A DNA stretch of 64,000 bases from contig NZ_CP040710.1 of the NCBI RefSeq assembly GCF_005943945.1, positions 4,571,501 to 4,635,500 of the forward strand, in the 5' to 3' direction. Positions 1 to 64,000 of this stretch are shown one piece after another. The translations under genes and the position numbers were made by a program. Under the pieces are notes generated by a model. It saw only the letters and a program-made list of their open reading frames with translations. It did no database searches and was not told the DNA's origin. Every line of letters starts with the position of its first letter. Position 1 is the stretch's first letter. Source of the DNA: Aggregatimonas sangjinii. Its GTDB lineage: Bacteria; Bacteroidota; Bacteroidia; Flavobacteriales; Flavobacteriaceae.

Positions 1-1076
<1,076 letters not shown>

Positions 1077-1110
1077 GTCTGTAGAAGCAGCGTACGAAGT
1101 ATAAATATTT

Positions 1111-1150
1111 AAAGTGTGAAGATTTCTTTTGAAATTCTTCGCACTTTTGT
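1111..1150 (+). terminator. Terminator after gdhA
   Basis: AAAGTGTGAAGA (1111-1122) can pair with TCTTCGCACTTT (1136-1147), with one G-T pair. A T-rich tail follows. It lies 35 bases after the gdhA stop. Confidence 0.7.
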
Positions 1151-1309
1151 TTTGTGGATAGTTTTACATCAAGGTCGAAAATCGAGGTGGTTACACCACA
1201 TTTTTGGGAGTCCAGACCGTGAAAGAATCGGTGCGGATTTGAATTAATCTCTCAAGTCATAGCCCTTCAACTTCGTGCTTTTAGTTTCTTACTTCGTACT
1301 TTTCCAAAC

Positions 1310-1317
1310 TATCTTTG
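1310..1317 (+). promoter_or_regulatory. Candidate -7 promoter element for recO
   Basis: TATCTTTG matches the Bacteroidetes -7 consensus TAnnTTTG and ends 19 bases before the recO ATG. No clear -33 TTG is visible, so this rests on the -7 match and position. Confidence 0.45.
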
Positions 1318-1336
1318 CCAAAACCAAGTACATGCG

Positions 1337-2056
1337 ATGCAAGTAACCACAAAAGCCATTATCCTGTCTTCTTTGAAATATGGCGATACCAGCTTGATTG
1401 TGAAGGCTTTTACGGCATCCGATGGACTAAAAAGTTACCTGCTGAAAGGTATTTTGGCATCAAAAAAAGGGAAACTGAAGACAGCATTGTTTCAACCTCT
1501 CACCCAACTGGAACTTGTGGCAAATCACCGGAACAAAGGCACCTTGGAAAGTATTCGCGACGCAAAGCTGAGCCATCACTATCAAACCCTGCATACCGAT
1601 ATCGGTAAAAATGCCTTGACCATGTTTCTAGCCGAAATCCTGAGCAATAGCATTCATGAGGAAGAGCCCAATCACGAACTTTTTGATTTTTTAGAAGCCT
1701 CGTTGCAGTGGTTGGATGTACATGAAAAAGTATCGAACTTTCACATTTATTTTTTGTTACGGTTGACCAAATATTTGGGATTCTTTCCTGATACTAGCGC
1801 TATCGATGCTACCTGTTTTGATCTTCTCGAAGGCGAGTTTACCAACACCCCATCGCTCAATCCGATTCTTATCGACAAGAACTTAACCCTTTTCAAAACC
1901 TTTTTGGGCATAAATTTTGATGCATTGGAAACCGTAAGGATGAGTAAGACCGAACGGCACGACCTTTTAAAATCCCTTATTCTATATTTTGAATTACATT
2001 TGCAGGGATTTCGAAAACCCAAATCCCTTGCCATTTTAAATGAAGTTTTTAGTTAG
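1337..2056 (+). CDS. recO: DNA repair protein RecO
   Basis: Recombination mediator of the RecFOR pathway, which helps RecA load onto SSB-coated single-stranded DNA. The 239-residue length is normal for the family. The N-terminus (QVTTKAIILSSLKYGDTSLIVKAFT) has the OB-fold pattern of RecO, followed by the helical C-terminal half with LRLTKYLGFFPD. Bacteroidetes RecO commonly lacks the full zinc-binding cysteine set, and only one cysteine is visible here. The start is supported by a -7 element 20 bases upstream. The next gene begins 7 bases downstream on the same strand, so the two may be co-transcribed. Confidence 0.92.
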   Translation: MQVTTKAIILSSLKYGDTSLIVKAFTASDGLKSYLLKGILASKKGKLKTALFQPLTQLELVANHRNKGTLESIRDAKLSHHYQTLHTDIGKNALTMFLAEILSNSIHEEEPNHELFDFLEASLQWLDVHEKVSNFHIYFLLRLTKYLGFFPDTSAIDATCFDLLEGEFTNTPSLNPILIDKNLTLFKTFLGINFDALETVRMSKTERHDLLKSLILYFELHLQGFRKPKSLAILNEVFS

Positions 2057-2063
2057 TGAATTC

Positions 2064-4478
2064 ATGATGCGCAAGATTTGTTTCGGTGTGATTATGCTGT
2101 TTTTTCAGCTGATTTCCGCCCAGGAAATCACGGTACGCGATGCCGAAAATCAGGAACCCATTCTCAACGTTGCGGTCTACAACCTTGATAAATCTAAAAC
2201 AGTAATTACCGATTTTGATGGAAAATGCAATCTTTCCATTTTTGACAGAAACGAGCGCATCTTCTTTAAACATATTTCCTATCAGGCTAGAAGAAGTACT
2301 AAGGCACAAATCCTAAAACAGAAGGGCAATATATATCTTGTGCTTAAAGCCGAGCAGTTAGACGAGGTGGTAATGTCGGTGTCAAAATGGGAACAACAGA
2401 AGAAAGACATTCCTCAGAAAATAGTTTCCATCGATGCGCGCGAGATCGCTTTTGCCAATCCGCAGACCTCGGCCGATGTATTGCAAAGCAGCGGTAAGGT
2501 TTTTGTTCAAAAAAGTCAATTGGGCGGTGGAAGCCCTATGATTAGGGGTTTTTCAACCAATAGACTGCTATTGGCAGTAGATGGCGTACGCATGAACAAT
2601 GCCATCTTTAGGGGCGGGAATCTGCAAAATGTTATCTCTATCGACCCATTTACGATAAAAAATACCGAGATTATCTTCGGTCCGGGATCTGTAATCTACG
2701 GAAGCGATGCGATGGGAGGGGTCATGAACTTTTATACGCAAAAGCCCATGTTTGCAGATGTCGATAGTCTCGTGCTGACCGGTAATGCCAACTATAGGTT
2801 CTCAAGCGCCAATACTGAAAATACAGCGCACGTCGATTTTAATATCGGTAAGAAAAAATGGGCCTTTTTAACCAGCCTTACCTATAATGATTTTGGGGAT
2901 TTAAAGATGGGTAGACATGGCCCGGAATCGTATTTGCGAAATACCTACACGCAACGTATTAACGGTGAAGACGTACTGTTGACCAACCCAAATCCGGAGA
3001 AGCAGCTTCCCACAGGCTATGATCAGATCAACCTGATGCAAAAAATCGCCTATAAACCGAACAACAACTGGCTTTTCCATTTCAATACACATTATTCACA
3101 AACATCGGATTACTCGAGGTACGATCGTTTGATACGCCCCAATAGTGCCGGTGATGGATTACGTTCGGCTGTATGGAATTACGGTCCCCAAAAATGGCTA
3201 TTGACCAATTTTCAGCTGTATAAAAAAGGAAAGGGTAAGTTCTATGATGGTTTGAAAGTAACGACAGCCTACCAACATTTTGAGGAAAGTAGAAACGACC
3301 GTAATTTTGGGGAAACAACACTGTTTTCTACGAAGGAGAAGGTAGACGCGATTTCTACGAACGTCGACTTTGAGAACAAGAAAATAGGGAACCTCAGATT
3401 GTACTATGGGGGTGAGTATGTGTTTAACAAAGTTGGCTCCGAAGGTACCCAAACGAATATCGAAACCAATAGTATCGCAAGGGCTGCGTCGCGCTATCCC
3501 GATGGTTCGACATGGCAGACCGTAGCAGGATATCTTAGCGGTGAGTACAAGGTACGCCCCAATACTACATTGCTGACAGGCCTTCGCTACAGTCATGTGT
3601 GGATCGATGCCCTTTTCGACAAGACCTTCTATCCCTTTCCTTTTGATAATGCCGATTTGAATAATGGTGCCCTGACAGGAAGCCTGGGCATCAGTTGGTT
3701 TCCAAAAGCCGATCTTCAGATAACCGCCAATGGCTCAACCGGTTTTCGCTCGCCGAATATTGATGACATTGGTAAATTATTCGACTCGGAACCAGGTGCG
3801 GTGGTTGTCCCGAATGCCGATTTGGAACCGGAATATGCCTACAACGCGGAATTTGGGGTGCGCAAGAACTTCAACGATAAGCTGGTCTTTAAAGGAGCCG
3901 CTTTCTACACATATTTAGTAGATGCGCTGGTGCGTAGGGATTTTCTCTTTAACGGTCAATCCGAAATTACGTATAATGGTGAGCCGAGCACGGTACAGGC
4001 TATTCAAAATGCGGCCAAGGCGTACGTGTATGGCCTTGAATTTAGCTTAGAGGCTTTTCTAACCGACAATATCACCATAACATCGAACCTAACGCTTACC
4101 GAAGGTGTCGAAGAGGAAGACGACGGTACCGATTCTCCCGGAAGGCATGTCGCTCCGACCTTTGCGGACCTTCATTTTATCTGGAAGAACCAAAAACTTC
4201 AAACCGATTTGTTTCTCAATTACAATGGGGAAATAGCGTTTGACGATTTGGCGGTATCGGAACGAAGCAAGGCCTTTATCTATGCGAGCGATACCAACGG
4301 TAATCCCTATTCGCCATCGTGGTATACACTGAATCTTCGTACGCAGTACAATATATCGAACGCTTTTAAAGCGACCTTGAGTTTGGAAAATATGACCAAC
4401 CAACGGTATCGAACGTATTCATCGGGAATCGTAGCTCCCGGAACCAATTTAATTCTCGGTATGGGATATCATTTTTAG
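2064..4478 (+). CDS. TonB-dependent outer-membrane receptor (haem/siderophore type)
   Basis: An outer-membrane active transporter of 804 residues. I chose the ATG at 2064 because it gives a clean signal peptide (MMRKICFGV... ending ISAQ); an upstream ATG at 2040 would overlap recO. A short carboxypeptidase-like regulatory domain (about residues 20-100) precedes the plug, which contains MIRGFSTNRLLLAVDGVRMN and the end motif GSDAMGGVMNFYT. The remainder is a 22-strand-type barrel ending in GMGYHF with a C-terminal phenylalanine. The plug resembles the TonB haemoglobin/transferrin/lactoferrin receptor group, so iron or haem is the likeliest substrate, but specificity cannot be read from sequence. 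No haem-processing genes are adjacent. Confidence 0.85.
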   Translation: MMRKICFGVIMLFFQLISAQEITVRDAENQEPILNVAVYNLDKSKTVITDFDGKCNLSIFDRNERIFFKHISYQARRSTKAQILKQKGNIYLVLKAEQLDEVVMSVSKWEQQKKDIPQKIVSIDAREIAFANPQTSADVLQSSGKVFVQKSQLGGGSPMIRGFSTNRLLLAVDGVRMNNAIFRGGNLQNVISIDPFTIKNTEIIFGPGSVIYGSDAMGGVMNFYTQKPMFADVDSLVLTGNANYRFSSANTENTAHVDFNIGKKKWAFLTSLTYNDFGDLKMGRHGPESYLRNTYTQRINGEDVLLTNPNPEKQLPTGYDQINLMQKIAYKPNNNWLFHFNTHYSQTSDYSRYDRLIRPNSAGDGLRSAVWNYGPQKWLLTNFQLYKKGKGKFYDGLKVTTAYQHFEESRNDRNFGETTLFSTKEKVDAISTNVDFENKKIGNLRLYYGGEYVFNKVGSEGTQTNIETNSIARAASRYPDGSTWQTVAGYLSGEYKVRPNTTLLTGLRYSHVWIDALFDKTFYPFPFDNADLNNGALTGSLGISWFPKADLQITANGSTGFRSPNIDDIGKLFDSEPGAVVVPNADLEPEYAYNAEFGVRKNFNDKLVFKGAAFYTYLVDALVRRDFLFNGQSEITYNGEPSTVQAIQNAAKAYVYGLEFSLEAFLTDNITITSNLTLTEGVEEEDDGTDSPGRHVAPTFADLHFIWKNQKLQTDLFLNYNGEIAFDDLAVSERSKAFIYASDTNGNPYSPSWYTLNLRTQYNISNAFKATLSLENMTNQRYRTYSSGIVAPGTNLILGMGYHF

Positions 4479-4482
4479 GCAT

Positions 4483-4512
4483 AAAAAAAGCCCAATGATT
4501 TCCATTGGGCCC
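4483..4512. terminator. Bidirectional terminator between convergent genes
   Basis: GCCCAATG (4490-4497) pairs perfectly with CATTGGGC (4503-4510) around a 5-base loop. An A-run at 4483-4489 gives a U-run for the minus-strand gene. It separates the TonB receptor from the lipoprotein gene that converges on it. Confidence 0.8.
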
Positions 4513-4533
4513 TTGATTCTTAGATTTTTGGGA

Positions 4534-4989
4534 TTATTCCATCATTTTTTTGGAAATCTCCTGCATTTCTTTTGCTTTCGCTGTCATGTACTCTGTTAAC
4601 TTAGAGGCATCACTAGCGGAAAGGCCACTCATGATTTCCTGAGACTTGGTTGCAAGTTCCTGACCTTTGGTACCTAGGTTTGAAATTGCGGTCATGTCTT
4701 TACTCTCGGCAGCAGCTTTGTACTCTTCGATATAGGAATCATAAGCTTCTACATATTCGGTAACGGCAGGGTTCTCAAAACTTGGAACTCCGTCGGTCAT
4801 ATCCGAAATAGCGTCGCTTGCCTCATCCATAGCTTCACCAGCGGCATCTCCGGCTTCATCCATAGCCTCACCGGTAGCATCGGCTGCATCTTCCATTCCT
4901 TCTTTGGCTTTGTCGGCAGCATCCTTACAAGAAGTAAACGAAATGGCTAAAGCCAACATCATAAGGGTACTTAAAAATACTTTTTTCAT
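4534..4989 (-). CDS. Small acidic repeat-containing lipoprotein
   Basis: A 151-residue protein with a signal peptide ending in the lipobox FTSC, so Cys21 should be lipidated. The mature N-terminal third is an alanine/acid-rich amphipathic stretch holding an 11-residue tandem repeat (GEAMDEAGDAA followed by GEAMDEASDAI). The rest is predicted helical (EYVEAYDSYIEEYKAAAESKD and AKEMQEISKKMME). The pattern recalls helical LEA-like or coiled-coil spacer proteins, but I do not recognise a family with a known job. It is transcribed divergently from ileS. A periplasm-facing or outer-membrane structural role is an inference only. Confidence 0.8.
   Translation of the reverse strand: MKKVFLSTLMMLALAISFTSCKDAADKAKEGMEDAADATGEAMDEAGDAAGEAMDEASDAISDMTDGVPSFENPAVTEYVEAYDSYIEEYKAAAESKDMTAISNLGTKGQELATKSQEIMSGLSASDASKLTEYMTAKAKEMQEISKKMME
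4824..4889 (-). repeat. Two 33-bp tandem repeats within the lipoprotein gene
   Basis: Units 4824-4856 and 4857-4889 both start CATCCATAGC on the plus strand and encode the 11-residue repeat GEAMDEA(G/S)DA(A/I). They differ at several third positions, so the duplication is not recent. Confidence 0.75.
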
Positions 4990-5129
4990 GTTTTAAAAAT
5001 TTAATGTTAGATTAATTGTTTGGAGTCATATACGTTCCAAATCTTTCTTTGGACGCCTTTTTTTAACAAATCGTTCAAATCGAAGGTGATTCAAGCAAAA
5101 TTTCCATCAAAAATTTCGTCAAAAAAGAC

Positions 5130-5137
5130 TAATTTTG
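5130..5137 (+). promoter_or_regulatory. Candidate -7 promoter element for ileS
   Basis: TAATTTTG matches TAnnTTTG and ends 33 bases before the ileS ATG. A -33 TTG is not clear. Confidence 0.5.
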
Positions 5138-5170
5138 CACCCTTAAATCGCAGCGCCACAAGTAATTCGT

Positions 5171-8100
5171 ATGAAGTTCGCAGAATATAAGGGATTGGAC
5201 CTTCCAAAGGTCGCAGAAGAAATTCTCGAGTACTGGAAGCAAAATCGAATTTTCGAAAAAAGCGTTTCCACCAGGGAAGGCAAACCTAGTTATGTCTTTT
5301 ATGAAGGACCACCCTCGGCAAACGGTATGCCGGGCATTCATCACGTTATGGCGCGTACCATCAAGGATATTTTTCCGCGATACAAGACAATGAAAGGTTT
5401 TCAGGTCGAGCGAAAAGCAGGGTGGGATACCCACGGGCTTCCGATTGAGTTGGGCGTTGAAAAAGAATTGGGTATCACTAAAGAGGACATTGGAAAGAAA
5501 ATTTCGGTGGAAGAATACAATGCGGCCTGCAAAAAAGCCGTCATGCGTTATACCGATGTTTGGAATCGCATGACCGAGCAAGTGGGGTACTGGGTCGATA
5601 TGGCCGACCCGTACGTTACCTACAAGTCCAAATATATGGAGTCGGTTTGGTGGTTGTTAAAACAAATTTACGATAAGGGGCTCATTTACAAAGGATACAC
5701 CATTCAACCGTATTCCCCTAAGGCAGGTACCGGTTTGAGTTCGCACGAGCTCAACCAGCCGGGCACATATCAGGACGTTACCGACACCACGGTAACAGCA
5801 CAATTTAAAACGATTGAAAGTAGTCTACCTCAATTTCTACAAAATGAGGGTGATGTATACATATTAGCTTGGACGACCACTCCGTGGACGCTTCCGTCGA
5901 ATACGGCACTGACCGTAGGAGCCAAAATAGATTATGTATTGGTAGAAACATACAACCAATACACCTTCAAACCGATGAATGTCATTTTGGCGAAAAATCT
6001 GGTCGCCAAGCAGTTTGCCGGAAAATTTCATCAGGTAGATGCAAAACCGGAGCTATTGGCTTACGCCGCCGGAGACAAAAAGATTCCATTTTTTGTTGTA
6101 AAAGAATTTAAGGGCAAAGATCTAGTCGGTATCCGATACGAACAGTTGTTATCTTATGTGCAGCCCTACCAGAACCCCGATAATGCCTTTCGAGTCATCA
6201 GTGGAGATTTCGTCACGACCGAAGATGGTACTGGAATCGTGCATACGGCACCTACCTTTGGTGCGGATGATGCCTTAGTGGCTAAACAAGCAGTGCCTGA
6301 GGTACCACCTTTATTGGTTTTGGATGAGAATAATAATGCTGTCCCCTTAGTTGATTTACAGGGAAAATTTAGGCCCGAATTAAAGGAATTCGGTGGTAAG
6401 TACGTCAAAAACGAATATTACGAAGACGGTGTGGCCCCGGAGAAGTCGGTCGATGTAGAGCTTGCCATAAAGCTTAAGGAGGAAAACAAGGCCTTTAAAG
6501 TTGAAAAATACGTTCACAGTTATCCGAATTGCTGGCGAACCGATAAGCCGATTTTATATTATCCACTGGATTCTTGGTTCATTAAGATCACCGATGTTAA
6601 AGATCGGATGTTCGAACTGAACCAAAGCATCAATTGGAAACCGAAATCGACCGGTGAAGGCCGATTTGGCAACTGGTTGGCCAATGCCAATGATTGGAAT
6701 CTTTCCCGCTCTCGATATTGGGGCATTCCCCTACCGATTTGGCGTACCGAAGATGGTACCGAAGAATTGATGATCGGATCTGTTGCCGAACTAAAGGCCG
6801 AAATGCAAAAGGCTTTGACCGCCGGAGTATTGGAAAAGGATATTTTCGACGAATTTATTGTGGGTGACATGTCGGAAGATAATTACGACAAAATCGACCT
6901 GCATAAAAACATCGTAGATGCGATAACGTTGGTATCCCCTTCGGGAAAAACTATGAAGCGGGAAAGCGACTTGATCGATGTTTGGTTCGATAGTGGCGCT
7001 ATGCCCTACGCACAGTGGCATTATCCTTTTGAAGAAGGACAGAAGGCCCCCTCTAGCTCCCCCTCAGGAGGAGAATTAAAGGGCTCTTTATATCAGACTG
7101 CACGAAAATCTAGCTATAAGTTGTTTAAAAACTTGGCCGCTGAAAGAAAAAAGTATTCTACGGATGCGGAGAAGATTCTATGGGAGTCTTTACGTGGAAA
7201 AAAACTAGATGGTTTCAAATTCAGAAGAGAACACATTATCGATGAATTTATTGTGGACTTTGTATGCTTATCAAAACAATTAATTATTGAAGTTGATGGA
7301 GGATACCACCTCAAGCAAGAAGTAAAAGAAGCAGATGAGCTCAGAACAAAAATTCTAGAAAATGATTTAGGTTTCCACCTTATTCGGTTTACAAATGAGG
7401 AGGTAATAGTGAATATTGATTCTGTCTTAAAAACTATTTCCAAAAAACTGAACAACCTTCCCCCTGAGGGGGAAACGAAGGGGGCCTTAGGCATTCCTTT
7501 CCCCGCCGACTTTATCGCCGAAGGTGTAGACCAGACGCGTGGTTGGTTCTATACCTTGCATGCCATAGGCACCATGGTCTTCGATTCGGTGGCCTATAAA
7601 AATGTCGTATCCAATGGTTTGGTTCTCGATAGGGAAGGCAAGAAAATGTCGAAACGTCTTGGGAATGCTGCCGACCCTTTCGAGACTATGGATGCCCATG
7701 GGGCCGATGCGACCCGTTGGTATATGATCGCTAATGCCAACCCCTGGGACAACTTAAAATTCGATATCGAGGGTATCGTCGAGGTAAAACGAAAGTTTTT
7801 CGGAACCCTCTACAACACCTATTCTTTCTTTAGCCTGTATGCCAATATAGATGGATTTTCATACGACGAGGCCGATATTCCATTAGACGAGCGCCCTGAA
7901 ATCGACCGGTGGATCCTTTCGGAATTGCATACGCTCATTCGAACCGTTGATGCTGCTTACGCCGATTACGAGCCGACCAAGGCAACGAGGGCTATATCGG
8001 AGTATGTACAAGAAAATCTTAGCAATTGGTATGTGAGATTGTGTAGAAGGCGTTTTTGGAAAGGCGATTATCAAAAAGACAAGATTTCGGCTTACCAAAC

Positions 8101-9010
8101 ATTATATACTTGCCTGATTACCGTTGCCAAATTATCGGCTCCTGTGGCACCATTTTTTATGGATCGTTTGTATAAGGATTTAACGGCGGCGACCAAGACC
8201 GAGCGTTTTGAAAGCGTGCATCTGGCCGAATTCCCATCCTTTGATAGTACGATTGTGGATACGACTTTGGAAGGAAAGATGGAAAAAGCGCAAATCATTT
8301 CTTCTTTGGTGCTTTCCATCCGTCAAAAAGAAAAGATAAAAGTGAGGCAGCCGCTACAACGAATAATGATTCCTGTTTTGGACGAAAAGCAGAGGCAAGA
8401 AATCGAAGCGGTGGCCGATCTCATTAAATCGGAGGTCAACGTTAAGGAAATCGAATTGCTCGATGATGCCGCTACGATTTTGGTAAAGCAGATAAAGCCC
8501 AATTTTAAGACCTTAGGGCCTAAATTTGGGAAGGATATGAAACAAATCGCCCAAGTTGTGGCGAAGTTCACCAAAGAAAATATCCAAGAAATTGAACAGA
8601 ATGGCGAAATTAATATTGAAATTGAAAATAAAATAATTACTTTACAGTTATCCGATGTAGAGATCACATCACAGGATATTGAAGGTTGGCTGGTCGCAAG
8701 TGCTGGTTCGCTTACGGTTGCGCTGGATATTTCTATCGATGATGACCTTAAAAAAGAGGGTATCGCACGGGAATTGGTCAATCGAATCCAGAACATCAGA
8801 AAGGATTCTGGTTTTGAAGTGACCGATAAAATCGATATCAAAATCCTCAAAGATGGGTCGGGATTGGTCGAGAAAGCTGTAGCAAGCAACTTGCAATACA
8901 TAAAGGCGGAAACATTGACCGCAGAACTCGATTTTGAGGAAAAACTGGAACAGGGCACGGCAATTGCCTTTGATGAAGTGAAAACGAAATTATTTATTGA
9001 AAAACATTAA
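5171..9010 (+). CDS. ileS: Isoleucyl-tRNA synthetase carrying an in-frame DUF559 nuclease insert
   Basis: Charges tRNA-Ile in the cytoplasm. The frame is 1279 codons, about 150 longer than the usual Bacteroidetes enzyme of roughly 1130. The class I signature PGIHH (near residues 54-58) and KMSKR (825-829) are both intact, as are the CP1 editing region, the conserved DVWFDSGAMPYAQWHYPFE segment and the C-terminal anticodon-binding region. The extra residues, about 625-773, sit between YPFE and FPADFIAEGVDQTRGWF, a place where the normal protein has only a short loop. They encode a full DUF559 domain flanked by inverted repeats (see separate entries). No stop or frameshift interrupts the gene, so a fused protein is expected. 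The DksA-like gene follows after one base. Confidence 0.97.
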   Translation: MKFAEYKGLDLPKVAEEILEYWKQNRIFEKSVSTREGKPSYVFYEGPPSANGMPGIHHVMARTIKDIFPRYKTMKGFQVERKAGWDTHGLPIELGVEKELGITKEDIGKKISVEEYNAACKKAVMRYTDVWNRMTEQVGYWVDMADPYVTYKSKYMESVWWLLKQIYDKGLIYKGYTIQPYSPKAGTGLSSHELNQPGTYQDVTDTTVTAQFKTIESSLPQFLQNEGDVYILAWTTTPWTLPSNTALTVGAKIDYVLVETYNQYTFKPMNVILAKNLVAKQFAGKFHQVDAKPELLAYAAGDKKIPFFVVKEFKGKDLVGIRYEQLLSYVQPYQNPDNAFRVISGDFVTTEDGTGIVHTAPTFGADDALVAKQAVPEVPPLLVLDENNNAVPLVDLQGKFRPELKEFGGKYVKNEYYEDGVAPEKSVDVELAIKLKEENKAFKVEKYVHSYPNCWRTDKPILYYPLDSWFIKITDVKDRMFELNQSINWKPKSTGEGRFGNWLANANDWNLSRSRYWGIPLPIWRTEDGTEELMIGSVAELKAEMQKALTAGVLEKDIFDEFIVGDMSEDNYDKIDLHKNIVDAITLVSPSGKTMKRESDLIDVWFDSGAMPYAQWHYPFEEGQKAPSSSPSGGELKGSLYQTARKSSYKLFKNLAAERKKYSTDAEKILWESLRGKKLDGFKFRREHIIDEFIVDFVCLSKQLIIEVDGGYHLKQEVKEADELRTKILENDLGFHLIRFTNEEVIVNIDSVLKTISKKLNNLPPEGETKGALGIPFPADFIAEGVDQTRGWFYTLHAIGTMVFDSVAYKNVVSNGLVLDREGKKMSKRLGNAADPFETMDAHGADATRWYMIANANPWDNLKFDIEGIVEVKRKFFGTLYNTYSFFSLYANIDGFSYDEADIPLDERPEIDRWILSELHTLIRTVDAAYADYEPTKATRAISEYVQENLSNWYVRLCRRRFWKGDYQKDKISAYQTLYTCLITVAKLSAPVAPFFMDRLYKDLTAATKTERFESVHLAEFPSFDSTIVDTTLEGKMEKAQIISSLVLSIRQKEKIKVRQPLQRIMIPVLDEKQRQEIEAVADLIKSEVNVKEIELLDDAATILVKQIKPNFKTLGPKFGKDMKQIAQVVAKFTKENIQEIEQNGEINIEIENKIITLQLSDVEITSQDIEGWLVASAGSLTVALDISIDDDLKKEGIARELVNRIQNIRKDSGFEVTDKIDIKILKDGSGLVEKAVASNLQYIKAETLTAELDFEEKLEQGTAIAFDEVKTKLFIEKH
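7043..7072 (+). repeat. Left terminal inverted repeat of the DUF559 cassette
   Basis: It starts AAGGCCCCCT and continues, after six variable bases, with CCCCCTCAGGAGGA. It matches the reverse complement of 7459-7488 at 24 of 30 positions without gaps. Its inner part is itself a near palindrome (CTCCCCCTCAGGAGGAG). It encodes the proline/serine/glycine-rich linker APSSSPSGG. Confidence 0.8.
7459..7488 (+). repeat. Right terminal inverted repeat of the DUF559 cassette
   Basis: It contains TCCCCCTGAGGGGGA, an almost perfect hairpin, and ends AGGGGGCCTT, the reverse complement of the left end. It encodes the linker LPPEGETKGAL just before the ileS sequence resumes at FPADF. Confidence 0.8.
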
Positions 9011-9011
9011 T

Positions 9012-9398
9012 ATGATGGCACAGGATTTAAATGTTAGATATTCGGACAAAGATTTAGCGGAATTCAAAGCGCTGATCGAAACAAAAATAGAAAAAGCGAA
9101 ATCCCATTTAGAATTGCTGAAGAGTTCATATATGAACGACGGAAATAATGGTACGGATGATACCTCACCTACCTTTAAGGCTTTTGAAGAGGGTTCCGAA
9201 ACCATGAGTAAGGAAGCCAATACGCAATTGGCTATTCGTCAGGAGAAATTCATCAGGGATTTGAGAAACGCGTTATTGCGTATTGAGAACAAAACATATG
9301 GTATTTGCAGGGTAACCGGTAAATTGATCAATAAAGAACGGTTGAAACTCGTGCCACATGCCACCTTAAGTATCGAGGCCAAGAATATGCAGAAATAA
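9012..9398 (+). CDS. DksA/TraR-family protein with degenerate zinc finger
   Basis: A 128-residue protein of the DksA/TraR C4-type family, whose members bind RNA polymerase through the secondary channel and, in proteobacteria, act with ppGpp. The N-terminal half is a helical hairpin (DLAEFKALIETKIEKAKSHLELLK). The C-terminal segment YGICRVTGKLINKERLKLVPHATLSIEAK aligns with the zinc-finger region, but only the first of the four cysteines remains; the others are Thr, Ser and Ala. Loss of these cysteines is common in Bacteroidetes members. The ATG at 9012 is one base after the ileS stop, so the two are surely co-transcribed, and a strong terminator follows. Confidence 0.88.
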   Translation: MMAQDLNVRYSDKDLAEFKALIETKIEKAKSHLELLKSSYMNDGNNGTDDTSPTFKAFEEGSETMSKEANTQLAIRQEKFIRDLRNALLRIENKTYGICRVTGKLINKERLKLVPHATLSIEAKNMQK

Positions 9399-9400
9399 TG

Positions 9401-9429
9401 AAAACGTCCGCCAATCGGCGGACGTTTTT
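9401..9429 (+). terminator. Terminator after the ileS-dksA-like operon
   Basis: CGTCCGCC (9405-9412) pairs perfectly with GGCGGACG (9417-9424) around a 4-base loop. A-run on the left and T-run on the right make it a strong intrinsic terminator. Confidence 0.92.
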
Positions 9430-9439
9430 GTAGCTACCC

Positions 9440-10060
9440 ATGAAAACCCCCTTCATTTTAATATTTCTTTTATCACTTTCTATTGGGGTTTCCCAAACCT
9501 TGGTTGAAAAAACCATAGTTGATTCCAGCATCCTTTTTATTGAAATCGATGCCGCGAACTGTTATGCTATCGCTATGGAAACCACCGAAGGGAATGAGAT
9601 GCGCATCATGGCGGAAATGGATGGCGAATACCATAGCGATTTGGTATTGAAAGTCCGCGAAGAGGGAAATACCCTGCAAGTTGGTGCCGGTTTTCAGCCG
9701 AATTTTAGAAAACCCAATGATAAGTTAAGTGCCCATAAGGTAGTTTCGATAGCACTGCAGTTGATACTACCGAAAAATAAGCGTGTGGTTTTAAATGGAA
9801 CAAGTTGCAACATTTCCGCAAAGGGATCCTATTTGAATTTAGCAGTTGCCCTCAATGATGGACAATGTGTTTTGGAAAATATTTCGGAAGAGGTCACTGT
9901 TAGAACCCAAAGTGGTGATATCTTGGTCAAAAGTGATGGGGCTACCATATCGGCTGAAAGCAAATATGGCAACGTTGGCACGAACAAGATTCCCGAAGGG
10001 AACAATAGGTATGTGCTAAAGACCGTTACTGGGAACATTCGTTTCAGTGAAATGGAATAA
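9440..10060 (+). CDS. Exported DUF4097-like hypothetical protein
   Basis: A 206-residue protein with a clear signal peptide (MKTPFILIFLLSLSIGVSQ). The mature part is rich in short beta strands with repeated N/D-G turns (VRTQSGDILVKSDGATISAESKYGNV and LKTVTGNIRFSE). This pattern is like the DUF4097/putative auto-transporter adhesin head beta-helix proteins common in this phylum. Its function is not known. It begins just after the terminator of the upstream operon, and the lspA -7 element lies right after its stop codon, so it may be transcribed alone. The start ATG at 9440 is the first in frame after the terminator. Confidence 0.75.
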   Translation: MKTPFILIFLLSLSIGVSQTLVEKTIVDSSILFIEIDAANCYAIAMETTEGNEMRIMAEMDGEYHSDLVLKVREEGNTLQVGAGFQPNFRKPNDKLSAHKVVSIALQLILPKNKRVVLNGTSCNISAKGSYLNLAVALNDGQCVLENISEEVTVRTQSGDILVKSDGATISAESKYGNVGTNKIPEGNNRYVLKTVTGNIRFSEME

Positions 10061-10066
10061 TATCCC

Positions 10067-10074
10067 TACTTTTG
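10067..10074 (+). promoter_or_regulatory. Candidate -7 promoter element for lspA
   Basis: TACTTTTG fits TAnnTTTG and ends 24 bases upstream of the ATG at 10099. Confidence 0.45.
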
Positions 10075-10098
10075 CGCACTATTTGCAGTATACGATAC

Positions 10099-10776
10099 AT
10101 GAGCATAAAAAAATCACTTTTATTGATACTGTTCATATTGGTCATCGACCAATGGAGCAAAATTTATATCAAGACAAGTTTTGTTTTAGGGGAGTCGGTT
10201 GCTATTTTCGATTGGTTCAAAATTCTTTTTATAGAGAACGAGGGTGCTGCTTGGGGAGCAAAATTGAGTGATGTTTTGCCTGTTTCGGACAGCACTGGCA
10301 AACTGATTCTAACAATATTCAGATTGTTCGCTATTGCCGGTATTGGCTACTGGTTATTCGATTTGATCAAGAAAAAAGTTTCTAGCACCTATATTTTAGC
10401 GGTATCCTTCATTTTTGCAGGGGCTTTGGGAAACATTATCGATTCTGTGTTCTATGGCCTGCTATTCGATCATAGCGGTCATCAGGTGGCAACCCTATTT
10501 TCAAATGAACCTTATGGGAGTCTATTCTATGGAAAGGTAGTAGATATGCTCTATTTTCCTATGATAGATACCACATGGCCAGAGTGGGTTCCTCATTTCG
10601 GAGGCAAGAACTTCAGATTTTTTGAACCAGTATTCAATATAGCCGATATGGCAATTAGTACGGGGGTCGGTATTTTAATTGTCTTCAATAAAAAGGCTTT
10701 TGGTCCTAAAAAGGAGATAGACCCCGAAATTCCCATGAGCGAAACAGATGCATCTCAGGACTTGGAAAAAGAATAG
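10099..10776 (+). CDS. lspA: Lipoprotein signal peptidase (signal peptidase II)
   Basis: Inner-membrane aspartyl protease that cleaves the signal peptide of prolipoproteins at the lipobox. I chose the ATG at 10099 (MSIKKSLLLILFILVIDQWSK) because it gives the first membrane helix with the family's DxxSK pattern; the ATG at 10072 adds nine atypical residues. Four hydrophobic segments are seen. The catalytic aspartates are in GALGNIIDS and FNIADMAIS. At 225 residues it is longer than the E. coli enzyme owing to a loop after the third helix and an acidic C-terminal tail, both usual in Bacteroidetes. It overlaps the convergent cyclo-ligase gene by 22 bases. Its location near ileS echoes the ileS-lspA linkage of many bacteria. 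Confidence 0.93.
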   Translation: MSIKKSLLLILFILVIDQWSKIYIKTSFVLGESVAIFDWFKILFIENEGAAWGAKLSDVLPVSDSTGKLILTIFRLFAIAGIGYWLFDLIKKKVSSTYILAVSFIFAGALGNIIDSVFYGLLFDHSGHQVATLFSNEPYGSLFYGKVVDMLYFPMIDTTWPEWVPHFGGKNFRFFEPVFNIADMAISTGVGILIVFNKKAFGPKKEIDPEIPMSETDASQDLEKE

Positions 10777-11321
10777 ATTTTTTTAGGGGTTACGCAGTAG
10801 TCCAATCGGATGTCATGAGGGGCGACATCGCTTATTGGATCTGCCGACTCGAAGAATGATAGTCCTATTTTAATGACTTCCGCTCGACATTCTTTTAGAA
10901 ACCCGTCGTAAAATCCTTTGCCATAGCCTACACGGTTACCGAATTTGTCAAAAGCGACCAGGGGCACAAAAACTACATCTAACCGATGAGGAGGTAGGGC
11001 AATACCATCTAGGGGTTCGGGAACTCCCCAAGAACTTTCAACAAATTTGGTGGCATCGGTCAAGAGAAAATGTGAGAGCGTATTCCCTTCTACCTTCGGT
11101 ACGATTACGTGCTTATCTTTTCCCTGAAGTATGGTGAGTACAAAGGATGTGTCGATTTCCCGTTTGGCCGAAATAGGCATAAACAGGTGAAAATAATCAT
11201 GATGCCAGATGGGTAGTTGAAGTAGAGCGTTGGCGATTGCCAAACTTGATTGCGATAATGTTTCTTCAGAAATTTTTTTTCGAAGGAGACCATAACTCGA
11301 GCGCAACTCTTTTTTGAGCAT
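10755..11321 (-). CDS. fau: 5-formyltetrahydrofolate cyclo-ligase
   Basis: Converts 5-formyl-THF to 5,10-methenyl-THF using ATP, keeping the folate one-carbon pool active. The 188-residue protein has the family's N-terminal KKELRSSYGLLRKKIS, the central segment with VVFVPLVAFDKFGNRVGYGKGFYDGFL (substrate and nucleotide-binding loop) and the C-terminal PHDIRLDYCVTPKKI. Its 3' end overlaps lspA on the other strand by 22 bases. Length and motifs are complete. Confidence 0.92.
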   Translation of the reverse strand: MLKKELRSSYGLLRKKISEETLSQSSLAIANALLQLPIWHHDYFHLFMPISAKREIDTSFVLTILQGKDKHVIVPKVEGNTLSHFLLTDATKFVESSWGVPEPLDGIALPPHRLDVVFVPLVAFDKFGNRVGYGKGFYDGFLKECRAEVIKIGLSFFESADPISDVAPHDIRLDYCVTPKKIYSFSKS

Positions 11322-11388
11322 GATACCGGGAAAAAATAAGTGAAGTAACGGTTTTTTTTACTTATAACTCAAAGAAATATAATCCTAA

Positions 11389-11475
11389 CTATTCCTTAAG
11401 GGTAACGTAAAAGTATATTTTGATGCAGAGCATTAGAATCAAGTAAGTACCAAGAGTAATTGCGTATTTGTCCAT
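11389..11475 (-). CDS. Possible 28-residue single-helix membrane peptide
   Basis: Read on the minus strand, an ATG at 11475 opens a 28-codon frame ending TAG at 11389-11391. The peptide starts MDKYAITLGTYLILMLC and ends YFYVTLKE, one hydrophobic helix with a short charged tail. It lies 67 bases upstream of the cyclo-ligase gene on the same strand. The composition looks like a real small membrane protein, but no strong ribosome site is seen and the length is short enough to arise by chance. Confidence 0.35.
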   Translation of the reverse strand: MDKYAITLGTYLILMLCIKIYFYVTLKE

Positions 11476-11839
11476 GTCGGGAGATTGATTGCCCCAATAT
11501 AGCTAAAAAAGCGTTTTGACACTCTATTAAATGCATTTTTTTATCGATGAACTACACATTTTTTGATGGTATTTCTTATGTGGAAAACACCAAACATCTT
11601 AATTCATTGATAACAAAGTAGTTATGTTTTTGTAAAACATATGTCCTTTTTCTAATGATTGAGGATCACTTCATTTGCAGGATTTGATGATATTTCCGCT
11701 TCATTCCGAAAGATAGTAGACCGAAAAACAATACGATTCTACGTTTGCCAAGGCTAGGTTAAAAACCGCTATTTGCTATGTAGGTTTCTAAAAAGACCTT
11801 AATTTAACTTTTCTAAAATAACCGATTTTAAAAGTACCA
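11476..11839. other. AT-rich intergenic region upstream of uvrC
   Basis: No gene is visible here. The only element I can support is a TAnnTTTG match at 11740-11747. The rest is AT-rich without clear hairpins. Confidence 0.5.
11740..11747 (+). promoter_or_regulatory. Candidate -7 promoter element for uvrC
   Basis: TACGTTTG fits TAnnTTTG, about 92 bases before the uvrC ATG. There is no -33 TTG at the expected distance, so this is tentative. Confidence 0.3.
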
Positions 11840-13627
11840 ATGCCCCAAATTCCTATAGAAATTCAATTACAGACTGTACCCCATTCTCCCGGGGTGTATC
11901 AGTTCTATGATTCGGACGATAAGATACTATATGTCGGCAAGGCAAAAAACCTAAAAAAACGGGTTTCATCATACTTTACCAAGACTCACGAATACGGTAA
12001 GACCCGTGTGATGGTAAAAAAGATTCGTTTGATCAAACATATCGTGGTCCCTACCGAATCGGACGCCTTGTTGCTTGAAAACAACCTGATCAAAAAACAC
12101 CGTCCGAGGTACAATGTGCTTTTAAAGGATGACAAAAGCTATCCTTGGATTTGTATCAAAAATGAACGCTTCCCTAGAATCTTCCCTACGCGTAAATTGA
12201 TCAAGGACGGGTCGGAATATTACGGGCCATACACAAGCATGAAAACCGTGCGTACGCTATTGGAACTGGTTAAAAGCGTCTACCCTTTGCGCACCTGTAC
12301 CTACGACCTTTCGCAGGAAAAAGTTGATGCGGGCAAGTTCAAATCCTGTTTGGAATATCATTTAGGCAATTGTCAAGCCCCGTGCGAGGGACGACAAGAG
12401 GCAGAGGAGTACCACCGACAAATCGATGACATCCGGGAAATCGTAAAGGGCAACTTTAAATCATCCCTCCTTTATTTTAAGCATCAGATGAAGGCGTTGG
12501 CGGCCGAAATGAAATTCGAACAAGCACAAAAGGTTAAGGAAAAGATAGAAATCCTTGAGAATTATCAGGTAAAATCAACTATCGTCAATCCTAAAATCAA
12601 CAATGTTGACGTATTCTCTATCATTTCCGATGAGGCCTACGCCTACGTGAACTTTCTGCAATTATCACATGGTTCCATCGTACGCTCCCATACCATGGAA
12701 ATCAAGAAAAAGCTCGACGAGAAGGACGTAGATCTTTTAGAATTGGCTATTGTCGAAATCCGAGAACGCTTCGATTCAAAATCAAAAGAGTTGTACCTTC
12801 CGTTCAAGGTTACGATAGCGCCTGATCTAAAGGTTACCGTACCGCAGCTCGGCGATAAAAAGAGAATCTTGGAACTCAGCGAACGCAACGCAAAATTTTA
12901 CCGCCAAGAACGGTTCAAGCAGATTCGGATTATCGACCCCGACCGGCATACGAAACGGATAATGGCACAAATGAAAATAGATTTAAGGCTATCCGCAGAA
13001 CCCCGTCATATCGAATGTTTCGACAATAGCAACATACAAGGCAGCAATCCTGTGGCCGCCTGTGTGGTTTTTAAGGACGGAAAGCCTTCAAAGAAAGACT
13101 ACCGCCACTATAATATAAAGACCGTTGATGGCCCGGATGATTTCGCATCTATGGAGGAGGTGGTCTTCAGAAGGTACAAACGCCTGCTGGCAGAAGACGA
13201 ATCATTGCCACAACTTATTGTCATTGACGGCGGCAAAGGTCAATTATCTTCAGCTTTAAAAAGTCTGGAAATCTTGGGCCTAAGAGGAAAAATTGCCATT
13301 ATCGGAATTGCCAAACGTTTGGAGGAGATTTATTTTCCGGAAGACCCCATACCCCTTTATCTGGATAAAAAATCCGAAAGTCTTAAGATCATTCAACAAC
13401 TGAGAAACGAAGCGCACCGTTTCGGCATTACCTTACATAGGAACAAACGAAGTAAGGCGGCCATCAATTCGGAACTGGAACAGATCGAGGGTATTGGTCG
13501 TAAAACGGCCCAAGACCTACTGAAAAATTTTAAATCGGTCAAACGCATCAAAGAGGCATCCGTGGCAGATCTGGCCGAAGCAATTGGTATTTCCAAGGCC
13601 AAAAAAATATATGAAACATTTCACTAA
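11840..13627 (+). CDS. uvrC: Excinuclease ABC subunit UvrC
   Basis: Dual-incision nuclease of nucleotide excision repair, acting with UvrA and UvrB. In order, the 595-residue protein has the GIY-YIG nuclease domain for the 3' cut (PGVYQFYDSDDKILYVGKAKNL, about residues 14-35), a cysteine-containing linker (RTCTYDL, GNCQAPC), the UVR helix pair that binds UvrB (AAEMKFEQAQKVKEKIEILE), the RNase H-like domain for the 5' cut (IECFDNSNIQG, LIVIDGGKGQLS) and a C-terminal helix-hairpin-helix (IEGIGRKTAQDLLKNF). Length and motifs are complete. The patatin gene follows after 21 bases, so co-transcription is likely. Confidence 0.96.
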   Translation: MPQIPIEIQLQTVPHSPGVYQFYDSDDKILYVGKAKNLKKRVSSYFTKTHEYGKTRVMVKKIRLIKHIVVPTESDALLLENNLIKKHRPRYNVLLKDDKSYPWICIKNERFPRIFPTRKLIKDGSEYYGPYTSMKTVRTLLELVKSVYPLRTCTYDLSQEKVDAGKFKSCLEYHLGNCQAPCEGRQEAEEYHRQIDDIREIVKGNFKSSLLYFKHQMKALAAEMKFEQAQKVKEKIEILENYQVKSTIVNPKINNVDVFSIISDEAYAYVNFLQLSHGSIVRSHTMEIKKKLDEKDVDLLELAIVEIRERFDSKSKELYLPFKVTIAPDLKVTVPQLGDKKRILELSERNAKFYRQERFKQIRIIDPDRHTKRIMAQMKIDLRLSAEPRHIECFDNSNIQGSNPVAACVVFKDGKPSKKDYRHYNIKTVDGPDDFASMEEVVFRRYKRLLAEDESLPQLIVIDGGKGQLSSALKSLEILGLRGKIAIIGIAKRLEEIYFPEDPIPLYLDKKSESLKIIQQLRNEAHRFGITLHRNKRSKAAINSELEQIEGIGRKTAQDLLKNFKSVKRIKEASVADLAEAIGISKAKKIYETFH

Positions 13628-13648
13628 AACAGGCGACACATACCTTAC

Positions 13649-15919
13649 ATGCGATTAGTAGTAGTTTTATCGTTTTTATTGATTTTGGCATTTCCTCTAT
13701 CGGCGCAGGATGCCAACGAAAACGAACGTCTCAAAGTCGGTGTCGTATTAAGTGGAGGCGGGGCCAAAGGTATGGCTCACATCGGTGTTCTGAAAGTAAT
13801 CGAAGAGGCCGAGGTTACCGTTGATTACATCGCGGGTACAAGTATGGGTGCCATTGTAGCTTCGCTCTATGCATCCGGATATTCGGCTACCGAACTTGAC
13901 TCTATTTTTCGAAATATCGATTTTAGCTCCCTTATTCAGGACAATATCCCCAGAAACGCAAAGACCTTCTACGAGAAGGAAGACTCGGAACGATATGCGC
14001 TTACCCTTCCGTTCGACAAGTTTAAAGTAAGTACCCCACAGGCATTTTCGGGCGGACAGAATGTGTATAACGAATTGGTACGGCTGCTCTACCATGTAAA
14101 GGATGTGAAGGATTTTAATGATTTGCCCATACCGTTTCTGTGTATAGCGACCAATGCGGAAAGCGGCGAGGAAGTGCTCTTGACCAAGGGATATCTACCC
14201 AAAGCGGTGTCTGCGAGTGCCGCCTTACCGTCCCTTTTCGAGCCTACTATAGTCGATGACAAGATTTTGATCGATGGCGGTATCGTTAACAATTATCCTA
14301 TTGATGAGGTAATGGCCATGGGTGCTGATGTTATCATCGGCTCCGATGTACAACACGAGCTTTCTGCCGGCGAGGAGCTTTCATCGGCACTTGAAATATT
14401 GGAACAAATCAATAATTACCGAACGGTCGAAGATATGAAGGATAAGTCCTTAAAGACCGACATTTATATCAAACCAAGTATTGCCAATTTCTCCCTGATC
14501 GATTTTCAGGCATATGATGCCATTCGCAATTCCGGTGAGGTGGCCGCCCGAGTAAAATTGGATGATTTAAAGGAGATATCGCAATTTCAGAACGTAGAAC
14601 GAAAATCCATTAGCCCGGTATCGTTAAAAGACACGCTGATCATCAACAGGTTGGTCATTGCGGATAGTGTAAAAAATTATTCCAGAGGGTACATCAAGGG
14701 AAAATTGCGTTTCGAACTCGGTAAGAAAATCACCTTTCAAAAATTGGAACAAGGAATAAACAATCTTCGTGCTACAGGTAACTTTAAAACCATTCATTAC
14801 GAACTGGTGCATAACGGCTTGGGCGAAGATCTTATTCTTAAGCTGAAAGAAACCCAAAACCGCACGTTTCTGCGACTTGCTGCGCATTACGATCAACTAT
14901 ACAAGAGTGCCGCCTTGCTGAATATGACACGTAAAAACCTATTGACACGTGATGATGTATCATCATTGGATATCGTTTTAGGCGATAATGTGCGGTATAA
15001 CTTCCAGTATTATATCGACAAGGGCTCCTATTGGAGCTTTGGCATCAACTCGAGATTCAACGATTTTGAGCGGGAACTGGATTTTGCCTTTATCGATAGT
15101 AACTTCGAGCTCCCTGTAGGAATTTCCCTGAACAACATCAATTTGGCCGTGAGCGACCTAACGAACCAAATATATCTGCAAACCGTGTTGAAGGAGGAGT
15201 TTGCCTTCAACATCGGGATAGAGCATAAATTCTTGAAATACAGCACCCGTACTTTTGGTTCAATTGTAGATGAGACCCCTCCTTCAAACCTTGAAAGGGA
15301 CAATGGAAGAGTGTTGTTCGAAAAAAGTAATTTCTATAGCGCCTTCGGACAGTTGAAACTCGATACCTACGACGATCGTTATTTTCCTACCAGAGGCCTA
15401 TTGTTTAACGGTCAGATGAATTTTTACGCCTTTTCATCGGATTTCAATGATAATTTTAAGGAATTTGCGGTCGCCAAGGCTCGTATGGGTGCTGCGTTTC
15501 CTATTTTAAAGAACTTGTCGATCAACTTAGAGACAGAAGGCGGGTTTAAATTGGGCACCTCTCAGGTTACTTCATTCGATTTTGCTTTGGGCGGATTCGG
15601 AAACGATCTGATCAATAACTTCATCCCCTTTATGGGGTACGATTTTCTCGAACTACCGGGGAATAGTTTTGTAAAGGCCTACGGAAGTTTGGATTTTGAA
15701 TTTGCCAAAAAGAACCATTTGCTTTTCTCGGCCAATTTTGCCAATGTAGAGGATGATATATTTAGGACTGGTGAATGGTTTACCGAACCGGATTATTCCG
15801 GCTACGGTATTGGGTATGGTTGGGAGTCTTTTTTGGGTCCGGTGCAGGTATATTATACTTGGAGCCCGGAGGAGGCAACCACAAGCCACTTCTTTTTTAG
15901 CGTGGGGTATTGGTTTTAG
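13649..15919 (+). CDS. Patatin-like phospholipase fused to an outer-membrane barrel
   Basis: A 756-residue protein with a signal peptide ending PLSAQ. The N-terminal half is a patatin domain with the oxyanion loop GGGAKG (36-41), nucleophile motif GTSMG (63-67) and the catalytic aspartate in DGGIVNNYP. A POTRA-like segment follows (YIKGKLRFELGKKITFQKLEQGINNLRATGNF), then a C-terminal Omp85/BamA-type 16-strand barrel ending FSVGYWF. This is the architecture of PlpD-like (type Vd) autotransporters, where the barrel is thought to export the lipase. In Bacteroidetes the domain order is the same but secretion has been little tested. The substrate is probably phospholipid; this is inferred from the fold. 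Confidence 0.9.
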   Translation: MRLVVVLSFLLILAFPLSAQDANENERLKVGVVLSGGGAKGMAHIGVLKVIEEAEVTVDYIAGTSMGAIVASLYASGYSATELDSIFRNIDFSSLIQDNIPRNAKTFYEKEDSERYALTLPFDKFKVSTPQAFSGGQNVYNELVRLLYHVKDVKDFNDLPIPFLCIATNAESGEEVLLTKGYLPKAVSASAALPSLFEPTIVDDKILIDGGIVNNYPIDEVMAMGADVIIGSDVQHELSAGEELSSALEILEQINNYRTVEDMKDKSLKTDIYIKPSIANFSLIDFQAYDAIRNSGEVAARVKLDDLKEISQFQNVERKSISPVSLKDTLIINRLVIADSVKNYSRGYIKGKLRFELGKKITFQKLEQGINNLRATGNFKTIHYELVHNGLGEDLILKLKETQNRTFLRLAAHYDQLYKSAALLNMTRKNLLTRDDVSSLDIVLGDNVRYNFQYYIDKGSYWSFGINSRFNDFERELDFAFIDSNFELPVGISLNNINLAVSDLTNQIYLQTVLKEEFAFNIGIEHKFLKYSTRTFGSIVDETPPSNLERDNGRVLFEKSNFYSAFGQLKLDTYDDRYFPTRGLLFNGQMNFYAFSSDFNDNFKEFAVAKARMGAAFPILKNLSINLETEGGFKLGTSQVTSFDFALGGFGNDLINNFIPFMGYDFLELPGNSFVKAYGSLDFEFAKKNHLLFSANFANVEDDIFRTGEWFTEPDYSGYGIGYGWESFLGPVQVYYTWSPEEATTSHFFFSVGYWF

Positions 15920-16053
15920 GAACGGTCCTCTTAACAGACGCACGGTAATTAACGGGCCAATTCGGTTCTTTTTCCGATATTTGTACGACTATGCTACAGC
16001 AAAGAATTGACATAACCGCCCACCTTAGGGCTATGTGGTAAGTACGACTTGCC

Positions 16054-16077
16054 TGACTTTCCGTTTCCGGACAGTCA
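16054..16077 (+). repeat. Hairpin between the patatin gene and hpd
   Basis: TGACTTTCCG (16054-16063) and CGGACAGTCA (16068-16077) form a 10-bp stem with one mismatch and a TTTC loop. A further CCTG/CAGG pairing is possible outside it. There is no T-run after it, so it is not a normal terminator. It may be a short palindromic repeat or an mRNA leader structure for hpd. Confidence 0.4.
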
Positions 16078-16159
16078 CGAGACAGGCATCATTGCTTTTC
16101 TTGATCTTAAAGCGTGCCAATATAGCGCGATTCGTTTTTATTCAATTCAATACAGGAAT

Positions 16160-17323
16160 ATGTCAGCAGAAATCAAAAATTTAAAAGACTTAAAAAATAC
16201 CGAATACTCCCTTAAAAAGCTGTTCAAGGAAGCCGAAGATTTTCTTCCGCTTTTGGGTACGGACTACGTAGAGCTATACGTCGGTAACGCCAAGCAGTCC
16301 GCACATTTTTATAAGACGGCCTTGGGCTTTCAGTCAGAGGCCTACGCCGGCTTGGAAACCGGATTGAAGGATAGGGTGTCTTATGTGCTCAAGCAGGATA
16401 AAATCCGTTTGGTGCTCACGACCCCATTGCAAAAAGATGGTGATATCAACCGGCACATTAACGAGCATGGCGATGGTGTAAAGGTAGTAGCCTTATGGGT
16501 AGACGACGCTACCAAGGCCTTCGAGGAGACGACCAAGCGCGGCGCTAAACCCTATATGAAACCCACCAAGGAAGAAGATGAGCACGGCCAAGTTATACGT
16601 TCGGGAATCTATACCTATGGGGAAACCGTTCATATATTCGTGGAACGCAAAAACTATAACGGACTTTTTCTTCCCGGCTACCGAAAATGGGAATCGCATT
16701 ATAATCCGGAACCCACCGGGCTCAAATTCATCGATCACATGGTCGGTAACGTAGGCTGGAACGAGATGCAGACCTGGTGCAAATTTTACGGGGAAGTGAT
16801 GGGCTTTGCGCAAATCGTTTCTTTTGTAGACGATGATATCGCGACCGAATACACGGCTTTGATGAGCAAGGTGATGAGTAACGGCAACGGCCGGGTCAAA
16901 TTCCCGATCAACGAACCGGCAAAAGGCAAGAAAAAATCCCAAATCGAGGAATATCTGGATTTTTACAATGGCCCCGGAGTACAGCATATGGCCTTGGCTA
17001 CCGACGATATCGTGGCCACCGTATCGGCAATGCGTAAGCGCGGCGTAGAGTTTCTCTATGTACCCTCGGAATATTATGACGACTTGTTGGAGCGGGTGGG
17101 CGAAATCGACGAAGATGTCGAGGTTCTCAAAAAACATGGTATTCTGATCGACCGGGATGAAGAGGGCTATTTGCTCCAGATTTTTACGAAAACGATTGTG
17201 GATCGGCCGACACTGTTTATAGAAATCATTCAGCGCAAAGGGGCCCAATCTTTCGGGGTAGGCAATTTTAAAGCACTGTTCGAAGCGATCGAGCGGGAAC
17301 AAGCCGCGCGCGGAACGCTATAA
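16160..17323 (+). CDS. hpd: 4-hydroxyphenylpyruvate dioxygenase
   Basis: Fe(II) enzyme converting 4-hydroxyphenylpyruvate to homogentisate in tyrosine breakdown. I start at the ATG at 16160 (MSAEIKNLKDLKNTEYS); the longer frame back to 16049 runs through a hairpin and has non-homologous residues. The 387-residue protein has two vicinal-oxygen-chelate domains. The iron ligands of the C-terminal domain are visible as His193 (IDHMVG), His276 (GVQHMAL) and Glu355 (FIEIIQR). Homogentisate dioxygenase is not in the window. Tryptophan 2,3-dioxygenase lies two genes downstream, beyond a terminator, so the region holds two aromatic amino-acid degradation genes. Confidence 0.95.
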   Translation: MSAEIKNLKDLKNTEYSLKKLFKEAEDFLPLLGTDYVELYVGNAKQSAHFYKTALGFQSEAYAGLETGLKDRVSYVLKQDKIRLVLTTPLQKDGDINRHINEHGDGVKVVALWVDDATKAFEETTKRGAKPYMKPTKEEDEHGQVIRSGIYTYGETVHIFVERKNYNGLFLPGYRKWESHYNPEPTGLKFIDHMVGNVGWNEMQTWCKFYGEVMGFAQIVSFVDDDIATEYTALMSKVMSNGNGRVKFPINEPAKGKKKSQIEEYLDFYNGPGVQHMALATDDIVATVSAMRKRGVEFLYVPSEYYDDLLERVGEIDEDVEVLKKHGILIDRDEEGYLLQIFTKTIVDRPTLFIEIIQRKGAQSFGVGNFKALFEAIEREQAARGTL

Positions 17324-17410
17324 ATTGTTAATTTTCTTAAAGAAAACACCAGATTTTTCTATTATCTATAAATTACTGTTAAGGTAAGCGTTAAAGTACG
17401 TTAAAAGGGA

Positions 17411-17440
17411 TTGGCCCAATGAAATCCTGCCTTAAATTTG
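17411..17440 (+). promoter_or_regulatory. Promoter of the putative small RNA
   Basis: TTG (17411-17413), a 19-base spacer and TAAATTTG (17433-17440) match the Bacteroidetes -33/-7 promoter consensus. A start about 4-7 bases downstream would place the 5' end at the foot of the first hairpin. Confidence 0.65.
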
Positions 17441-17444
17441 TCGG

Positions 17445-17547
17445 TATAAGGGGTGGTTCCCTTATAACTTTAAGTATTGGTTTTTCATAATTTAAAGTTT
17501 GGTTGGTTATTTAGGAAAAGCCCCGATGTTTCATCGGGGCTTTTTTT
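17445..17547 (+). ncRNA. Putative three-hairpin small RNA
   Basis: About 100 bases between a good promoter and a strong terminator, with no open frame of note. Hairpin 1 pairs TATAAGGG (17445-17452) with CCCTTATA (17459-17466). Hairpin 2 pairs AACTTTAA (17466-17473) with TTAAAGTT (17492-17499). Hairpin 3 is the terminator stem at 17520-17540. Three consecutive perfect stems are unlikely by chance. The size, host group and layout recall the Flavo-1 structured RNA described for Flavobacteria, but I cannot confirm this without a covariance-model search. Its targets are unknown. Confidence 0.6.
17516..17547 (+). terminator. Intrinsic terminator at the end of the small RNA
   Basis: GCCCCGATG (17520-17528) pairs perfectly with CATCGGGGC (17532-17540) around TTT, followed by seven Ts. 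It is nearly 200 bases from the hpd stop, so it probably serves the small RNA rather than hpd alone. Confidence 0.93.
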
Positions 17548-17944
17548 GTGCATTTTTTTTCGTTCCGGCACGGATGGCAATCTTTGCGCGTTCACTTAGG
17601 GAAAAAAATGAATCGGTTGTTCTTAGGATGAATAGGTCTTGGGGTATGGAATAGAGAATGTATGTAAAACAATGTTTTTTGGTAACACCCCCTACATTTG
17701 AATGGTTTTCATCCCAAACTGCTGGGAACTATGAACTGGCAACTTTTCATCAAAGGAAGAGAATAAAACGGGAATAGGAATCGCATGATATGTTGAACTG
17801 GGATTTAAAAATCGATACGACAAAGAGCAGTCAAATCCAGAAACCTACTATCGATACAATACTTTGGAACAAATATTGTTTAATTAACAATAGGTTGAGA
17901 AAGTCGTAGTAACCTATTTGTTAATTTTACGACACTTTTACGTT
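17548..17944. other. Non-coding region upstream of the DUF3108 operon
   Basis: No gene is visible. TACATTTG (17693-17700) fits the -7 consensus, but its nearest upstream TTG is too close. A small stem TCCCA/TGGGA lies shortly after it. These may belong to a long leader of the downstream operon, but the evidence is weak. Confidence 0.35.
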
Positions 17945-18736
17945 ATGAAAAAGACATACGTTGTACTATTTTTAGTGTTAGGGCAACTGCTCGCTGCACA
18001 GAACGGAGGCACTCCAAAAGAGTCCGTTTTCGAACCTGGGGAGTGGCTTAAATTTCGCATGCACTACGGTATGTTGAATGCAAGTTATGCAACCCTACAT
18101 GTAAAGTCGGACAAGGTCGATGGTATTCCGGTATACCATGTTGTGGGAAAAGGAAAGACCACGGGTTGGGCAAGTATATTCTTCAAGGTCGACGATACGT
18201 ATGAAAGTTATTTTGATAAAAAGGATGGAAAGCCCTACAAGTTTATTCGAAAGATAAATGAGGGCGGCTACACTAAGGATATCGAAATCAACTTTGATCA
18301 TAAAAAGGATAAAGCCGTACTAAACGATAAGAAGAATAAGAAAAAGTACAACTTTGATTTGCAGGACAGTATTCAGGATTTGATATCGGGCTTTTACTAT
18401 TTGCGCAACAATTATGATCCCGATGAGCTCGTAAAAGGGGAAGCCATTAAATTAAAAATGCTGTACGACGACGACGGTATTTTCAATTTCAAACTCAAGT
18501 ATCTCGGCACCGAAATCGTTAAAACAAAGTTCGGTAAGGTAGAATGTTATAAATTTAGGCCCTTGGTTCAGTCCGGGAGGGTTTTTAAAGAACAGGAAAG
18601 CCTTTCATTATGGGTTTCGACAGACGAGAACAGACTTCCGATACGAATAAAGGCAGATTTGGCAGTAGGTTCCATAAAGGCGGATTTAGACGCGTACAAC
18701 GGATTAAAACACCAATTTAAAATACTAATGGATTAG
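17945..18736 (+). CDS. Exported DUF3108-family protein
   Basis: A 263-residue protein with signal peptide MKKTYVVLFLVLGQLLAAQ. The mature part has the DUF3108 pattern: EWLKFRMHYGMLNASYATLHV, then GKGKTTGWASIFFKVDDTYESYFD, and near the end LSLWVSTDENRLPIRIKADLAVGSIKADL. The fold is predicted to be a periplasmic beta-sandwich or barrel; the function is not established. I start at 17945 since the upstream extension lacks a signal-peptide start. It is the first gene of a tight run: kynA starts 7 bases later, the M23 gene overlaps kynA by 4 bases and pgi follows after one base. Confidence 0.85.
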   Translation: MKKTYVVLFLVLGQLLAAQNGGTPKESVFEPGEWLKFRMHYGMLNASYATLHVKSDKVDGIPVYHVVGKGKTTGWASIFFKVDDTYESYFDKKDGKPYKFIRKINEGGYTKDIEINFDHKKDKAVLNDKKNKKKYNFDLQDSIQDLISGFYYLRNNYDPDELVKGEAIKLKMLYDDDGIFNFKLKYLGTEIVKTKFGKVECYKFRPLVQSGRVFKEQESLSLWVSTDENRLPIRIKADLAVGSIKADLDAYNGLKHQFKILMD

Positions 18737-18743
18737 CGTTCCT

Positions 18744-19718
18744 ATGGACAATAAAGAGCATATCGATTCCCAAATCTTAAAACTTCAAGAAAAATACAAA
18801 GATTCGGGACAAGATTTAAGCTCCTACCTCGACGGATTATTGTACCAACGCTACCTTACCTATTGGGACTATATTCATTTAGATACCCTTCTGAGCATTC
18901 AAGTGCCGCGTACCCACTTTCCCGATGAGGAAATCTTCATCATGTACCATCAGATTACCGAGCTCTATTTCAAGTTGATCATTCACGAACAAAAACAGCT
19001 GGTAGACGATAAGTCCCAAAAGGTAGATTTCTTTATCGAAAAGGCTAGGCGAATCAATAGTTACTACGAAACCTTGATCGCTTCCTTCGGGATTATGATC
19101 AAAGGCATGCAACGAGAGCAGTTTCTGCAGTACCGTATGGCCTTGTTGCCCGCTAGTGGATTTCAGTCTGCGCAATACCGGATGATAGAAATCTACGCTA
19201 CCCCACTGGAGAACTTGGTGCACCATAGCGTTCGAGAAGAATTTTCGGAAAACCACAGTATCGAAGAATTATATGAACATATTTATTGGAAGAACGGCGC
19301 GACCGATAAGGTCACCGGAGAAAAGACGCTCACCCTAAAGCAATTCGAATATCGATATACGCCGCGTCTAGTGCGTATCGCCAAACAAGTGAGAAACAAC
19401 AATATATATCATAAATTCTTACAATTGCCCCAAGAAAAACAAGATAATAAAGAGCTGATAAGTGCGTTAAAGACACTGGACATGAACGCGAACGTAAATT
19501 GGCCGTTGATGCATATGGGTTCTGCCCATCGCTATTTGGGCAAAGACAAAGGCGAAATAGAAGCTACAGGGGGCACCAACTGGAAAGAATACTTGCCGCC
19601 CAGTTTTCAAAAAGTCGTCTTTTTTCCAAAATTATACACAAATCAAGAGTTAAATGATTGGGGAAAACAATGGGTAGACCATATATTTAATCCCCAGAAA
19701 AGACAAGAGCAACCATGA
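18744..19718 (+). CDS. kynA: Tryptophan 2,3-dioxygenase family protein
   Basis: Haem enzyme opening the indole ring of tryptophan to N-formylkynurenine, the first step of the kynurenine pathway. The 324-residue protein carries LTYWDYIHLDTLLSIQVPRTHFPDEEIFIMYHQITELYFKLIIHE near the N-terminus, which covers the family's substrate-pocket segment. The C-terminal segment NWPLMHMGSAHRYLG holds the proximal histidine candidates and ATGGTNWKEYLP the substrate ammonium-binding loop. It is slightly longer than the classic enzyme. Other kynurenine-pathway genes are not in the window, so its role beyond the first step is unclear. Confidence 0.88.
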   Translation: MDNKEHIDSQILKLQEKYKDSGQDLSSYLDGLLYQRYLTYWDYIHLDTLLSIQVPRTHFPDEEIFIMYHQITELYFKLIIHEQKQLVDDKSQKVDFFIEKARRINSYYETLIASFGIMIKGMQREQFLQYRMALLPASGFQSAQYRMIEIYATPLENLVHHSVREEFSENHSIEELYEHIYWKNGATDKVTGEKTLTLKQFEYRYTPRLVRIAKQVRNNNIYHKFLQLPQEKQDNKELISALKTLDMNANVNWPLMHMGSAHRYLGKDKGEIEATGGTNWKEYLPPSFQKVVFFPKLYTNQELNDWGKQWVDHIFNPQKRQEQP

Positions 19719-21022
19719 GAAAGTATTTAGGTGTTTTAATTGCGCTGTTTGCCATCATCTCCTGTAAAGATGAAAGCTCCGCAACTGAAAATGCCCCAAA
19801 CAATGAATTGAAAAAAGAAGCAGTTGCAACACAACCGCTCGAGGAAAAGATAGTTGTAAAAGAGTTCGGTTTTGAGCTGGATAACTTTAAAGTGAAACTC
19901 GATACGGTTCGCAAGGGCGACAGTTTCGGGGAACTTATGATTTCCCACAAGGTCGATTATCCTAAAATCGCTAAAATTTCACAGGATTTCAAAGATACTT
20001 TCGACGTGCGTAAGATACGTGTGGGCAACCCCTACATGATATTGCAATCAAAAGACACTACCGAAACCGCACAGGTATTCATCTATGAGAACGATCGAAT
20101 CAATTATACCGTAGTAGATTTAAGGGATAGCGTGAGCGCCTACAAAGATAAGAGAGCGGTAAAATACGTAGAACGGGAAGCTTCGGGGGTTATCGAAACC
20201 TCACTTTCCGATGCGATTTTAGCGCAGGGTATAGACTATGCGGTTACCCACGATCTGGCGAATATCTATGCGTGGACCATCGATTTCAACAGGCTTCAAA
20301 AAGGGGATAAGTTCAAATTGATCTACAAGGAAAAATACATTAACGATTCTATTTATGCGGGATCTGAAGCTATTGAAGCTGCCTATTTTGAGCATAACGG
20401 AAAGCCGATTTATTCCTTTGCCTATGAAAACGATTCCCTTAAAAGTCTAGTGGATTATTTTGATCAGGATGCGAACAGTTTACGAAGAACTTTTTTAAGG
20501 ATGCCCGTTGAATACGGCAGATTGTCTTCGCGTTATAACCTGAAAAGAAGAATCAGGTACTACGGAAACCGCATACGACCCCACAGAGGTACAGACTATG
20601 CCGCAGCGGTAGGTACGCCCATATTGGCGACCGCAGATGGCACGGTAACCGAATCTACCAGAAGAGGGGGCAATGGCAAATACGTAAAAATACGTCATAA
20701 CAGTACGTATAGTACCCAATACCTGCACATGAAAAAGCAGAATGTGAAACGAGGAGAGTTCGTCCGCCAAGGCGATATCATTGGTTGGATCGGTATGACA
20801 GGAAATACCAGCGGCCCTCACGTATGCTATCGCTTTTGGCGAAATGGCAAAGAGGTCGACCCCTTGCGGGAAGAGCTTCCACAAGCCGAACCGTTGGCCG
20901 AAGAACTACGACCGGAGTATTTTGAATATATCGCTCCCAAGAAAAAACAATTGGACTGCATCCTGTATCCCGAGATGCCTGCTGCCGAAGAAAATGAAGA
21001 TTTGCTAACACTTAATCAGTAA
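19715..21022 (+). CDS. M23-family metallopeptidase lipoprotein
   Basis: A 435-residue lipoprotein (lipobox IISC, Cys17) with a LysM-like/OapA-like central region and a C-terminal LytM (M23) domain. Family members cut peptide cross-links in peptidoglycan. The first zinc motif HRGTD is intact, and [15 protein letters not shown] and [16 protein letters not shown] follow. The usual second motif HxH reads HVC, so the last zinc ligand is cysteine instead of histidine. I believe the same change occurs in other Bacteroidetes homologues, and cysteine could still bind zinc. The ATG overlaps the kynA stop by 4 bases, indicating translational coupling. Confidence 0.88.
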
Positions 21023-21023
21023 T

Positions 21024-22661
21024 ATGTCGCTAGAGAACACCGACCCTACTACTACAGAAACCTGGAAAAAACTTGAACAACATTATAAAGCGACCAAAGA
21101 AGATCCTATTAAGGAGCACTTCAAAAAGGATGCGAGTCGCGCTGAGAAATTCACACTACGTTGGTCCGATTTTGTTGTTGATTATTCCAAGAACAGGATT
21201 ACCGACGAAACGTTACGACTGCTACTTCAACTTGCTGAGGATGTAAAATTAAAAAAGGCCATCGACAGTTACTTTGGCGGAGATACCATCAACCAGACCG
21301 AGGGGCGTGCGGTGTTGCATACCGCACTACGAGCAAAAGAATCGGATAGTATTATGTTGGATGGGCAGAATATCGTACCCGAAGTATATGCTGTAAAAGA
21401 ACATATCGAACGATTTACCAATGCGGTTATTTCCGGGGAAAGTAAAGGGTACACCGGAAAAGCATTTACCGATGTGGTCAATATTGGTATCGGAGGGTCC
21501 GATTTGGGTCCGGCTATGGTTGTCGAAGCCTTGAAATTTTATAAAAACCATCTGAAATTGCATTTTGTTAGCAATGTGGATGGCGATCACGTTCAGGAGG
21601 TACTCAAAGAACTGAATCCGGAAACGACCTTGTTCGTTGTCGTTTCGAAAACCTTTACCACCCAAGAAACATTAAGCAATGCGACGACCATTAAAAAATG
21701 GTTTTTACAACATGGTACCCAGGAAGATATCGCCAAGCATTTTGCCGCGGTATCCACGAATAGCGAAAAGATAGCCGAGTTCGGAATAGCCGCTGAAAAT
21801 GTCTTTCCGATGTGGGATTGGGTCGGAGGCCGTTTTTCGTTGTGGAGTGCCGTAGGGCTTTCCATAGCGTTGGCGATAGGCTATGAGCATTTTGATGCGC
21901 TCCTAAAGGGCGCCAACGAAATGGACGAGCACTTCAAGTCTGCCGAGTTCGACCAGAACATTCCGGTGGTTCTTGCGCTCATTAGCGTTTGGTACAATAA
22001 TTTTTATGGGGCCGAAACCGAGGCCATCATACCGTACACACAATATTTGAGCCGGTTTTCGGCTTATTTGCAACAGGGTATTATGGAAAGCAACGGCAAG
22101 AGTATGGATCGAAACGGGAATCGTGTCATTTATGAGACAGGCACGATTATTTGGGGCGAACCCGGCACGAATTCACAGCATGCCTTTTTTCAATTGATCC
22201 ATCAAGGCACCAAGATGATTCCGGCCGATTTTATCGGATTCAAGAAATCGTTGTACGGAAACACCGACCATCATAACAAGCTAATGGCAAATTTTTTCGC
22301 CCAAACGGAAGCTTTGATGAACGGGAAAACGGCAGACGAAGTGCGTAATGAGCTCGAGGCAAAGGATATGCCTGAAAACGAGCTGCGCAAGCTACTTCCC
22401 TATAAAGTATTCGAAGGCAATAAACCCACGAATACCATATTGATAGACCAACTGTCACCCAAAAGTCTGGGAGCCCTCATCGCACTTTACGAGCACAAAA
22501 TCTTTGTTCAAGGCGTGGTATGGAATATCTTCAGCTACGATCAGTGGGGTGTTGAGCTGGGCAAGCAGTTGGCGGGTGCAACCCTCAACGATATCGAAAA
22601 TTCGGAAATTAGCGATCACGACGCTTCTACTTTACAGCTTTTGCAAGAATTTAAGAGTTGA
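21024..22661 (+). CDS. pgi: Glucose-6-phosphate isomerase
   Basis: Interconverts glucose-6-phosphate and fructose-6-phosphate in the cytoplasm. The 545-residue protein shows the PGI signatures: [14 protein letters not shown] for the phosphate-binding region, [15 protein letters not shown], the catalytic glutamate segment MESNGKS, and the C-terminal [15 protein letters not shown] (PGI signature 2). Length is normal for the long bacterial form. It begins one base after the M23 gene stop and is the last gene of this operon. Confidence 0.97.
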
Positions 22662-22735
22662 AATACTACTTTTCCAGTTCTTGATAACCTCTAACAACTT
22701 CCTTTCATTTGGTGAATTCTTAGCCAATTTTGTGT

Positions 22736-22743
22736 TAAATTTG
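22736..22743 (+). promoter_or_regulatory. Candidate -7 element for the Oar-like receptor gene
   Basis: TAAATTTG fits TAnnTTTG and lies about 90 bases before the ATG. The nearest suitable TTG is 24 bases upstream, slightly longer than usual. Confidence 0.35.
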
Positions 22744-22833
22744 TCTGTCGTAAAGTTAACGTTGTCTTAACGTACAACTACGTTAATTACTAGACTTTTG
22801 CAGCAAATTGAAAACTAACAAAACAGAGAACAA

Positions 22834-25800
22834 ATGAAAAAAATGTACTTCGCAATGGTTGCGTTTTTAATGACCGCCGTTGCTTTTTCACAGGGGGTTA
22901 CCACTTCGGCCATCGGCGGTCAGGTAACGGACAGTGCGGGAGAGCCCCTTCTCGGAGCTAATGTAGTAGCGGTTCACACCCCGTCAGGAACAACCTACGG
23001 AGCCATCACCGATTTTGATGGGTACTACCGAATCGCCAACATGAGGGTTGGTGGACCTTACACCGTTACCATTTCATATGTCGGATTTGAAAATTTTTCA
23101 CGGGAAGGCTTAAACTTGAATTTGGGTATTACTGAAAGAATTAATGCCGAAATGTCCGAATCCTCAACGGCGTTGGAAGAAGTCGTTGTCACGGGAACGT
23201 CTTCGGGGGTTTTCGGGTCTAATAAAACAGGTACTGAAACCAACGTTTCGAAAAGGGATATTGCAACACTTCCTGCTGCATCAAGGTCGATTGCCGATTT
23301 CGTTCGGATTACTCCTCAAGCACAGATTACTGAAGGCAACGACGGTTTCTCTATCTCTTTGGCCGGGCAGAACAACCGCTATAATGCCATATATATCGAT
23401 GGTGCCGTTAACAATGATGTATTCGGCCTTGCAGGTTCCGGTACAAACGGAGGGCAGACCGGAGTGAATCCTTTCTCGGTTGATGCTATTGAAACCTTTC
23501 AAGTAAATATCGCTCCTTTCGACGTAAGACAGTCGGGATTTTCCGGAGGTTCGATTAATGCCATTACGCGATCAGGGACCAATGATTTTGAAGGTTCCGC
23601 TTATGGATTTATCAGAAATCAAAGTTTGGTGGGGAAAACCCCTCCGTCGCTTGTTGGTGACGGTGAGGAACGAGCCAAGGTTGATGATTTTACCGCCTTG
23701 ACCTATGGTGTCAGAGCAGGTGGTTCTATAATCAAGGACAAATTATTCTACTTTATCAATTACGAAAGACAGGATGATGAAACCCCGCAGCCCTTTAATT
23801 TCAGTAATTATGCAGGTCGTGCATCTCAATCGGAAATCGAAGGCTTAAGTAACTTCTTACAGTCGACCTATGGCTATAATCCAGGTATTTTCAACAACAA
23901 CACAAGAACTTTATTGAGTGATAAGTTAACGGCGAAGCTGGATTGGAATATCAACGACAGCAACAAATTATCTTTGCGACATAGTTATGTAAAGGGTGAC
24001 AACTTGGAGGCGAGAAGTTCTGGAAATAGAAACATTGGCTTTATAAATGGGTCTGAGGAATTTATTACGACGACCAACTCGACTGCCTTGGAGCTCAGTT
24101 CCAGTTTTGGTAATAAATTTGCCAATAACCTCGTTGTGTCCTATACCTCGGTACGTGATGATAGAGATCCTTCAGGGAGCCCTTTTCCTTCAGTTACTAT
24201 TCAAGATGGAGGGGCGAATATTTTCTTTGGTGCTGAACCATTTTCCACGGCGAACCTTTTAAATTCGGATGTAACTACCATTTCCGATAATTTTGAAATT
24301 TACGCTGGAAAGCACACCTTCACCATTGGAGCAAACTTGGAGTGGGCCAGTATCAAGAACCTGTTTTTTGCCTTCAATTATGGTAGTTATACGTTTGAAG
24401 ACCAATTTGACGATGATGACAATCTACTTTCCTCAGGTTTGAATCAGTTTTTAACAAATCAAGTTGCTAATGAATACCAGCACGGGTATTCGTTGATAGG
24501 CGATGGTACGGTAGGAGATGAATCTTCTGGATCTGCGGATTTCAAGACGTTTCAAGCCGGTTTTTATCTACAGGACGATATACAGCTTACCGATAATTTT
24601 AAAGCGACGGTTGGTATCAGGGTCGACGTCCCTTATTGGGATGATGGTACTGTAAATGAGGATTTCAATACGCGTACCGTTGGTTTGCTGGAAAGTGCCG
24701 GAAAGGATTTACAAGGTGCACGAGTAGGCCAAACAATATCTTCCAGCGCTTATTTGGCGCCGCGGCTTGGTTTCAACTGGGACGTAAATGGTGATAGAAC
24801 CACTCAAATCAGAGGTGGTATTGGTGTCTTCACCTCAAGATTGCCCTTAGTCTGGCCAGGTGGCACCTATAATAATAATGGAGTTACTGGCGGCTTCACT
24901 TTTGATGCCACATTTTTTGGCCCGGGAGCAGGCCAGGCCTTTGAGCCCGACATCAACAATCAGTTTAAGAGCGTTGCCCCTGGCACTGGTGGTGTAGGTG
25001 GTAATGTAGACCTTTTGGCGAAAGATTTTAGGCTTCCACAGGTATTGAAGTACAACGTAGCCATTGATCAACGTTTACCGTTTTGGGGCTTGATTGCTTC
25101 CGCCGATTTCCTTTATACTGATGTCATCACTGATATCTACTATGAGAATCTGAATTTGAGAGGACCTATTGGAAGATATGAAGGTGCCGATAGACGACCT
25201 TTTTATGATAGAGGTGATGAAATCGATGATACCTATGGTCGTATTATGCTAGCCTCGAATACCGGCGAGGGTAGTGCTTACAACGCATCGTTTACGCTTC
25301 GAAAGCCTTTTGAGAACGGTTTTGCGGGACAGATTTCCTATAGTTTCGGCGAGTCAAAGAAAATATTTGATGGAACTTCTTCCCAAAACAGCTCGCAATG
25401 GCGAAATATTCAGACAGTGAACGGTAAAAACTCCAATTTGCCTGTTACCCGTTCCGACTTTAACCTAGGGAACAGAATTTCGGCCAATCTTTCCTATGAA
25501 CTAAACTGGAACGAGAACCTAAAAACCACTTTTGGTTTATTTTATGAAGGTTCACAAAGCCAACCTTATAGTTTTACGTATCGGGAAGGGCGTGACCTAT
25601 TTAACGACGATTCTAGGGACAATGCGCTTATTTACATTCCTGCCAACCAATCTGAAATTCAACTTTCTGGTGACGAGGCGGAACAAGCCGCTCAGTGGGC
25701 GCGACTTGAAACTTTTATCAACAGTGTGGAGTATTTAAGGGAAAATCGCGGTAATTATGCGGAGCGGAATGCAACCCAAGGGCCATGGAGTCATATTGTA

Positions 25801-26100
25801 GATTTAAAATTGCTTCAGGATTTCTCCATTAACATGGGCAGCAAGAAGCATACATTTCAAATTTCTGCCGATATCTTCAACTTCACCAATCTAATCAATA
25901 AAGAATGGGGTAAGCGGTCTTTTATTAGAAGCAATATAAGCCCTTTACAAACGGTATCAACAGGTGATACTCCTGTTTTCAGCGTAAACGATGGTGTCAT
26001 TAATGCAGATGGTTCACCTAACTTAGAGGAATTGGACGATTTCGGGATTCAGTCATCAAGATGGCAAGCTCAAATCGGTCTAAGGTATATCTTCGACTAG
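22834..26100 (+). CDS. Oar-like TonB-dependent receptor
   Basis: An outer-membrane protein of 1088 residues with signal peptide MKKMYFAMVAFLMTAVAFSQ. A carboxypeptidase-like regulatory domain (about 27-115, GGQVTDSAGEPLLGANVVAV) is followed by the phrase ALEEVVVTG that leads into the plug. The plug contains SIADFVRITPQAQ and the end motif FSGGSINAITRSGTNDFEG, and the rest is a long barrel ending GLRYIFD. This matches the Oar group, named from a Myxococcus protein, which is abundant in Flavobacteriia and often highly expressed. The substrate is unknown; peptides or proteins have been suggested for some members. The gene stands alone between pgi and a strong terminator. Confidence 0.9.
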   Translation: MKKMYFAMVAFLMTAVAFSQGVTTSAIGGQVTDSAGEPLLGANVVAVHTPSGTTYGAITDFDGYYRIANMRVGGPYTVTISYVGFENFSREGLNLNLGITERINAEMSESSTALEEVVVTGTSSGVFGSNKTGTETNVSKRDIATLPAASRSIADFVRITPQAQITEGNDGFSISLAGQNNRYNAIYIDGAVNNDVFGLAGSGTNGGQTGVNPFSVDAIETFQVNIAPFDVRQSGFSGGSINAITRSGTNDFEGSAYGFIRNQSLVGKTPPSLVGDGEERAKVDDFTALTYGVRAGGSIIKDKLFYFINYERQDDETPQPFNFSNYAGRASQSEIEGLSNFLQSTYGYNPGIFNNNTRTLLSDKLTAKLDWNINDSNKLSLRHSYVKGDNLEARSSGNRNIGFINGSEEFITTTNSTALELSSSFGNKFANNLVVSYTSVRDDRDPSGSPFPSVTIQDGGANIFFGAEPFSTANLLNSDVTTISDNFEIYAGKHTFTIGANLEWASIKNLFFAFNYGSYTFEDQFDDDDNLLSSGLNQFLTNQVANEYQHGYSLIGDGTVGDESSGSADFKTFQAGFYLQDDIQLTDNFKATVGIRVDVPYWDDGTVNEDFNTRTVGLLESAGKDLQGARVGQTISSSAYLAPRLGFNWDVNGDRTTQIRGGIGVFTSRLPLVWPGGTYNNNGVTGGFTFDATFFGPGAGQAFEPDINNQFKSVAPGTGGVGGNVDLLAKDFRLPQVLKYNVAIDQRLPFWGLIASADFLYTDVITDIYYENLNLRGPIGRYEGADRRPFYDRGDEIDDTYGRIMLASNTGEGSAYNASFTLRKPFENGFAGQISYSFGESKKIFDGTSSQNSSQWRNIQTVNGKNSNLPVTRSDFNLGNRISANLSYELNWNENLKTTFGLFYEGSQSQPYSFTYREGRDLFNDDSRDNALIYIPANQSEIQLSGDEAEQAAQWARLETFINSVEYLRENRGNYAERNATQGPWSHIVDLKLLQDFSINMGSKKHTFQISADIFNFTNLINKEWGKRSFIRSNISPLQTVSTGDTPVFSVNDGVINADGSPNLEELDDFGIQSSRWQAQIGLRYIFD

Positions 26101-26122
26101 GTTGTGAAAATTCTATTTTTAG

Positions 26123-26151
26123 AACCCCGACATTCAGGTCGGGGTTTTTTT
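26123..26151 (+). terminator. Terminator after the Oar-like gene
   Basis: AACCCCGAC (26123-26131) pairs with GTCGGGGTT (26138-26146), 6-base loop, followed by a T-run. Confidence 0.92.
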
Positions 26152-26195
26152 ATGCTCAAAATTCAGTACATTTAGTTGTAAAATAACAGACCATC

Positions 26196-26636
26196 ATGTA
26201 CGAAACCATTTTAACCCTGCACTCCTATTTGGCCTATGTGGTATTGGCCGTATTGTTTTTTGCGGTGGCCAACGCCTTTATGGGTTGGTTCGGGAATAAG
26301 CTATTTACCCCACAAAAAGATTTTCGATTAAGTCTCTACGCACTTATCCTATCCCATATGCAATTGGTGATCGGCTTGATTCTTTTTTTTGTTTCGGCCA
26401 ATGGCTTTAAGGCCATTCAAACCTTGGGTATGGGCGGCCTGAATGCACCATCACGTTTGCTGGCAGTCGAACATCCTTTTATCAATATCGTTGCCATCGT
26501 ATTGATTACCGTCGGTTGGTCACGACATAAGAAATTCATCGAGGGGAACAAGAAATTCAAAAATATCGCCATTTTCTACGGACTGGGACTCGTCTGTTTC
26601 CTCAGCCGTATTCCTTGGGGACAGTGGTTCAATTAA
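26196..26636 (+). CDS. Four-helix inner-membrane protein, cytochrome b-like
   Basis: A 146-residue integral membrane protein with four hydrophobic segments (about residues 10-30, 50-67, 92-108 and 123-136). Histidines are placed at or inside the first, second and third helices (LTLHSYLAY, ILSHMQL, VEHPFIN), as might suit haem b binding; homologues in this group are sometimes labelled cytochrome B. I see no CxxCH motif. Function is not established. It stands alone, flanked by a terminator upstream and a convergent gene downstream. Confidence 0.75.
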   Translation: MYETILTLHSYLAYVVLAVLFFAVANAFMGWFGNKLFTPQKDFRLSLYALILSHMQLVIGLILFFVSANGFKAIQTLGMGGLNAPSRLLAVEHPFINIVAIVLITVGWSRHKKFIEGNKKFKNIAIFYGLGLVCFLSRIPWGQWFN

Positions 26637-26718
26637 ATTTTTTAATTGTCATTCCTGCGCCGATGCTCCAATCTGTCCTCCCGCGAGAAGTAGGTTAAGG
26701 TTTTAATCAAAAACACGC

Positions 26719-27786
26719 TCAGTTCCCCTCCTTAGGAGGGCTTAGGGGAGGCCCTTCCCGAATCAAATACATGTATACCGGAAAGTGATCGCTGTAACCG
26801 CCGGTATAACTTCCGCCGGCATAGGTGCGAAAAGGATAGCCCTTGTATTGCCCTTTTTTAGAAAGCAAATAAGGGGGATGAAAAACCGCGGCTTTCCAAA
26901 AATGATAACGCCCATTCTCTTTTTCCAGGAGGTTGGGGGTAAAATAAAACTGGTCAAAGAGATTCCACTTGTCCCGATAAGCCAAAGAACCTACTCCCTT
27001 TTTAAATAGCTTCTCCATGGGGTTGAACAAATCGCCTTCCTCCAAATCTTGTTTTTTCCCCCTTGTTCGCATCACTTTTCTCAAACTATCATCGATAGGG
27101 TCGTCATTTAGGTCGCCCATGCTGATAATACGGGCCGAGAGGTTCAATTTTAGAATCGAATCGGTAATACGCCTGTTTAATTTGGCGGCGGCCATTCGGT
27201 TGGGTTTGCTTCGCGCCTCACCGCCGCTACGGGAGGGCCAATGGTTTACGGTAAAGTAGCATTGCTCGTCATCGAGAAGACCGCCTACGACCAATTGGTC
27301 CCGTGTATAATTTCGAAATCCCTCATCGTCGAATAGGAGCAGCCTATGGCTGGAGAAAGAAGTCGGCAGAAATACCCTTTTTTTGTAAAGTAGGGCCACA
27401 TCGATGCCCCGTTCATCCGGGGAATCATAATGCACGATACCGTACCCTTTTTCCCGTAAGATGGGATGAGCGATCAAATCTTCGATAACCTGTTTGTTTT
27501 CAACTTCGCTTAATCCGATAATGTCAGGGGAGGTGTTGGTACGCTCGGCCCCTATTTCGGAAATCACTTTCGCAATATTCGCCAATTTATGACGGTACCG
27601 TTCTTCCGTCCAGTTGTCCTTTCCCTCCGGAGTACGGTCATCATCGAACGTAAGTGTATCGTTTTTGGTATCGAAGAGGTTTTCTACATTGTAAAAGGCT
27701 ATGGTTCTTACATGGTACTGTTTCTTTTCCTGTGCACCAACAAAGATAGGTAGGACCAGTAGTAACAATAATGTTCTCATTTTCAT
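26719..27786 (-). CDS. Secreted endonuclease/exonuclease/phosphatase family protein
   Basis: A 355-residue exported hydrolase of the EEP (DNase I/synaptojanin-like) superfamily. The ATG at 27786 gives the signal peptide MKMRTLLLLLVLPIFVGAQ. All family motifs are present: FYNVENLFD, GLSEVEN (metal-binding Glu), NHWPSRSGG (catalytic His), MGDLNDDP and YSDHFPVYMYL. The natural protein would end near YLI; the last dozen residues, EGPPLSPPKEGN, are encoded by a dispersed palindromic repeat (26723-26756) that has inserted at the 3' end. It faces a TonB receptor and a lamin-tail lipoprotein gene across a short divergent region, suggesting a shared role in using extracellular nucleic acid or phosphoesters. 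Confidence 0.9.
   Translation of the reverse strand: MKMRTLLLLLVLPIFVGAQEKKQYHVRTIAFYNVENLFDTKNDTLTFDDDRTPEGKDNWTEERYRHKLANIAKVISEIGAERTNTSPDIIGLSEVENKQVIEDLIAHPILREKGYGIVHYDSPDERGIDVALLYKKRVFLPTSFSSHRLLLFDDEGFRNYTRDQLVVGGLLDDEQCYFTVNHWPSRSGGEARSKPNRMAAAKLNRRITDSILKLNLSARIISMGDLNDDPIDDSLRKVMRTRGKKQDLEEGDLFNPMEKLFKKGVGSLAYRDKWNLFDQFYFTPNLLEKENGRYHFWKAAVFHPPYLLSKKGQYKGYPFRTYAGGSYTGGYSDHFPVYMYLIREGPPLSPPKEGN
26723..26756 (-). repeat. Solo copy of the DUF559-cassette terminal repeat
   Basis: Read on the minus strand this 34-base stretch aligns with the left terminal repeat in ileS at 25 of 33 positions with one gap, starting AAGG and ending with AAGGAGGGGAA. It holds the palindrome CCCTCCTTAGGAGGG (26726-26740). 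It supplies the last codons of the nuclease gene and ends one base before its stop codon. It carries no nuclease cassette. Confidence 0.65.
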
Positions 27787-27905
27787 GCAACTAGAATCCA
27801 TAAACATCAATTTAACGAAAAAACAGGCTATTATATAGGATTTTTCATTCGAATGTGAAGGTTATCGATATCTTGACCGCAATCATCGTCAACCCAACCT
27901 TTTTC

Positions 27906-30632
27906 ATGCGGATCGTTATTCTTTCGGCATTTCTTCTTTTTACGATAGCGCCATGTAATGCCCAAGAAGCTGTGGTGCATGGCCGCATTGTGGATAGCCG
28001 ATTAAAAACGCCCATACAGGGAGTAGCCGTGACCTTAGGTCAGGCACAAATTTCCACCGAAAGCGACAGGGAAGGCTATTTTACTCTAAAAATTCCTCGT
28101 GCGGAAGCTGTCGTTCTTACGCTTTCGGCAAAAGACTATACAATCCAAAGAATTCCCGTAACCTTTGGCCTAGAAGCTATCGATTTGGGGAATATTTATC
28201 TCGAACGCGATATCACGGTAGAACAGGCCGACAATCTGATAACGTTAACCGATTCAGAATTGTTAGACGATGAGGTCAGTGCCAATTCCTCGGGTTTACT
28301 TCAAGCTACGAGAGATGTCTTTTTAAACCGGGCCGCCTTCGATTTTGGTCAAGCATTCTTCCGTGTTCGCGGCTATGATTCTCAAAACGGCAAAGTGTTG
28401 GTTAATGGTATCGCTATGAACAAATTGTTCGATGGCCGACCGCAATGGAACAATTGGGGCGGACTCAACGATGTTACCCGCAACCAGCAATTTACGAACG
28501 GTTTGGCCGCATCCGATTTCACTTTCGGTGGAATACTGGCCAATACCAATATCGATACGCGGCCTTCCGGTCTCAGACCAGGTACCCGACTTTCTACTTC
28601 TGCGGCCAATCGTACCTATGCGGGAAGGTTAATGGTGACCCATACGTCCAAGCTTCAAAAAAATGGTCTGGCCTATAGCGTTTCAGGATCTCGAAGGTGG
28701 GCTCAGGAGGGATATATCGATGGAACTTTGTACGATGCGTTTTCCTTTTTCGGAGCTGTTGAATATCGTATCGACAAAAAGAACAGTATTAACCTTACCG
28801 GGATATACGCCCAAAACCGACGAGGCCGATCTTCTGCCATTACAGAAGAGGTTTTCGGGTTGGTAGGAAAACAATACAATCCTTACTGGGGCGAACAGGA
28901 GGGTGAAGTCCGAAATTCTAGGGAGCGCAAAATCGCCGAGCCCATTGTCATGCTCAACCATTATTTTGAATCGGAAAAGTTTAGTTTAAATACAGGAGTG
29001 GCCTATCAATTCGGTACGAACGCCAGAAGTCGCTTGGGCTACTACAACGCCCCCAACCCTGACCCTACGTATTACCGATACCTCCCGAGCTTTTATGTCA
29101 ATAGCCCCATTGGCGCCAATTTTATCAGTGCGTCCGCAGCCAGAAAGGGCTTTCTGGAAAATCCACAATTAAATTGGGATTTTATCTACACGGCAAACAC
29201 AAGGGAGCAGGCCGCCTATGTACTCTATAACGATGTGATCGATGACAAGCAATTACTATTGAATTCCGTTGGAAATTTAATGATCTCTGAGGGCCTTCAA
29301 GCAGACTTCGGGCTCTCGCATAAAAGCCTTACATCCGATAATTACGCGAAACTAGACGACTTGTTCGGGGCTGATTTTCACTCGGATATCGATCCGTTTT
29401 CCAATACCCTGAACGACGTGGAAGGGGAGGTTCAAAAAAGGACAGGCGATATATTCAATTACCGGTACCGTATGAAGGCTTCTCTTAGCGATATGTTCGC
29501 ACAACTGAGATATAAACGCAGGAAATGGAACGCATTTCTGGCAGGGCAATATGTACTCACCGATTACCAACGCGAAGGGTTATTTCGGAACGAGCGCTTT
29601 CTTGAAAATTCTTTTGGGGAGAGCCAGACGGTAAAATTCAACAATTACGGTATCAAGGCAGGTTTTACCTATAAGATTAATGGTCGACATTGGTTAACAA
29701 CCCATGGTACATACAGAACCGACGCGCCCGTATTGCAAAACGTCTTTATCAACCCTAGGGAAAACAATCAAATCGTACCGGATATTCAAAGTGAAACGGT
29801 ATCATCCGTTGATGCGAACTATTTTATCAGGCTTCCCAAACTCACGGGAAGACTTTCCGGATTCTATACCCGTTTTCAGAATACCACCGATATCAATTTC
29901 TTTTTTGTTGATGCGGGCGTGGGTTCCGATTTTGTGCAGGAAGTATTGACCGATTTGGATAAGCTGCATCTTGGTACCGAACTTGGATTGGAGTATCAAT
30001 TATCTTCGGCCGTGAAGTTGACAGCAGTCGCTGCAGTGAGCAAGTATGTGTATGCCAGCGACCCCAACTTTTCCATCAATTTCGATACGGCCGGGGCGGA
30101 GGAGGATTTGATAAATCCGGACGGAAACATCGATTTGGGAACGGCTCAAATAAAAGACTACAAATTGGCCCAAGGGCCGCAGCAAGCCTTTGCTTTCGGC
30201 ATTGACTATAGGGATCCCGAATACTGGTGGGTGAGTACCAAATTGAACTACATGGCCAACAATTATGCGAATATTTCGGCCATAACCCGAACACAGAGTT
30301 TTTTGTTGGACCCGGAAACGGGAATGCGGTTTCCGGAAGCCACCCCTGAAAATATAAACGACATTTTGAAACAGACGGGGCTGGATAACTTTTACCTGCT
30401 GAATTTGGTCGGCGGTAAATCGTGGTTGAAAAACGGAAAGTATATCAGCGTATTCGCCAGTATCAATAACGTATTTGATACAGTGTTCAGAACGGGCGGT
30501 TATGAACAAAGTAGAAATGGAAATTTTGGGCAGCTGCAACGGGATAATCTTAGCGGGACACCCTCATTTGCCCCAAAATATTGGTACGGCTACGGCAGAA
30601 CATATTTTTTGAATGTGGCGTATAGCTTTTAG
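27906..30632 (+). CDS. TonB-dependent receptor of the nuclease/lamin-tail locus
   Basis: A 908-residue outer-membrane receptor. I start at the ATG at 27906, which gives the signal peptide MRIVILSAFLLFTIAPCNAQ; the frame is open to 27855. A carboxypeptidase-like domain (VVHGRIVDSRLKTPIQGVAVTL) is followed by a plug with FFRVRGYDSQNGKVLVNGIAMNK and a barrel ending YFLNVAYSF. It faces the secreted EEP nuclease gene, and the DUF5689/lamin-tail lipoprotein gene follows after 80 bases. The cargo is therefore plausibly a nucleic-acid breakdown product, phosphate ester or similar. That is inferred from context; nothing in the barrel shows it directly. Confidence 0.88.
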   Translation: MRIVILSAFLLFTIAPCNAQEAVVHGRIVDSRLKTPIQGVAVTLGQAQISTESDREGYFTLKIPRAEAVVLTLSAKDYTIQRIPVTFGLEAIDLGNIYLERDITVEQADNLITLTDSELLDDEVSANSSGLLQATRDVFLNRAAFDFGQAFFRVRGYDSQNGKVLVNGIAMNKLFDGRPQWNNWGGLNDVTRNQQFTNGLAASDFTFGGILANTNIDTRPSGLRPGTRLSTSAANRTYAGRLMVTHTSKLQKNGLAYSVSGSRRWAQEGYIDGTLYDAFSFFGAVEYRIDKKNSINLTGIYAQNRRGRSSAITEEVFGLVGKQYNPYWGEQEGEVRNSRERKIAEPIVMLNHYFESEKFSLNTGVAYQFGTNARSRLGYYNAPNPDPTYYRYLPSFYVNSPIGANFISASAARKGFLENPQLNWDFIYTANTREQAAYVLYNDVIDDKQLLLNSVGNLMISEGLQADFGLSHKSLTSDNYAKLDDLFGADFHSDIDPFSNTLNDVEGEVQKRTGDIFNYRYRMKASLSDMFAQLRYKRRKWNAFLAGQYVLTDYQREGLFRNERFLENSFGESQTVKFNNYGIKAGFTYKINGRHWLTTHGTYRTDAPVLQNVFINPRENNQIVPDIQSETVSSVDANYFIRLPKLTGRLSGFYTRFQNTTDINFFFVDAGVGSDFVQEVLTDLDKLHLGTELGLEYQLSSAVKLTAVAAVSKYVYASDPNFSINFDTAGAEEDLINPDGNIDLGTAQIKDYKLAQGPQQAFAFGIDYRDPEYWWVSTKLNYMANNYANISAITRTQSFLLDPETGMRFPEATPENINDILKQTGLDNFYLLNLVGGKSWLKNGKYISVFASINNVFDTVFRTGGYEQSRNGNFGQLQRDNLSGTPSFAPKYWYGYGRTYFLNVAYSF

Positions 30633-30712
30633 CAATTTAGAACATATTGATTATTGTCTTGAGGCCTAAAGGATATCAGGTTTAGGGCGTATTTTAAATG
30701 GAATAAGTAATT

Positions 30713-32089
30713 ATGGTTACAAAAGCATCGATTTGTCAAAAGGCTCCTAGTGTTCTTTTTGGACTGTTTTTACTCTTCGCCTGTGTGAAAGACAAAAATT
30801 TTGACCTGCCGACAAAGAGCTGTTCAACTGATTTAATAGCAAATACCACCTACGCTGAAGTTAAGGCATTATACCAAGATGAAACGTTTCAAATTCAAGA
30901 TGATCTCATCATCGAGGGCTATGTAGTTTCATCGGATGAAGCGGGCAATTTTTTTAGCGTTCTTTATTTTCAAGACAGCCCGGTCGATCCCAAAGAAGGC
31001 TTTCAAATAGAATTGGATGTGCGCGATTCCCATTTGTTCTACCCAATCGGGAGTAAAATTATTATAAATCTGAAGGGCTTGTATCTGGGCAGGAGCAAGG
31101 GTGTCTTTAAGATAGGAGGTGTTTTTACATCTTTTGGGAATGTATCGGTAGGAAGGCTTCCGGCAGCGATTGTAGACAACCATATTTTCGTCTCTTGCGA
31201 AGAAGTAACGGATATGGTACCGACGAGCATCAATATTACCGATGTTGAAGAAAATCTCACCAACACCTTGGTACGGTTGAACGATGTGGAAATTCTAGAA
31301 GAGCAGTTGTCCGAATCATTTGCGGTTCCAAAGGAGGAAACGGAACGCACTCTGACCAATTGTAATGATAACGAACTGATTTTAGTAAATAGCGGCTTTT
31401 CTGATTTTCAGGCAGAACTATTACCCCAAGAAAATGGAAGCATCACAGGTGTTCTCTTACGCGAAAACGACAACTACTTTTTGGCGATTCGGGACCTAGC
31501 CGATATCGAATTCGATAATGAGCGCTGCGCCGATTTGGTCGATGAGTTTACGGCTACGACGATTTTTATTTCCGAACTGGCCGACCCCGATAACAACAGT
31601 GGGGCGCGATTTGTAGAACTTTACAATTCTGATGAGCAAGCCTTATCGTTAAAAGGATGGATGTTGAGACGCTATACGAATGACAACACTGAAGTCAGCT
31701 CGACCATCGACCTATCCGCATTCGTCATAGCACCACAAAGTACCTTGGTTGTCTCACCTAATGAAGCTGAATTTGAAAGTGTGTATGGCTTTGCTCCCGA
31801 CTTGGGCGTAGGTACCAATAGCCCTGCGGATTCCAATGGTGATGACAATCTCGAATTGATAGATCCCTTTGGAACGGTCATAGATACTTTTGGCATAGTG
31901 GGCGAAGATGGGACAGGAACCGACCACGAATTTGAAGATGGCAGGGCGTTGCGACGTGTGGAAATTACGGAAGGAAACCCCATCTACACGAGCAGTGAAT
32001 GGATTGTCTTTAATGACTCTGGCGATTCCGGAACCGTCAATCAACCTCAAATTGCTCCCGAGGATTTTTCTCCCGGCCTTCGCGATTAA
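30713..32089 (+). CDS. Surface lipoprotein with DUF5689 and lamin-tail domains
   Basis: A 458-residue lipoprotein with the lipobox LFAC (Cys24). The first half (about 45-270) is a DUF5689 region with OB-fold-like strands (IEGYVVSSDEAGNFFSVLYFQD, SKIIINLKGLYLGR). The second half (about 280-430) is a lamin-tail domain: FISELADPDNNSGARFVELYNSDEQALSLKGWMLRRYT. Bacterial lamin-tail domains are known to accompany membrane-associated or secreted hydrolases, including EEP-family enzymes, which fits the facing nuclease. It probably works at the outer membrane with the TonB receptor just upstream, as a nucleic-acid or substrate-binding partner (inference). A terminator follows. Confidence 0.85.
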   Translation: MVTKASICQKAPSVLFGLFLLFACVKDKNFDLPTKSCSTDLIANTTYAEVKALYQDETFQIQDDLIIEGYVVSSDEAGNFFSVLYFQDSPVDPKEGFQIELDVRDSHLFYPIGSKIIINLKGLYLGRSKGVFKIGGVFTSFGNVSVGRLPAAIVDNHIFVSCEEVTDMVPTSINITDVEENLTNTLVRLNDVEILEEQLSESFAVPKEETERTLTNCNDNELILVNSGFSDFQAELLPQENGSITGVLLRENDNYFLAIRDLADIEFDNERCADLVDEFTATTIFISELADPDNNSGARFVELYNSDEQALSLKGWMLRRYTNDNTEVSSTIDLSAFVIAPQSTLVVSPNEAEFESVYGFAPDLGVGTNSPADSNGDDNLELIDPFGTVIDTFGIVGEDGTGTDHEFEDGRALRRVEITEGNPIYTSSEWIVFNDSGDSGTVNQPQIAPEDFSPGLRD

Positions 32090-32092
32090 CTA

Positions 32093-32130
32093 TAAAAAAA
32101 CCTGTCCACGGAATACGTAGACAGGTTTAG
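32093..32130. terminator. Bidirectional terminator
   Basis: AAACCTGTC (32098-32106) pairs with GACAGGTTT (32120-32128), with an extra ACG/CGT pair within the loop. It sits between the lamin-tail gene and the convergent DinB-like gene, with an A-run on its left side. Confidence 0.85.
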
Positions 32131-32162
32131 AAAGTAGGGTATTTAAATGAGGGCCCTTAGGC

Positions 32163-32789
32163 TTAGTTATCGTCGTCATCCTCTTCTCCCATCGGGAAGT
32201 CTTCGTGGGCGATTACTTCTTCCATCTGCAATACGTGACGTTCGGTATGACCGCTCATAAAGAGAATGATTTGTAAGCCATCAATGGTGGCGAAGGGTAG
32301 TTTTCCGTAATGATTCCGTAAATCGTCTTCGGTAGTCTTAACGTACTCGATATGCTCGTCACGCTTAGACATAAAGGCCTCCAGCGTCTCCTCGTGGGAG
32401 CCAAATTTACCCATTGGTTCGAAAGGTTCCGGGGTCTTCACTTTGGTGTCTCTTACAGAGATAAAGCCGATTAATTTCTCGTCGCTCATGGTCACGCTAT
32501 CCCTCATAGCGGTATTGGCAGGTTCTTTTAGGGCACCTTTCAACATGCCATTGAACATATTTTCGGCAATGGCCAAATGTTCGACACACTCCGCTATCGA
32601 CCACGATTCCGCCGTTGGTTTAAAGTTCAACTGCTCTTCATCAAGTCCGTCTAGGGTACTGGTTAAACGTTCCTTTGTTTGTGTAAGATGTTCCGTGGCC
32701 ATTTTACGTTCATCGTCTGTAAGACCGGTATTGATAATTCCGAAACTTACCAAGGTTAATACCAATATTGGTAAAATAGTTTTTTTCAT
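32163..32789 (-). CDS. Exported DinB-superfamily protein
   Basis: A 208-residue protein with an N-terminal hydrophobic export signal (MKKTILPILVLTLVSFGIINTG) and a DinB-like four-helix bundle. The three histidines expected to bind a metal are visible: VEHLAIAE near the middle of the first half, and GHTERHVLQMEEV near the C-terminus. Most DinB-fold proteins are cytoplasmic metal-dependent thiol-transfer enzymes; exported ones with a signal peptide occur in Flavobacteria, and their substrates are unknown. The C-terminus is strikingly acidic (GEEDDDDN). It is transcribed alone. Confidence 0.82.
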   Translation of the reverse strand: MKKTILPILVLTLVSFGIINTGLTDDERKMATEHLTQTKERLTSTLDGLDEEQLNFKPTAESWSIAECVEHLAIAENMFNGMLKGALKEPANTAMRDSVTMSDEKLIGFISVRDTKVKTPEPFEPMGKFGSHEETLEAFMSKRDEHIEYVKTTEDDLRNHYGKLPFATIDGLQIILFMSGHTERHVLQMEEVIAHEDFPMGEEDDDDN

Positions 32790-32980
32790 TTTTGAGTTAT
32801 TTAGAGATTATAGTGTTTCTTAAAATAGTAAGAACAAGCAATATAGGCCTAAATAGGATAGGGTCGATATTTTAATTTGAAAAAGGCTTCGGACAAATCC
32901 AATAGCTCAACAGATACAATTAAGAATTACTCGAATTTGGAAACGGATTATGTTTGAATCGGTTTGCATTTGGAGCATTA

Positions 32981-33012
32981 AAAAAGGCAGCCCATTGCCG
33001 GACTACCTTTTT
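32981..33012 (-). terminator. Imperfect terminator after katG
   Basis: AAAAAGG and AG...CT...CCTTTTT form an imperfect stem with two internal mismatches. The U-run lies on the katG (minus) side, 34 bases after the stop. Confidence 0.55.
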
Positions 33013-33045
33013 CAGTATAGAAATTTAGCTATTGGATTTAAGTGC

Positions 33046-35376
<2,331 letters not shown>

Positions 35377-35471
35377 TTATGTGGTTATCGATATTATCTA
35401 TGGAGGAGATTATGTTGTATAGGCCCTGAGAATTGTTTGATTCTTGAAGGTTTTTCGATAATTTGGACCCC

Positions 35472-35951
35472 ATGAAGCATACGGATACTTTTTTTAATGA
35501 CATACGCAATGGTAATATAGACGCCGTAAAAAGTGCGCTTTTGGAACATCCGAAGCTTGTAGACGCTATAGATCAGCGCGGTAGCACCCCATTGATTTTG
35601 GCCACGTACTACAATCATGGGGAAATAGCCGAAGTGTTATTGGAGAATGGTGCCAAAATCGATGCGAAAGATGCATCGGGCAACACGGCTTTGATGGGAG
35701 TTTGTTTTAAGGGTTTTACTGAAATCGCCGAAAAACTTATCGCCAAGGGAGCGAACCTGAACGCGCAAAATCCCATGGGTGCCAGCAGCCTGATTTATGC
35801 AGCTACTTTCAATCGATTGGAAATCGTAAAACTTTTATTGGCACATGGTGCGGACAAGTCGCTTAAAGACGGACGGGGAAATACAGCATTGGACCACGCT
35901 AAATTAAAGGGTGAGCCAAAGTTGATCGATTTACTGGAGGGACTCGCTTAA
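35472..35951 (+). CDS. Ankyrin-repeat protein divergent from katG
   Basis: A 159-residue cytoplasmic protein (no signal peptide) made of about four ankyrin repeats. The consensus elements are visible: GSTPLILATYYNHGEIAEVLLENGAKIDAKDASGNTALMGVCFKG, then GASSLIYAATFNRLEIVKLLLAHGADK, then GNTALDHAKLKG. The ATG at 35472 is preferred over the TTG at 35463. In Pseudomonas aeruginosa an ankyrin protein (AnkB) encoded with the catalase gene katB is needed for full catalase activity, so a supporting role for KatG is a reasonable hypothesis. It is not shown by the sequence itself. Confidence 0.9.
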   Translation: MKHTDTFFNDIRNGNIDAVKSALLEHPKLVDAIDQRGSTPLILATYYNHGEIAEVLLENGAKIDAKDASGNTALMGVCFKGFTEIAEKLIAKGANLNAQNPMGASSLIYAATFNRLEIVKLLLAHGADKSLKDGRGNTALDHAKLKGEPKLIDLLEGLA

Positions 35952-36084
35952 ATAAATTCTCGTTGAATTTTTAATAGGGCTGGCGGACAAGGCCGAGCGA
36001 TACATGAACAGGATAAAATGACCGCCCCTTTGCCAAAAGTTGTTGGTAAAGGCAGTCGGAATATGATTTGTGATCATCGCTGAA

Positions 36085-36354
36085 TCACAACTTCTTGGTA
36101 AGCTGCCCTTTCACCATAAAACCAAGAATGATGCCTGCCAGAACCAAGGTTACGAAGTTGCCTACGATAATGGGCATTTGTTCGTTGATAACGCCATAGA
36201 CTAGCCAAAGTGTTACCCCGGTAACAAATAGCAGGTACATGGGGAAGGACAGACTAGCCGTATTCCTCGTTCTTATCGTTTTGATGGCCTGCGGCAAAAA
36301 GCTCGTCGTCGTCAAAAGCGCCGCTATATTTCCTATGATTGCTGTACTATCCAT
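36085..36354 (-). CDS. SemiSWEET sugar transporter (PQ-loop protein)
   Basis: An 89-residue membrane protein with three transmembrane helices. The PQ-loop motif is clear: FLPQAIKTIRTRNTASLSFPMYLLFVTGVTLWLVYGV. Proteins of this size and pattern are SemiSWEETs, which dimerise to move sugars (sucrose or glucose in tested cases) across the inner membrane by facilitated diffusion. The start MDSTAIIGN is typical. It is divergent from the NUDIX gene. Confidence 0.92.
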   Translation of the reverse strand: MDSTAIIGNIAALLTTTSFLPQAIKTIRTRNTASLSFPMYLLFVTGVTLWLVYGVINEQMPIIVGNFVTLVLAGIILGFMVKGQLTKKL

Positions 36355-36522
36355 TTTTAGATGCTAAGTAGGTTTATTTTAAAGTACAAAGATTGTACAA
36401 AGAGGAAGTTTATACTACAACGGATTTTTCCAGTATATATCGTAAATTACCCTTTGTTTGGTTTTTTATTCTCACTTGAGGATAATTATAAACATTTCAC
36501 ATCATTATATAGAAGTGCCTCC

Positions 36523-37146
36523 GTGGAGAAAAATCAAGATTTAACACTTATCAAACGTTTAAAAGCCCTAGCCGATACCGGTTTGGTGTATGCAGAAAAT
36601 GGGTACGAAAAAGAGCGGTATAAAGAATTGCGGGAAATCAGTTTAAAATTAATGGCCTCGATTTCCAAACAACCTCTGGCCGATTTAGAGGAATTTTTCA
36701 TGCCTGAGAAAGATTATCCTACGGTAAAGGTCGATGTGCGCGGTTTCGTGTTGAACAAAAATGATGAAATCCTGATGGCCAAGGAAAGTACGGATGGTAA
36801 ATGGACGATTCCCGGGGGTTGGGCCGATATCGGGGATACGCCTTCGGAAGCGGTTTTAAAGGAAATCAAAGAAGAAACAGGTATTCGGGCCAAAGTCGAA
36901 CGCCTATTGGCTGTCTATGACAAGCGTTGTCATCCGCATCCGCCGCAACCCTTCTATGTCTACAAGCTGATTTTTTTCTGTAAAATAATCAGTGGCGAGC
37001 TGAAACATGGTTTTGATATGCAGGGGGCCGATTTTTTTCCCTTGAACAACCTACCACCGTTATCGGAAGATCGTATTCTGAAGTCACAACTAAAGCACTT
37101 GTTCGAGCTGACGAAAACAAAGACGGCCGAGGTATATTTCGATTAG
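36523..37146 (+). CDS. NUDIX hydrolase with N-terminal helical domain
   Basis: A hydrolase acting on nucleoside-diphosphate-linked compounds, possibly an ADP-ribose pyrophosphatase. The start is uncertain. The frame is open back to 36361, but the family's N-terminal domain begins at EKNQDLTLIKRLKALADTGLVYAENGYEKERYKELREIS, so a GTG at 36523 giving 207 residues fits best and leaves room for a promoter. The Nudix box is GWADIGDTPSEAVLKEIKEETGI (G-x5-E-x7-REUxEExGU, with Lys in place of Arg). The C-terminal half carries HPHPPQPFYVYKLIFFCK. Confidence 0.82.
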   Translation: MEKNQDLTLIKRLKALADTGLVYAENGYEKERYKELREISLKLMASISKQPLADLEEFFMPEKDYPTVKVDVRGFVLNKNDEILMAKESTDGKWTIPGGWADIGDTPSEAVLKEIKEETGIRAKVERLLAVYDKRCHPHPPQPFYVYKLIFFCKIISGELKHGFDMQGADFFPLNNLPPLSEDRILKSQLKHLFELTKTKTAEVYFD

Positions 37147-37241
37147 AATAAAGTACCAAGGAGTGGGGTAGTTTAAAAGAATTGTCGGTTACAGAACAAG
37201 ACCGATGGAAATGCTAACTTAGCAATGAAATTTCTATAAAG

Positions 37242-38015
37242 ATGGCCTTAGAACTGAAAATAGCCCTAATTCAAGCCCCATTGATTTGGGAGGGGCCAAC
37301 AGCGAATCGCGCTTACTTTTCAAATAAAATAGCAAATTGTAGCGGAGTAGATATTATTTTACTTCCGGAAATGTTTACAACGGGCTTTACCATGACCCCT
37401 GAAAACCTAGACCGGGAAGAAGGGCGGTTAACTTTGGAATGGATGCAGCAAAATGCTAAGAAAAGCGACGCCGCACTGATAGGAAGCCTTCCATTTTATG
37501 AAAATGGAAATTTTACGAACCGCCTTTTTTTCGTAAAACCGAACGGGGCTTATCACGCCTATGATAAACGTCATACATTTACTTTAGCCGGTGAAGACAA
37601 AGTCTATAACGCCGGCAATGACCGACTTATCGTTTTATATAAAGATTTTCGTATTTGCCCAATGGTATGTTATGACCTTAGATTTCCGGTATGGGCCAGA
37701 AATGACGACGCATACGATGTTGTATTATATGTTGCCAATTGGCCCTTACCTCGAATAAACGCTTGGGATACACTTTTGAAGGCGAGGGCCATCGAAAATC
37801 TAGCCTATTGTATCGGCTTGAATCGTGTCGGAACCGATAAATCGGGTCATGAGTATCCCGGTCATTCGGCCGTTTATGATTGTTTGGGCGAGCGAATCGC
37901 GTATTCCGAGGAAGAGGAAGTCGTATTTGCTACCTTATCCAAAGAACACATCACCATTACTAGGGAAAAATTGAAATTTCTCGACGATAGGGATCAATTT
38001 ACTCTGTTAGGGTAA
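37242..38015 (+). CDS. Nitrilase-superfamily amidase, omega-amidase (YafV) type
   Basis: A 257-residue cytoplasmic carbon-nitrogen hydrolase. The catalytic triad is visible: Glu in LLPEMFTTGF, Lys in DKRHTF and Cys in MVCYDLRFPVW. The sequence is closest in pattern to YafV/Nit2 omega-amidases, which hydrolyse 2-oxoglutaramate and 2-oxosuccinamate produced when glutamine transaminases act. The exact substrate is inferred. Its 3' end overlaps the convergent lipoprotein gene by 17 bases. Confidence 0.9.
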   Translation: MALELKIALIQAPLIWEGPTANRAYFSNKIANCSGVDIILLPEMFTTGFTMTPENLDREEGRLTLEWMQQNAKKSDAALIGSLPFYENGNFTNRLFFVKPNGAYHAYDKRHTFTLAGEDKVYNAGNDRLIVLYKDFRICPMVCYDLRFPVWARNDDAYDVVLYVANWPLPRINAWDTLLKARAIENLAYCIGLNRVGTDKSGHEYPGHSAVYDCLGERIAYSEEEEVVFATLSKEHITITREKLKFLDDRDQFTLLG

Positions 38016-39612
38016 ATGTCTCTATTTTTTCCCAATTGGCCCGCATTTCAATTGGTCCGGGATAGTACACCACCCGCTCAGGCTGTATTTTTTGTAGAAG
38101 ATTTCCGGTATCCCATTTTTGATTGGCATTGGTGTCGAAAATTACCCGCAGCAAATAGGAGGCAGGATTAATAGCATTGAATTCAAAGAGCTGCTCCTCG
38201 GTTGCATAGATTTCCCGTTGTATTTCACCCTTTTCATTTGTGAGCTGCACAATTATGGGATAGGTTACGTTACCATCAATGGTTAGGCTCAGATTGCCAT
38301 AATCGGCCAAACTTTTGGTGCTTAGGTTGTAGTTGGTAGAGTCGTTTTCGATTCCAAAGAAATCGGTAACCGCTCCGGGCAGTAAGGTGACGTTGTAGGA
38401 TTGGTTTGGTTCGGTCTTAAAATCGAAGTCCACTTTATTTTCAAGACTGTCCAGCGTAACCTTAAAATCGATTGCGATGGAATCGAAAGTTATGATGTTG
38501 ATTTTTGAAGAATCCAATCGGGTCAGAGGAGTGTTTGCCATGATCTGGTAAGCAGTATTGAAACCTATACTTCCGCTCACATTCGACTGAAGCCGAAGAG
38601 AATCAAATTCTACTTTCCTGGCTTTTACATTAAAGGTGTCGATGAGCTTAAGGCGCTCGTTGGTTACCGTAAATAGGATACTATCAGCTTCAAAAGGGGT
38701 AAACCAGTAGTTGATGGTATCCTTGTCCCTTTCTTTTAAAAGGGTCGTTCGCACCGTGTCGGGAATAACGCTCAACGGTGCTATTTGCACTCCGGATATA
38801 TCGCCATAATATCCAAAACTGATTTTATTCTTTGCCGCATAACTAGGAACCGACATAGCATAGTTGGGAATTTCCTTGAACATGTTCAATAAAAAAATAG
38901 AATCCGTGGGAATGTTGATGGTATCGGTTATAAAACCGATTTTATCGGTATTTTGATCAAAGATGTTGTTCTTGGCTTCGTCCTTCAAACCAAAAAGCGC
39001 ATAGCGACCTTCCTTTATGTTCTTGATGGTGAAAATAACCGTACTATCGAGCGTATTTGTAATATAGTTTGGCGGGCGTTTGTAAATCGTTGAGTCGGTA
39101 TAAGCGGTATCGATTTCATAGAGCATGACGCTTACGAACTCGTCTGCCTTTTGATTGAATGCATCTTTAATAACCCCTTGTATTTCCAGCGAATCGATAT
39201 AACTTCCCGTAGAAAAAACGTAGGTAAGAAAAGGGCTCGGGTTGCCTTCGTTGTTATCAACGATACTTTGGCCAAAGTTTAGGGTATAGGTGGTGTTTTC
39301 CTTTAAGGTATCCTTAATCTTGATTTCCACATATTTATTGGTGCCCCCTTGAGGACTTATTTCCGGGAGGTACTTTAAAGGAGGTGAAACGATGAGCTGT
39401 TCTTGTAGTTTTTCAAGCTTAATATACTCATCAAAATATAACCTGATCCGATTCGCCTTGAAGTTTATGGTCATATTCTCCGGTTCGGCTTTTATCAGCA
39501 CGGGCCCTTGTTCATCTTTCGGGCCACCCGTGGGTGTGCCACGTCTCGCACAATGCACTAGGGCGGCAACCATAAAAAACAAAAAGAAACCCGCCAAAAT
39601 ACGTCGTATCAT
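37999..39612 (-). CDS. Large lipoprotein with N-terminal Ig-like domain
   Basis: A 537-residue lipoprotein: from the ATG at 39612, MIRRILAGFFLFFMVAALVHC gives Cys21 as the lipidated residue, followed by ARRGTPTGGPKDEQGPVL. Next is a Big_5-type Ig-like domain (PENMTINFKANRIRLYFDEYIKL ... TLKENTTYTLNFGQSIVDNNEGN). The rest is beta-rich, with several repeated ...YALFGLKDEAKNN and LLRVIFDTNANQKWD segments of carboxypeptidase-regulatory-like type. Proteins of this design are common in Flavobacteriaceae; their function is not known, and surface or periplasmic structural roles are plausible. A TTG 15 bases upstream could lengthen it by five residues, but the ATG is better. Confidence 0.85.
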   Translation of the reverse strand: MIRRILAGFFLFFMVAALVHCARRGTPTGGPKDEQGPVLIKAEPENMTINFKANRIRLYFDEYIKLEKLQEQLIVSPPLKYLPEISPQGGTNKYVEIKIKDTLKENTTYTLNFGQSIVDNNEGNPSPFLTYVFSTGSYIDSLEIQGVIKDAFNQKADEFVSVMLYEIDTAYTDSTIYKRPPNYITNTLDSTVIFTIKNIKEGRYALFGLKDEAKNNIFDQNTDKIGFITDTINIPTDSIFLLNMFKEIPNYAMSVPSYAAKNKISFGYYGDISGVQIAPLSVIPDTVRTTLLKERDKDTINYWFTPFEADSILFTVTNERLKLIDTFNVKARKVEFDSLRLQSNVSGSIGFNTAYQIMANTPLTRLDSSKINIITFDSIAIDFKVTLDSLENKVDFDFKTEPNQSYNVTLLPGAVTDFFGIENDSTNYNLSTKSLADYGNLSLTIDGNVTYPIIVQLTNEKGEIQREIYATEEQLFEFNAINPASYLLRVIFDTNANQKWDTGNLLQKIQPERVVYYPGPIEMRANWEKIETFTLTE

Positions 39613-39733
39613 ACCGTTGTGATTCAATACGCAAAGAAACGATTTATTTGTAAAAACCGATTGGCATCCGTTCCTGGACCATCATAAATATATGTTATTT
39701 TCCAAATGAAGATGGTAAACGTGTCGCTAGTAT

Positions 39734-40447
39734 TTAGGTCAGGGGTACGACCGATATGCTGGTTATATAGAGCGTGATACCGGGAATCTCCATTAAGGTT
39801 CGTCCGCAGATTTCCATCGTGGCCCCGGTGGTAATGACATCATCTACTAGGAGTACATTCTTATGGTGCAATCTTTCGGGGTTTTCAAGAACATAAAGCG
39901 ATTTGTTCCCTTGCCATCGGCCTATTCTTCCTATTTTGGTCTGTGTTCTCGTATTGGCCGTTTTGTTCAGTACGTTCTCGGCGAGTTCGGCATTTAGGTA
40001 ATGTGCTAGTTTTTTTGCGAAAAGCGATACTTGATTGTACCCCCGCTTTCGCAGTTTCCGGCGATGTAAGGGTACGGGCACTACAAAATCGATCCTTGTG
40101 ATTGGCGAATGCCCCTCTTGAAGCAGCTGCCCATACCAATCACCAAGAAAAGCACCTATTTGTGGCTGATTTCTGTACTTTAAATGATGTATTAGCCGTT
40201 GCACAATACTGTTTTCCCTGAAAAAAAGGAAAGAACTTGCCTTTTTCACATCAATTCGGCCATAAAATATACGGTCAACGGGATTTTCTACGTTAAAGTT
40301 GTAATCGGTGAGTGGTAGGTCGTTCCGACAAAGGGTACAGAGGTGTTCCTCTCCTCGGGATAAATGGGTATTACAACCAAAACAGACCTTGGGTAGGATA
40401 ACCGTATTGATATCATTTAGTATATTTGCCAGATTACGTATGCCCAA
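39734..40447 (-). CDS. ComF-family phosphoribosyltransferase-like protein, TTG start
   Basis: A 237-residue ComF/GntX-type protein, linked to DNA uptake in competent bacteria though the activity is not well defined. The N-terminal zinc finger has four cysteines (CFGCNTHLSRGEEHLCTLC). The C-terminal type I phosphoribosyltransferase signature is VLLVDDVITTGATM. No ATG precedes the zinc finger in frame: a stop codon lies two codons upstream of TTG 40447, and the sequence has no other in-frame start before the conserved region, so TTG is the probable start. The next gene is divergent, 42 bases away. Confidence 0.88.
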   Translation of the reverse strand: MGIRNLANILNDINTVILPKVCFGCNTHLSRGEEHLCTLCRNDLPLTDYNFNVENPVDRIFYGRIDVKKASSFLFFRENSIVQRLIHHLKYRNQPQIGAFLGDWYGQLLQEGHSPITRIDFVVPVPLHRRKLRKRGYNQVSLFAKKLAHYLNAELAENVLNKTANTRTQTKIGRIGRWQGNKSLYVLENPERLHHKNVLLVDDVITTGATMEICGRTLMEIPGITLYITSISVVPLT

Positions 40448-40489
40448 ATTCTAACCTATTTAAGTACCCGCTTAACGCTAATTTTTTTG

Positions 40490-41386
40490 ATGGAGAGTCA
40501 AGATAATAAATTCAGCAATAATATCACGCTAGCCGCTTTGGCAGCTATAATTCTGGGCATTCTTATTGCCTTTTATTACAGCTACGCCCAGTCCAAAAAT
40601 CAAATTAATTTTCTACAGGAAGAAAAAGCGATTTTGGTCAAGGACCTTACCTTGATGAAGGCCGATGTTGATCGGCTTGAGGCGCGTAATATGGTCGATG
40701 AAATCGAGATTCAAAAGTCGAAACAAAGTGTTGAACGCTTGTTGGATTCTGTGGGCAGACTCAACTTCACCATTGAAAAACTAAGGGAGTTCAAGTCCGA
40801 ACTTCGAAAATTGGAGGCGAGGAACGATAGCCTGAAGCTTAAAAATAACCTGCTAAAGTATACGAATACCGTTCTAGTCGACAAATACGAAAAAACCCAG
40901 AAAGAGATACAAGTGCTTCGTGCCAAAAGCAGTTCTTTGGCGGAGGCGGAGTCTTTACAGCGACGCAAGATGAAAGAGTTGAACGAAGAGCTGAAAGTCA
41001 AAAAATACCTTGTAATCGATAACTCCAGGGGTAATGGCGCTCGGGTGAAGGGCGGTAAGCGCATACAGACCAATAAAGCGTCGGTCGTTGAAAAATTGGA
41101 TGGTTGCGCTGTGGTCGGTAAGGATATGTCCGCTGCCGGCTCCGAAAAGATAATCTACTTCCAATTTCTGGGGCCAACAATGCAGATTATAGAGGACAAT
41201 GCCAATACCATCACGGTAAATGGTAATGTATATAGTAAGCGAGTGGAGTTCAACTTCGATGGGAACCAAAGGGAGGTTTGCAGTTCAATTTCGCTTCCGT
41301 CGGGTTCTTTGGAAAAAGGCACGTATACAATTAATATCTTCGAAGATGAACGCCTGCTGTCCTCAAGCGAGTTCCAGCTAAAATAA
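40490..41386 (+). CDS. Membrane-anchored coiled-coil protein, unknown function
   Basis: A 298-residue protein with one N-terminal transmembrane helix (about residues 13-32, ITLAALAAIILGILIAFYYS) and no cleavage site, so it is probably an inner-membrane protein with a periplasmic body. A long coiled coil follows (about 38-170, heptads such as FLQEEKAILVKDLTLMKADVDRLEARN). The C-terminal globular domain (about 180-298) has GCAVVGKDMSAAGSEKIIYFQFLGP and ends SSSEFQLK. I do not recognise a named family. It is a well-formed gene just upstream of glyS. Confidence 0.8.
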   Translation: MESQDNKFSNNITLAALAAIILGILIAFYYSYAQSKNQINFLQEEKAILVKDLTLMKADVDRLEARNMVDEIEIQKSKQSVERLLDSVGRLNFTIEKLREFKSELRKLEARNDSLKLKNNLLKYTNTVLVDKYEKTQKEIQVLRAKSSSLAEAESLQRRKMKELNEELKVKKYLVIDNSRGNGARVKGGKRIQTNKASVVEKLDGCAVVGKDMSAAGSEKIIYFQFLGPTMQIIEDNANTITVNGNVYSKRVEFNFDGNQREVCSSISLPSGSLEKGTYTINIFEDERLLSSSEFQLK

Positions 41387-41433
41387 TTTCCATTTTCCAA
41401 AGGCTCTGTTAGGCGAATAGCACTATATTATTC

Positions 41434-41441
41434 TATTTTTG
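41434..41441 (+). promoter_or_regulatory. Promoter -7 element for glyS, leaderless layout
   Basis: TATTTTTG fits TAnnTTTG and ends four bases before the glyS ATG. If used, transcription would start at or next to the A of the ATG, giving a leaderless mRNA. Confidence 0.5.
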
Positions 41442-41445
41442 CCGC

Positions 41446-42990
41446 ATGGCAAATCAAGATGATCTTTTCAAGAAAGTAGTATCCCACGCCAAAGAGTATG
41501 GGTATGTATTTCAATCCAGCGAAATTTACGATGGTCTAAGTGCAGTGTACGATTACGCACAAAACGGGGCCGAACTAAAGAAGAATATAAGGGAGTACTG
41601 GTGGAAGGCCATGGTACAGCTCAACGATAATATCGTTGGTATCGACGCGGCTATCTTTATGCACCCTACAACCTGGAAGGCATCGGGTCATGTTGATGCC
41701 TTTAGCGACCCCTTGATCGACAACAAAGACTCCAAAAAACGCTACCGTGCCGATGTGTTGGTAGAGGATTACACCGCCAAAATCGAAGCCAAAATCGAAA
41801 AGGAAGTCAAAAAAGCGGCCAAACGCTTTGGTGACGCCTTTGACAAGAAAGAATTTTTAGCAACGAACCAACGGGTCAAAGACTATCAGGAAAAGGTAGA
41901 TACGACTTTACAGCGCTTAGGACGTTCGTTGGGAAAAGAGGACTTGGCAGATGTCAAAAAACTCATCGAGGAACTTGAAATAGCCTGCCCCATGTCAGGC
42001 TCTCGAAATTGGACGGACGTAAAGCAATTCAATCTCATGTTCGGTACCAAACTGGGTGCTTCGGCCGAAAGTGCGATGGACCTGTATTTGCGCCCGGAGA
42101 CGGCCCAGGGTATTTTCGTCAACTTCCTGAATGTGCAAAAAACGGGACGTATGAAGATTCCGTTCGGTATCGCACAGACCGGAAAGGCGTTTCGCAACGA
42201 AATCGTCGCCCGACAATTTATCTTTAGGATGCGCGAGTTCGAACAGATGGAAATGCAATTTTTCATTAAACCGGGAACCCAACAGGAATGGTATGAAAAA
42301 TGGAAAGAGAGCCGCTTAAGGTGGCACCTTTCCTTAGGATTGGGTGAAGACAACTACCGTTTTCACGATCACGAAAAACTGGCGCATTATGCCGATGCCG
42401 CGGCCGATATCGAATTCAGGTTCCCTTTTGGATTTAAAGAATTGGAGGGAATTCACTCCAGAACGGATTTTGATTTGGGGGCGCATGAAAAATTCTCTGG
42501 GAAGAAGCTGCAGTACTACGACCACGAAGATAAGGAGAGCTATGTACCCTATGTTATCGAAACCTCCATTGGTCTGGATCGTATGTTCTTGGCCATATTC
42601 TCGAATGCGCTGCAGGAGGAAGAACTGGAAAACGGTTCAACACGAACGGTACTAAAATTACCTGCCGTACTGGCGCCGACCAAGGCAGCCGTATTTCCGC
42701 TGGTCAAAAAGGACGGTCTTCCTGATTTGGCCAAAGAAATCATCGACGACCTCAAGTGGGATTTTAATGTACTCTACGACGAAAAAGATGCCGTGGGCCG
42801 CCGTTACCGAAGGCAGGATGCCAACGGAACACCATTTTGTATTACCGTGGATCATCAATCGTTAGAGGATAAGACTGTTACCATTCGCCATCGTGATTCC
42901 ATGGAACAGCAAAGGGTTGCCATCTCGGAGGTTAAAGCGATTATTCACAAAGAAGTGGATATGAAGTCTTGGCTGATGAAAATGGAGTAG
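41446..42990 (+). CDS. glyS: Glycyl-tRNA synthetase, single-chain dimeric type
   Basis: Charges tRNA-Gly. The 514-residue protein is the eukaryote/archaea-like alpha2 class II enzyme used by Bacteroidetes, not the alpha2-beta2 form. The N-terminal segment KVVSHAKEYGYVFQSSEIYDGL is the family signature. Motif 2 is seen in IGKAFRNEIVARQFIFRMREFEQMEMQFF and motif 3 in PYVIETSIGLDRMFLAIF. The anticodon-binding domain occupies the last 100 residues (LAPTKAAVFPLVKKDG). Length and motifs are complete. Confidence 0.96.
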   Translation: MANQDDLFKKVVSHAKEYGYVFQSSEIYDGLSAVYDYAQNGAELKKNIREYWWKAMVQLNDNIVGIDAAIFMHPTTWKASGHVDAFSDPLIDNKDSKKRYRADVLVEDYTAKIEAKIEKEVKKAAKRFGDAFDKKEFLATNQRVKDYQEKVDTTLQRLGRSLGKEDLADVKKLIEELEIACPMSGSRNWTDVKQFNLMFGTKLGASAESAMDLYLRPETAQGIFVNFLNVQKTGRMKIPFGIAQTGKAFRNEIVARQFIFRMREFEQMEMQFFIKPGTQQEWYEKWKESRLRWHLSLGLGEDNYRFHDHEKLAHYADAAADIEFRFPFGFKELEGIHSRTDFDLGAHEKFSGKKLQYYDHEDKESYVPYVIETSIGLDRMFLAIFSNALQEEELENGSTRTVLKLPAVLAPTKAAVFPLVKKDGLPDLAKEIIDDLKWDFNVLYDEKDAVGRRYRRQDANGTPFCITVDHQSLEDKTVTIRHRDSMEQQRVAISEVKAIIHKEVDMKSWLMKME

Positions 42991-43060
42991 GTGAAGGCGT
43001 CTCGCTAATGTGGGCCTTTCGATCGACTAGTAAAACCGAACGCCTGGTCCAGACTGGGGT

Positions 43061-45142
43061 TTAAAGGCGATACCCCAGCCGCAAACTCCCATAAAAATTG
43101 CGTTCATCACCTGGATAATAATAGCGCGGTTCATTACCACCGAAGCCTTGGGTATTGATCAATACCGATTGTGCATATACGATATCGAATAGATTGTTGA
43201 TTCCAAAATCGAATCCCAGAACAAATTTGTCGGACAGTTTTTTACGATACCCCAATCGGGTATGCACCAAGTTAAAAGCATCGCTGGAAAGATTATTGGC
43301 ATCCGTTAAGGGAATGGCACCCACATGTTGATAAGTGATGTTACAATAAAAGTCGTTGAAGAAGTCTGTTTGAAGTCCACCATGTATGCGATTTTTGGCC
43401 ACTCCGGTCAGCGGATTGCCTGAAAAATCGTTATCGCCATCAACGAAGGAAATGAATTTATGGTCGTTCAACGTATAATTCAAGAAAGGGGTAAGTTTGA
43501 TTTTCGGTGAAATATCGAGTAGGTAGCTCAAAGCAAGTTCCAATCCCTGATGCTTCGTTTTTCCAGCATTTCTTCCAATAAATCGGTCATCGTCTACCCG
43601 TTCGGCAACCAGTAGATTCCTCACGTTCATTTGGTAGAGCGTAAAATCGATTTTGAATTTTTTGGCGAGGGGATTGAAACGTCCGCCGAATTCATAATTG
43701 ATTCCCGTTTCCTGTGCGATGTCGGGATTGACTACCCCATCGGGTGTCAAGGTTTCCTCTAGACCGGGGTTGGAAAAACCGCGGCTTACGTTAACGTAAA
43801 GCTGGCCACTTTCGGTAAAATCATACTGCATATTGATACTAGGAAGCACGATTGCCTTAAAGTTCCTGATAGCACTTTTATTTTCCGCACCCGAATTGAA
43901 AAGATCTCTATAATCGTAATCGGTTTTATTCCAATTAAGCCCTAACTGTATCGAAAAGGTGTCCGTAAAAGGGAGAAGTACTGTTGTAAAAGTGTTGAGC
44001 TGATCCCGAAATTCTTTATTTCTTGCAAATAGGTCTCCTGGAAGGCTTCCGTTACCATTGTTTTCTTGGTATAAATTCTCGAACTCGTTCCAACGGTATT
44101 CGTCTTTGTAAAGTTCCGCCCCGATATGATACTCGGCTAGAATATCGGATATCTTGAGGTTACCGGAGAAACGTGTGCGGAAGCCGTATCCGTTGGTAAA
44201 TTCGTCCAGAATTCCGAAAGGTCGTGCTTCGTAATGGTCAAGATAACTATAGAAGATGCTCGTTGTGTTTTTAAGTGCGGGAGTAAATTCATGGGAAAAA
44301 GATACTCCGACCAAAGTACTGTTGTTCGCCTCGAACCCTTGCGATGCCCTCCATGTAAAAGTGGCCTGTTGCGGATTTTCCGCAAACGCCGTTGCACCGA
44401 GCGAACTGGGAATCTGTGCCGTGTAATCGATGTGGTTGAGAAGTAGCGAAATGGTGTTTCTCGAATTGATTTGGTATGAGGTGTTCAATAAGAGACCATC
44501 TCTTTCGAAGTTGCTATTTTCACGATAGCCCTCTGTTTCCGTATGTCCGTATTGAAGTCCTAGCCGCAGTTTTCCGTCAAAATGGTTGAAAGAGAGATTG
44601 TTCTTCAGCAACCCAAAAGACCCGATGGTAACATTGTTGGAAAAATTGGTCGAGCGCCCTAAGGCTTCTTTTGGATTAAGAATGATAGCCCCGCCTAAAT
44701 TCGCGCCAAAAGAGGTGGCTTTTGGCCCCTTTACCACTTCAATCTGGCTAAGGTTTTCGAGGTCAAAAGATTCTATCTCGGAAGTTCCTGCTCCATTCGT
44801 TACGGGAATATCATTATAATACAAACGGAGTTTATTGGTGCCAAAGAGCGTTCGGGCACCAATGCCGCGGATAGTGATACGATTGGTATTCAGTGCCCCT
44901 GAGAATATATAAACTCCCGGAGTTTGATTGATAGCGGACACCATGCTCACCGGACTATAATTTTGAAACGTCTTTGGCCCGATGACTTCTGAGGGAATGA
45001 TGCCTACCGTATTTTTCCGTTTTAGGGCATCTAAGAGAATTACTTCATCTAGCTGGGTAATGCTGTCTTTGGGAATAGGTTGCTGTGCGGAAAGAACACA
45101 TCCAACCAATAGAAGAAGAAAAAGGGAACAGAGGCCTCTCAT
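43061..45142 (-). CDS. TonB-dependent receptor without regulatory domain
   Basis: A 693-residue outer-membrane receptor with a signal peptide ending VLSAQ. There is no carboxypeptidase-like domain; a short TonB-box-like stretch (SITQLDEVILLD) leads to the plug (VYIFSGALNTNRITIRGIGARTLFGTNKLRLYYNDIPV, VVKGPKATSFGANLGGAIIL). The barrel ends RNFYGSLRLGYRL. The short length and plug resemble siderophore or FecA-like receptors, but the cargo cannot be assigned. Two small barrel genes lie upstream on the same strand, the nearer 28 bases away, suggesting co-transcription. Confidence 0.87.
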   Translation of the reverse strand: MRGLCSLFLLLLVGCVLSAQQPIPKDSITQLDEVILLDALKRKNTVGIIPSEVIGPKTFQNYSPVSMVSAINQTPGVYIFSGALNTNRITIRGIGARTLFGTNKLRLYYNDIPVTNGAGTSEIESFDLENLSQIEVVKGPKATSFGANLGGAIILNPKEALGRSTNFSNNVTIGSFGLLKNNLSFNHFDGKLRLGLQYGHTETEGYRENSNFERDGLLLNTSYQINSRNTISLLLNHIDYTAQIPSSLGATAFAENPQQATFTWRASQGFEANNSTLVGVSFSHEFTPALKNTTSIFYSYLDHYEARPFGILDEFTNGYGFRTRFSGNLKISDILAEYHIGAELYKDEYRWNEFENLYQENNGNGSLPGDLFARNKEFRDQLNTFTTVLLPFTDTFSIQLGLNWNKTDYDYRDLFNSGAENKSAIRNFKAIVLPSINMQYDFTESGQLYVNVSRGFSNPGLEETLTPDGVVNPDIAQETGINYEFGGRFNPLAKKFKIDFTLYQMNVRNLLVAERVDDDRFIGRNAGKTKHQGLELALSYLLDISPKIKLTPFLNYTLNDHKFISFVDGDNDFSGNPLTGVAKNRIHGGLQTDFFNDFYCNITYQHVGAIPLTDANNLSSDAFNLVHTRLGYRKKLSDKFVLGFDFGINNLFDIVYAQSVLINTQGFGGNEPRYYYPGDERNFYGSLRLGYRL

Positions 45143-45170
45143 ATATTCGAATAGGCCTTAAAAATAGCCA

Positions 45171-45707
45171 TTAAAATCGATAGCCTAGCGAAACACCACC
45201 ACGCCCAACAACGCTTGGGGAGAAGTCTGCATTAAGCAGATTACGGCCAAGCCCGCCGTATACTTCTACCATAAAGCCTCTTCGGGTTACAAATTTACCT
45301 CCGACCGACACCCCAAGGGCGAAGTCGGCGTACGTAGTATCGCTGATGATATCGTCTCCGAAAAAATCCCTATCGTCTCCGGTATTGTACATGCCAAAAC
45401 CTTCGACAAAAAATCCCTTGGCATAGCCTCGGGAAAAGTACTGACGGTAATAGGGGGTAATCGAAAACTCACGATACGCGTCCAAGAAATCGTTATCACT
45501 ACTTTGGTTGATATTGGAGAGTATCGCAATACCCACCGATGACTCTTCGTTCAATAGGCGTTCATAAGCTACATCGGCGAAAGCAAGGGCGATAAGGTTT
45601 GAAACGTTGACCTTTAACTCATTTCTATCTTGAGACGGATCAACATCTTGCGCCTGTCCGACGCCAAGCGAGGCAATCAGGCAAAAGGATAAAATAGATT
45701 TTTTCAT
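45171..45707 (-). CDS. Small outer-membrane beta-barrel protein
   Basis: A 178-residue protein with signal peptide MKKSILSFCLIASLGVGQAQ starting at the ATG at 45707. The mature part has alternating amphipathic strands with aromatic ends (ITPYYRQYFSRGYAKGFFVEGFGMYNTG) and closes with GVSLGYRF, typical of an 8- to 10-strand barrel of the DUF3575-like type. It is paralogous to the next gene upstream and lies next to a TonB receptor gene. Function unknown. Confidence 0.78.
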   Translation of the reverse strand: MKKSILSFCLIASLGVGQAQDVDPSQDRNELKVNVSNLIALAFADVAYERLLNEESSVGIAILSNINQSSDNDFLDAYREFSITPYYRQYFSRGYAKGFFVEGFGMYNTGDDRDFFGDDIISDTTYADFALGVSVGGKFVTRRGFMVEVYGGLGRNLLNADFSPSVVGRGGVSLGYRF

Positions 45708-45792
45708 GATGAATAGTGATGTTTTCACGAGCTATTGCTCAAAAAATATGCCAATACAAGTCACCATACGTTTTTTGAAACGGCAAAACAAA

Positions 45793-46314
45793 TCAAAATC
45801 GATACCCAACCGATAAGCCTCCTCTATACATAAAGGCAGATCTGAAATCGGGCGTATTGAAATTTCGTCCTATCCCGGCATGAAATTCAAGGGTAAAGCG
45901 ATCGCTTCTGGTCACCCATTTATGACCACCTCCCAAACCAAGGGCCGCGGTACTGTAATCGATATCGCGTTCGAGCAATTCATTTTCATCTACCTCGTCC
46001 TCGCCGGTATAATAGAGGCCGAACACTTCGGCAAAAAATCCTCCCCTAGGCGAAAAACCGAAAAAATACGCCCTCAAATTAGGGCCGATACCAAAACCCC
46101 CATTGAAATCGGTAGGTTTACTATCCACATAAAGGGTGCCGCCAATACTGATGTCCTCAGAGAAAAAATATTCGTACGAACCCTCTACAGACCCCGTGGC
46201 CAAGAACAAACCTAAATTTAGTTTTATCTCATGGGGGTTATCCAATGACGGGTAGGCTTGAGCCGCGACGCCCAAAGTACTTAGGCTTAATAAAAGCAAT
46301 AGTATTTTTTTCAT
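45793..46314 (-). CDS. Small outer-membrane beta-barrel protein, paralogue
   Basis: A 173-residue protein with signal peptide MKKILLLLLSLSTLGVAAQA. It shares the layout of its downstream neighbour: an ELK/EIKLN strand after the signal, GGFFAEVFGLYYTGEDE matching KGFFVEGFGMYNTGDDR, EFHAGIGRNFNTPDF matching EVYGGLGRNLLNADF, and the closing SVGYRF. The pair look like a tandem gene duplication. Function unknown. Confidence 0.78.
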   Translation of the reverse strand: MKKILLLLLSLSTLGVAAQAYPSLDNPHEIKLNLGLFLATGSVEGSYEYFFSEDISIGGTLYVDSKPTDFNGGFGIGPNLRAYFFGFSPRGGFFAEVFGLYYTGEDEVDENELLERDIDYSTAALGLGGGHKWVTRSDRFTLEFHAGIGRNFNTPDFRSAFMYRGGLSVGYRF

Positions 46315-46483
46315 TTGTATATTTTAGCGTATTGTACGGCGCAACGACCAATAGGGTCAAGTTCTTTGCAAAGATGCGTAAATCGGAAAAAAGACTATCC
46401 TCTAAACTCAAAAAAATAGGCAAGTTGCCTATTTTTGATTTTCAGATAGAGTCCAAGACGGGTTCTTGTAGATATAAGAAAGT

Positions 46484-47245
46484 ATGAAAGTTGTGTCCTA
46501 TAATGTAAATGGTCTTCGTGCCGCGTTGAAAAAGGGTTTTATTGAATGGTTACAAACGGTAAATCCCGATGTGATTTGTTTACAAGAGATAAAAGCGCAA
46601 AAAGACCAGCTGGACCTTTCGGTCTTCGAGGATGCAGGATATCCCTTTACCTATTGGTACAGTGCGCAAAAGAAAGGATACAGTGGGGTTGCCATCCTGT
46701 CAAAGACCGAGCCGGACCATATTGAGTATGGAACAGGAATCGAAACGATGGATTTTGAGGGAAGAAATCTCAGGGCCGATTATGGCGATCTTTCGATTAT
46801 GAGCATGTATTTGCCTTCGGGAACCAATTTGGACCGTTTGGATTTCAAGTTGAACTATATGGCCGAGATACAGGCGTACCTCGATGAATTGCGAAAAAAG
46901 AGACCCAATCTCGTTGTGCTTGGCGATTACAACATTTGTCATGAAGCAATAGATATTCACGACCCCGTGCGGAACAAGAACGTTTCAGGTTTTTTACCCG
47001 TGGAGCGCGAATGGATCGGGAACCTGATTAAAAGCGGGTTTATCGACAGCTTCAGGCATTTCAATAAAGAGCCTGATAACTATACTTGGTGGAGCTATCG
47101 CGCAAACGCCCGAAACAATAACAAGGGTTGGCGGTTGGATTATGGAATGGTAAGCGAACCACTTCAGGACCGCCTCAAACGATCGGTCATATTATCGGAG
47201 GCAAAGCATAGCGACCATTGTCCGATTTTGGTCGAGATCGCTTAG
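46484..47245 (+). CDS. xth: Exodeoxyribonuclease III / AP endonuclease
   Basis: Base-excision-repair enzyme that nicks at abasic sites and removes 3' blocks. The 253-residue protein is full length and unexported. Motifs: SYNVNGLRAALKKGF, CLQEIKAQ (metal-binding Glu), the YNICHEAIDIHDP segment with the catalytic Asp/Asn, and SDHCPILVEIA at the end with the catalytic Asp-His. WWSYRANARNNNKGWRLDYG is the family's DNA-contact region. It is monocistronic by position. Confidence 0.95.
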   Translation: MKVVSYNVNGLRAALKKGFIEWLQTVNPDVICLQEIKAQKDQLDLSVFEDAGYPFTYWYSAQKKGYSGVAILSKTEPDHIEYGTGIETMDFEGRNLRADYGDLSIMSMYLPSGTNLDRLDFKLNYMAEIQAYLDELRKKRPNLVVLGDYNICHEAIDIHDPVRNKNVSGFLPVEREWIGNLIKSGFIDSFRHFNKEPDNYTWWSYRANARNNNKGWRLDYGMVSEPLQDRLKRSVILSEAKHSDHCPILVEIA

Positions 47246-47320
47246 TCCCATATAATGCCTCTTTGAAGGACGGTCTCAGCAGTGCATTTATCTACCCTGG
47301 GATTTGTCGCAATAAAAATA

Positions 47321-50300
47321 CTATCGATAGATTGAAAAGTGCCCCACGAATTCCCGTTCGTCATTTTCGCCATTCAGTTTAATGACATACCAATAATCGC
47401 CTGCCGGTAAATCGGTATTGTTGTAGGTGCCGTCCCAATCTCCGTTTCCGATGAATTTTTTGATGGTTCTGCCGTACCTGTCAAAAATGGATACGAACAT
47501 ATTCGGGAACGCCTCATTGTTCTTTATGCTCCAGACATCCTTAAAACCGTCGTTATTTGGTGTGAAAAAGTTCGGGATTTCAATATCGATGAAATTCATA
47601 TTTACCTGAACAGCCGCTTCACATCCCTTGCCATCGGTGACCCGAACCGTATACAGGCCGTCACGATTTATGTAATAGGAGCCAGTGGCCTGGGGCATTG
47701 CCTCAAAATAATAGGTATAATTCCCGTCGCCGCCGGATGCGGAAACCAAAATTTCATTGATGCTTCCCTGTTCCAAGGTCAACGATACGGTCTCGGGTAG
47801 GGAAATCTGTATAGTATCCAAAACTTCGATACAACCGCCTTCGTGTACAATACTTATGGTATGTACACCTTCACTCAAGCCTTCGAATATCGGACTGTCC
47901 TGGGTATGGTCGGTCGCGGTGGGCATGTACGGGTCTGCGGCATCAAGGGCAAAATAGTAGTTCTGCACGCTTTCATCCAACACCCTCACTGTAGTGATGC
48001 TGTGCGCCTCGCCGTCCAGACATTCATACACGGTTTCGTGGCTAGCGCTGAGGTCTACCCCTAAGCGTACCTCCTGGACTACGGGAAGGGTACAGCCGTT
48101 TGCATCACGAAGGTATATTTCATAGTATCCGCCATCCAAATCGGAAAGTATCAGGTTAGCCCCGGACACATCCGTAAAGGTGCCATTGGGATTGCCGACG
48201 CTGTAAGCATAGGGAGCGGTTCCTCCAGAGAGATTCAGTTCGATCAGGCCGTTGTTGTCCGTAGAACATTCCTCATCCTCCACGCGAACGACATCCGCTG
48301 CGAGCGGTGCCGTAGGTGCGATAACGGGAATCGCTTCGACTACGACCTGACAACCGTTTTGGTCTTGAACGATAACGGTATAATCGCCGCCTGCCAAGTT
48401 TTCAAATATATTTGCCTCAACCGATTTCTGCGGTTCCGAAGAAATACTGTAACTGTACGGGGCAACGCCGCCGCTAACATTAACGGTAATCGTACCATCG
48501 TCTTCTCCAAAACAGCTTACATGGGTCACGGTACCCAAAGTCGCTTGCAGTAGCGGTGGTTCCGCTATTTGGATTTCCCGTGAGTATGCCGTACAATCTG
48601 CACCGCTAGTCACGTAAATACGATAGGTGCCCTGCCCGAGGTTTTCAAAAATTCCGGAATCTTGCGGGGTTCCCTGTAAGGTTCCGTTGACCTCTAGTTG
48701 GTATTGGTATCCGCCCAATCCTTTGGAGGCGGTAGCCACCAGAACCGCATCGCTCTCCCCGTTACAATTGATGGTCGTATTCGAAACATCAACCGCTACT
48801 TCCAATGGTTCGATGAGCGTGATGGTACGTACTACCTGTAGTGGCGACGGACAGGCTACGTTCACCGCATCCCTTGCTTCGAAAGCGTAAGTATCGGGAC
48901 CTAGCCCTGAAAATACCGGGCTGGCTTGCCATGCCCCTAGTGTTGGGGAAACCTGTCTATACTCGTAAGTGCCACTGGTTCCGCCACCGGCAGATACCGT
49001 GATTTCCGCCGAATTGGGCGTACAACTCGGTGCTATCGAAATGGTGGCATCTATGGTTACTTCGGCCGGATCGGTGAGGGTGATGGTTCCGGTCGTATTA
49101 TCACAACCGCGGCCATCGGTCACGGTAACGGTGTAGGTTCCTTCGGCCAGACCGTTGAACACGTTGCCATTTTGTGCCACACTGCTGACTCCCGTGCCGG
49201 TATTGTTCAGAATGTATTGATAGTTTGAAGGGCCATTGGTCCTGGTCGCGGTCACACTGATGCTTCCGTCGGTAGCGTCCGGACAGCTTGGGTCGTTCAT
49301 GACATCCGGGGTAATGGTGATGACATCTATTTCAGGGACGGAAACCGTCTGGGTCACATTTGCACAACCTTGTCCATCCCTGAGCGTCAATTCATAATTG
49401 ATACCAGAGGTGAGGTTGTTGAAAATATTGTTCGCGGCAAAATCCTGAATGGGAACCCCTGGGGTTGCCGGATCTACCAAACGGAACTCATAACCGCCCC
49501 AACCACCTTCCGGCGTGGCCGTAACTTGGGCATCGCTTCCTGGGCTACAGCTCAATTGTTGCGTTATGGCCCAGTTGAAGTCTAAGGCAAAAGTGGGGGA
49601 TTGAATGGTGATATGCTCGGTATCTGCCGTACAGCCGGTATCGCCATCGGTAACCCTTACGAAAAAGGTCCCCGTAGGTAATGTATCAATACTAGTAGCT
49701 CCTGTTGCCGTACTAGATGGGCCTGCTGCTATGAAGGGTGTCGTGGTATTGTTGACGTTGAATACCTCATAGGTGAAATCAGTACCAAAACCAGTTACGG
49801 TAAACTCCAATTCCCCGTTCGCTTCCCCGCGGCAGGTAATATCGGCTATTTTGGTTGCCGTGGCTGATATATTATCGAACGGAGCGATGACGTACTCGAC
49901 CCTTGCGCTACAGCCCGTGGCGGTATCGGTAAGTTCATAGGTATAGGTTCCTGGGTTTCCGGCCAGGATGGTAATAGTGCCATGGCCCGTGCCATTGATC
50001 AGGTTGCCCGACGGCAGCTCTCTGGTTTCATAGTTCGGGATACCCGTACCATTGGCGCCCATCACGTTGATGATGGCATCGTTAACACAGGTCATGGCCT
50101 GTGTTTCGGTAATTGTGGCTGTTACCTTTTGGGCCGCGGGAATGTTGACCGTGGTTTGGTCTGTACATCCATTTGCATCGATGACATCAATGATCACCGT
50201 TTGCACGGTATTGGTATAGGGAAGGTCAAAGCTATTGTTACCGCTAAAACTACTGCCGTTAAAACTGTAGTTGTACGGAGCCGTACCGGTATCGTCACCA

Positions 50301-53300
50301 AGACCATCGGTGATGGATGCCGTAACCGTAGCTTGCCCGAGGGTATTGCTCGCCGTACAAGTGAACGGGGAGATCGTCGGGGTGGCCAATTGCAATGCTT
50401 TGGGCTGGCTTATGGTAAAGGCCGGTAAGGTCTGTATACAGTTTTTCGCCGAACGCACGCTTACCGTATGGGATCCGGGGGCCAAGTTTTCGAAAATATT
50501 GGAAACTTGGTATGGGTTTCCATCGATACTGTATTCGTAGGCGACGTCAAGATTATCCGAACCGGGGACCTGTTCCACGATGACCCTGCCGTCATTGGCT
50601 CCAAAACAGCTTAAATTCTGAACCGGTGTCCGGATTTGAAAAACCGGTGTCTGAGGGGCATCGAGCGTAACCGTCACCGTTTGTGCCGGGCAACCCGATT
50701 GGTTGTCGGTAACGGTAAACGAATAGGTAGTTGAATGCGTCAGTCCCGTAAAAACACCGGTGGTGTTCGTTTCCGAGTTATCGGTACGTTCAAAGGTATA
50801 ATCCGTTGAACCGCCATATACGTCCAAGGTCACTTCCCCACTATTTGCAGGAATGCACTGTACTGCTTGGGTGATATTGGCTTTAGCCACCATTTGGGGA
50901 TAGATAAAGATATTTTCGGTGGCGATACATCCATTTTCATCCCGCACGACCAAGGTATGGTTGCCAGGGCCTAGATTTTTCGTTATGGCGGTAGTCACCT
51001 CACCATCCCAGATGTATACATTCGCTCCCTCGCCGTCAACGATAGTGGCGTTTACGGTATATATTTCGTTGGTTGAGGAGCACCTGTTCGGTACATCGAT
51101 TCCCGTGATTTGCGGCTGGGCATCTCGGGTGAGGGTGATAGGACCGGACAAGCCCTTGATACAGCCCCCGCCATCGCGAACATAGACCTGATAGCTATTG
51201 TTCGTGCCATCGTAAGCGCTTGGAAAGACTTCTTTGGAAGGCTGGTTTTGCCATTCCGAAGCCGGTAGCGTATTCGGGTCGGTACCATTGACCACAAAAG
51301 CGTACTCATAAGGATGCCAGTTCTGATACAGCTTGTTTCGTCGATTGTAATTGGTTTCGTCGTTCCATCCGCCGGTGGCCGTTACGCCGATTTGATTCCC
51401 TGTCGTACAGGTTGCCGGAACATTTTGATCAAGCTCCAGTACTAGTTTTTTAGGAGTATAGATCGGGAATCGATTTCCTGAGACACAACCTGATTCGGAT
51501 GTAACTTCAATCACGTACCAGCCGCCTCTTAAGCCGTTGACATCAACGATAATATCGCCACCCAGACCTCCGTCATTAGCGGTGCCATTTTGATGGAACG
51601 CGGTATTGGTAGGTCTATGGGCATTATAGATACGCCAGTCTACCCGTTGCGTACCGTCCGAATCGTTATCGCCAGCTCCGGTTATGGTAAATCTTGCCTC
51701 CCCATTATTGTCTTCACGACATACCTTTCCTTGAAACTCAGTGACTACATCAAAGGTGGAATCGTCAGATGGTGCGGCAATGGCACCCAAATTGCGCCAA
51801 CGTTGACAGCCGGTATTGACGTCACGAATGGTAATTCCATAATTCACGCCGAACAAAAGGCCGCTTACCCGTAAATCCCTTTCAAAGGCACCCACATCAG
51901 TATCTTCTCCCAGCGCTTCGTTTTCCGCTGCGACTTCAAAGCTTCTCCAACCTGGAGGATTATCCGGATCGTAAGGCCAAATACGATACTCAAAAGGACC
52001 AACGAGCCCGGTCGGGTCACCGACCTCGATTTCAAATGTGGCGCCATTGGCACAACTTTGATCCAAATCGGCTTGATTCTTTTGAAACCAGGGTAAGGGT
52101 GGTTGGTCGATCTTATAAAAATCAGATTCATAGGTACAACCTCTCTCGTCTGTAATTCTCACAAAGAACCATTGCGGCCAATGCATGCGTTCGTTCCATC
52201 CTCCGGGACGGGTAGACATATCGATATTTTCGCGCCTGCGGTATACTCTGGACCAGCCTGTGGCCAAATAATCGGCTTCGTTGCGAACCCTTACCAATTC
52301 TATAGTGATGAGGCCCGTAGCGTTTTGTACGTTGTTGATATTGGTATTGCCCCACTGGGTGCCCCCATTCAACGGGTCGCAGGTAATATCGGTGTGGGAG
52401 ACATCGGCCGTGATGGCATCATCGGCACCGATGGTTATCGTCTTGTTTACCTCACAGCCTAAAGCATCCCTAACGGTGTAGTTGTAATCAGTAGCGTCTA
52501 GTCCGGTATAGAGGCTCTTCGTCGTAAAGGTGCTTCCTTCAAAACTGTAGCGAAAAGGTGGGGTACCTCCCTGACCTACCAATTCTACCGAGCCGGTACC
52601 ATCTGTACCACAGGCGGTATCGGAGATGTTCTCAGTAGCGATTAGTGCTGGGGCTACCTCAGTGATTACAGGATCGGTTTCCGCAGAACAACCTTTACTA
52701 TCGGTAACCCTGAAAACGAAGGAACCCGCGGTCCCACTGGAATAGGGCACTGTAGTGGCTGTAAATCCTCCTCCATCAATGCTTACCTCGTAGCTATAAT
52801 CGGGATCGGGATAGCCCTCTTGGGGTGTAACTTGAATAATAGCATCCGGCGATGCACCGCAACCTAAAGGTTTGGTAATTTGCGCAGTGGCGAAAAGCTG
52901 TCCGGCGATTTCCGTATCGGCAACGATGGTCTCGCAACCGTTGTTGCCAATTACCTTGATTTCATAAGCATCTGGTGTAAGGTCGGTCAAGGTAAACGTA
53001 CCTCCTGGAACCGCTTGGGGCGTACCATTGTTCACGGTATAGAAATAAGGGGCTTCGCCATCCGTCACATCGATTTTTAAAATGCCTTTGGTGGCGGTAC
53101 TGTAGCAGTAGTTCGAGGCAGTTGCGTCTACCACTGATGTTGGTCCACCTTGATCCAACAGTTCAAAGGTCTCGCTATCGTAGGAACACCCGTTCACATC
53201 AGTAACCACAACGGTATGGATGCCGGGTTGGGTTAGTCCGATTATGGTTTTGTTGCTTTGTGCAGGGGTTGCGGTTCCATCCGGTTGGCGCACGAAATAG

Positions 53301-55606
53301 AGGTAACTTCCCCATCCGCCCGAGGCTTCGATGGTAGCGCTACCCGGAGTGCCGCAATTCATATGCGTAAGTGCTATTGAGTCTACGGCAAGGGCTGAGG
53401 CGGGAGCCGCAACAGTTACGGACTCTACTTGTTGGCAAGGTCCCGACTGGTCGTTGATGCGTATCGTATACGTATCTGCGGGTAGTCCAGAGATGGTTAG
53501 GGGAGAACTGGTCGCACCTGAAACGCTAAATCCGGTCGGGGTTCCCGTGCCGTCTTCGATCACCACATCGAAGGTAGTGTCGAAATCGGTAATTGTAATG
53601 TCCAAGCTGCCGTCAGAGGTACCAGGCGTCGCGCAGGAAACATTATTTTTTACCGTTACGGTCGAGCTGAACTTGATAGGGCCGTCCAAGGTGTAATTTC
53701 GAACGATTTTACAACCATCATTTGCCGTAATTTCAAAGGTATAAGTGTTGGGGGCCAGACCTTCAAAAGTGTCATCCGGAGCGGTCAGCGTCATCGGCGC
53801 TGTGATGCTATAAGTAAAAGGCGCGTTTCCTCCTGTAACGCTTAGCTGCACATCGGCCTCTCCTGACGTGCAATTGCGGTTGCTTACGGTAAAGGAAACA
53901 TCCGAAGGGTTCGATCCCGCATTAATCGTTTGGTCGGCGGTCGTGGTACAATCATTGGCGTCCTTGACGGTCACCGTATAAGTACCCGCACCTAATCCCG
54001 AAAAGTCGGTCGCGTTTTGGAAATCCGCACCGTTCAAACTGTACTCAAAAGGTGCCGTCCCGCCAGTATCAATCCCGACGGATAGTGTGGCCGAGCCGGT
54101 CGTACAATCAATCTGTTGTGTGACGCTCGCGCTAGCCGTAAAAGTCGGACTAGGATCGACATTGACCGAAGTTGCGTTGATATCACAGGAACCTCCTGCT
54201 TTTTCTTTACGGATGCTCACAGTATAACTTCCGGCGGCCAAATTGCTAAAGACGTTGGAGGTCTGATAGCTTGTGCCGCCATCTATGCTATACGTAATCG
54301 AATACCCCTGGGTATTAGTGACGTCTACAGTGATGCTTCCGTCATCCGTTCCGTTACAGCTAATATCTTTCGGGGTAACAGTGTATGTTATTTCCGGCTC
54401 GGAATTTACTTGTACAGGATCTGCGATGATAACGCAGGCATTGGCATCACGTACCGATACAGAATAGCTTCCGGCTACCGAGATGGGTATGGTGGTCTGG
54501 TTTCCCGCGGAAAAAGACAAATAGCTCGACCCGCCGTCAATACTATATTCAAACGGGGAGACCCCGCCTGACTGAGTCACGTTCAGGACACCATCCGAAC
54601 AATCAATATTTTTGGTGACGACCACATTGGGCTGAATATTCTGAAAATTGGGAACTGTTACCGTGCCGTTCCACACGCAATTGGAAACGCTGGCCAAGGT
54701 AATTTCGAGATCGTAAATTCCTGCATCAAGATTGGAAAAGGTATAATTACTTCCTGTAGGACCGGAATCGTTAATAAGGTTACCGCCTTGGGTTAGAGTA
54801 TAAATGTAATTTGAAGAGGAGGTGGCAATTGCTACTTCAATACCTCCTTTCGCCGTATTGCAGGTGATGGGCAGTACTGTAGTCGTGGCATCGATGCTGT
54901 TGTTGGCCACGGCCAAATCGTTCAATTCAAAGGTACAGCCGTCATTTCCATCATTTCGACGGATTTGTATGGAGTAATTGCTTACAGAACTAATCGAAAA
55001 TACGTTTGATGATTGCCAGGACGCTCCGTTGTTGATACTGAATTCGTAGTTCGAAGGTACATTGTTCACCGAGATATTGCCGGGACTGCCGCAATCTATA
55101 TTTTGGATAACGGCCGTCGGATTGAGTCCGTTACCGTACACTTTAAAATAAAATCGTTCGCTGCTGTTGTCATTGTATTGCACTAAGATGCGATAATCGC
55201 CGGGCTCGGCCACGTTGAACTGGGTATCGGTACTCTGTTGTACCCAAGTGCAGTTTGGAGCGCTATTGGAGCAATTGGGGCTTGCATCAGCGCAACTGCC
55301 CTCTAGGAATTTGGCCCAAACGATTTGTTTGAGGTCCGGGATGTTTGTCGTCAACAAACGCTCGTCGTTCAAACCGCAGAGGTAGATTTCATGCGACTCT
55401 GTTCCGTCAACACTACAGACTACGACGTTGTCTGAAATTCCGGTCAATGGGTGTGGACCTATAAGTGGCCGATTTTCGATGGTAGCCGGCGCTTCAGGTA
55501 TAAGGTTTTCGGGCAATACGTAAGCGAAAATCGAAGTTATGCAGCAAAGTGCGAATAGCCAAAACAGGTTCTTTAGAGAGCCTTTGTTTTTCGGTAAGTC
55601 GGGCAT
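47321..55606 (-). CDS. Giant T9SS type B surface protein with SprB-like repeats
   Basis: A 2761-residue exported protein. The N-terminus has an export signal (KNLFWLFALCCITSIFAYVLPENL) and a cysteine-rich segment. The body is made of about two dozen SprB-type beta repeats, each with a cysteine-led start such as DISCNGTDDGSITVDV, a core such as APFEYSLNGADF and a close such as LGAGTYTVTVKDANDC. The last 90 residues form the gliding-motility-associated C-terminal domain that marks type B cargo of the type IX secretion system (IPNFFTPNNDGFKDVWSIKN, VSIFDRYGRTIKKF, GDWDGTYNNTDLPAGDYWYVI). It should be exported by T9SS to the cell surface or outside, as an adhesin. No gliding or T9SS machinery gene is adjacent. 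Confidence 0.93.
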   Translation of the reverse strand: MPDLPKNKGSLKNLFWLFALCCITSIFAYVLPENLIPEAPATIENRPLIGPHPLTGISDNVVVCSVDGTESHEIYLCGLNDERLLTTNIPDLKQIVWAKFLEGSCADASPNCSNSAPNCTWVQQSTDTQFNVAEPGDYRILVQYNDNSSERFYFKVYGNGLNPTAVIQNIDCGSPGNISVNNVPSNYEFSINNGASWQSSNVFSISSVSNYSIQIRRNDGNDGCTFELNDLAVANNSIDATTTVLPITCNTAKGGIEVAIATSSSNYIYTLTQGGNLINDSGPTGSNYTFSNLDAGIYDLEITLASVSNCVWNGTVTVPNFQNIQPNVVVTKNIDCSDGVLNVTQSGGVSPFEYSIDGGSSYLSFSAGNQTTIPISVAGSYSVSVRDANACVIIADPVQVNSEPEITYTVTPKDISCNGTDDGSITVDVTNTQGYSITYSIDGGTSYQTSNVFSNLAAGSYTVSIRKEKAGGSCDINATSVNVDPSPTFTASASVTQQIDCTTGSATLSVGIDTGGTAPFEYSLNGADFQNATDFSGLGAGTYTVTVKDANDCTTTADQTINAGSNPSDVSFTVSNRNCTSGEADVQLSVTGGNAPFTYSITAPMTLTAPDDTFEGLAPNTYTFEITANDGCKIVRNYTLDGPIKFSSTVTVKNNVSCATPGTSDGSLDITITDFDTTFDVVIEDGTGTPTGFSVSGATSSPLTISGLPADTYTIRINDQSGPCQQVESVTVAAPASALAVDSIALTHMNCGTPGSATIEASGGWGSYLYFVRQPDGTATPAQSNKTIIGLTQPGIHTVVVTDVNGCSYDSETFELLDQGGPTSVVDATASNYCYSTATKGILKIDVTDGEAPYFYTVNNGTPQAVPGGTFTLTDLTPDAYEIKVIGNNGCETIVADTEIAGQLFATAQITKPLGCGASPDAIIQVTPQEGYPDPDYSYEVSIDGGGFTATTVPYSSGTAGSFVFRVTDSKGCSAETDPVITEVAPALIATENISDTACGTDGTGSVELVGQGGTPPFRYSFEGSTFTTKSLYTGLDATDYNYTVRDALGCEVNKTITIGADDAITADVSHTDITCDPLNGGTQWGNTNINNVQNATGLITIELVRVRNEADYLATGWSRVYRRRENIDMSTRPGGWNERMHWPQWFFVRITDERGCTYESDFYKIDQPPLPWFQKNQADLDQSCANGATFEIEVGDPTGLVGPFEYRIWPYDPDNPPGWRSFEVAAENEALGEDTDVGAFERDLRVSGLLFGVNYGITIRDVNTGCQRWRNLGAIAAPSDDSTFDVVTEFQGKVCREDNNGEARFTITGAGDNDSDGTQRVDWRIYNAHRPTNTAFHQNGTANDGGLGGDIIVDVNGLRGGWYVIEVTSESGCVSGNRFPIYTPKKLVLELDQNVPATCTTGNQIGVTATGGWNDETNYNRRNKLYQNWHPYEYAFVVNGTDPNTLPASEWQNQPSKEVFPSAYDGTNNSYQVYVRDGGGCIKGLSGPITLTRDAQPQITGIDVPNRCSSTNEIYTVNATIVDGEGANVYIWDGEVTTAITKNLGPGNHTLVVRDENGCIATENIFIYPQMVAKANITQAVQCIPANSGEVTLDVYGGSTDYTFERTDNSETNTTGVFTGLTHSTTYSFTVTDNQSGCPAQTVTVTLDAPQTPVFQIRTPVQNLSCFGANDGRVIVEQVPGSDNLDVAYEYSIDGNPYQVSNIFENLAPGSHTVSVRSAKNCIQTLPAFTISQPKALQLATPTISPFTCTASNTLGQATVTASITDGLGDDTGTAPYNYSFNGSSFSGNNSFDLPYTNTVQTVIIDVIDANGCTDQTTVNIPAAQKVTATITETQAMTCVNDAIINVMGANGTGIPNYETRELPSGNLINGTGHGTITILAGNPGTYTYELTDTATGCSARVEYVIAPFDNISATATKIADITCRGEANGELEFTVTGFGTDFTYEVFNVNNTTTPFIAAGPSSTATGATSIDTLPTGTFFVRVTDGDTGCTADTEHITIQSPTFALDFNWAITQQLSCSPGSDAQVTATPEGGWGGYEFRLVDPATPGVPIQDFAANNIFNNLTSGINYELTLRDGQGCANVTQTVSVPEIDVITITPDVMNDPSCPDATDGSISVTATRTNGPSNYQYILNNTGTGVSSVAQNGNVFNGLAEGTYTVTVTDGRGCDNTTGTITLTDPAEVTIDATISIAPSCTPNSAEITVSAGGGTSGTYEYRQVSPTLGAWQASPVFSGLGPDTYAFEARDAVNVACPSPLQVVRTITLIEPLEVAVDVSNTTINCNGESDAVLVATASKGLGGYQYQLEVNGTLQGTPQDSGIFENLGQGTYRIYVTSGADCTAYSREIQIAEPPLLQATLGTVTHVSCFGEDDGTITVNVSGGVAPYSYSISSEPQKSVEANIFENLAGGDYTVIVQDQNGCQVVVEAIPVIAPTAPLAADVVRVEDEECSTDNNGLIELNLSGGTAPYAYSVGNPNGTFTDVSGANLILSDLDGGYYEIYLRDANGCTLPVVQEVRLGVDLSASHETVYECLDGEAHSITTVRVLDESVQNYYFALDAADPYMPTATDHTQDSPIFEGLSEGVHTISIVHEGGCIEVLDTIQISLPETVSLTLEQGSINEILVSASGGDGNYTYYFEAMPQATGSYYINRDGLYTVRVTDGKGCEAAVQVNMNFIDIEIPNFFTPNNDGFKDVWSIKNNEAFPNMFVSIFDRYGRTIKKFIGNGDWDGTYNNTDLPAGDYWYVIKLNGENDEREFVGHFSIYR

Positions 55607-55807
55607 TGGTCGGTTTTTAAGATATGGTTCCTAATCCTTGTCGCATGGGGTTGCTTTACAGATCGGGTTGTTTACTAACGTACAGATACTGTTTTTAGTG
55701 TCGAATTTTTGGTTGAAAGCCCGATTTTTTCGGTGAGTTCTAATCTTTGGGGAATGGGTTATCGGTCAAATCGAACCTTCAAGGAAGGTGAACCTCGCGA
55801 AAAGGCT

Positions 55808-55815
55808 TAAATTTG
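55808..55815 (+). promoter_or_regulatory. Candidate -7 element for the aldo/keto reductase gene
   Basis: TAAATTTG fits TAnnTTTG and ends 21 bases before the ATG. No -33 TTG is evident. Confidence 0.45.
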
Positions 55816-55836
55816 CAGTCGTAAACCGAAACTTGC

Positions 55837-56877
55837 ATGAAGTACAGTACCCTTCCCCACACCGATATCAAAGTCAGTAAAATCTGTCTGGGTACCATGA
55901 CCTGGGGCAACCAGAATACCGAAGCCGAGGGACACGAACAGATGGATTACGCCCTTGAGCACGGCGTCAATTTTTTCGATACTGCGGAATTGTATCCCGT
56001 TCCGGTAGCACCAAAATACTATGCCGATACCGAGAGAATCATTGGGAATTGGTTTGAAAAAACAGGAAATCGAGAGAAGGTAATCCTAGCTTCCAAAATT
56101 GCGGGAAAGCGAGAGGACACCAAGTTCGTGAGACAGCCAGGATTTTCAAGAGAATCGATTATATCGGCGGTAGAGGGGAGTTTGGAGCGTTTAAAAACGG
56201 ACTATATCGATTTGTATCAGCTGCACTGGCCGGACCGAAAGACGAATTTTTTCGGAAAGCGCGGCTATCCGTACGACCTTACCGATTTTTGGGAGGACAA
56301 CTTTCATCAAATATTAGAGACCTTACGCGATTTGATACGCGAAGGAAAAATAAGGCATGTCGGCCTTTCCAATGAAACACCTTGGGGTATTATGCGCTGT
56401 TTGGAGGAAAGCAAAGTACATGTCACACTCCCTAGAATGATTACCGTTCAGAACCCATATAGTTTGTTGAACCGATTGTTCGAAGTGGGGAATTCCGAAG
56501 TGGCACATCGGGAAAAAATAGGACTGTTGGCGTATTCTCCCTTGGGTTTCGGTATGCTAAGCGGAAAATACTTGGGAGACCGAAAACCAGAGCACTCCAG
56601 GTTGGCATTGTTTCCTGAATTCAATAGGTATAGTGGGGCAAATGCCGTGCGCGCCACAGAAAAATATTACGAACTTGCGCAGCAAAACGACCTTTCCCTT
56701 ACGCAAATGGCGCTCGCCTATGTCAATTCCAGACCTTTCTTGACGAGTAATATCATTGGTGCATCCACCCTAAAACAGCTTGCTGAAAATATCGGAAGTA
56801 TCGACGTATCCCTTAGTGATGAGGTATTGGCCGGTATCGAGGCCATTCACGAAGAGATTCCAAATCCATCCCCATAA
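55837..56877 (+). CDS. Aldo/keto reductase, Tas-like
   Basis: A 346-residue NADPH-dependent oxidoreductase of the aldo/keto reductase family with a TIM-barrel fold. The start MKYSTLPHTDIKVSKICLGTMTWG is typical of the Tas/YajO branch. The catalytic tetrad is visible: Asp and Tyr in NFFDTAELYP, Lys in ILASKIAG, His in LYQLHWPDR. The C-terminal cofactor motif is SNIIGASTLKQLAENIGS. The physiological substrate is unknown. It stands alone. Confidence 0.93.
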   Translation: MKYSTLPHTDIKVSKICLGTMTWGNQNTEAEGHEQMDYALEHGVNFFDTAELYPVPVAPKYYADTERIIGNWFEKTGNREKVILASKIAGKREDTKFVRQPGFSRESIISAVEGSLERLKTDYIDLYQLHWPDRKTNFFGKRGYPYDLTDFWEDNFHQILETLRDLIREGKIRHVGLSNETPWGIMRCLEESKVHVTLPRMITVQNPYSLLNRLFEVGNSEVAHREKIGLLAYSPLGFGMLSGKYLGDRKPEHSRLALFPEFNRYSGANAVRATEKYYELAQQNDLSLTQMALAYVNSRPFLTSNIIGASTLKQLAENIGSIDVSLSDEVLAGIEAIHEEIPNPSP

Positions 56878-56889
56878 ATTGCCGATTAT

Positions 56890-56988
56890 ATGTTCTTTTT
56901 AAAGGTAGGCATAGGGCAGTTCGTTTTAATTATTGCCGTAATTCTGATTATTCTTGTTTTTGCCCGTATCATGAGGGATAAGCGTTAA
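56890..56988 (+). CDS. Possible 32-residue membrane peptide
   Basis: ATG at 56890 opens a 32-codon frame ending TAA at 56986-56988. The peptide begins MFFLKVGIGQFVLIIA, carries one hydrophobic helix and ends with basic residues (ARIMRDKR), giving a helix-plus-positive-tail layout. It lies 12 bases after the aldo/keto reductase stop and its last codon overlaps the end of radA on the other strand. It has some resemblance to the first helix of TatA but is too short to assign. It may be a chance frame. Confidence 0.35.
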   Translation: MFFLKVGIGQFVLIIAVILIILVFARIMRDKR

Positions 56989-58346
56989 GCAAATAAATCA
57001 CCCACCACATCCTCGATGCGGGTGGCTAATTTCACTTCGATTTTGGTGTGTTTCAATCCCATTTTATTGTTTTTGGAGACATAAATGGTTGTAAAACCCA
57101 GTTTTTCGGCCTCTAATATGCGCTGCTCTACGCGTTGTACAGGACGAATTTCACCTGCAAGTCCCACCTCTGCCGCGAAACAAATGCCTTTTTCAATGGG
57201 AATATCGGAATTACTGGAGAGGATGGCTGCGATGACCGCCAGATCAATTGCCGGGTCATCAACGGAGATACCCCCCGTAATGTTCAGGAAAACGTCTTTA
57301 GCACCTAGCTTAAAGCCCGCCCGTTTTTCCAAAACCGCCAAAAGCATGTTCAAGCGTTTGGCATTGTAACCCGTGGTAGAACGCTGCGGGGTGCCATAAA
57401 CTGCCGTACTCACGAGGGCCTGAATTTCTATCATCAGCGGTCGCATGCCCTCAACGGTCGAGGCGATTGCCGTACCACTCAAACCCTCATCGTTTTTTGA
57501 AATCAATATTTCGGAGGGATTGTTCACTTGCCGTAAGCCACTGCCCTGCATTTCGTAGATGCCCAACTCCGCGGTAGAACCAAAGCGGTTTTTAAGCGCA
57601 CGTAGAATACGGTACACGTAATTGCGGTCACCCTCGAACTGTAAAACGGTATCGACCATATGTTCCAGGATTTTAGGCCCCGCGATCGAACCGTCTTTGG
57701 TAATATGGCCGATCAAGATGACCGGGGTATTGGTTTCCTTGGCGAATTTGATCAATTCGGCCGTACATTCCCGTATCTGTGAAATACTTCCGGCTGCCGA
57801 TTCGATATAATCAGAGTGCAGGGTTTGAATAGAGTCGATGACGACGATATCGGGTTCTGTAGCCTCTATCTGTTGAAAGATATTCTGTGTCTTGGTCTCC
57901 GTAAGAATTAGGCAGGTTTCGCTTGCAGGATGAATACGATCTGCCCGCATCTTGATCTGCTTTTGGCTTTCTTCGCCTGAAACATACAAGGTTTTGTAAG
58001 GTAATTTTAGGGCGATTTGAAGTATTAGCGTGCTTTTGCCCACACCAGGTTCCCCGCCCAAAAGCACCAACGACCCAGGTACAAGTCCGCCGCCCAGAAC
58101 CCTATTGAATTCGAGGTCGAACGTATCCAATCGAAGTTCTTTTTCCGTACTGATTTCATTAACACGGAGGGGTTTCGCAATTTTCCGTTTGCTATTCGAA
58201 GGCGCATTCCAACCCTTCTTTTCCTCTTTTTGAACGACCTCTTCGACAACGGTATTCCATTCCTTGCAGGCCGAACATTGTCCGACCCATTTGGCGTACT
58301 GCGTCCCACAATTTTGACAAAAAAAAGCTGTTTTGGTCTTGGCCAT
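56985..58346 (-). CDS. radA: DNA repair protein RadA (Sms)
   Basis: RecA-related ATPase that processes recombination branches. The 453-residue protein has the N-terminal C4 zinc finger (CQNCGTQYAKWVGQCSACKEW), the Walker A loop GGEPGVGKSTL, Walker B in IVVIDSIQTL, the family-specific KNRFGS motif and the C-terminal Lon-protease-like domain (GISVDDPAIDLAVIAAILSS). Length and motifs are complete. It is monocistronic on the minus strand. Confidence 0.97.
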   Translation of the reverse strand: MAKTKTAFFCQNCGTQYAKWVGQCSACKEWNTVVEEVVQKEEKKGWNAPSNSKRKIAKPLRVNEISTEKELRLDTFDLEFNRVLGGGLVPGSLVLLGGEPGVGKSTLILQIALKLPYKTLYVSGEESQKQIKMRADRIHPASETCLILTETKTQNIFQQIEATEPDIVVIDSIQTLHSDYIESAAGSISQIRECTAELIKFAKETNTPVILIGHITKDGSIAGPKILEHMVDTVLQFEGDRNYVYRILRALKNRFGSTAELGIYEMQGSGLRQVNNPSEILISKNDEGLSGTAIASTVEGMRPLMIEIQALVSTAVYGTPQRSTTGYNAKRLNMLLAVLEKRAGFKLGAKDVFLNITGGISVDDPAIDLAVIAAILSSNSDIPIEKGICFAAEVGLAGEIRPVQRVEQRILEAEKLGFTTIYVSKNNKMGLKHTKIEVKLATRIEDVVGDLFA

Positions 58347-58751
58347 TTATTCGATTGAAATTGGCCTTAAAGGTAACAAGAAGTTTGAAATGATGTTGTA
58401 TGATACATGGCGTTATAAAAAGGTAACCGAAAATTAATACCCGTGATATTTAGGTCGTTCTGCAAACCTTTTATTAGCTGGATATTAGTGCGGTTTGTCG
58501 CAGCATAATGTATTTTTATTTCCAATCGGAGTCGATTGAGGGCTTTGGTTTCACCACATCTCAGAACAGCAAGCGGGTCTTACGGTGGCAAGCTTTTGTA
58601 TAAGTTGAAAAGGTAGCTGTTTGCAAAGGTAAATTAGTGTGTGCCTATTATTAAGGTTTCAGATCGGTGCTTCATGCATTGCTTAATCTATTATCATCAA
58701 AAAACCTTTTTTCAAATAGCATTATTGGTATCTCCTGCAATACTTTCGGTA
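58347..58751. other. Intergenic region upstream of radA
   Basis: No gene can be supported. On the minus strand a TACCTTTG promoter-like element (58624-58631) would read toward radA with a leader of roughly 270 bases. No stable hairpin or repeat stands out. Confidence 0.35.
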
Positions 58752-59456
58752 TTATTTATTCAATCCATTTTGGTAATCACCTATTGTAAAATAAGTGTTA
58801 GTTTCAAACAGGTCACCATACGAATCCCTTGGTTTTATCCAAAATCCCAACTGTAAATGTTTGTAATGGTTATAGCCCATATATTCTGCTCCTACCAATC
58901 TTACCGATGCCTTCCCTTTTTTCGGGTCATAGTCCAAAATCGCAAAACCATTCGAGGTGAAGTTTACATAACCAAAACTATTCATTACGGCCAAAAACGC
59001 TTCAAAAGAATCGATTGATCGAAAGTCTATTTTTCTTTCTTCCATATTTTTCTTTACCCACTGATCGGCTTTCAGGGCCTTAAGAATACTTTCTTCTGAA
59101 AAAATAGCTGACAGGGAAATCGCTTGACCATTATTTAGGTCTATGGTTTGAACAGTTAAAGTGTTGCTGGGCACTCCACAAGCAATTGTTCCGCCTTGAC
59201 CGGATTCATAGCTATAATACTCACCGACCAAAGAAAGCGGATTGTAAAAAAAGTCATAGTCAACGCCACACTCATCTGTCTTTTCGCGCTCGATCAAGTC
59301 ATTTAAATCTTTTACTGCGTTATACAGCTCTTTGCCTTTAAAAGTCCCGCTGTTGTTGTAGAGAATAAGTTCTTGGTTTGTAAAAAGAATAGAATCCTTT
59401 TGACAAATTCCTTGAATGGAGAATAGTCCAATCAGTATGAGTAGATTAATTTTCAT
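58752..59456 (-). CDS. Exported hypothetical protein
   Basis: A 234-residue protein with signal peptide MKINLLILIGLFSIQGICQ. It contains CGVDYDFFYNPLSLVGEYYSYES and GQAISLSAIFSEESILKALKADQWVKKNMEERKID, and two cysteines that could form a disulphide in the periplasm. I do not recognise a family. It looks more AT-rich than its neighbours and stands alone between two non-coding gaps, which may point to later acquisition. No start alternative is apparent. Confidence 0.7.
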   Translation of the reverse strand: MKINLLILIGLFSIQGICQKDSILFTNQELILYNNSGTFKGKELYNAVKDLNDLIEREKTDECGVDYDFFYNPLSLVGEYYSYESGQGGTIACGVPSNTLTVQTIDLNNGQAISLSAIFSEESILKALKADQWVKKNMEERKIDFRSIDSFEAFLAVMNSFGYVNFTSNGFAILDYDPKKGKASVRLVGAEYMGYNHYKHLQLGFWIKPRDSYGDLFETNTYFTIGDYQNGLNK

Positions 59457-59838
59457 CTTAACACCACTAGCGATTTAATTAATGTTCGTTTTTAAACTGC
59501 TCAGTCTTTGTAGTTTTCAAAGCGCGGTATTTAAAAAACCTAACGTTGGCTATTCAGCTTCTTCATATTACTAACGATATCCATAAAGCATTATAAAATC
59601 CCCTATATCTTCGGTAAACACTATTTACAAAAACCCATAAAACATCATTGTTTTAAGGGATAGGAGTAGGTCAGATGGGTACCGTATTCCACTACGAGGT
59701 TTCGAAGCCTCTTATGAAATATGGAATCTCAAATGGTAGCGCAAATTGGAATGTTTCACGCTTGAAACCCGATAAGGTTACGAAATGGACCGCTTATTCA
59801 AAAACCTGAACTAAACGTGACTTTTTTGGGTCCTTGTT
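59457..59838. other. Intergenic region with one palindrome
   Basis: No gene is visible. GAGGTTTCGAAGCCTC (59696-59711) is a 16-base palindrome with one G-T wobble, flanked by ATTCC and GGAAT that could extend the stem. It could be an operator or remnant repeat. Confidence 0.35.
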
Positions 59839-60981
59839 TTAAAACCCAAAATCAGCTTTCAGGGCATCGATTTTTTCCAACGCCATTTCTTTGGTCAGGA
59901 AGTCGATTTCATCCATACCAAAGGCTTTTTCGAAGGTTTTTAAGGCTTGTTTGGGATCACCCATTTGCTCGTAGTATTCCCCTTCAAAATAAAAACCGAG
60001 CATCGTGCCCTCAAATTCGTCTTTACACAATTCCGCCAAGGGTTTTAGGGAGTCATAGTCTTCTTTCTTGCGAATACCAGCATAGATGGCCATGACATCG
60101 TTCAATTCTACCCTTTTGGTGAGTCCGAATAAGTTTTGAATGCTTTCATATTTGTTTTGAAGGTACTGATATACAGGTTCTTCTGAAGTAAGGATATCTT
60201 CCCGATACTCTCTAGGACTAATGGGCTGGAACATCTTGAAAATATTATCGAACGCGCGACCAATGCCATAGGCGGCTATGGAAATATGATCCGCTCCCTC
60301 GAACTCGTCGAAATAATAGCGTAACGATTCTTTGTTGATGGCTTGAATGGCTTTGTCCATTTCTTTGATTCTTGGAATATACCGGCTTTTTTCATCCTCA
60401 ACGATAAGTTGGTAAAATAGCTTTTGGTTGAGCTCTGCCAATCGGGCGGGAACCCTGTTTTCCATTTCGGGCGCCAAGGTAGGCGAAATACTTACATAGG
60501 CGTTGAACAAGGAATTGCCTTTAAACAACCAGTAATTTTGAAAATTTGCAGTGATATCGTACCCAATGATCATCTTAAAGGGTGCCGTATTGTAATTCAA
60601 ATCGATGTAAGGAATGATTTCCATTCCCAAAAATTCAAAAAATTGCTTCCCTTTTTCGCTGGGCAACCCGCTATCCTCTTCAAATGCACAATCGTCAAGG
60701 CGAACACTTCGCTCCAATTGATCGATGCCCACCACGATCATTTCGGGCATTCCGTGAAATTGACTGTAAAATTTAGACGTGGCGACCACCTGATCGAAAA
60801 GATACTCCGCATCCAAAACGACTACCAAGGGGTATTTTTTAGAGTCCTCCATCTCTTCAGGAAAATAGTAGCGCACGTTCCTTCGCTCCTGTAATTTAAA
60901 AGATTCGAAAATTTCCTGTGTTACCTGGGCATTGATTCCGAGACACATGAGAAGAGCGAAAATGGTGATGAGACGTTGCAT
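59839..60981 (-). CDS. Esterase-fold protein lacking the serine nucleophile
   Basis: A 380-residue exported protein (signal peptide MQRLITIFALLMCLGINAQ). The first 260 residues look like the Fes/IroE-type putative esterase of the alpha/beta-hydrolase fold: YPLVVVLDAEYLFDQV, MIVVGIDQ, and LFNAYVSISPTL after the nucleophile elbow. The elbow itself, normally GHSxGG, reads IIGYDITANF, so the catalytic serine is replaced by aspartate. The likely histidine remains in GADHISIAAYG. The C-terminal part has TPR-like helices (EGEYYEQMGDPKQALKTFEKAF). It is therefore probably not a normal esterase. It lies 29 bases downstream of the membrane protein gene, in line with panC and panD. Confidence 0.82.
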   Translation of the reverse strand: MQRLITIFALLMCLGINAQVTQEIFESFKLQERRNVRYYFPEEMEDSKKYPLVVVLDAEYLFDQVVATSKFYSQFHGMPEMIVVGIDQLERSVRLDDCAFEEDSGLPSEKGKQFFEFLGMEIIPYIDLNYNTAPFKMIIGYDITANFQNYWLFKGNSLFNAYVSISPTLAPEMENRVPARLAELNQKLFYQLIVEDEKSRYIPRIKEMDKAIQAINKESLRYYFDEFEGADHISIAAYGIGRAFDNIFKMFQPISPREYREDILTSEEPVYQYLQNKYESIQNLFGLTKRVELNDVMAIYAGIRKKEDYDSLKPLAELCKDEFEGTMLGFYFEGEYYEQMGDPKQALKTFEKAFGMDEIDFLTKEMALEKIDALKADFGF

Positions 60982-61010
60982 ACTGTAAACTTTTTTATGC
61001 GAAAGAGACG

Positions 61011-61976
61011 CTATTTATCTTTGTTCAATAACGGTAATATTAGAAAGGATATTGCCCCGAATAGCACGATGAGCGCTGTTTGGGAAATCCACATAATCCA
61101 ACCAAATGCATCTCCCGATACCTTGCTGATACCAAAGATCGCCAAGGCCTTGCTTACCGCGATAGGGTACAGACCGATACCGCCATTGGTGAACATCATT
61201 GCAAATGTTCCTGCTACAAAGGCCACCAAAAGCTGACTTAAGGAAAGGTCTATGGTTTCTGCCACCGTAAACTTGATTACCCATAACATACCGATATAAC
61301 AGCCCCAGATAAGTAAGGTATGAAAAATAAAGCCCCATTTGTGCTTCATTTTGAAAATACTGAACAGACCGTCCAGAAGACCCATGGCGAATCCTTTTAT
61401 TTTTTTGGCTATGGGATGTTTCGATTTTTTGATAAATAGGAAAAAAAAGACCATCGCCCCCGTGCCTGCCACCAATAAAAGTAGAATACTGTTGAAAGGA
61501 AGCCCTATTTCCTGAAGAAAGCCCATGATAATATCGGTCTGCAAAGACAAAGTAATCAAAATGATGATCAGCAACATGATCACATCGATTACCCGTTCGG
61601 TAACAATGGTACCCAAACCTTTCTCAAATGGAACGCCCTCATAGGTTGCCAGCGCAGTAGCCCTTAAGATTTCACCTGTTCTGGGTACGCCCAGATTGGC
61701 AAAATAAGCTATTAATATAATGAACACATTGTTGGCGAGTTTAGGTCTATAGCCTAGAGGTTGCAACATGTAGTTCCACCTGATGGCTCTTGAAACATGC
61801 GATAAGATGCCTAAAAAAATAGAGATACCCACCCAAAGCAGGTCGGCCTGCTTAATGTAGAAAACGATTTGTTCCCTTTCTGAGGGGGTTGTCGAATTGT
61901 ACCAGTACCAAAGCAAAAATACTCCCAGGGCAATAGGGAGTATTGTTTTAAGTGTTTTTTTTAAGGTATGGTTCAA
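61011..61976 (-). CDS. Lysylphosphatidylglycerol synthase-like membrane protein
   Basis: A 321-residue inner-membrane protein with about eight hydrophobic helices, of the lysylphosphatidylglycerol synthase transmembrane-region (UPF0104) family. Landmarks are RAIRWNYMLQPLGYRPKL, the loop NLGVPRTGEILRATALATYEGVPFEKGLGTIVTERVID and GIGLYPIAVSKAL near the end. It has only the flippase-like domain, not the aminoacyl-transferase domain of MprF, so it may move lipids or act in an undefined envelope role. It begins one base after panD and is surely co-transcribed. Confidence 0.88.
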   Translation of the reverse strand: MNHTLKKTLKTILPIALGVFLLWYWYNSTTPSEREQIVFYIKQADLLWVGISIFLGILSHVSRAIRWNYMLQPLGYRPKLANNVFIILIAYFANLGVPRTGEILRATALATYEGVPFEKGLGTIVTERVIDVIMLLIIILITLSLQTDIIMGFLQEIGLPFNSILLLLVAGTGAMVFFFLFIKKSKHPIAKKIKGFAMGLLDGLFSIFKMKHKWGFIFHTLLIWGCYIGMLWVIKFTVAETIDLSLSQLLVAFVAGTFAMMFTNGGIGLYPIAVSKALAIFGISKVSGDAFGWIMWISQTALIVLFGAISFLILPLLNKDK

Positions 61977-61977
61977 A

Positions 61978-62328
61978 TCAATTCAATAGGTTGTTTTCTT
62001 CATTTGGGAATACCAACGAGGGCTTGAATTGCTTTGCTTCTTCGATATCCATTCGGGCATAGGTAATCAGAATCAATACATCGCCTACGGCTACTTTTCT
62101 CGAAGCGGCACCGTTCAAAGTGATTTCACCGCTTTTTCGAGGCCCGGGAATGGCATAGGTCTCTAAACGCTCACCATTATTGTTGTTTACGATCTGCACT
62201 TTCTCGCCCTGTATGATGTTGGCGGCATCCATCAGATCTTCATCGATGGTAATGCTGCCGATATAGTCGAGGTCGGCACCAGTAACCTTTACACGGTGTA
62301 TTTTAGATTTTACAACTTCAATTTGCAT
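61978..62328 (-). CDS. panD: Aspartate 1-decarboxylase
   Basis: Pyruvoyl enzyme producing beta-alanine from aspartate for pantothenate synthesis. The 116-residue proenzyme has the self-cleavage pair Gly24-Ser25 in DYIGSITID, the substrate-binding [10 protein letters not shown] just before it, and [20 protein letters not shown] in the C-terminal half. The normal N-terminal length is present. It lies 23 bases downstream of panC on the same strand, so the two pathway genes are together. Confidence 0.95.
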
Positions 62329-62332
62329 GACA

Positions 62333-62340
62333 CAAAGGTA
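62333..62340 (-). promoter_or_regulatory. Candidate -7 element for panD
   Basis: On the minus strand TACCTTTG fits TAnnTTTG and ends four bases before the panD ATG, which would give a nearly leaderless transcript. It lies between panC and panD, so panD may have its own promoter as well as read-through. Confidence 0.4.
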
Positions 62341-62351
62341 ATTATACCAAA

Positions 62352-63206
62352 TTAGTTTAAGGCGATGTTATCTATAAGGCGAACATCTTCAGCATAAACG
62401 GCTACAAAGGCCCTATATTTTCTGTTCTGTTGTTTTTTTAGAATCGGCGTCAAGGTTTCCGAATCGGCAATCTCGATATACTCCAATTCCAGCAAAGGGT
62501 GCGCTTTAAATTGTTCGCTAACCCATTGCATAATTTCTTTTGCACTTTTCGTGCCAAACTTTTTCTTGGCAGTTACCAGGGTTTTGTAAATAAAGGAAGC
62601 CTCTTTCCGCAACGTTTTCGAGAGGCGCTCATTTCGGGAGCTCAAAGCCAATCCGCTTGATTCCCTGACAATTGGGCAGCCTACAATGGTCACCGGTAGT
62701 TGTTGCGAGGCTACTAAATTTTTAACGATTTGCAGCTGCTGAAAGTCTTTCTCACCAAAGTAGGCCTTGTCGGGCGCCACCATACGTAATAATGTTTCTA
62801 CAATAGTGCCAACCCCGTTGAAGTGATCGCTGCGAAAGGCACCTTCCATTACGCGGTCAAGGCCTTCGAAATCATATGTTTTAGCGGCCACTTTATTGCT
62901 GTAGATTTCGGCTACCGTGGGGGCGAAGATCATGATATCTTTCGAAATCTCCTTTAAGAGCTCCATATCGGGCTCCAAGGTTTGAGGATAATTGTTTAGA
63001 TCGTTTTCGTTATCGAACTGGGTGGGATTCACGAAAATACTTACGACCACGAAGTCATTTTCCCGAAATGCCCTTTCGACCAAAGCCGCATGACCTCGAT
63101 GCAGGGCTCCCATGGTGGGTACCAATCCGAGCCGGGCTTTTTGATCTAAAGAAGATAAGTGTGATTTTAATGCGGCGGCGGTCTTGAATAGTAACATGCA
63201 TTTCAT
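62352..63206 (-). CDS. panC: Pantothenate synthetase
   Basis: ATP-dependent condensation of pantoate with beta-alanine to pantothenate. The 284-residue protein has the class I-like nucleotide motif [14 protein letters not shown], the pantoate-binding [21 protein letters not shown] and the [13 protein letters not shown] motif, then SSRNERLS (ATP-site signature). The start could be the ATG at 63206 or the one at 63197 ([11 protein letters not shown]); only three residues differ. It is divergent from the glycogen synthase gene. Confidence 0.96.
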
Positions 63207-63217
63207 TTAAAAGCGAG

Positions 63218-63225
63218 CAAACTTA
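63218..63225 (-). promoter_or_regulatory. Candidate -7 element for panC
   Basis: TAAGTTTG on the minus strand, 11 bases before the panC ATG at 63206. Confidence 0.4.
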
Positions 63226-63256
63226 CTATAAATACGGCTAATCTACATAATTTTCG

Positions 63257-63264
63257 TAGTTTTG
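63257..63264 (+). promoter_or_regulatory. Candidate -7 element for the glycogen synthase gene
   Basis: TAGTTTTG fits TAnnTTTG, 37 bases before the ATG at 63302. Confidence 0.45.
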
Positions 63265-63301
63265 CATTTTGCTTTTGGGCAAATTTCAAAATACATTTTT
63301 T

Positions 63302-64000
63302 ATGAATGGTAAAAAGATATTGTTCGTATCTTCAGAATTAGTTCCCTACCTACCTGAGAATGAGGTTTCACTCATGTCTTACGAGACCCCTAAGATGGTC
63401 AACGGCAATGGAGGTCAGATACGTATTTTTATGCCGAGGTACGGCAATATTAATGAAAGACGACACCAGCTACATGAGGTCATTCGCCTATCGGGGATGA
63501 ATTTGGTCATCAATGATATGGATATGCCTTTGATCATCAAAGTAGCATCGATTCCCAAAGAGCGCATTCAAGTATATTTTATAGATAACGACGAATATTT
63601 TAAGAGGAAAGGTACCTTTCTCGATAAGGAAGGAAATCTTTTTCCCGATAATGACCAACGGGCAATATTCTTTGCAAAAGGTGTCGTAGAAACGGTGAAA
63701 AAACTGAATTGGAATCCAGACATCATACATGTACATGGTTGGTTGGCATCGCTTTTGCCGCTTTATTTAAGAAAGCTGTATGCCGATGAGCCTTTATTCG
63801 CCGACAGCAAGATCGTGACTTCGGTCTACAAGAAATCGTTCGAGGGAGAACTGGATCAAGATATGGTCAAAAAAATAGCTTTTGACGGTATTTCGCAGGA
63901 GAGCATAAGTCAACTTGCCGAGCCCAACTATAATAATTTGTTAAAGGTAGCAGTAGATTATTCTGATGCGATTATTTTAGCATCGGAAGAAATTCCAGAA
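63302..64000 (+). CDS. glgA: Glycogen/starch synthase, 3' end cut by window edge
   Basis: Glycosyltransferase of the GT5 family adding glucose from a nucleotide sugar to a glucan chain. The 233 codons in the window start MNGKKILFVSSELVPYLPENEVSLMSYETP and contain KMVNGNGGQIRIFMPRYGNINERRHQLHEVIRL, then DIIHVHGWLASLLPLYLRK, the HGW motif of the starch-synthase catalytic domain. In Bacteroidetes a short form of about 270 residues with only this N-terminal domain is found next to panC, as here, so little may be missing. The frame is open to the window end. Confidence 0.88.
   Translation, partial: MNGKKILFVSSELVPYLPENEVSLMSYETPKMVNGNGGQIRIFMPRYGNINERRHQLHEVIRLSGMNLVINDMDMPLIIKVASIPKERIQVYFIDNDEYFKRKGTFLDKEGNLFPDNDQRAIFFAKGVVETVKKLNWNPDIIHVHGWLASLLPLYLRKLYADEPLFADSKIVTSVYKKSFEGELDQDMVKKIAFDGISQESISQLAEPNYNNLLKVAVDYSDAIILASEEIPE

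Follow-up and report, generated by a model that had tools for sequence, protein, structure and literature searches.

The isoleucyl-tRNA synthetase gene (ileS) of Aggregatimonas sangjinii carries an in-frame insert that encodes a DUF559 nuclease domain between two palindromic ends, and the same site is empty in its close relatives. This insert is probably a selfish nuclease element of the homing type that resides in its host protein as an additional domain without being spliced out. With somewhat less assurance, we lean towards viewing it as one member of a Bacteroidota-wide class of splicing-free, palindrome-ended homing nucleases, whose guest domain of ~145 residues is found in IleRS, LeuRS, ValRS, MetRS, RecG, MetH, UvrA and other proteins. 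Members of this class would settle in tolerant loops, be copied into the same loop elsewhere, hop only rarely into a new protein and decay into fossils. The initial annotation had already read the insert as a mobile nuclease element; the empty sites in relatives and the related palindrome-ended cassettes in other genes support that reading.

An in-frame nuclease cassette in ileS

Coordinates refer to the window, that is, the whole stretch of 64,000 nucleotides that was analyzed. ileS is a single uninterrupted open reading frame of 1279 codons (Table 1). Pfam matched tRNA-synt_1, Anticodon_1 and DUF5915 in its product and, at residues 654–760, DUF559 (E = 3e-31), in line with the proposed in-frame cassette. 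Against the DUF559 profile (PF04480), the cassette scored 113.2 bits, above the curated cut-off of 20.6. Solved IleRS chains align to residue 624 and again from residue 776, with four chain residues in between (8c8u, 536 to 541), so the interrupted blocks do normally lie only a few residues apart. The loop comprises 13 residues in empty relatives compared with 158 in the window, a net gain of 145 codons (435 bp). Removal of the cassette would therefore leave an IleRS of ~1134 residues, close to the ~1130 first estimated. Both synthetase motifs that were said to survive are present, namely GIHH, which we take to be the equivalent of the HIGH motif, and KMSKR, which we likewise take to be the motif of that name in this enzyme. 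Only one near-full ileS match was found in the genome of the window. Since the reading frame of the cassette contains no methionine (no ATG codon), the nuclease is presumably made only within IleRS.

Table 1. Features of ileS and its insert, in window coordinates.
Feature	Position	Strand	Basis
ileS, isoleucyl-tRNA synthetase with in-frame cassette, 1279 aa	5171..9010	+	ORF, Pfam, alignment to solved IleRS
GIHH, taken as HIGH-motif equivalent, intact	5333..5344	+	sequence; region aligns to solved IleRS
Putative mobile cassette, outermost bounds; 435 bp net longer than empty sister site	7043..7488	+	ends, empty-site comparison
Left inverted-repeat end with internal hairpin; encodes KAPSSSPSGG	7043..7072	+	
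N-terminal extension common to embedded copies (Y.TA......LLKE type), mostly helix in model	7091..7153	+	
DUF559 (PF04480) nuclease domain; D72, E83, D85 and H89 of cassette invariant in 81 rows	7130..7450	+	
Right inverted-repeat end with internal hairpin; frame runs through it as LPPEGETKGA	7459..7488	+	
KMSKR motif, intact	7643..7657	+	sequence; K825-R829 invariant in alignment

The interior of the cassette (7100–7459) has a GC content of 33.3%, in agreement with the ~34% counted initially, compared with 45.0% and 43.4% in the two parts of ileS and 44.2% in the window. The 53–58% reported for the flanks fits the nearest blocks only: GC in the 150-base windows adjoining the cassette ends reaches up to 0.49 on the left and 0.55 on the right. 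The inverted-repeat ends were confirmed as GC-rich arms of 30 nt that are 80% complementary and lie 386 nt apart, and each arm contains a hairpin of its own (CCCCCTxxGGGGG type). With at most one mismatch, the hairpin core CCCCCTNNGGGGG occurs within the window only at the two cassette ends (four strand matches), compared with a mean of 0.71 matches in 100 shuffles, one of which reached as many.

Like an intein, the insert sits precisely and in frame within a gene that is conserved and essential, and a splicing element (an intein or a group I/II intron) would leave the mature protein unmarked. However, no Hint or intein domain was among the Pfam matches of IleRS at E ≤ 1e-3, and a search of 6800–7700 against Rfam gave no match at E ≤ 1, hence no intron RNA. 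The reading frame is continuous through both cassette ends, the cassette contains only ~10 residues of palindrome-coded peptide per end outside the nuclease and its N-terminal helix, and native loop residues are replaced. We therefore regard splicing as extremely improbable.

Within the genus, ileS was found in 10/10 genomes, and the insert in that of the window alone, the other 9/9 being empty at this exact position, as had been anticipated of close relatives. In the family, the ileS site was matched in one piece in 127/130 genomes (in one of these, G046, the loop is still 11 residues longer). The three split sites belong to the window (cassette), to G093 (a palindromic repeat) and to G088 (a different insert of 49 residues). 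In an ileS tree with 56 rows, of which 14 carry a cassette, presence requires at least six changes on starred branches, and the nearest relative of the window is empty (97); L188 and the carrier L241 were unmatched and left out of this tree, and G007 entered it twice. Cassettes occur in ileS of both Flavobacteriaceae and Prolixibacteraceae/Marinilabiliaceae, as might be expected of an ancient ileS domain that was lost many times; Galbibacter and Psychroflexus are among the carriers. This explanation was rejected because of the empty sites in the genus and the one-piece matches in the family; the forced changes, the empty nearest relative and the related cassettes at other host sites also argue against it, and we consider it very unlikely.

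Related cassettes and palindromic ends in other host genes

The genome of the window contains eight DUF559 matches. ileS, leuS and metH each carry one in frame; of the other five, four are stand-alone genes, and the fifth we take, from the way it reads, to be vsr-like. DUF559 was matched at E ≤ 1e-10 in at least 148/397 family genomes and at E ≤ 1e-15 in at least 162/395 phylum genomes, and, among the matches listed, a good part lie in frames of 800 to 1484 codons. Eighty named loci, the best of 581, were read; 74 of them are embedded in host frames and six stand alone. This sample is biased, since embedded copies had served to build the query and only the best 80 were kept.

Altogether, 17 Bacteroidota host genes were found to carry cassettes in frame, at recurrent sites for most copies. 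The hosts are leuS (two sites), ileS (two sites), valS, metG, recG, metH (four sites), hisD, mazG, cinA, gmk, a GH31 glycosidase, a PurQ/PurL-type protein, hutU, uvrA, a UvrD-like helicase, aroC and rdgB, named by Pfam or NCBIfam on one representative each, or by motif for recG, metH and hisD. The gmk, hisD and PurL-type cases are terminal fusions. In leuS, valS and the second ileS site, the cassette stands in the sequence just before the corresponding T-rich editing-domain motif, and we assume these motifs to be structurally equivalent in the three synthetases. Cassette GC was below that of the host flanks in 125/127 cases, a count in which some genomes are represented twice through overlapping collections.

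Several further DUF559 arrangements were noted. In a separate clade, the domain is fused N-terminally to hemD, named by motif (L028, L041, L044, L067, L074, L075, L076, L078, L084). In other Bacteroidota families, DUF559 and palindrome-coded peptides occur in restriction genes (L103, L104, L105, L107, L110, L112, L117); the hosts are HsdR in L110 (by NCBIfam) and in L112 and L117 (by likeness), and HsdS and methylase-type genes, judged by eye, in the rest. The HsdR insertions belong to the same separate DUF559 group as the hemD fusions. In a viral contig collection, from which 80 loci were kept and L297–L299 were read, the L297 stretch is valS with a cassette and has a second palindrome-type peptide pair further on in the protein; it therefore provides no evidence of phage carriage.

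The initial annotation had envisaged near-identical cassettes with the same ends in other host genes. Cassettes with palindromic ends do occur in leuS, in metH and in other Bacteroidota, but they are not near-identical. The three cassettes of the window's genome (ileS, leuS and metH) have ends of one type with different sequences. In 33/123 cases (7.7 expected), the left and right ends of one element were more alike than either was to the ends of 15 other elements, and an element's own ends beat 10 shuffles in 83/123, the best agreement being 32 of 33 bases; three of 126 elements were dropped from this test, and some genomes again entered it twice.

The metH gene of G223 encodes two cassettes in one protein. 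Similarity between the two copies begins abruptly at AGCCCCCCxxCCCCCAAAGGGGGAGC and ends at its inverse, and metH site-2 copies nest within the site-1 lineage on cassette trees. Because the two metH copies begin and end at palindromes, the unit seems also to move to new sites. The suggestion that the cassette mobilizes itself by its ends was only partly borne out, by one palindrome-bounded duplication, and its nuclease lies nearer to a homing endonuclease than to a transposase. Comparison of filled and empty sites by eye showed no clear target-site duplication of the kind expected of DNA transposons (DDE and others) at metH, leuS or ileS. Native loop residues are often lost at filled sites.

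Palindromes without a nuclease were also observed in the window's own genome. A solo palindrome is read in frame as APPSGESEGAL in the 3' part of leuS (L211) and another as APPSGAGGA at the N-terminus of metH (L212), and metH site 2 (L099) holds an in-frame, nuclease-free derivative of 37 residues with both ends. The stand-alone DUF559 genes of this genome (L003, L004, L006, L007) lie, by eye, near other palindromic repeats of the CCTCCCTT...AAGGGAGG type.

Shared loops and apparent lateral arrival

The same leuS or ileS loop is occupied in four further genera by an unrelated palindromic repeat, which has dispersed copies elsewhere in the respective genome. This repeat, of the CATTCCG...CGGAATC type, was found in 4/7 genomes queried (24 places; control 0) and is absent from the window's own genome, G046 and G088; in each of the four genomes that bear it, one of its copies lies in the loop of leuS or of ileS. 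The copies at the loops (L193, L194 and L199 in leuS, L206 in ileS, all in Flavobacteriaceae) are in frame and RPE-like. Since unrelated dispersed repeats occupy these loops in four genera, the loops appear to tolerate guests, and the recurrence of cassette sites may partly reflect this tolerance. Perfect-stem hairpins at p < 0.05 were found in 4/16 short leuS/ileS inserts compared with 4/67 empty loops; thus, most short inserts are not demonstrably palindromes. In the leuS genes L189 and L190 (of G011 and G121), DUF559 is decayed with the frame kept, and E.DG..H and the palindromic ends are lost. Judged by sequence, these could be fossils or domesticated domains.

These observations bear on an alternative in which mobility resides in the GC-rich palindromes themselves, as REP- or RPE-like units that are moved at replication or by repair, DUF559 acts as a RAYT-like mobilizer, and site recurrence reflects loop tolerance. 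It would account for the nuclease-free dispersed repeat at the same leuS/ileS loop in four genomes, for the solo in-frame palindromes of the window's own leuS and metH together with the nuclease-free metH site-2 derivative, for the palindromic boundaries of the metH copies and for the palindromes seen by eye near stand-alone DUF559 genes. It sits less well with the cassette phylogeny. Random hops out of a genomic pool would not be expected to yield the grouping by host site across genera that is described next, and in some pairs the cassettes are younger than the flanks of the same site. The fold also matches a homing endonuclease (see below), and the profile identifies the domain as DUF559 rather than as a tyrosine (HUH) transposase. 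We hold this alternative to be unlikely, and favor a homing-type nuclease as the mobile unit.

Both cassette trees rest on few columns (119–121). On the first, of 102 DUF559 domains, the leuS, metH, recG, ileS, hisD and purL copies formed one clade (SH-aLRT 98, 55 rows) apart from the tree's stand-alone genes, and host labels changed 12 times, compared with a minimum of 11 and with 61.5 in shuffles. On the second, of 139 rows after three near-identical cassettes had been dropped, host labels changed 32 times compared with 94.1 in shuffles. There the ileS cassettes did not form one clade (eight changes, of which starred branches force only one), and the embedded copies were interspersed with six stand-alone genes of Bacteroidales. 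The N-terminal stretch Y.TA......LLKE.A..MR is common to embedded copies; the Flavobacteriaceae stand-alone genes that were read start differently, whereas stand-alone Bacteroidales genes have a stretch of the Y.TA......LLKE type.

On a leuS host tree of 66 rows (28 empty, 23 with a cassette, 13 with a longer loop or short insert and two decayed), cassette presence needs 13 changes, at least 10 of which are forced by starred branches. Loci that were too short (L009, L156, L195), unmatched by pattern (L025, L051, L141, L192) or repeats (L098, L100, L101, L128) were left out of this tree. For one leuS cassette lineage, defined on the cassette tree, placement of its hosts as one clade on the host tree was rejected (p-AU 2e-9). 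In the reverse test, for which a quick cassette tree was used, the host-tree groups L002+L071+L072 (p-AU 0.0037) and L045+L069 (p-AU 0.044) were rejected as well.

We then compared synonymous-type changes in the cassette and in the host in 12 pairs, which, like the 16 pairs used for dN/dS below, were hand-picked close tree pairs and pairs of interest rather than an exhaustive set. Two Tenacibaculum recG genes differ at 13/114 sites in the cassette compared with 194/614 in the host (p = 4.5e-6), two leuS genes of the window's genus at 10/107 compared with 77/277 (p = 6.6e-5), with a low-divergence tract that seems to extend into the right flank, and a metH pair at 28/99 compared with 308/657 (p = 5e-4). 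The difference reached p < 0.03 in 6/12 pairs, with the cassette lower in all six, and three survive correction for 12 tests. The other 6/12 pairs showed no significant difference, and one of them had slightly more change in the cassette (42/96 compared with 244/581). Because cassettes have a scattered distribution over the host tree, disagree with its branching and, in some pairs, postdate the flanking host sequence, they appear to arrive laterally at the same site. Same-site spread seems common and gene-to-gene hops look rare, since the cassettes of the window's own genome belong to separate host-site lineages.

Nuclease, proposed mechanism and relation to known elements

The nuclease signature is retained in embedded copies, with E.DG..H in 125/126 and DF in 126/126. 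Eleven pairs combined a finite dS with an identity of at least 0.79, and their dN/dS was 0.03–0.16, values that are rough because dS is above 1 in five of the 11; one more distant pair gave 0.26, and dS was saturated in 4/16 pairs. The cassette nuclease is under purifying selection. Such selection, the persistence of the cassette in essential enzymes and the DNA-related work of some hosts (recG, uvrA, UvrD-like) could also be explained by a recruited domain, for example a nuclease alarm or a DNA-processing module, that benefits the host and is inherited vertically. This is improbable, however, given the patchy presence of the cassettes, the conflict between cassette and host trees and the younger cassettes, as well as hosts without a common function (leuS, metH, hutU, aroC, GH31) and two copies in one metH.

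By sequence, the cassette matched the PDB entry 3hrl, an endonuclease-like protein (E = 5e-20). A structure model of the cassette (pLDDT 85) had 3hrl as its best Foldseek match (E = 2.6e-6), followed at ranks 2 and 3 by the catalytic domain of the homing endonuclease I-Bth0305I (PDB 3r3p; E = 3.5e-4 with TM 0.75 by target, and E = 2.2e-3), with Vsr lower in the ranking (E = 0.38); a model of the whole IleRS (pLDDT 54) was discarded. By this model, the cassette has the EDxHD catalytic fold of the I-Bth0305I type. PMC9403480 places a DUF559 gene among the homing endonucleases of the EDxHD family. We favor a homing-type element without splicing because of the I-Bth0305I-like fold, this family assignment and the lack of both an intron RNA and an intein domain within the searches given above.

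For such an element in ileS, the nuclease would be made only as part of IleRS, and its domain would stay in the mature protein. It would cut alleles that lack the insert, or that hold a palindrome only, at the loop, and recombination with a filled allele would then copy the cassette in. The palindromic ends may guide rarer moves to other loops, and only loops that tolerate ~145 extra residues would keep the cassette. Copies would decay in place with the frame kept, because a careless deletion in an essential gene would be lethal.

The predicted catalytic fold is like that of the EDxHD (Vsr-like) homing endonucleases of the I-Bth0305I type, a family described in the available portion of PMC3943268 as associated with phages and group I introns and as having long DNA-binding extensions. 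Unlike these, the cassette lies inside a host protein, no intron was found, and it contains little beside the catalytic domain. Inteins with homing endonucleases occupy conserved essential genes, code for a nuclease, are patchy and spread in a site-specific manner. The cassette resembles them in being in frame in conserved essential genes, nuclease-coding and patchy, but no splicing domain was found in it and it presumably stays in the protein. That inteins are translated in frame is stated in the same portion of PMC3943268.

Rickettsial RPEs, in the excerpt available of PMC10969869, are palindromic selfish DNA of ~150 bp that lies in frame in unrelated protein genes and codes for a conserved peptide. 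The cassettes likewise bring palindromic DNA in frame into unrelated protein genes, and each end of the ileS cassette is itself a palindrome inserted in frame and coding. By contrast with RPEs, for which that excerpt mentions no nuclease, the net gain is 435 bp and the two palindromes enclose a conserved nuclease domain. Likenesses to REP/RAYT/REPIN systems are the short hairpins with a head sequence, a gene between two inverted copies and nuclease-free derivatives. Unlike REP/RAYT, described as a tyrosine transposase with extragenic REPs, the cassettes lie within genes and encode a nuclease with the fold of a homing endonuclease; both profile and fold are those of DUF559, not of a tyrosine/HUH transposase. 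In fungal mitochondrial rps3, homing endonuclease genes are fused into the host gene with no intron. Here too, a nuclease gene lies within a host coding sequence without an intron, but the rps3 fusions are of the LAGLIDADG type, mitochondrial and accompanied by a duplicated host 3' end. In the literature searched, which covered few subscription papers, we found no description of DUF559 elements in host proteins.

In the textbook view, a mobile element that interrupts the coding sequence of an essential gene has to be spliced out, either as RNA or as protein. If our reading is correct, the cassettes represent a third solution, namely staying in the protein. An element that stays in the protein would be a direct source of new protein domains, and its sites would provide a natural map of the loops at which essential enzymes accept a folded guest domain. 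It would also explain odd 'DUF559' annotations inside synthetases and would link homing endonucleases to the in-frame palindromes of the Rickettsia type.
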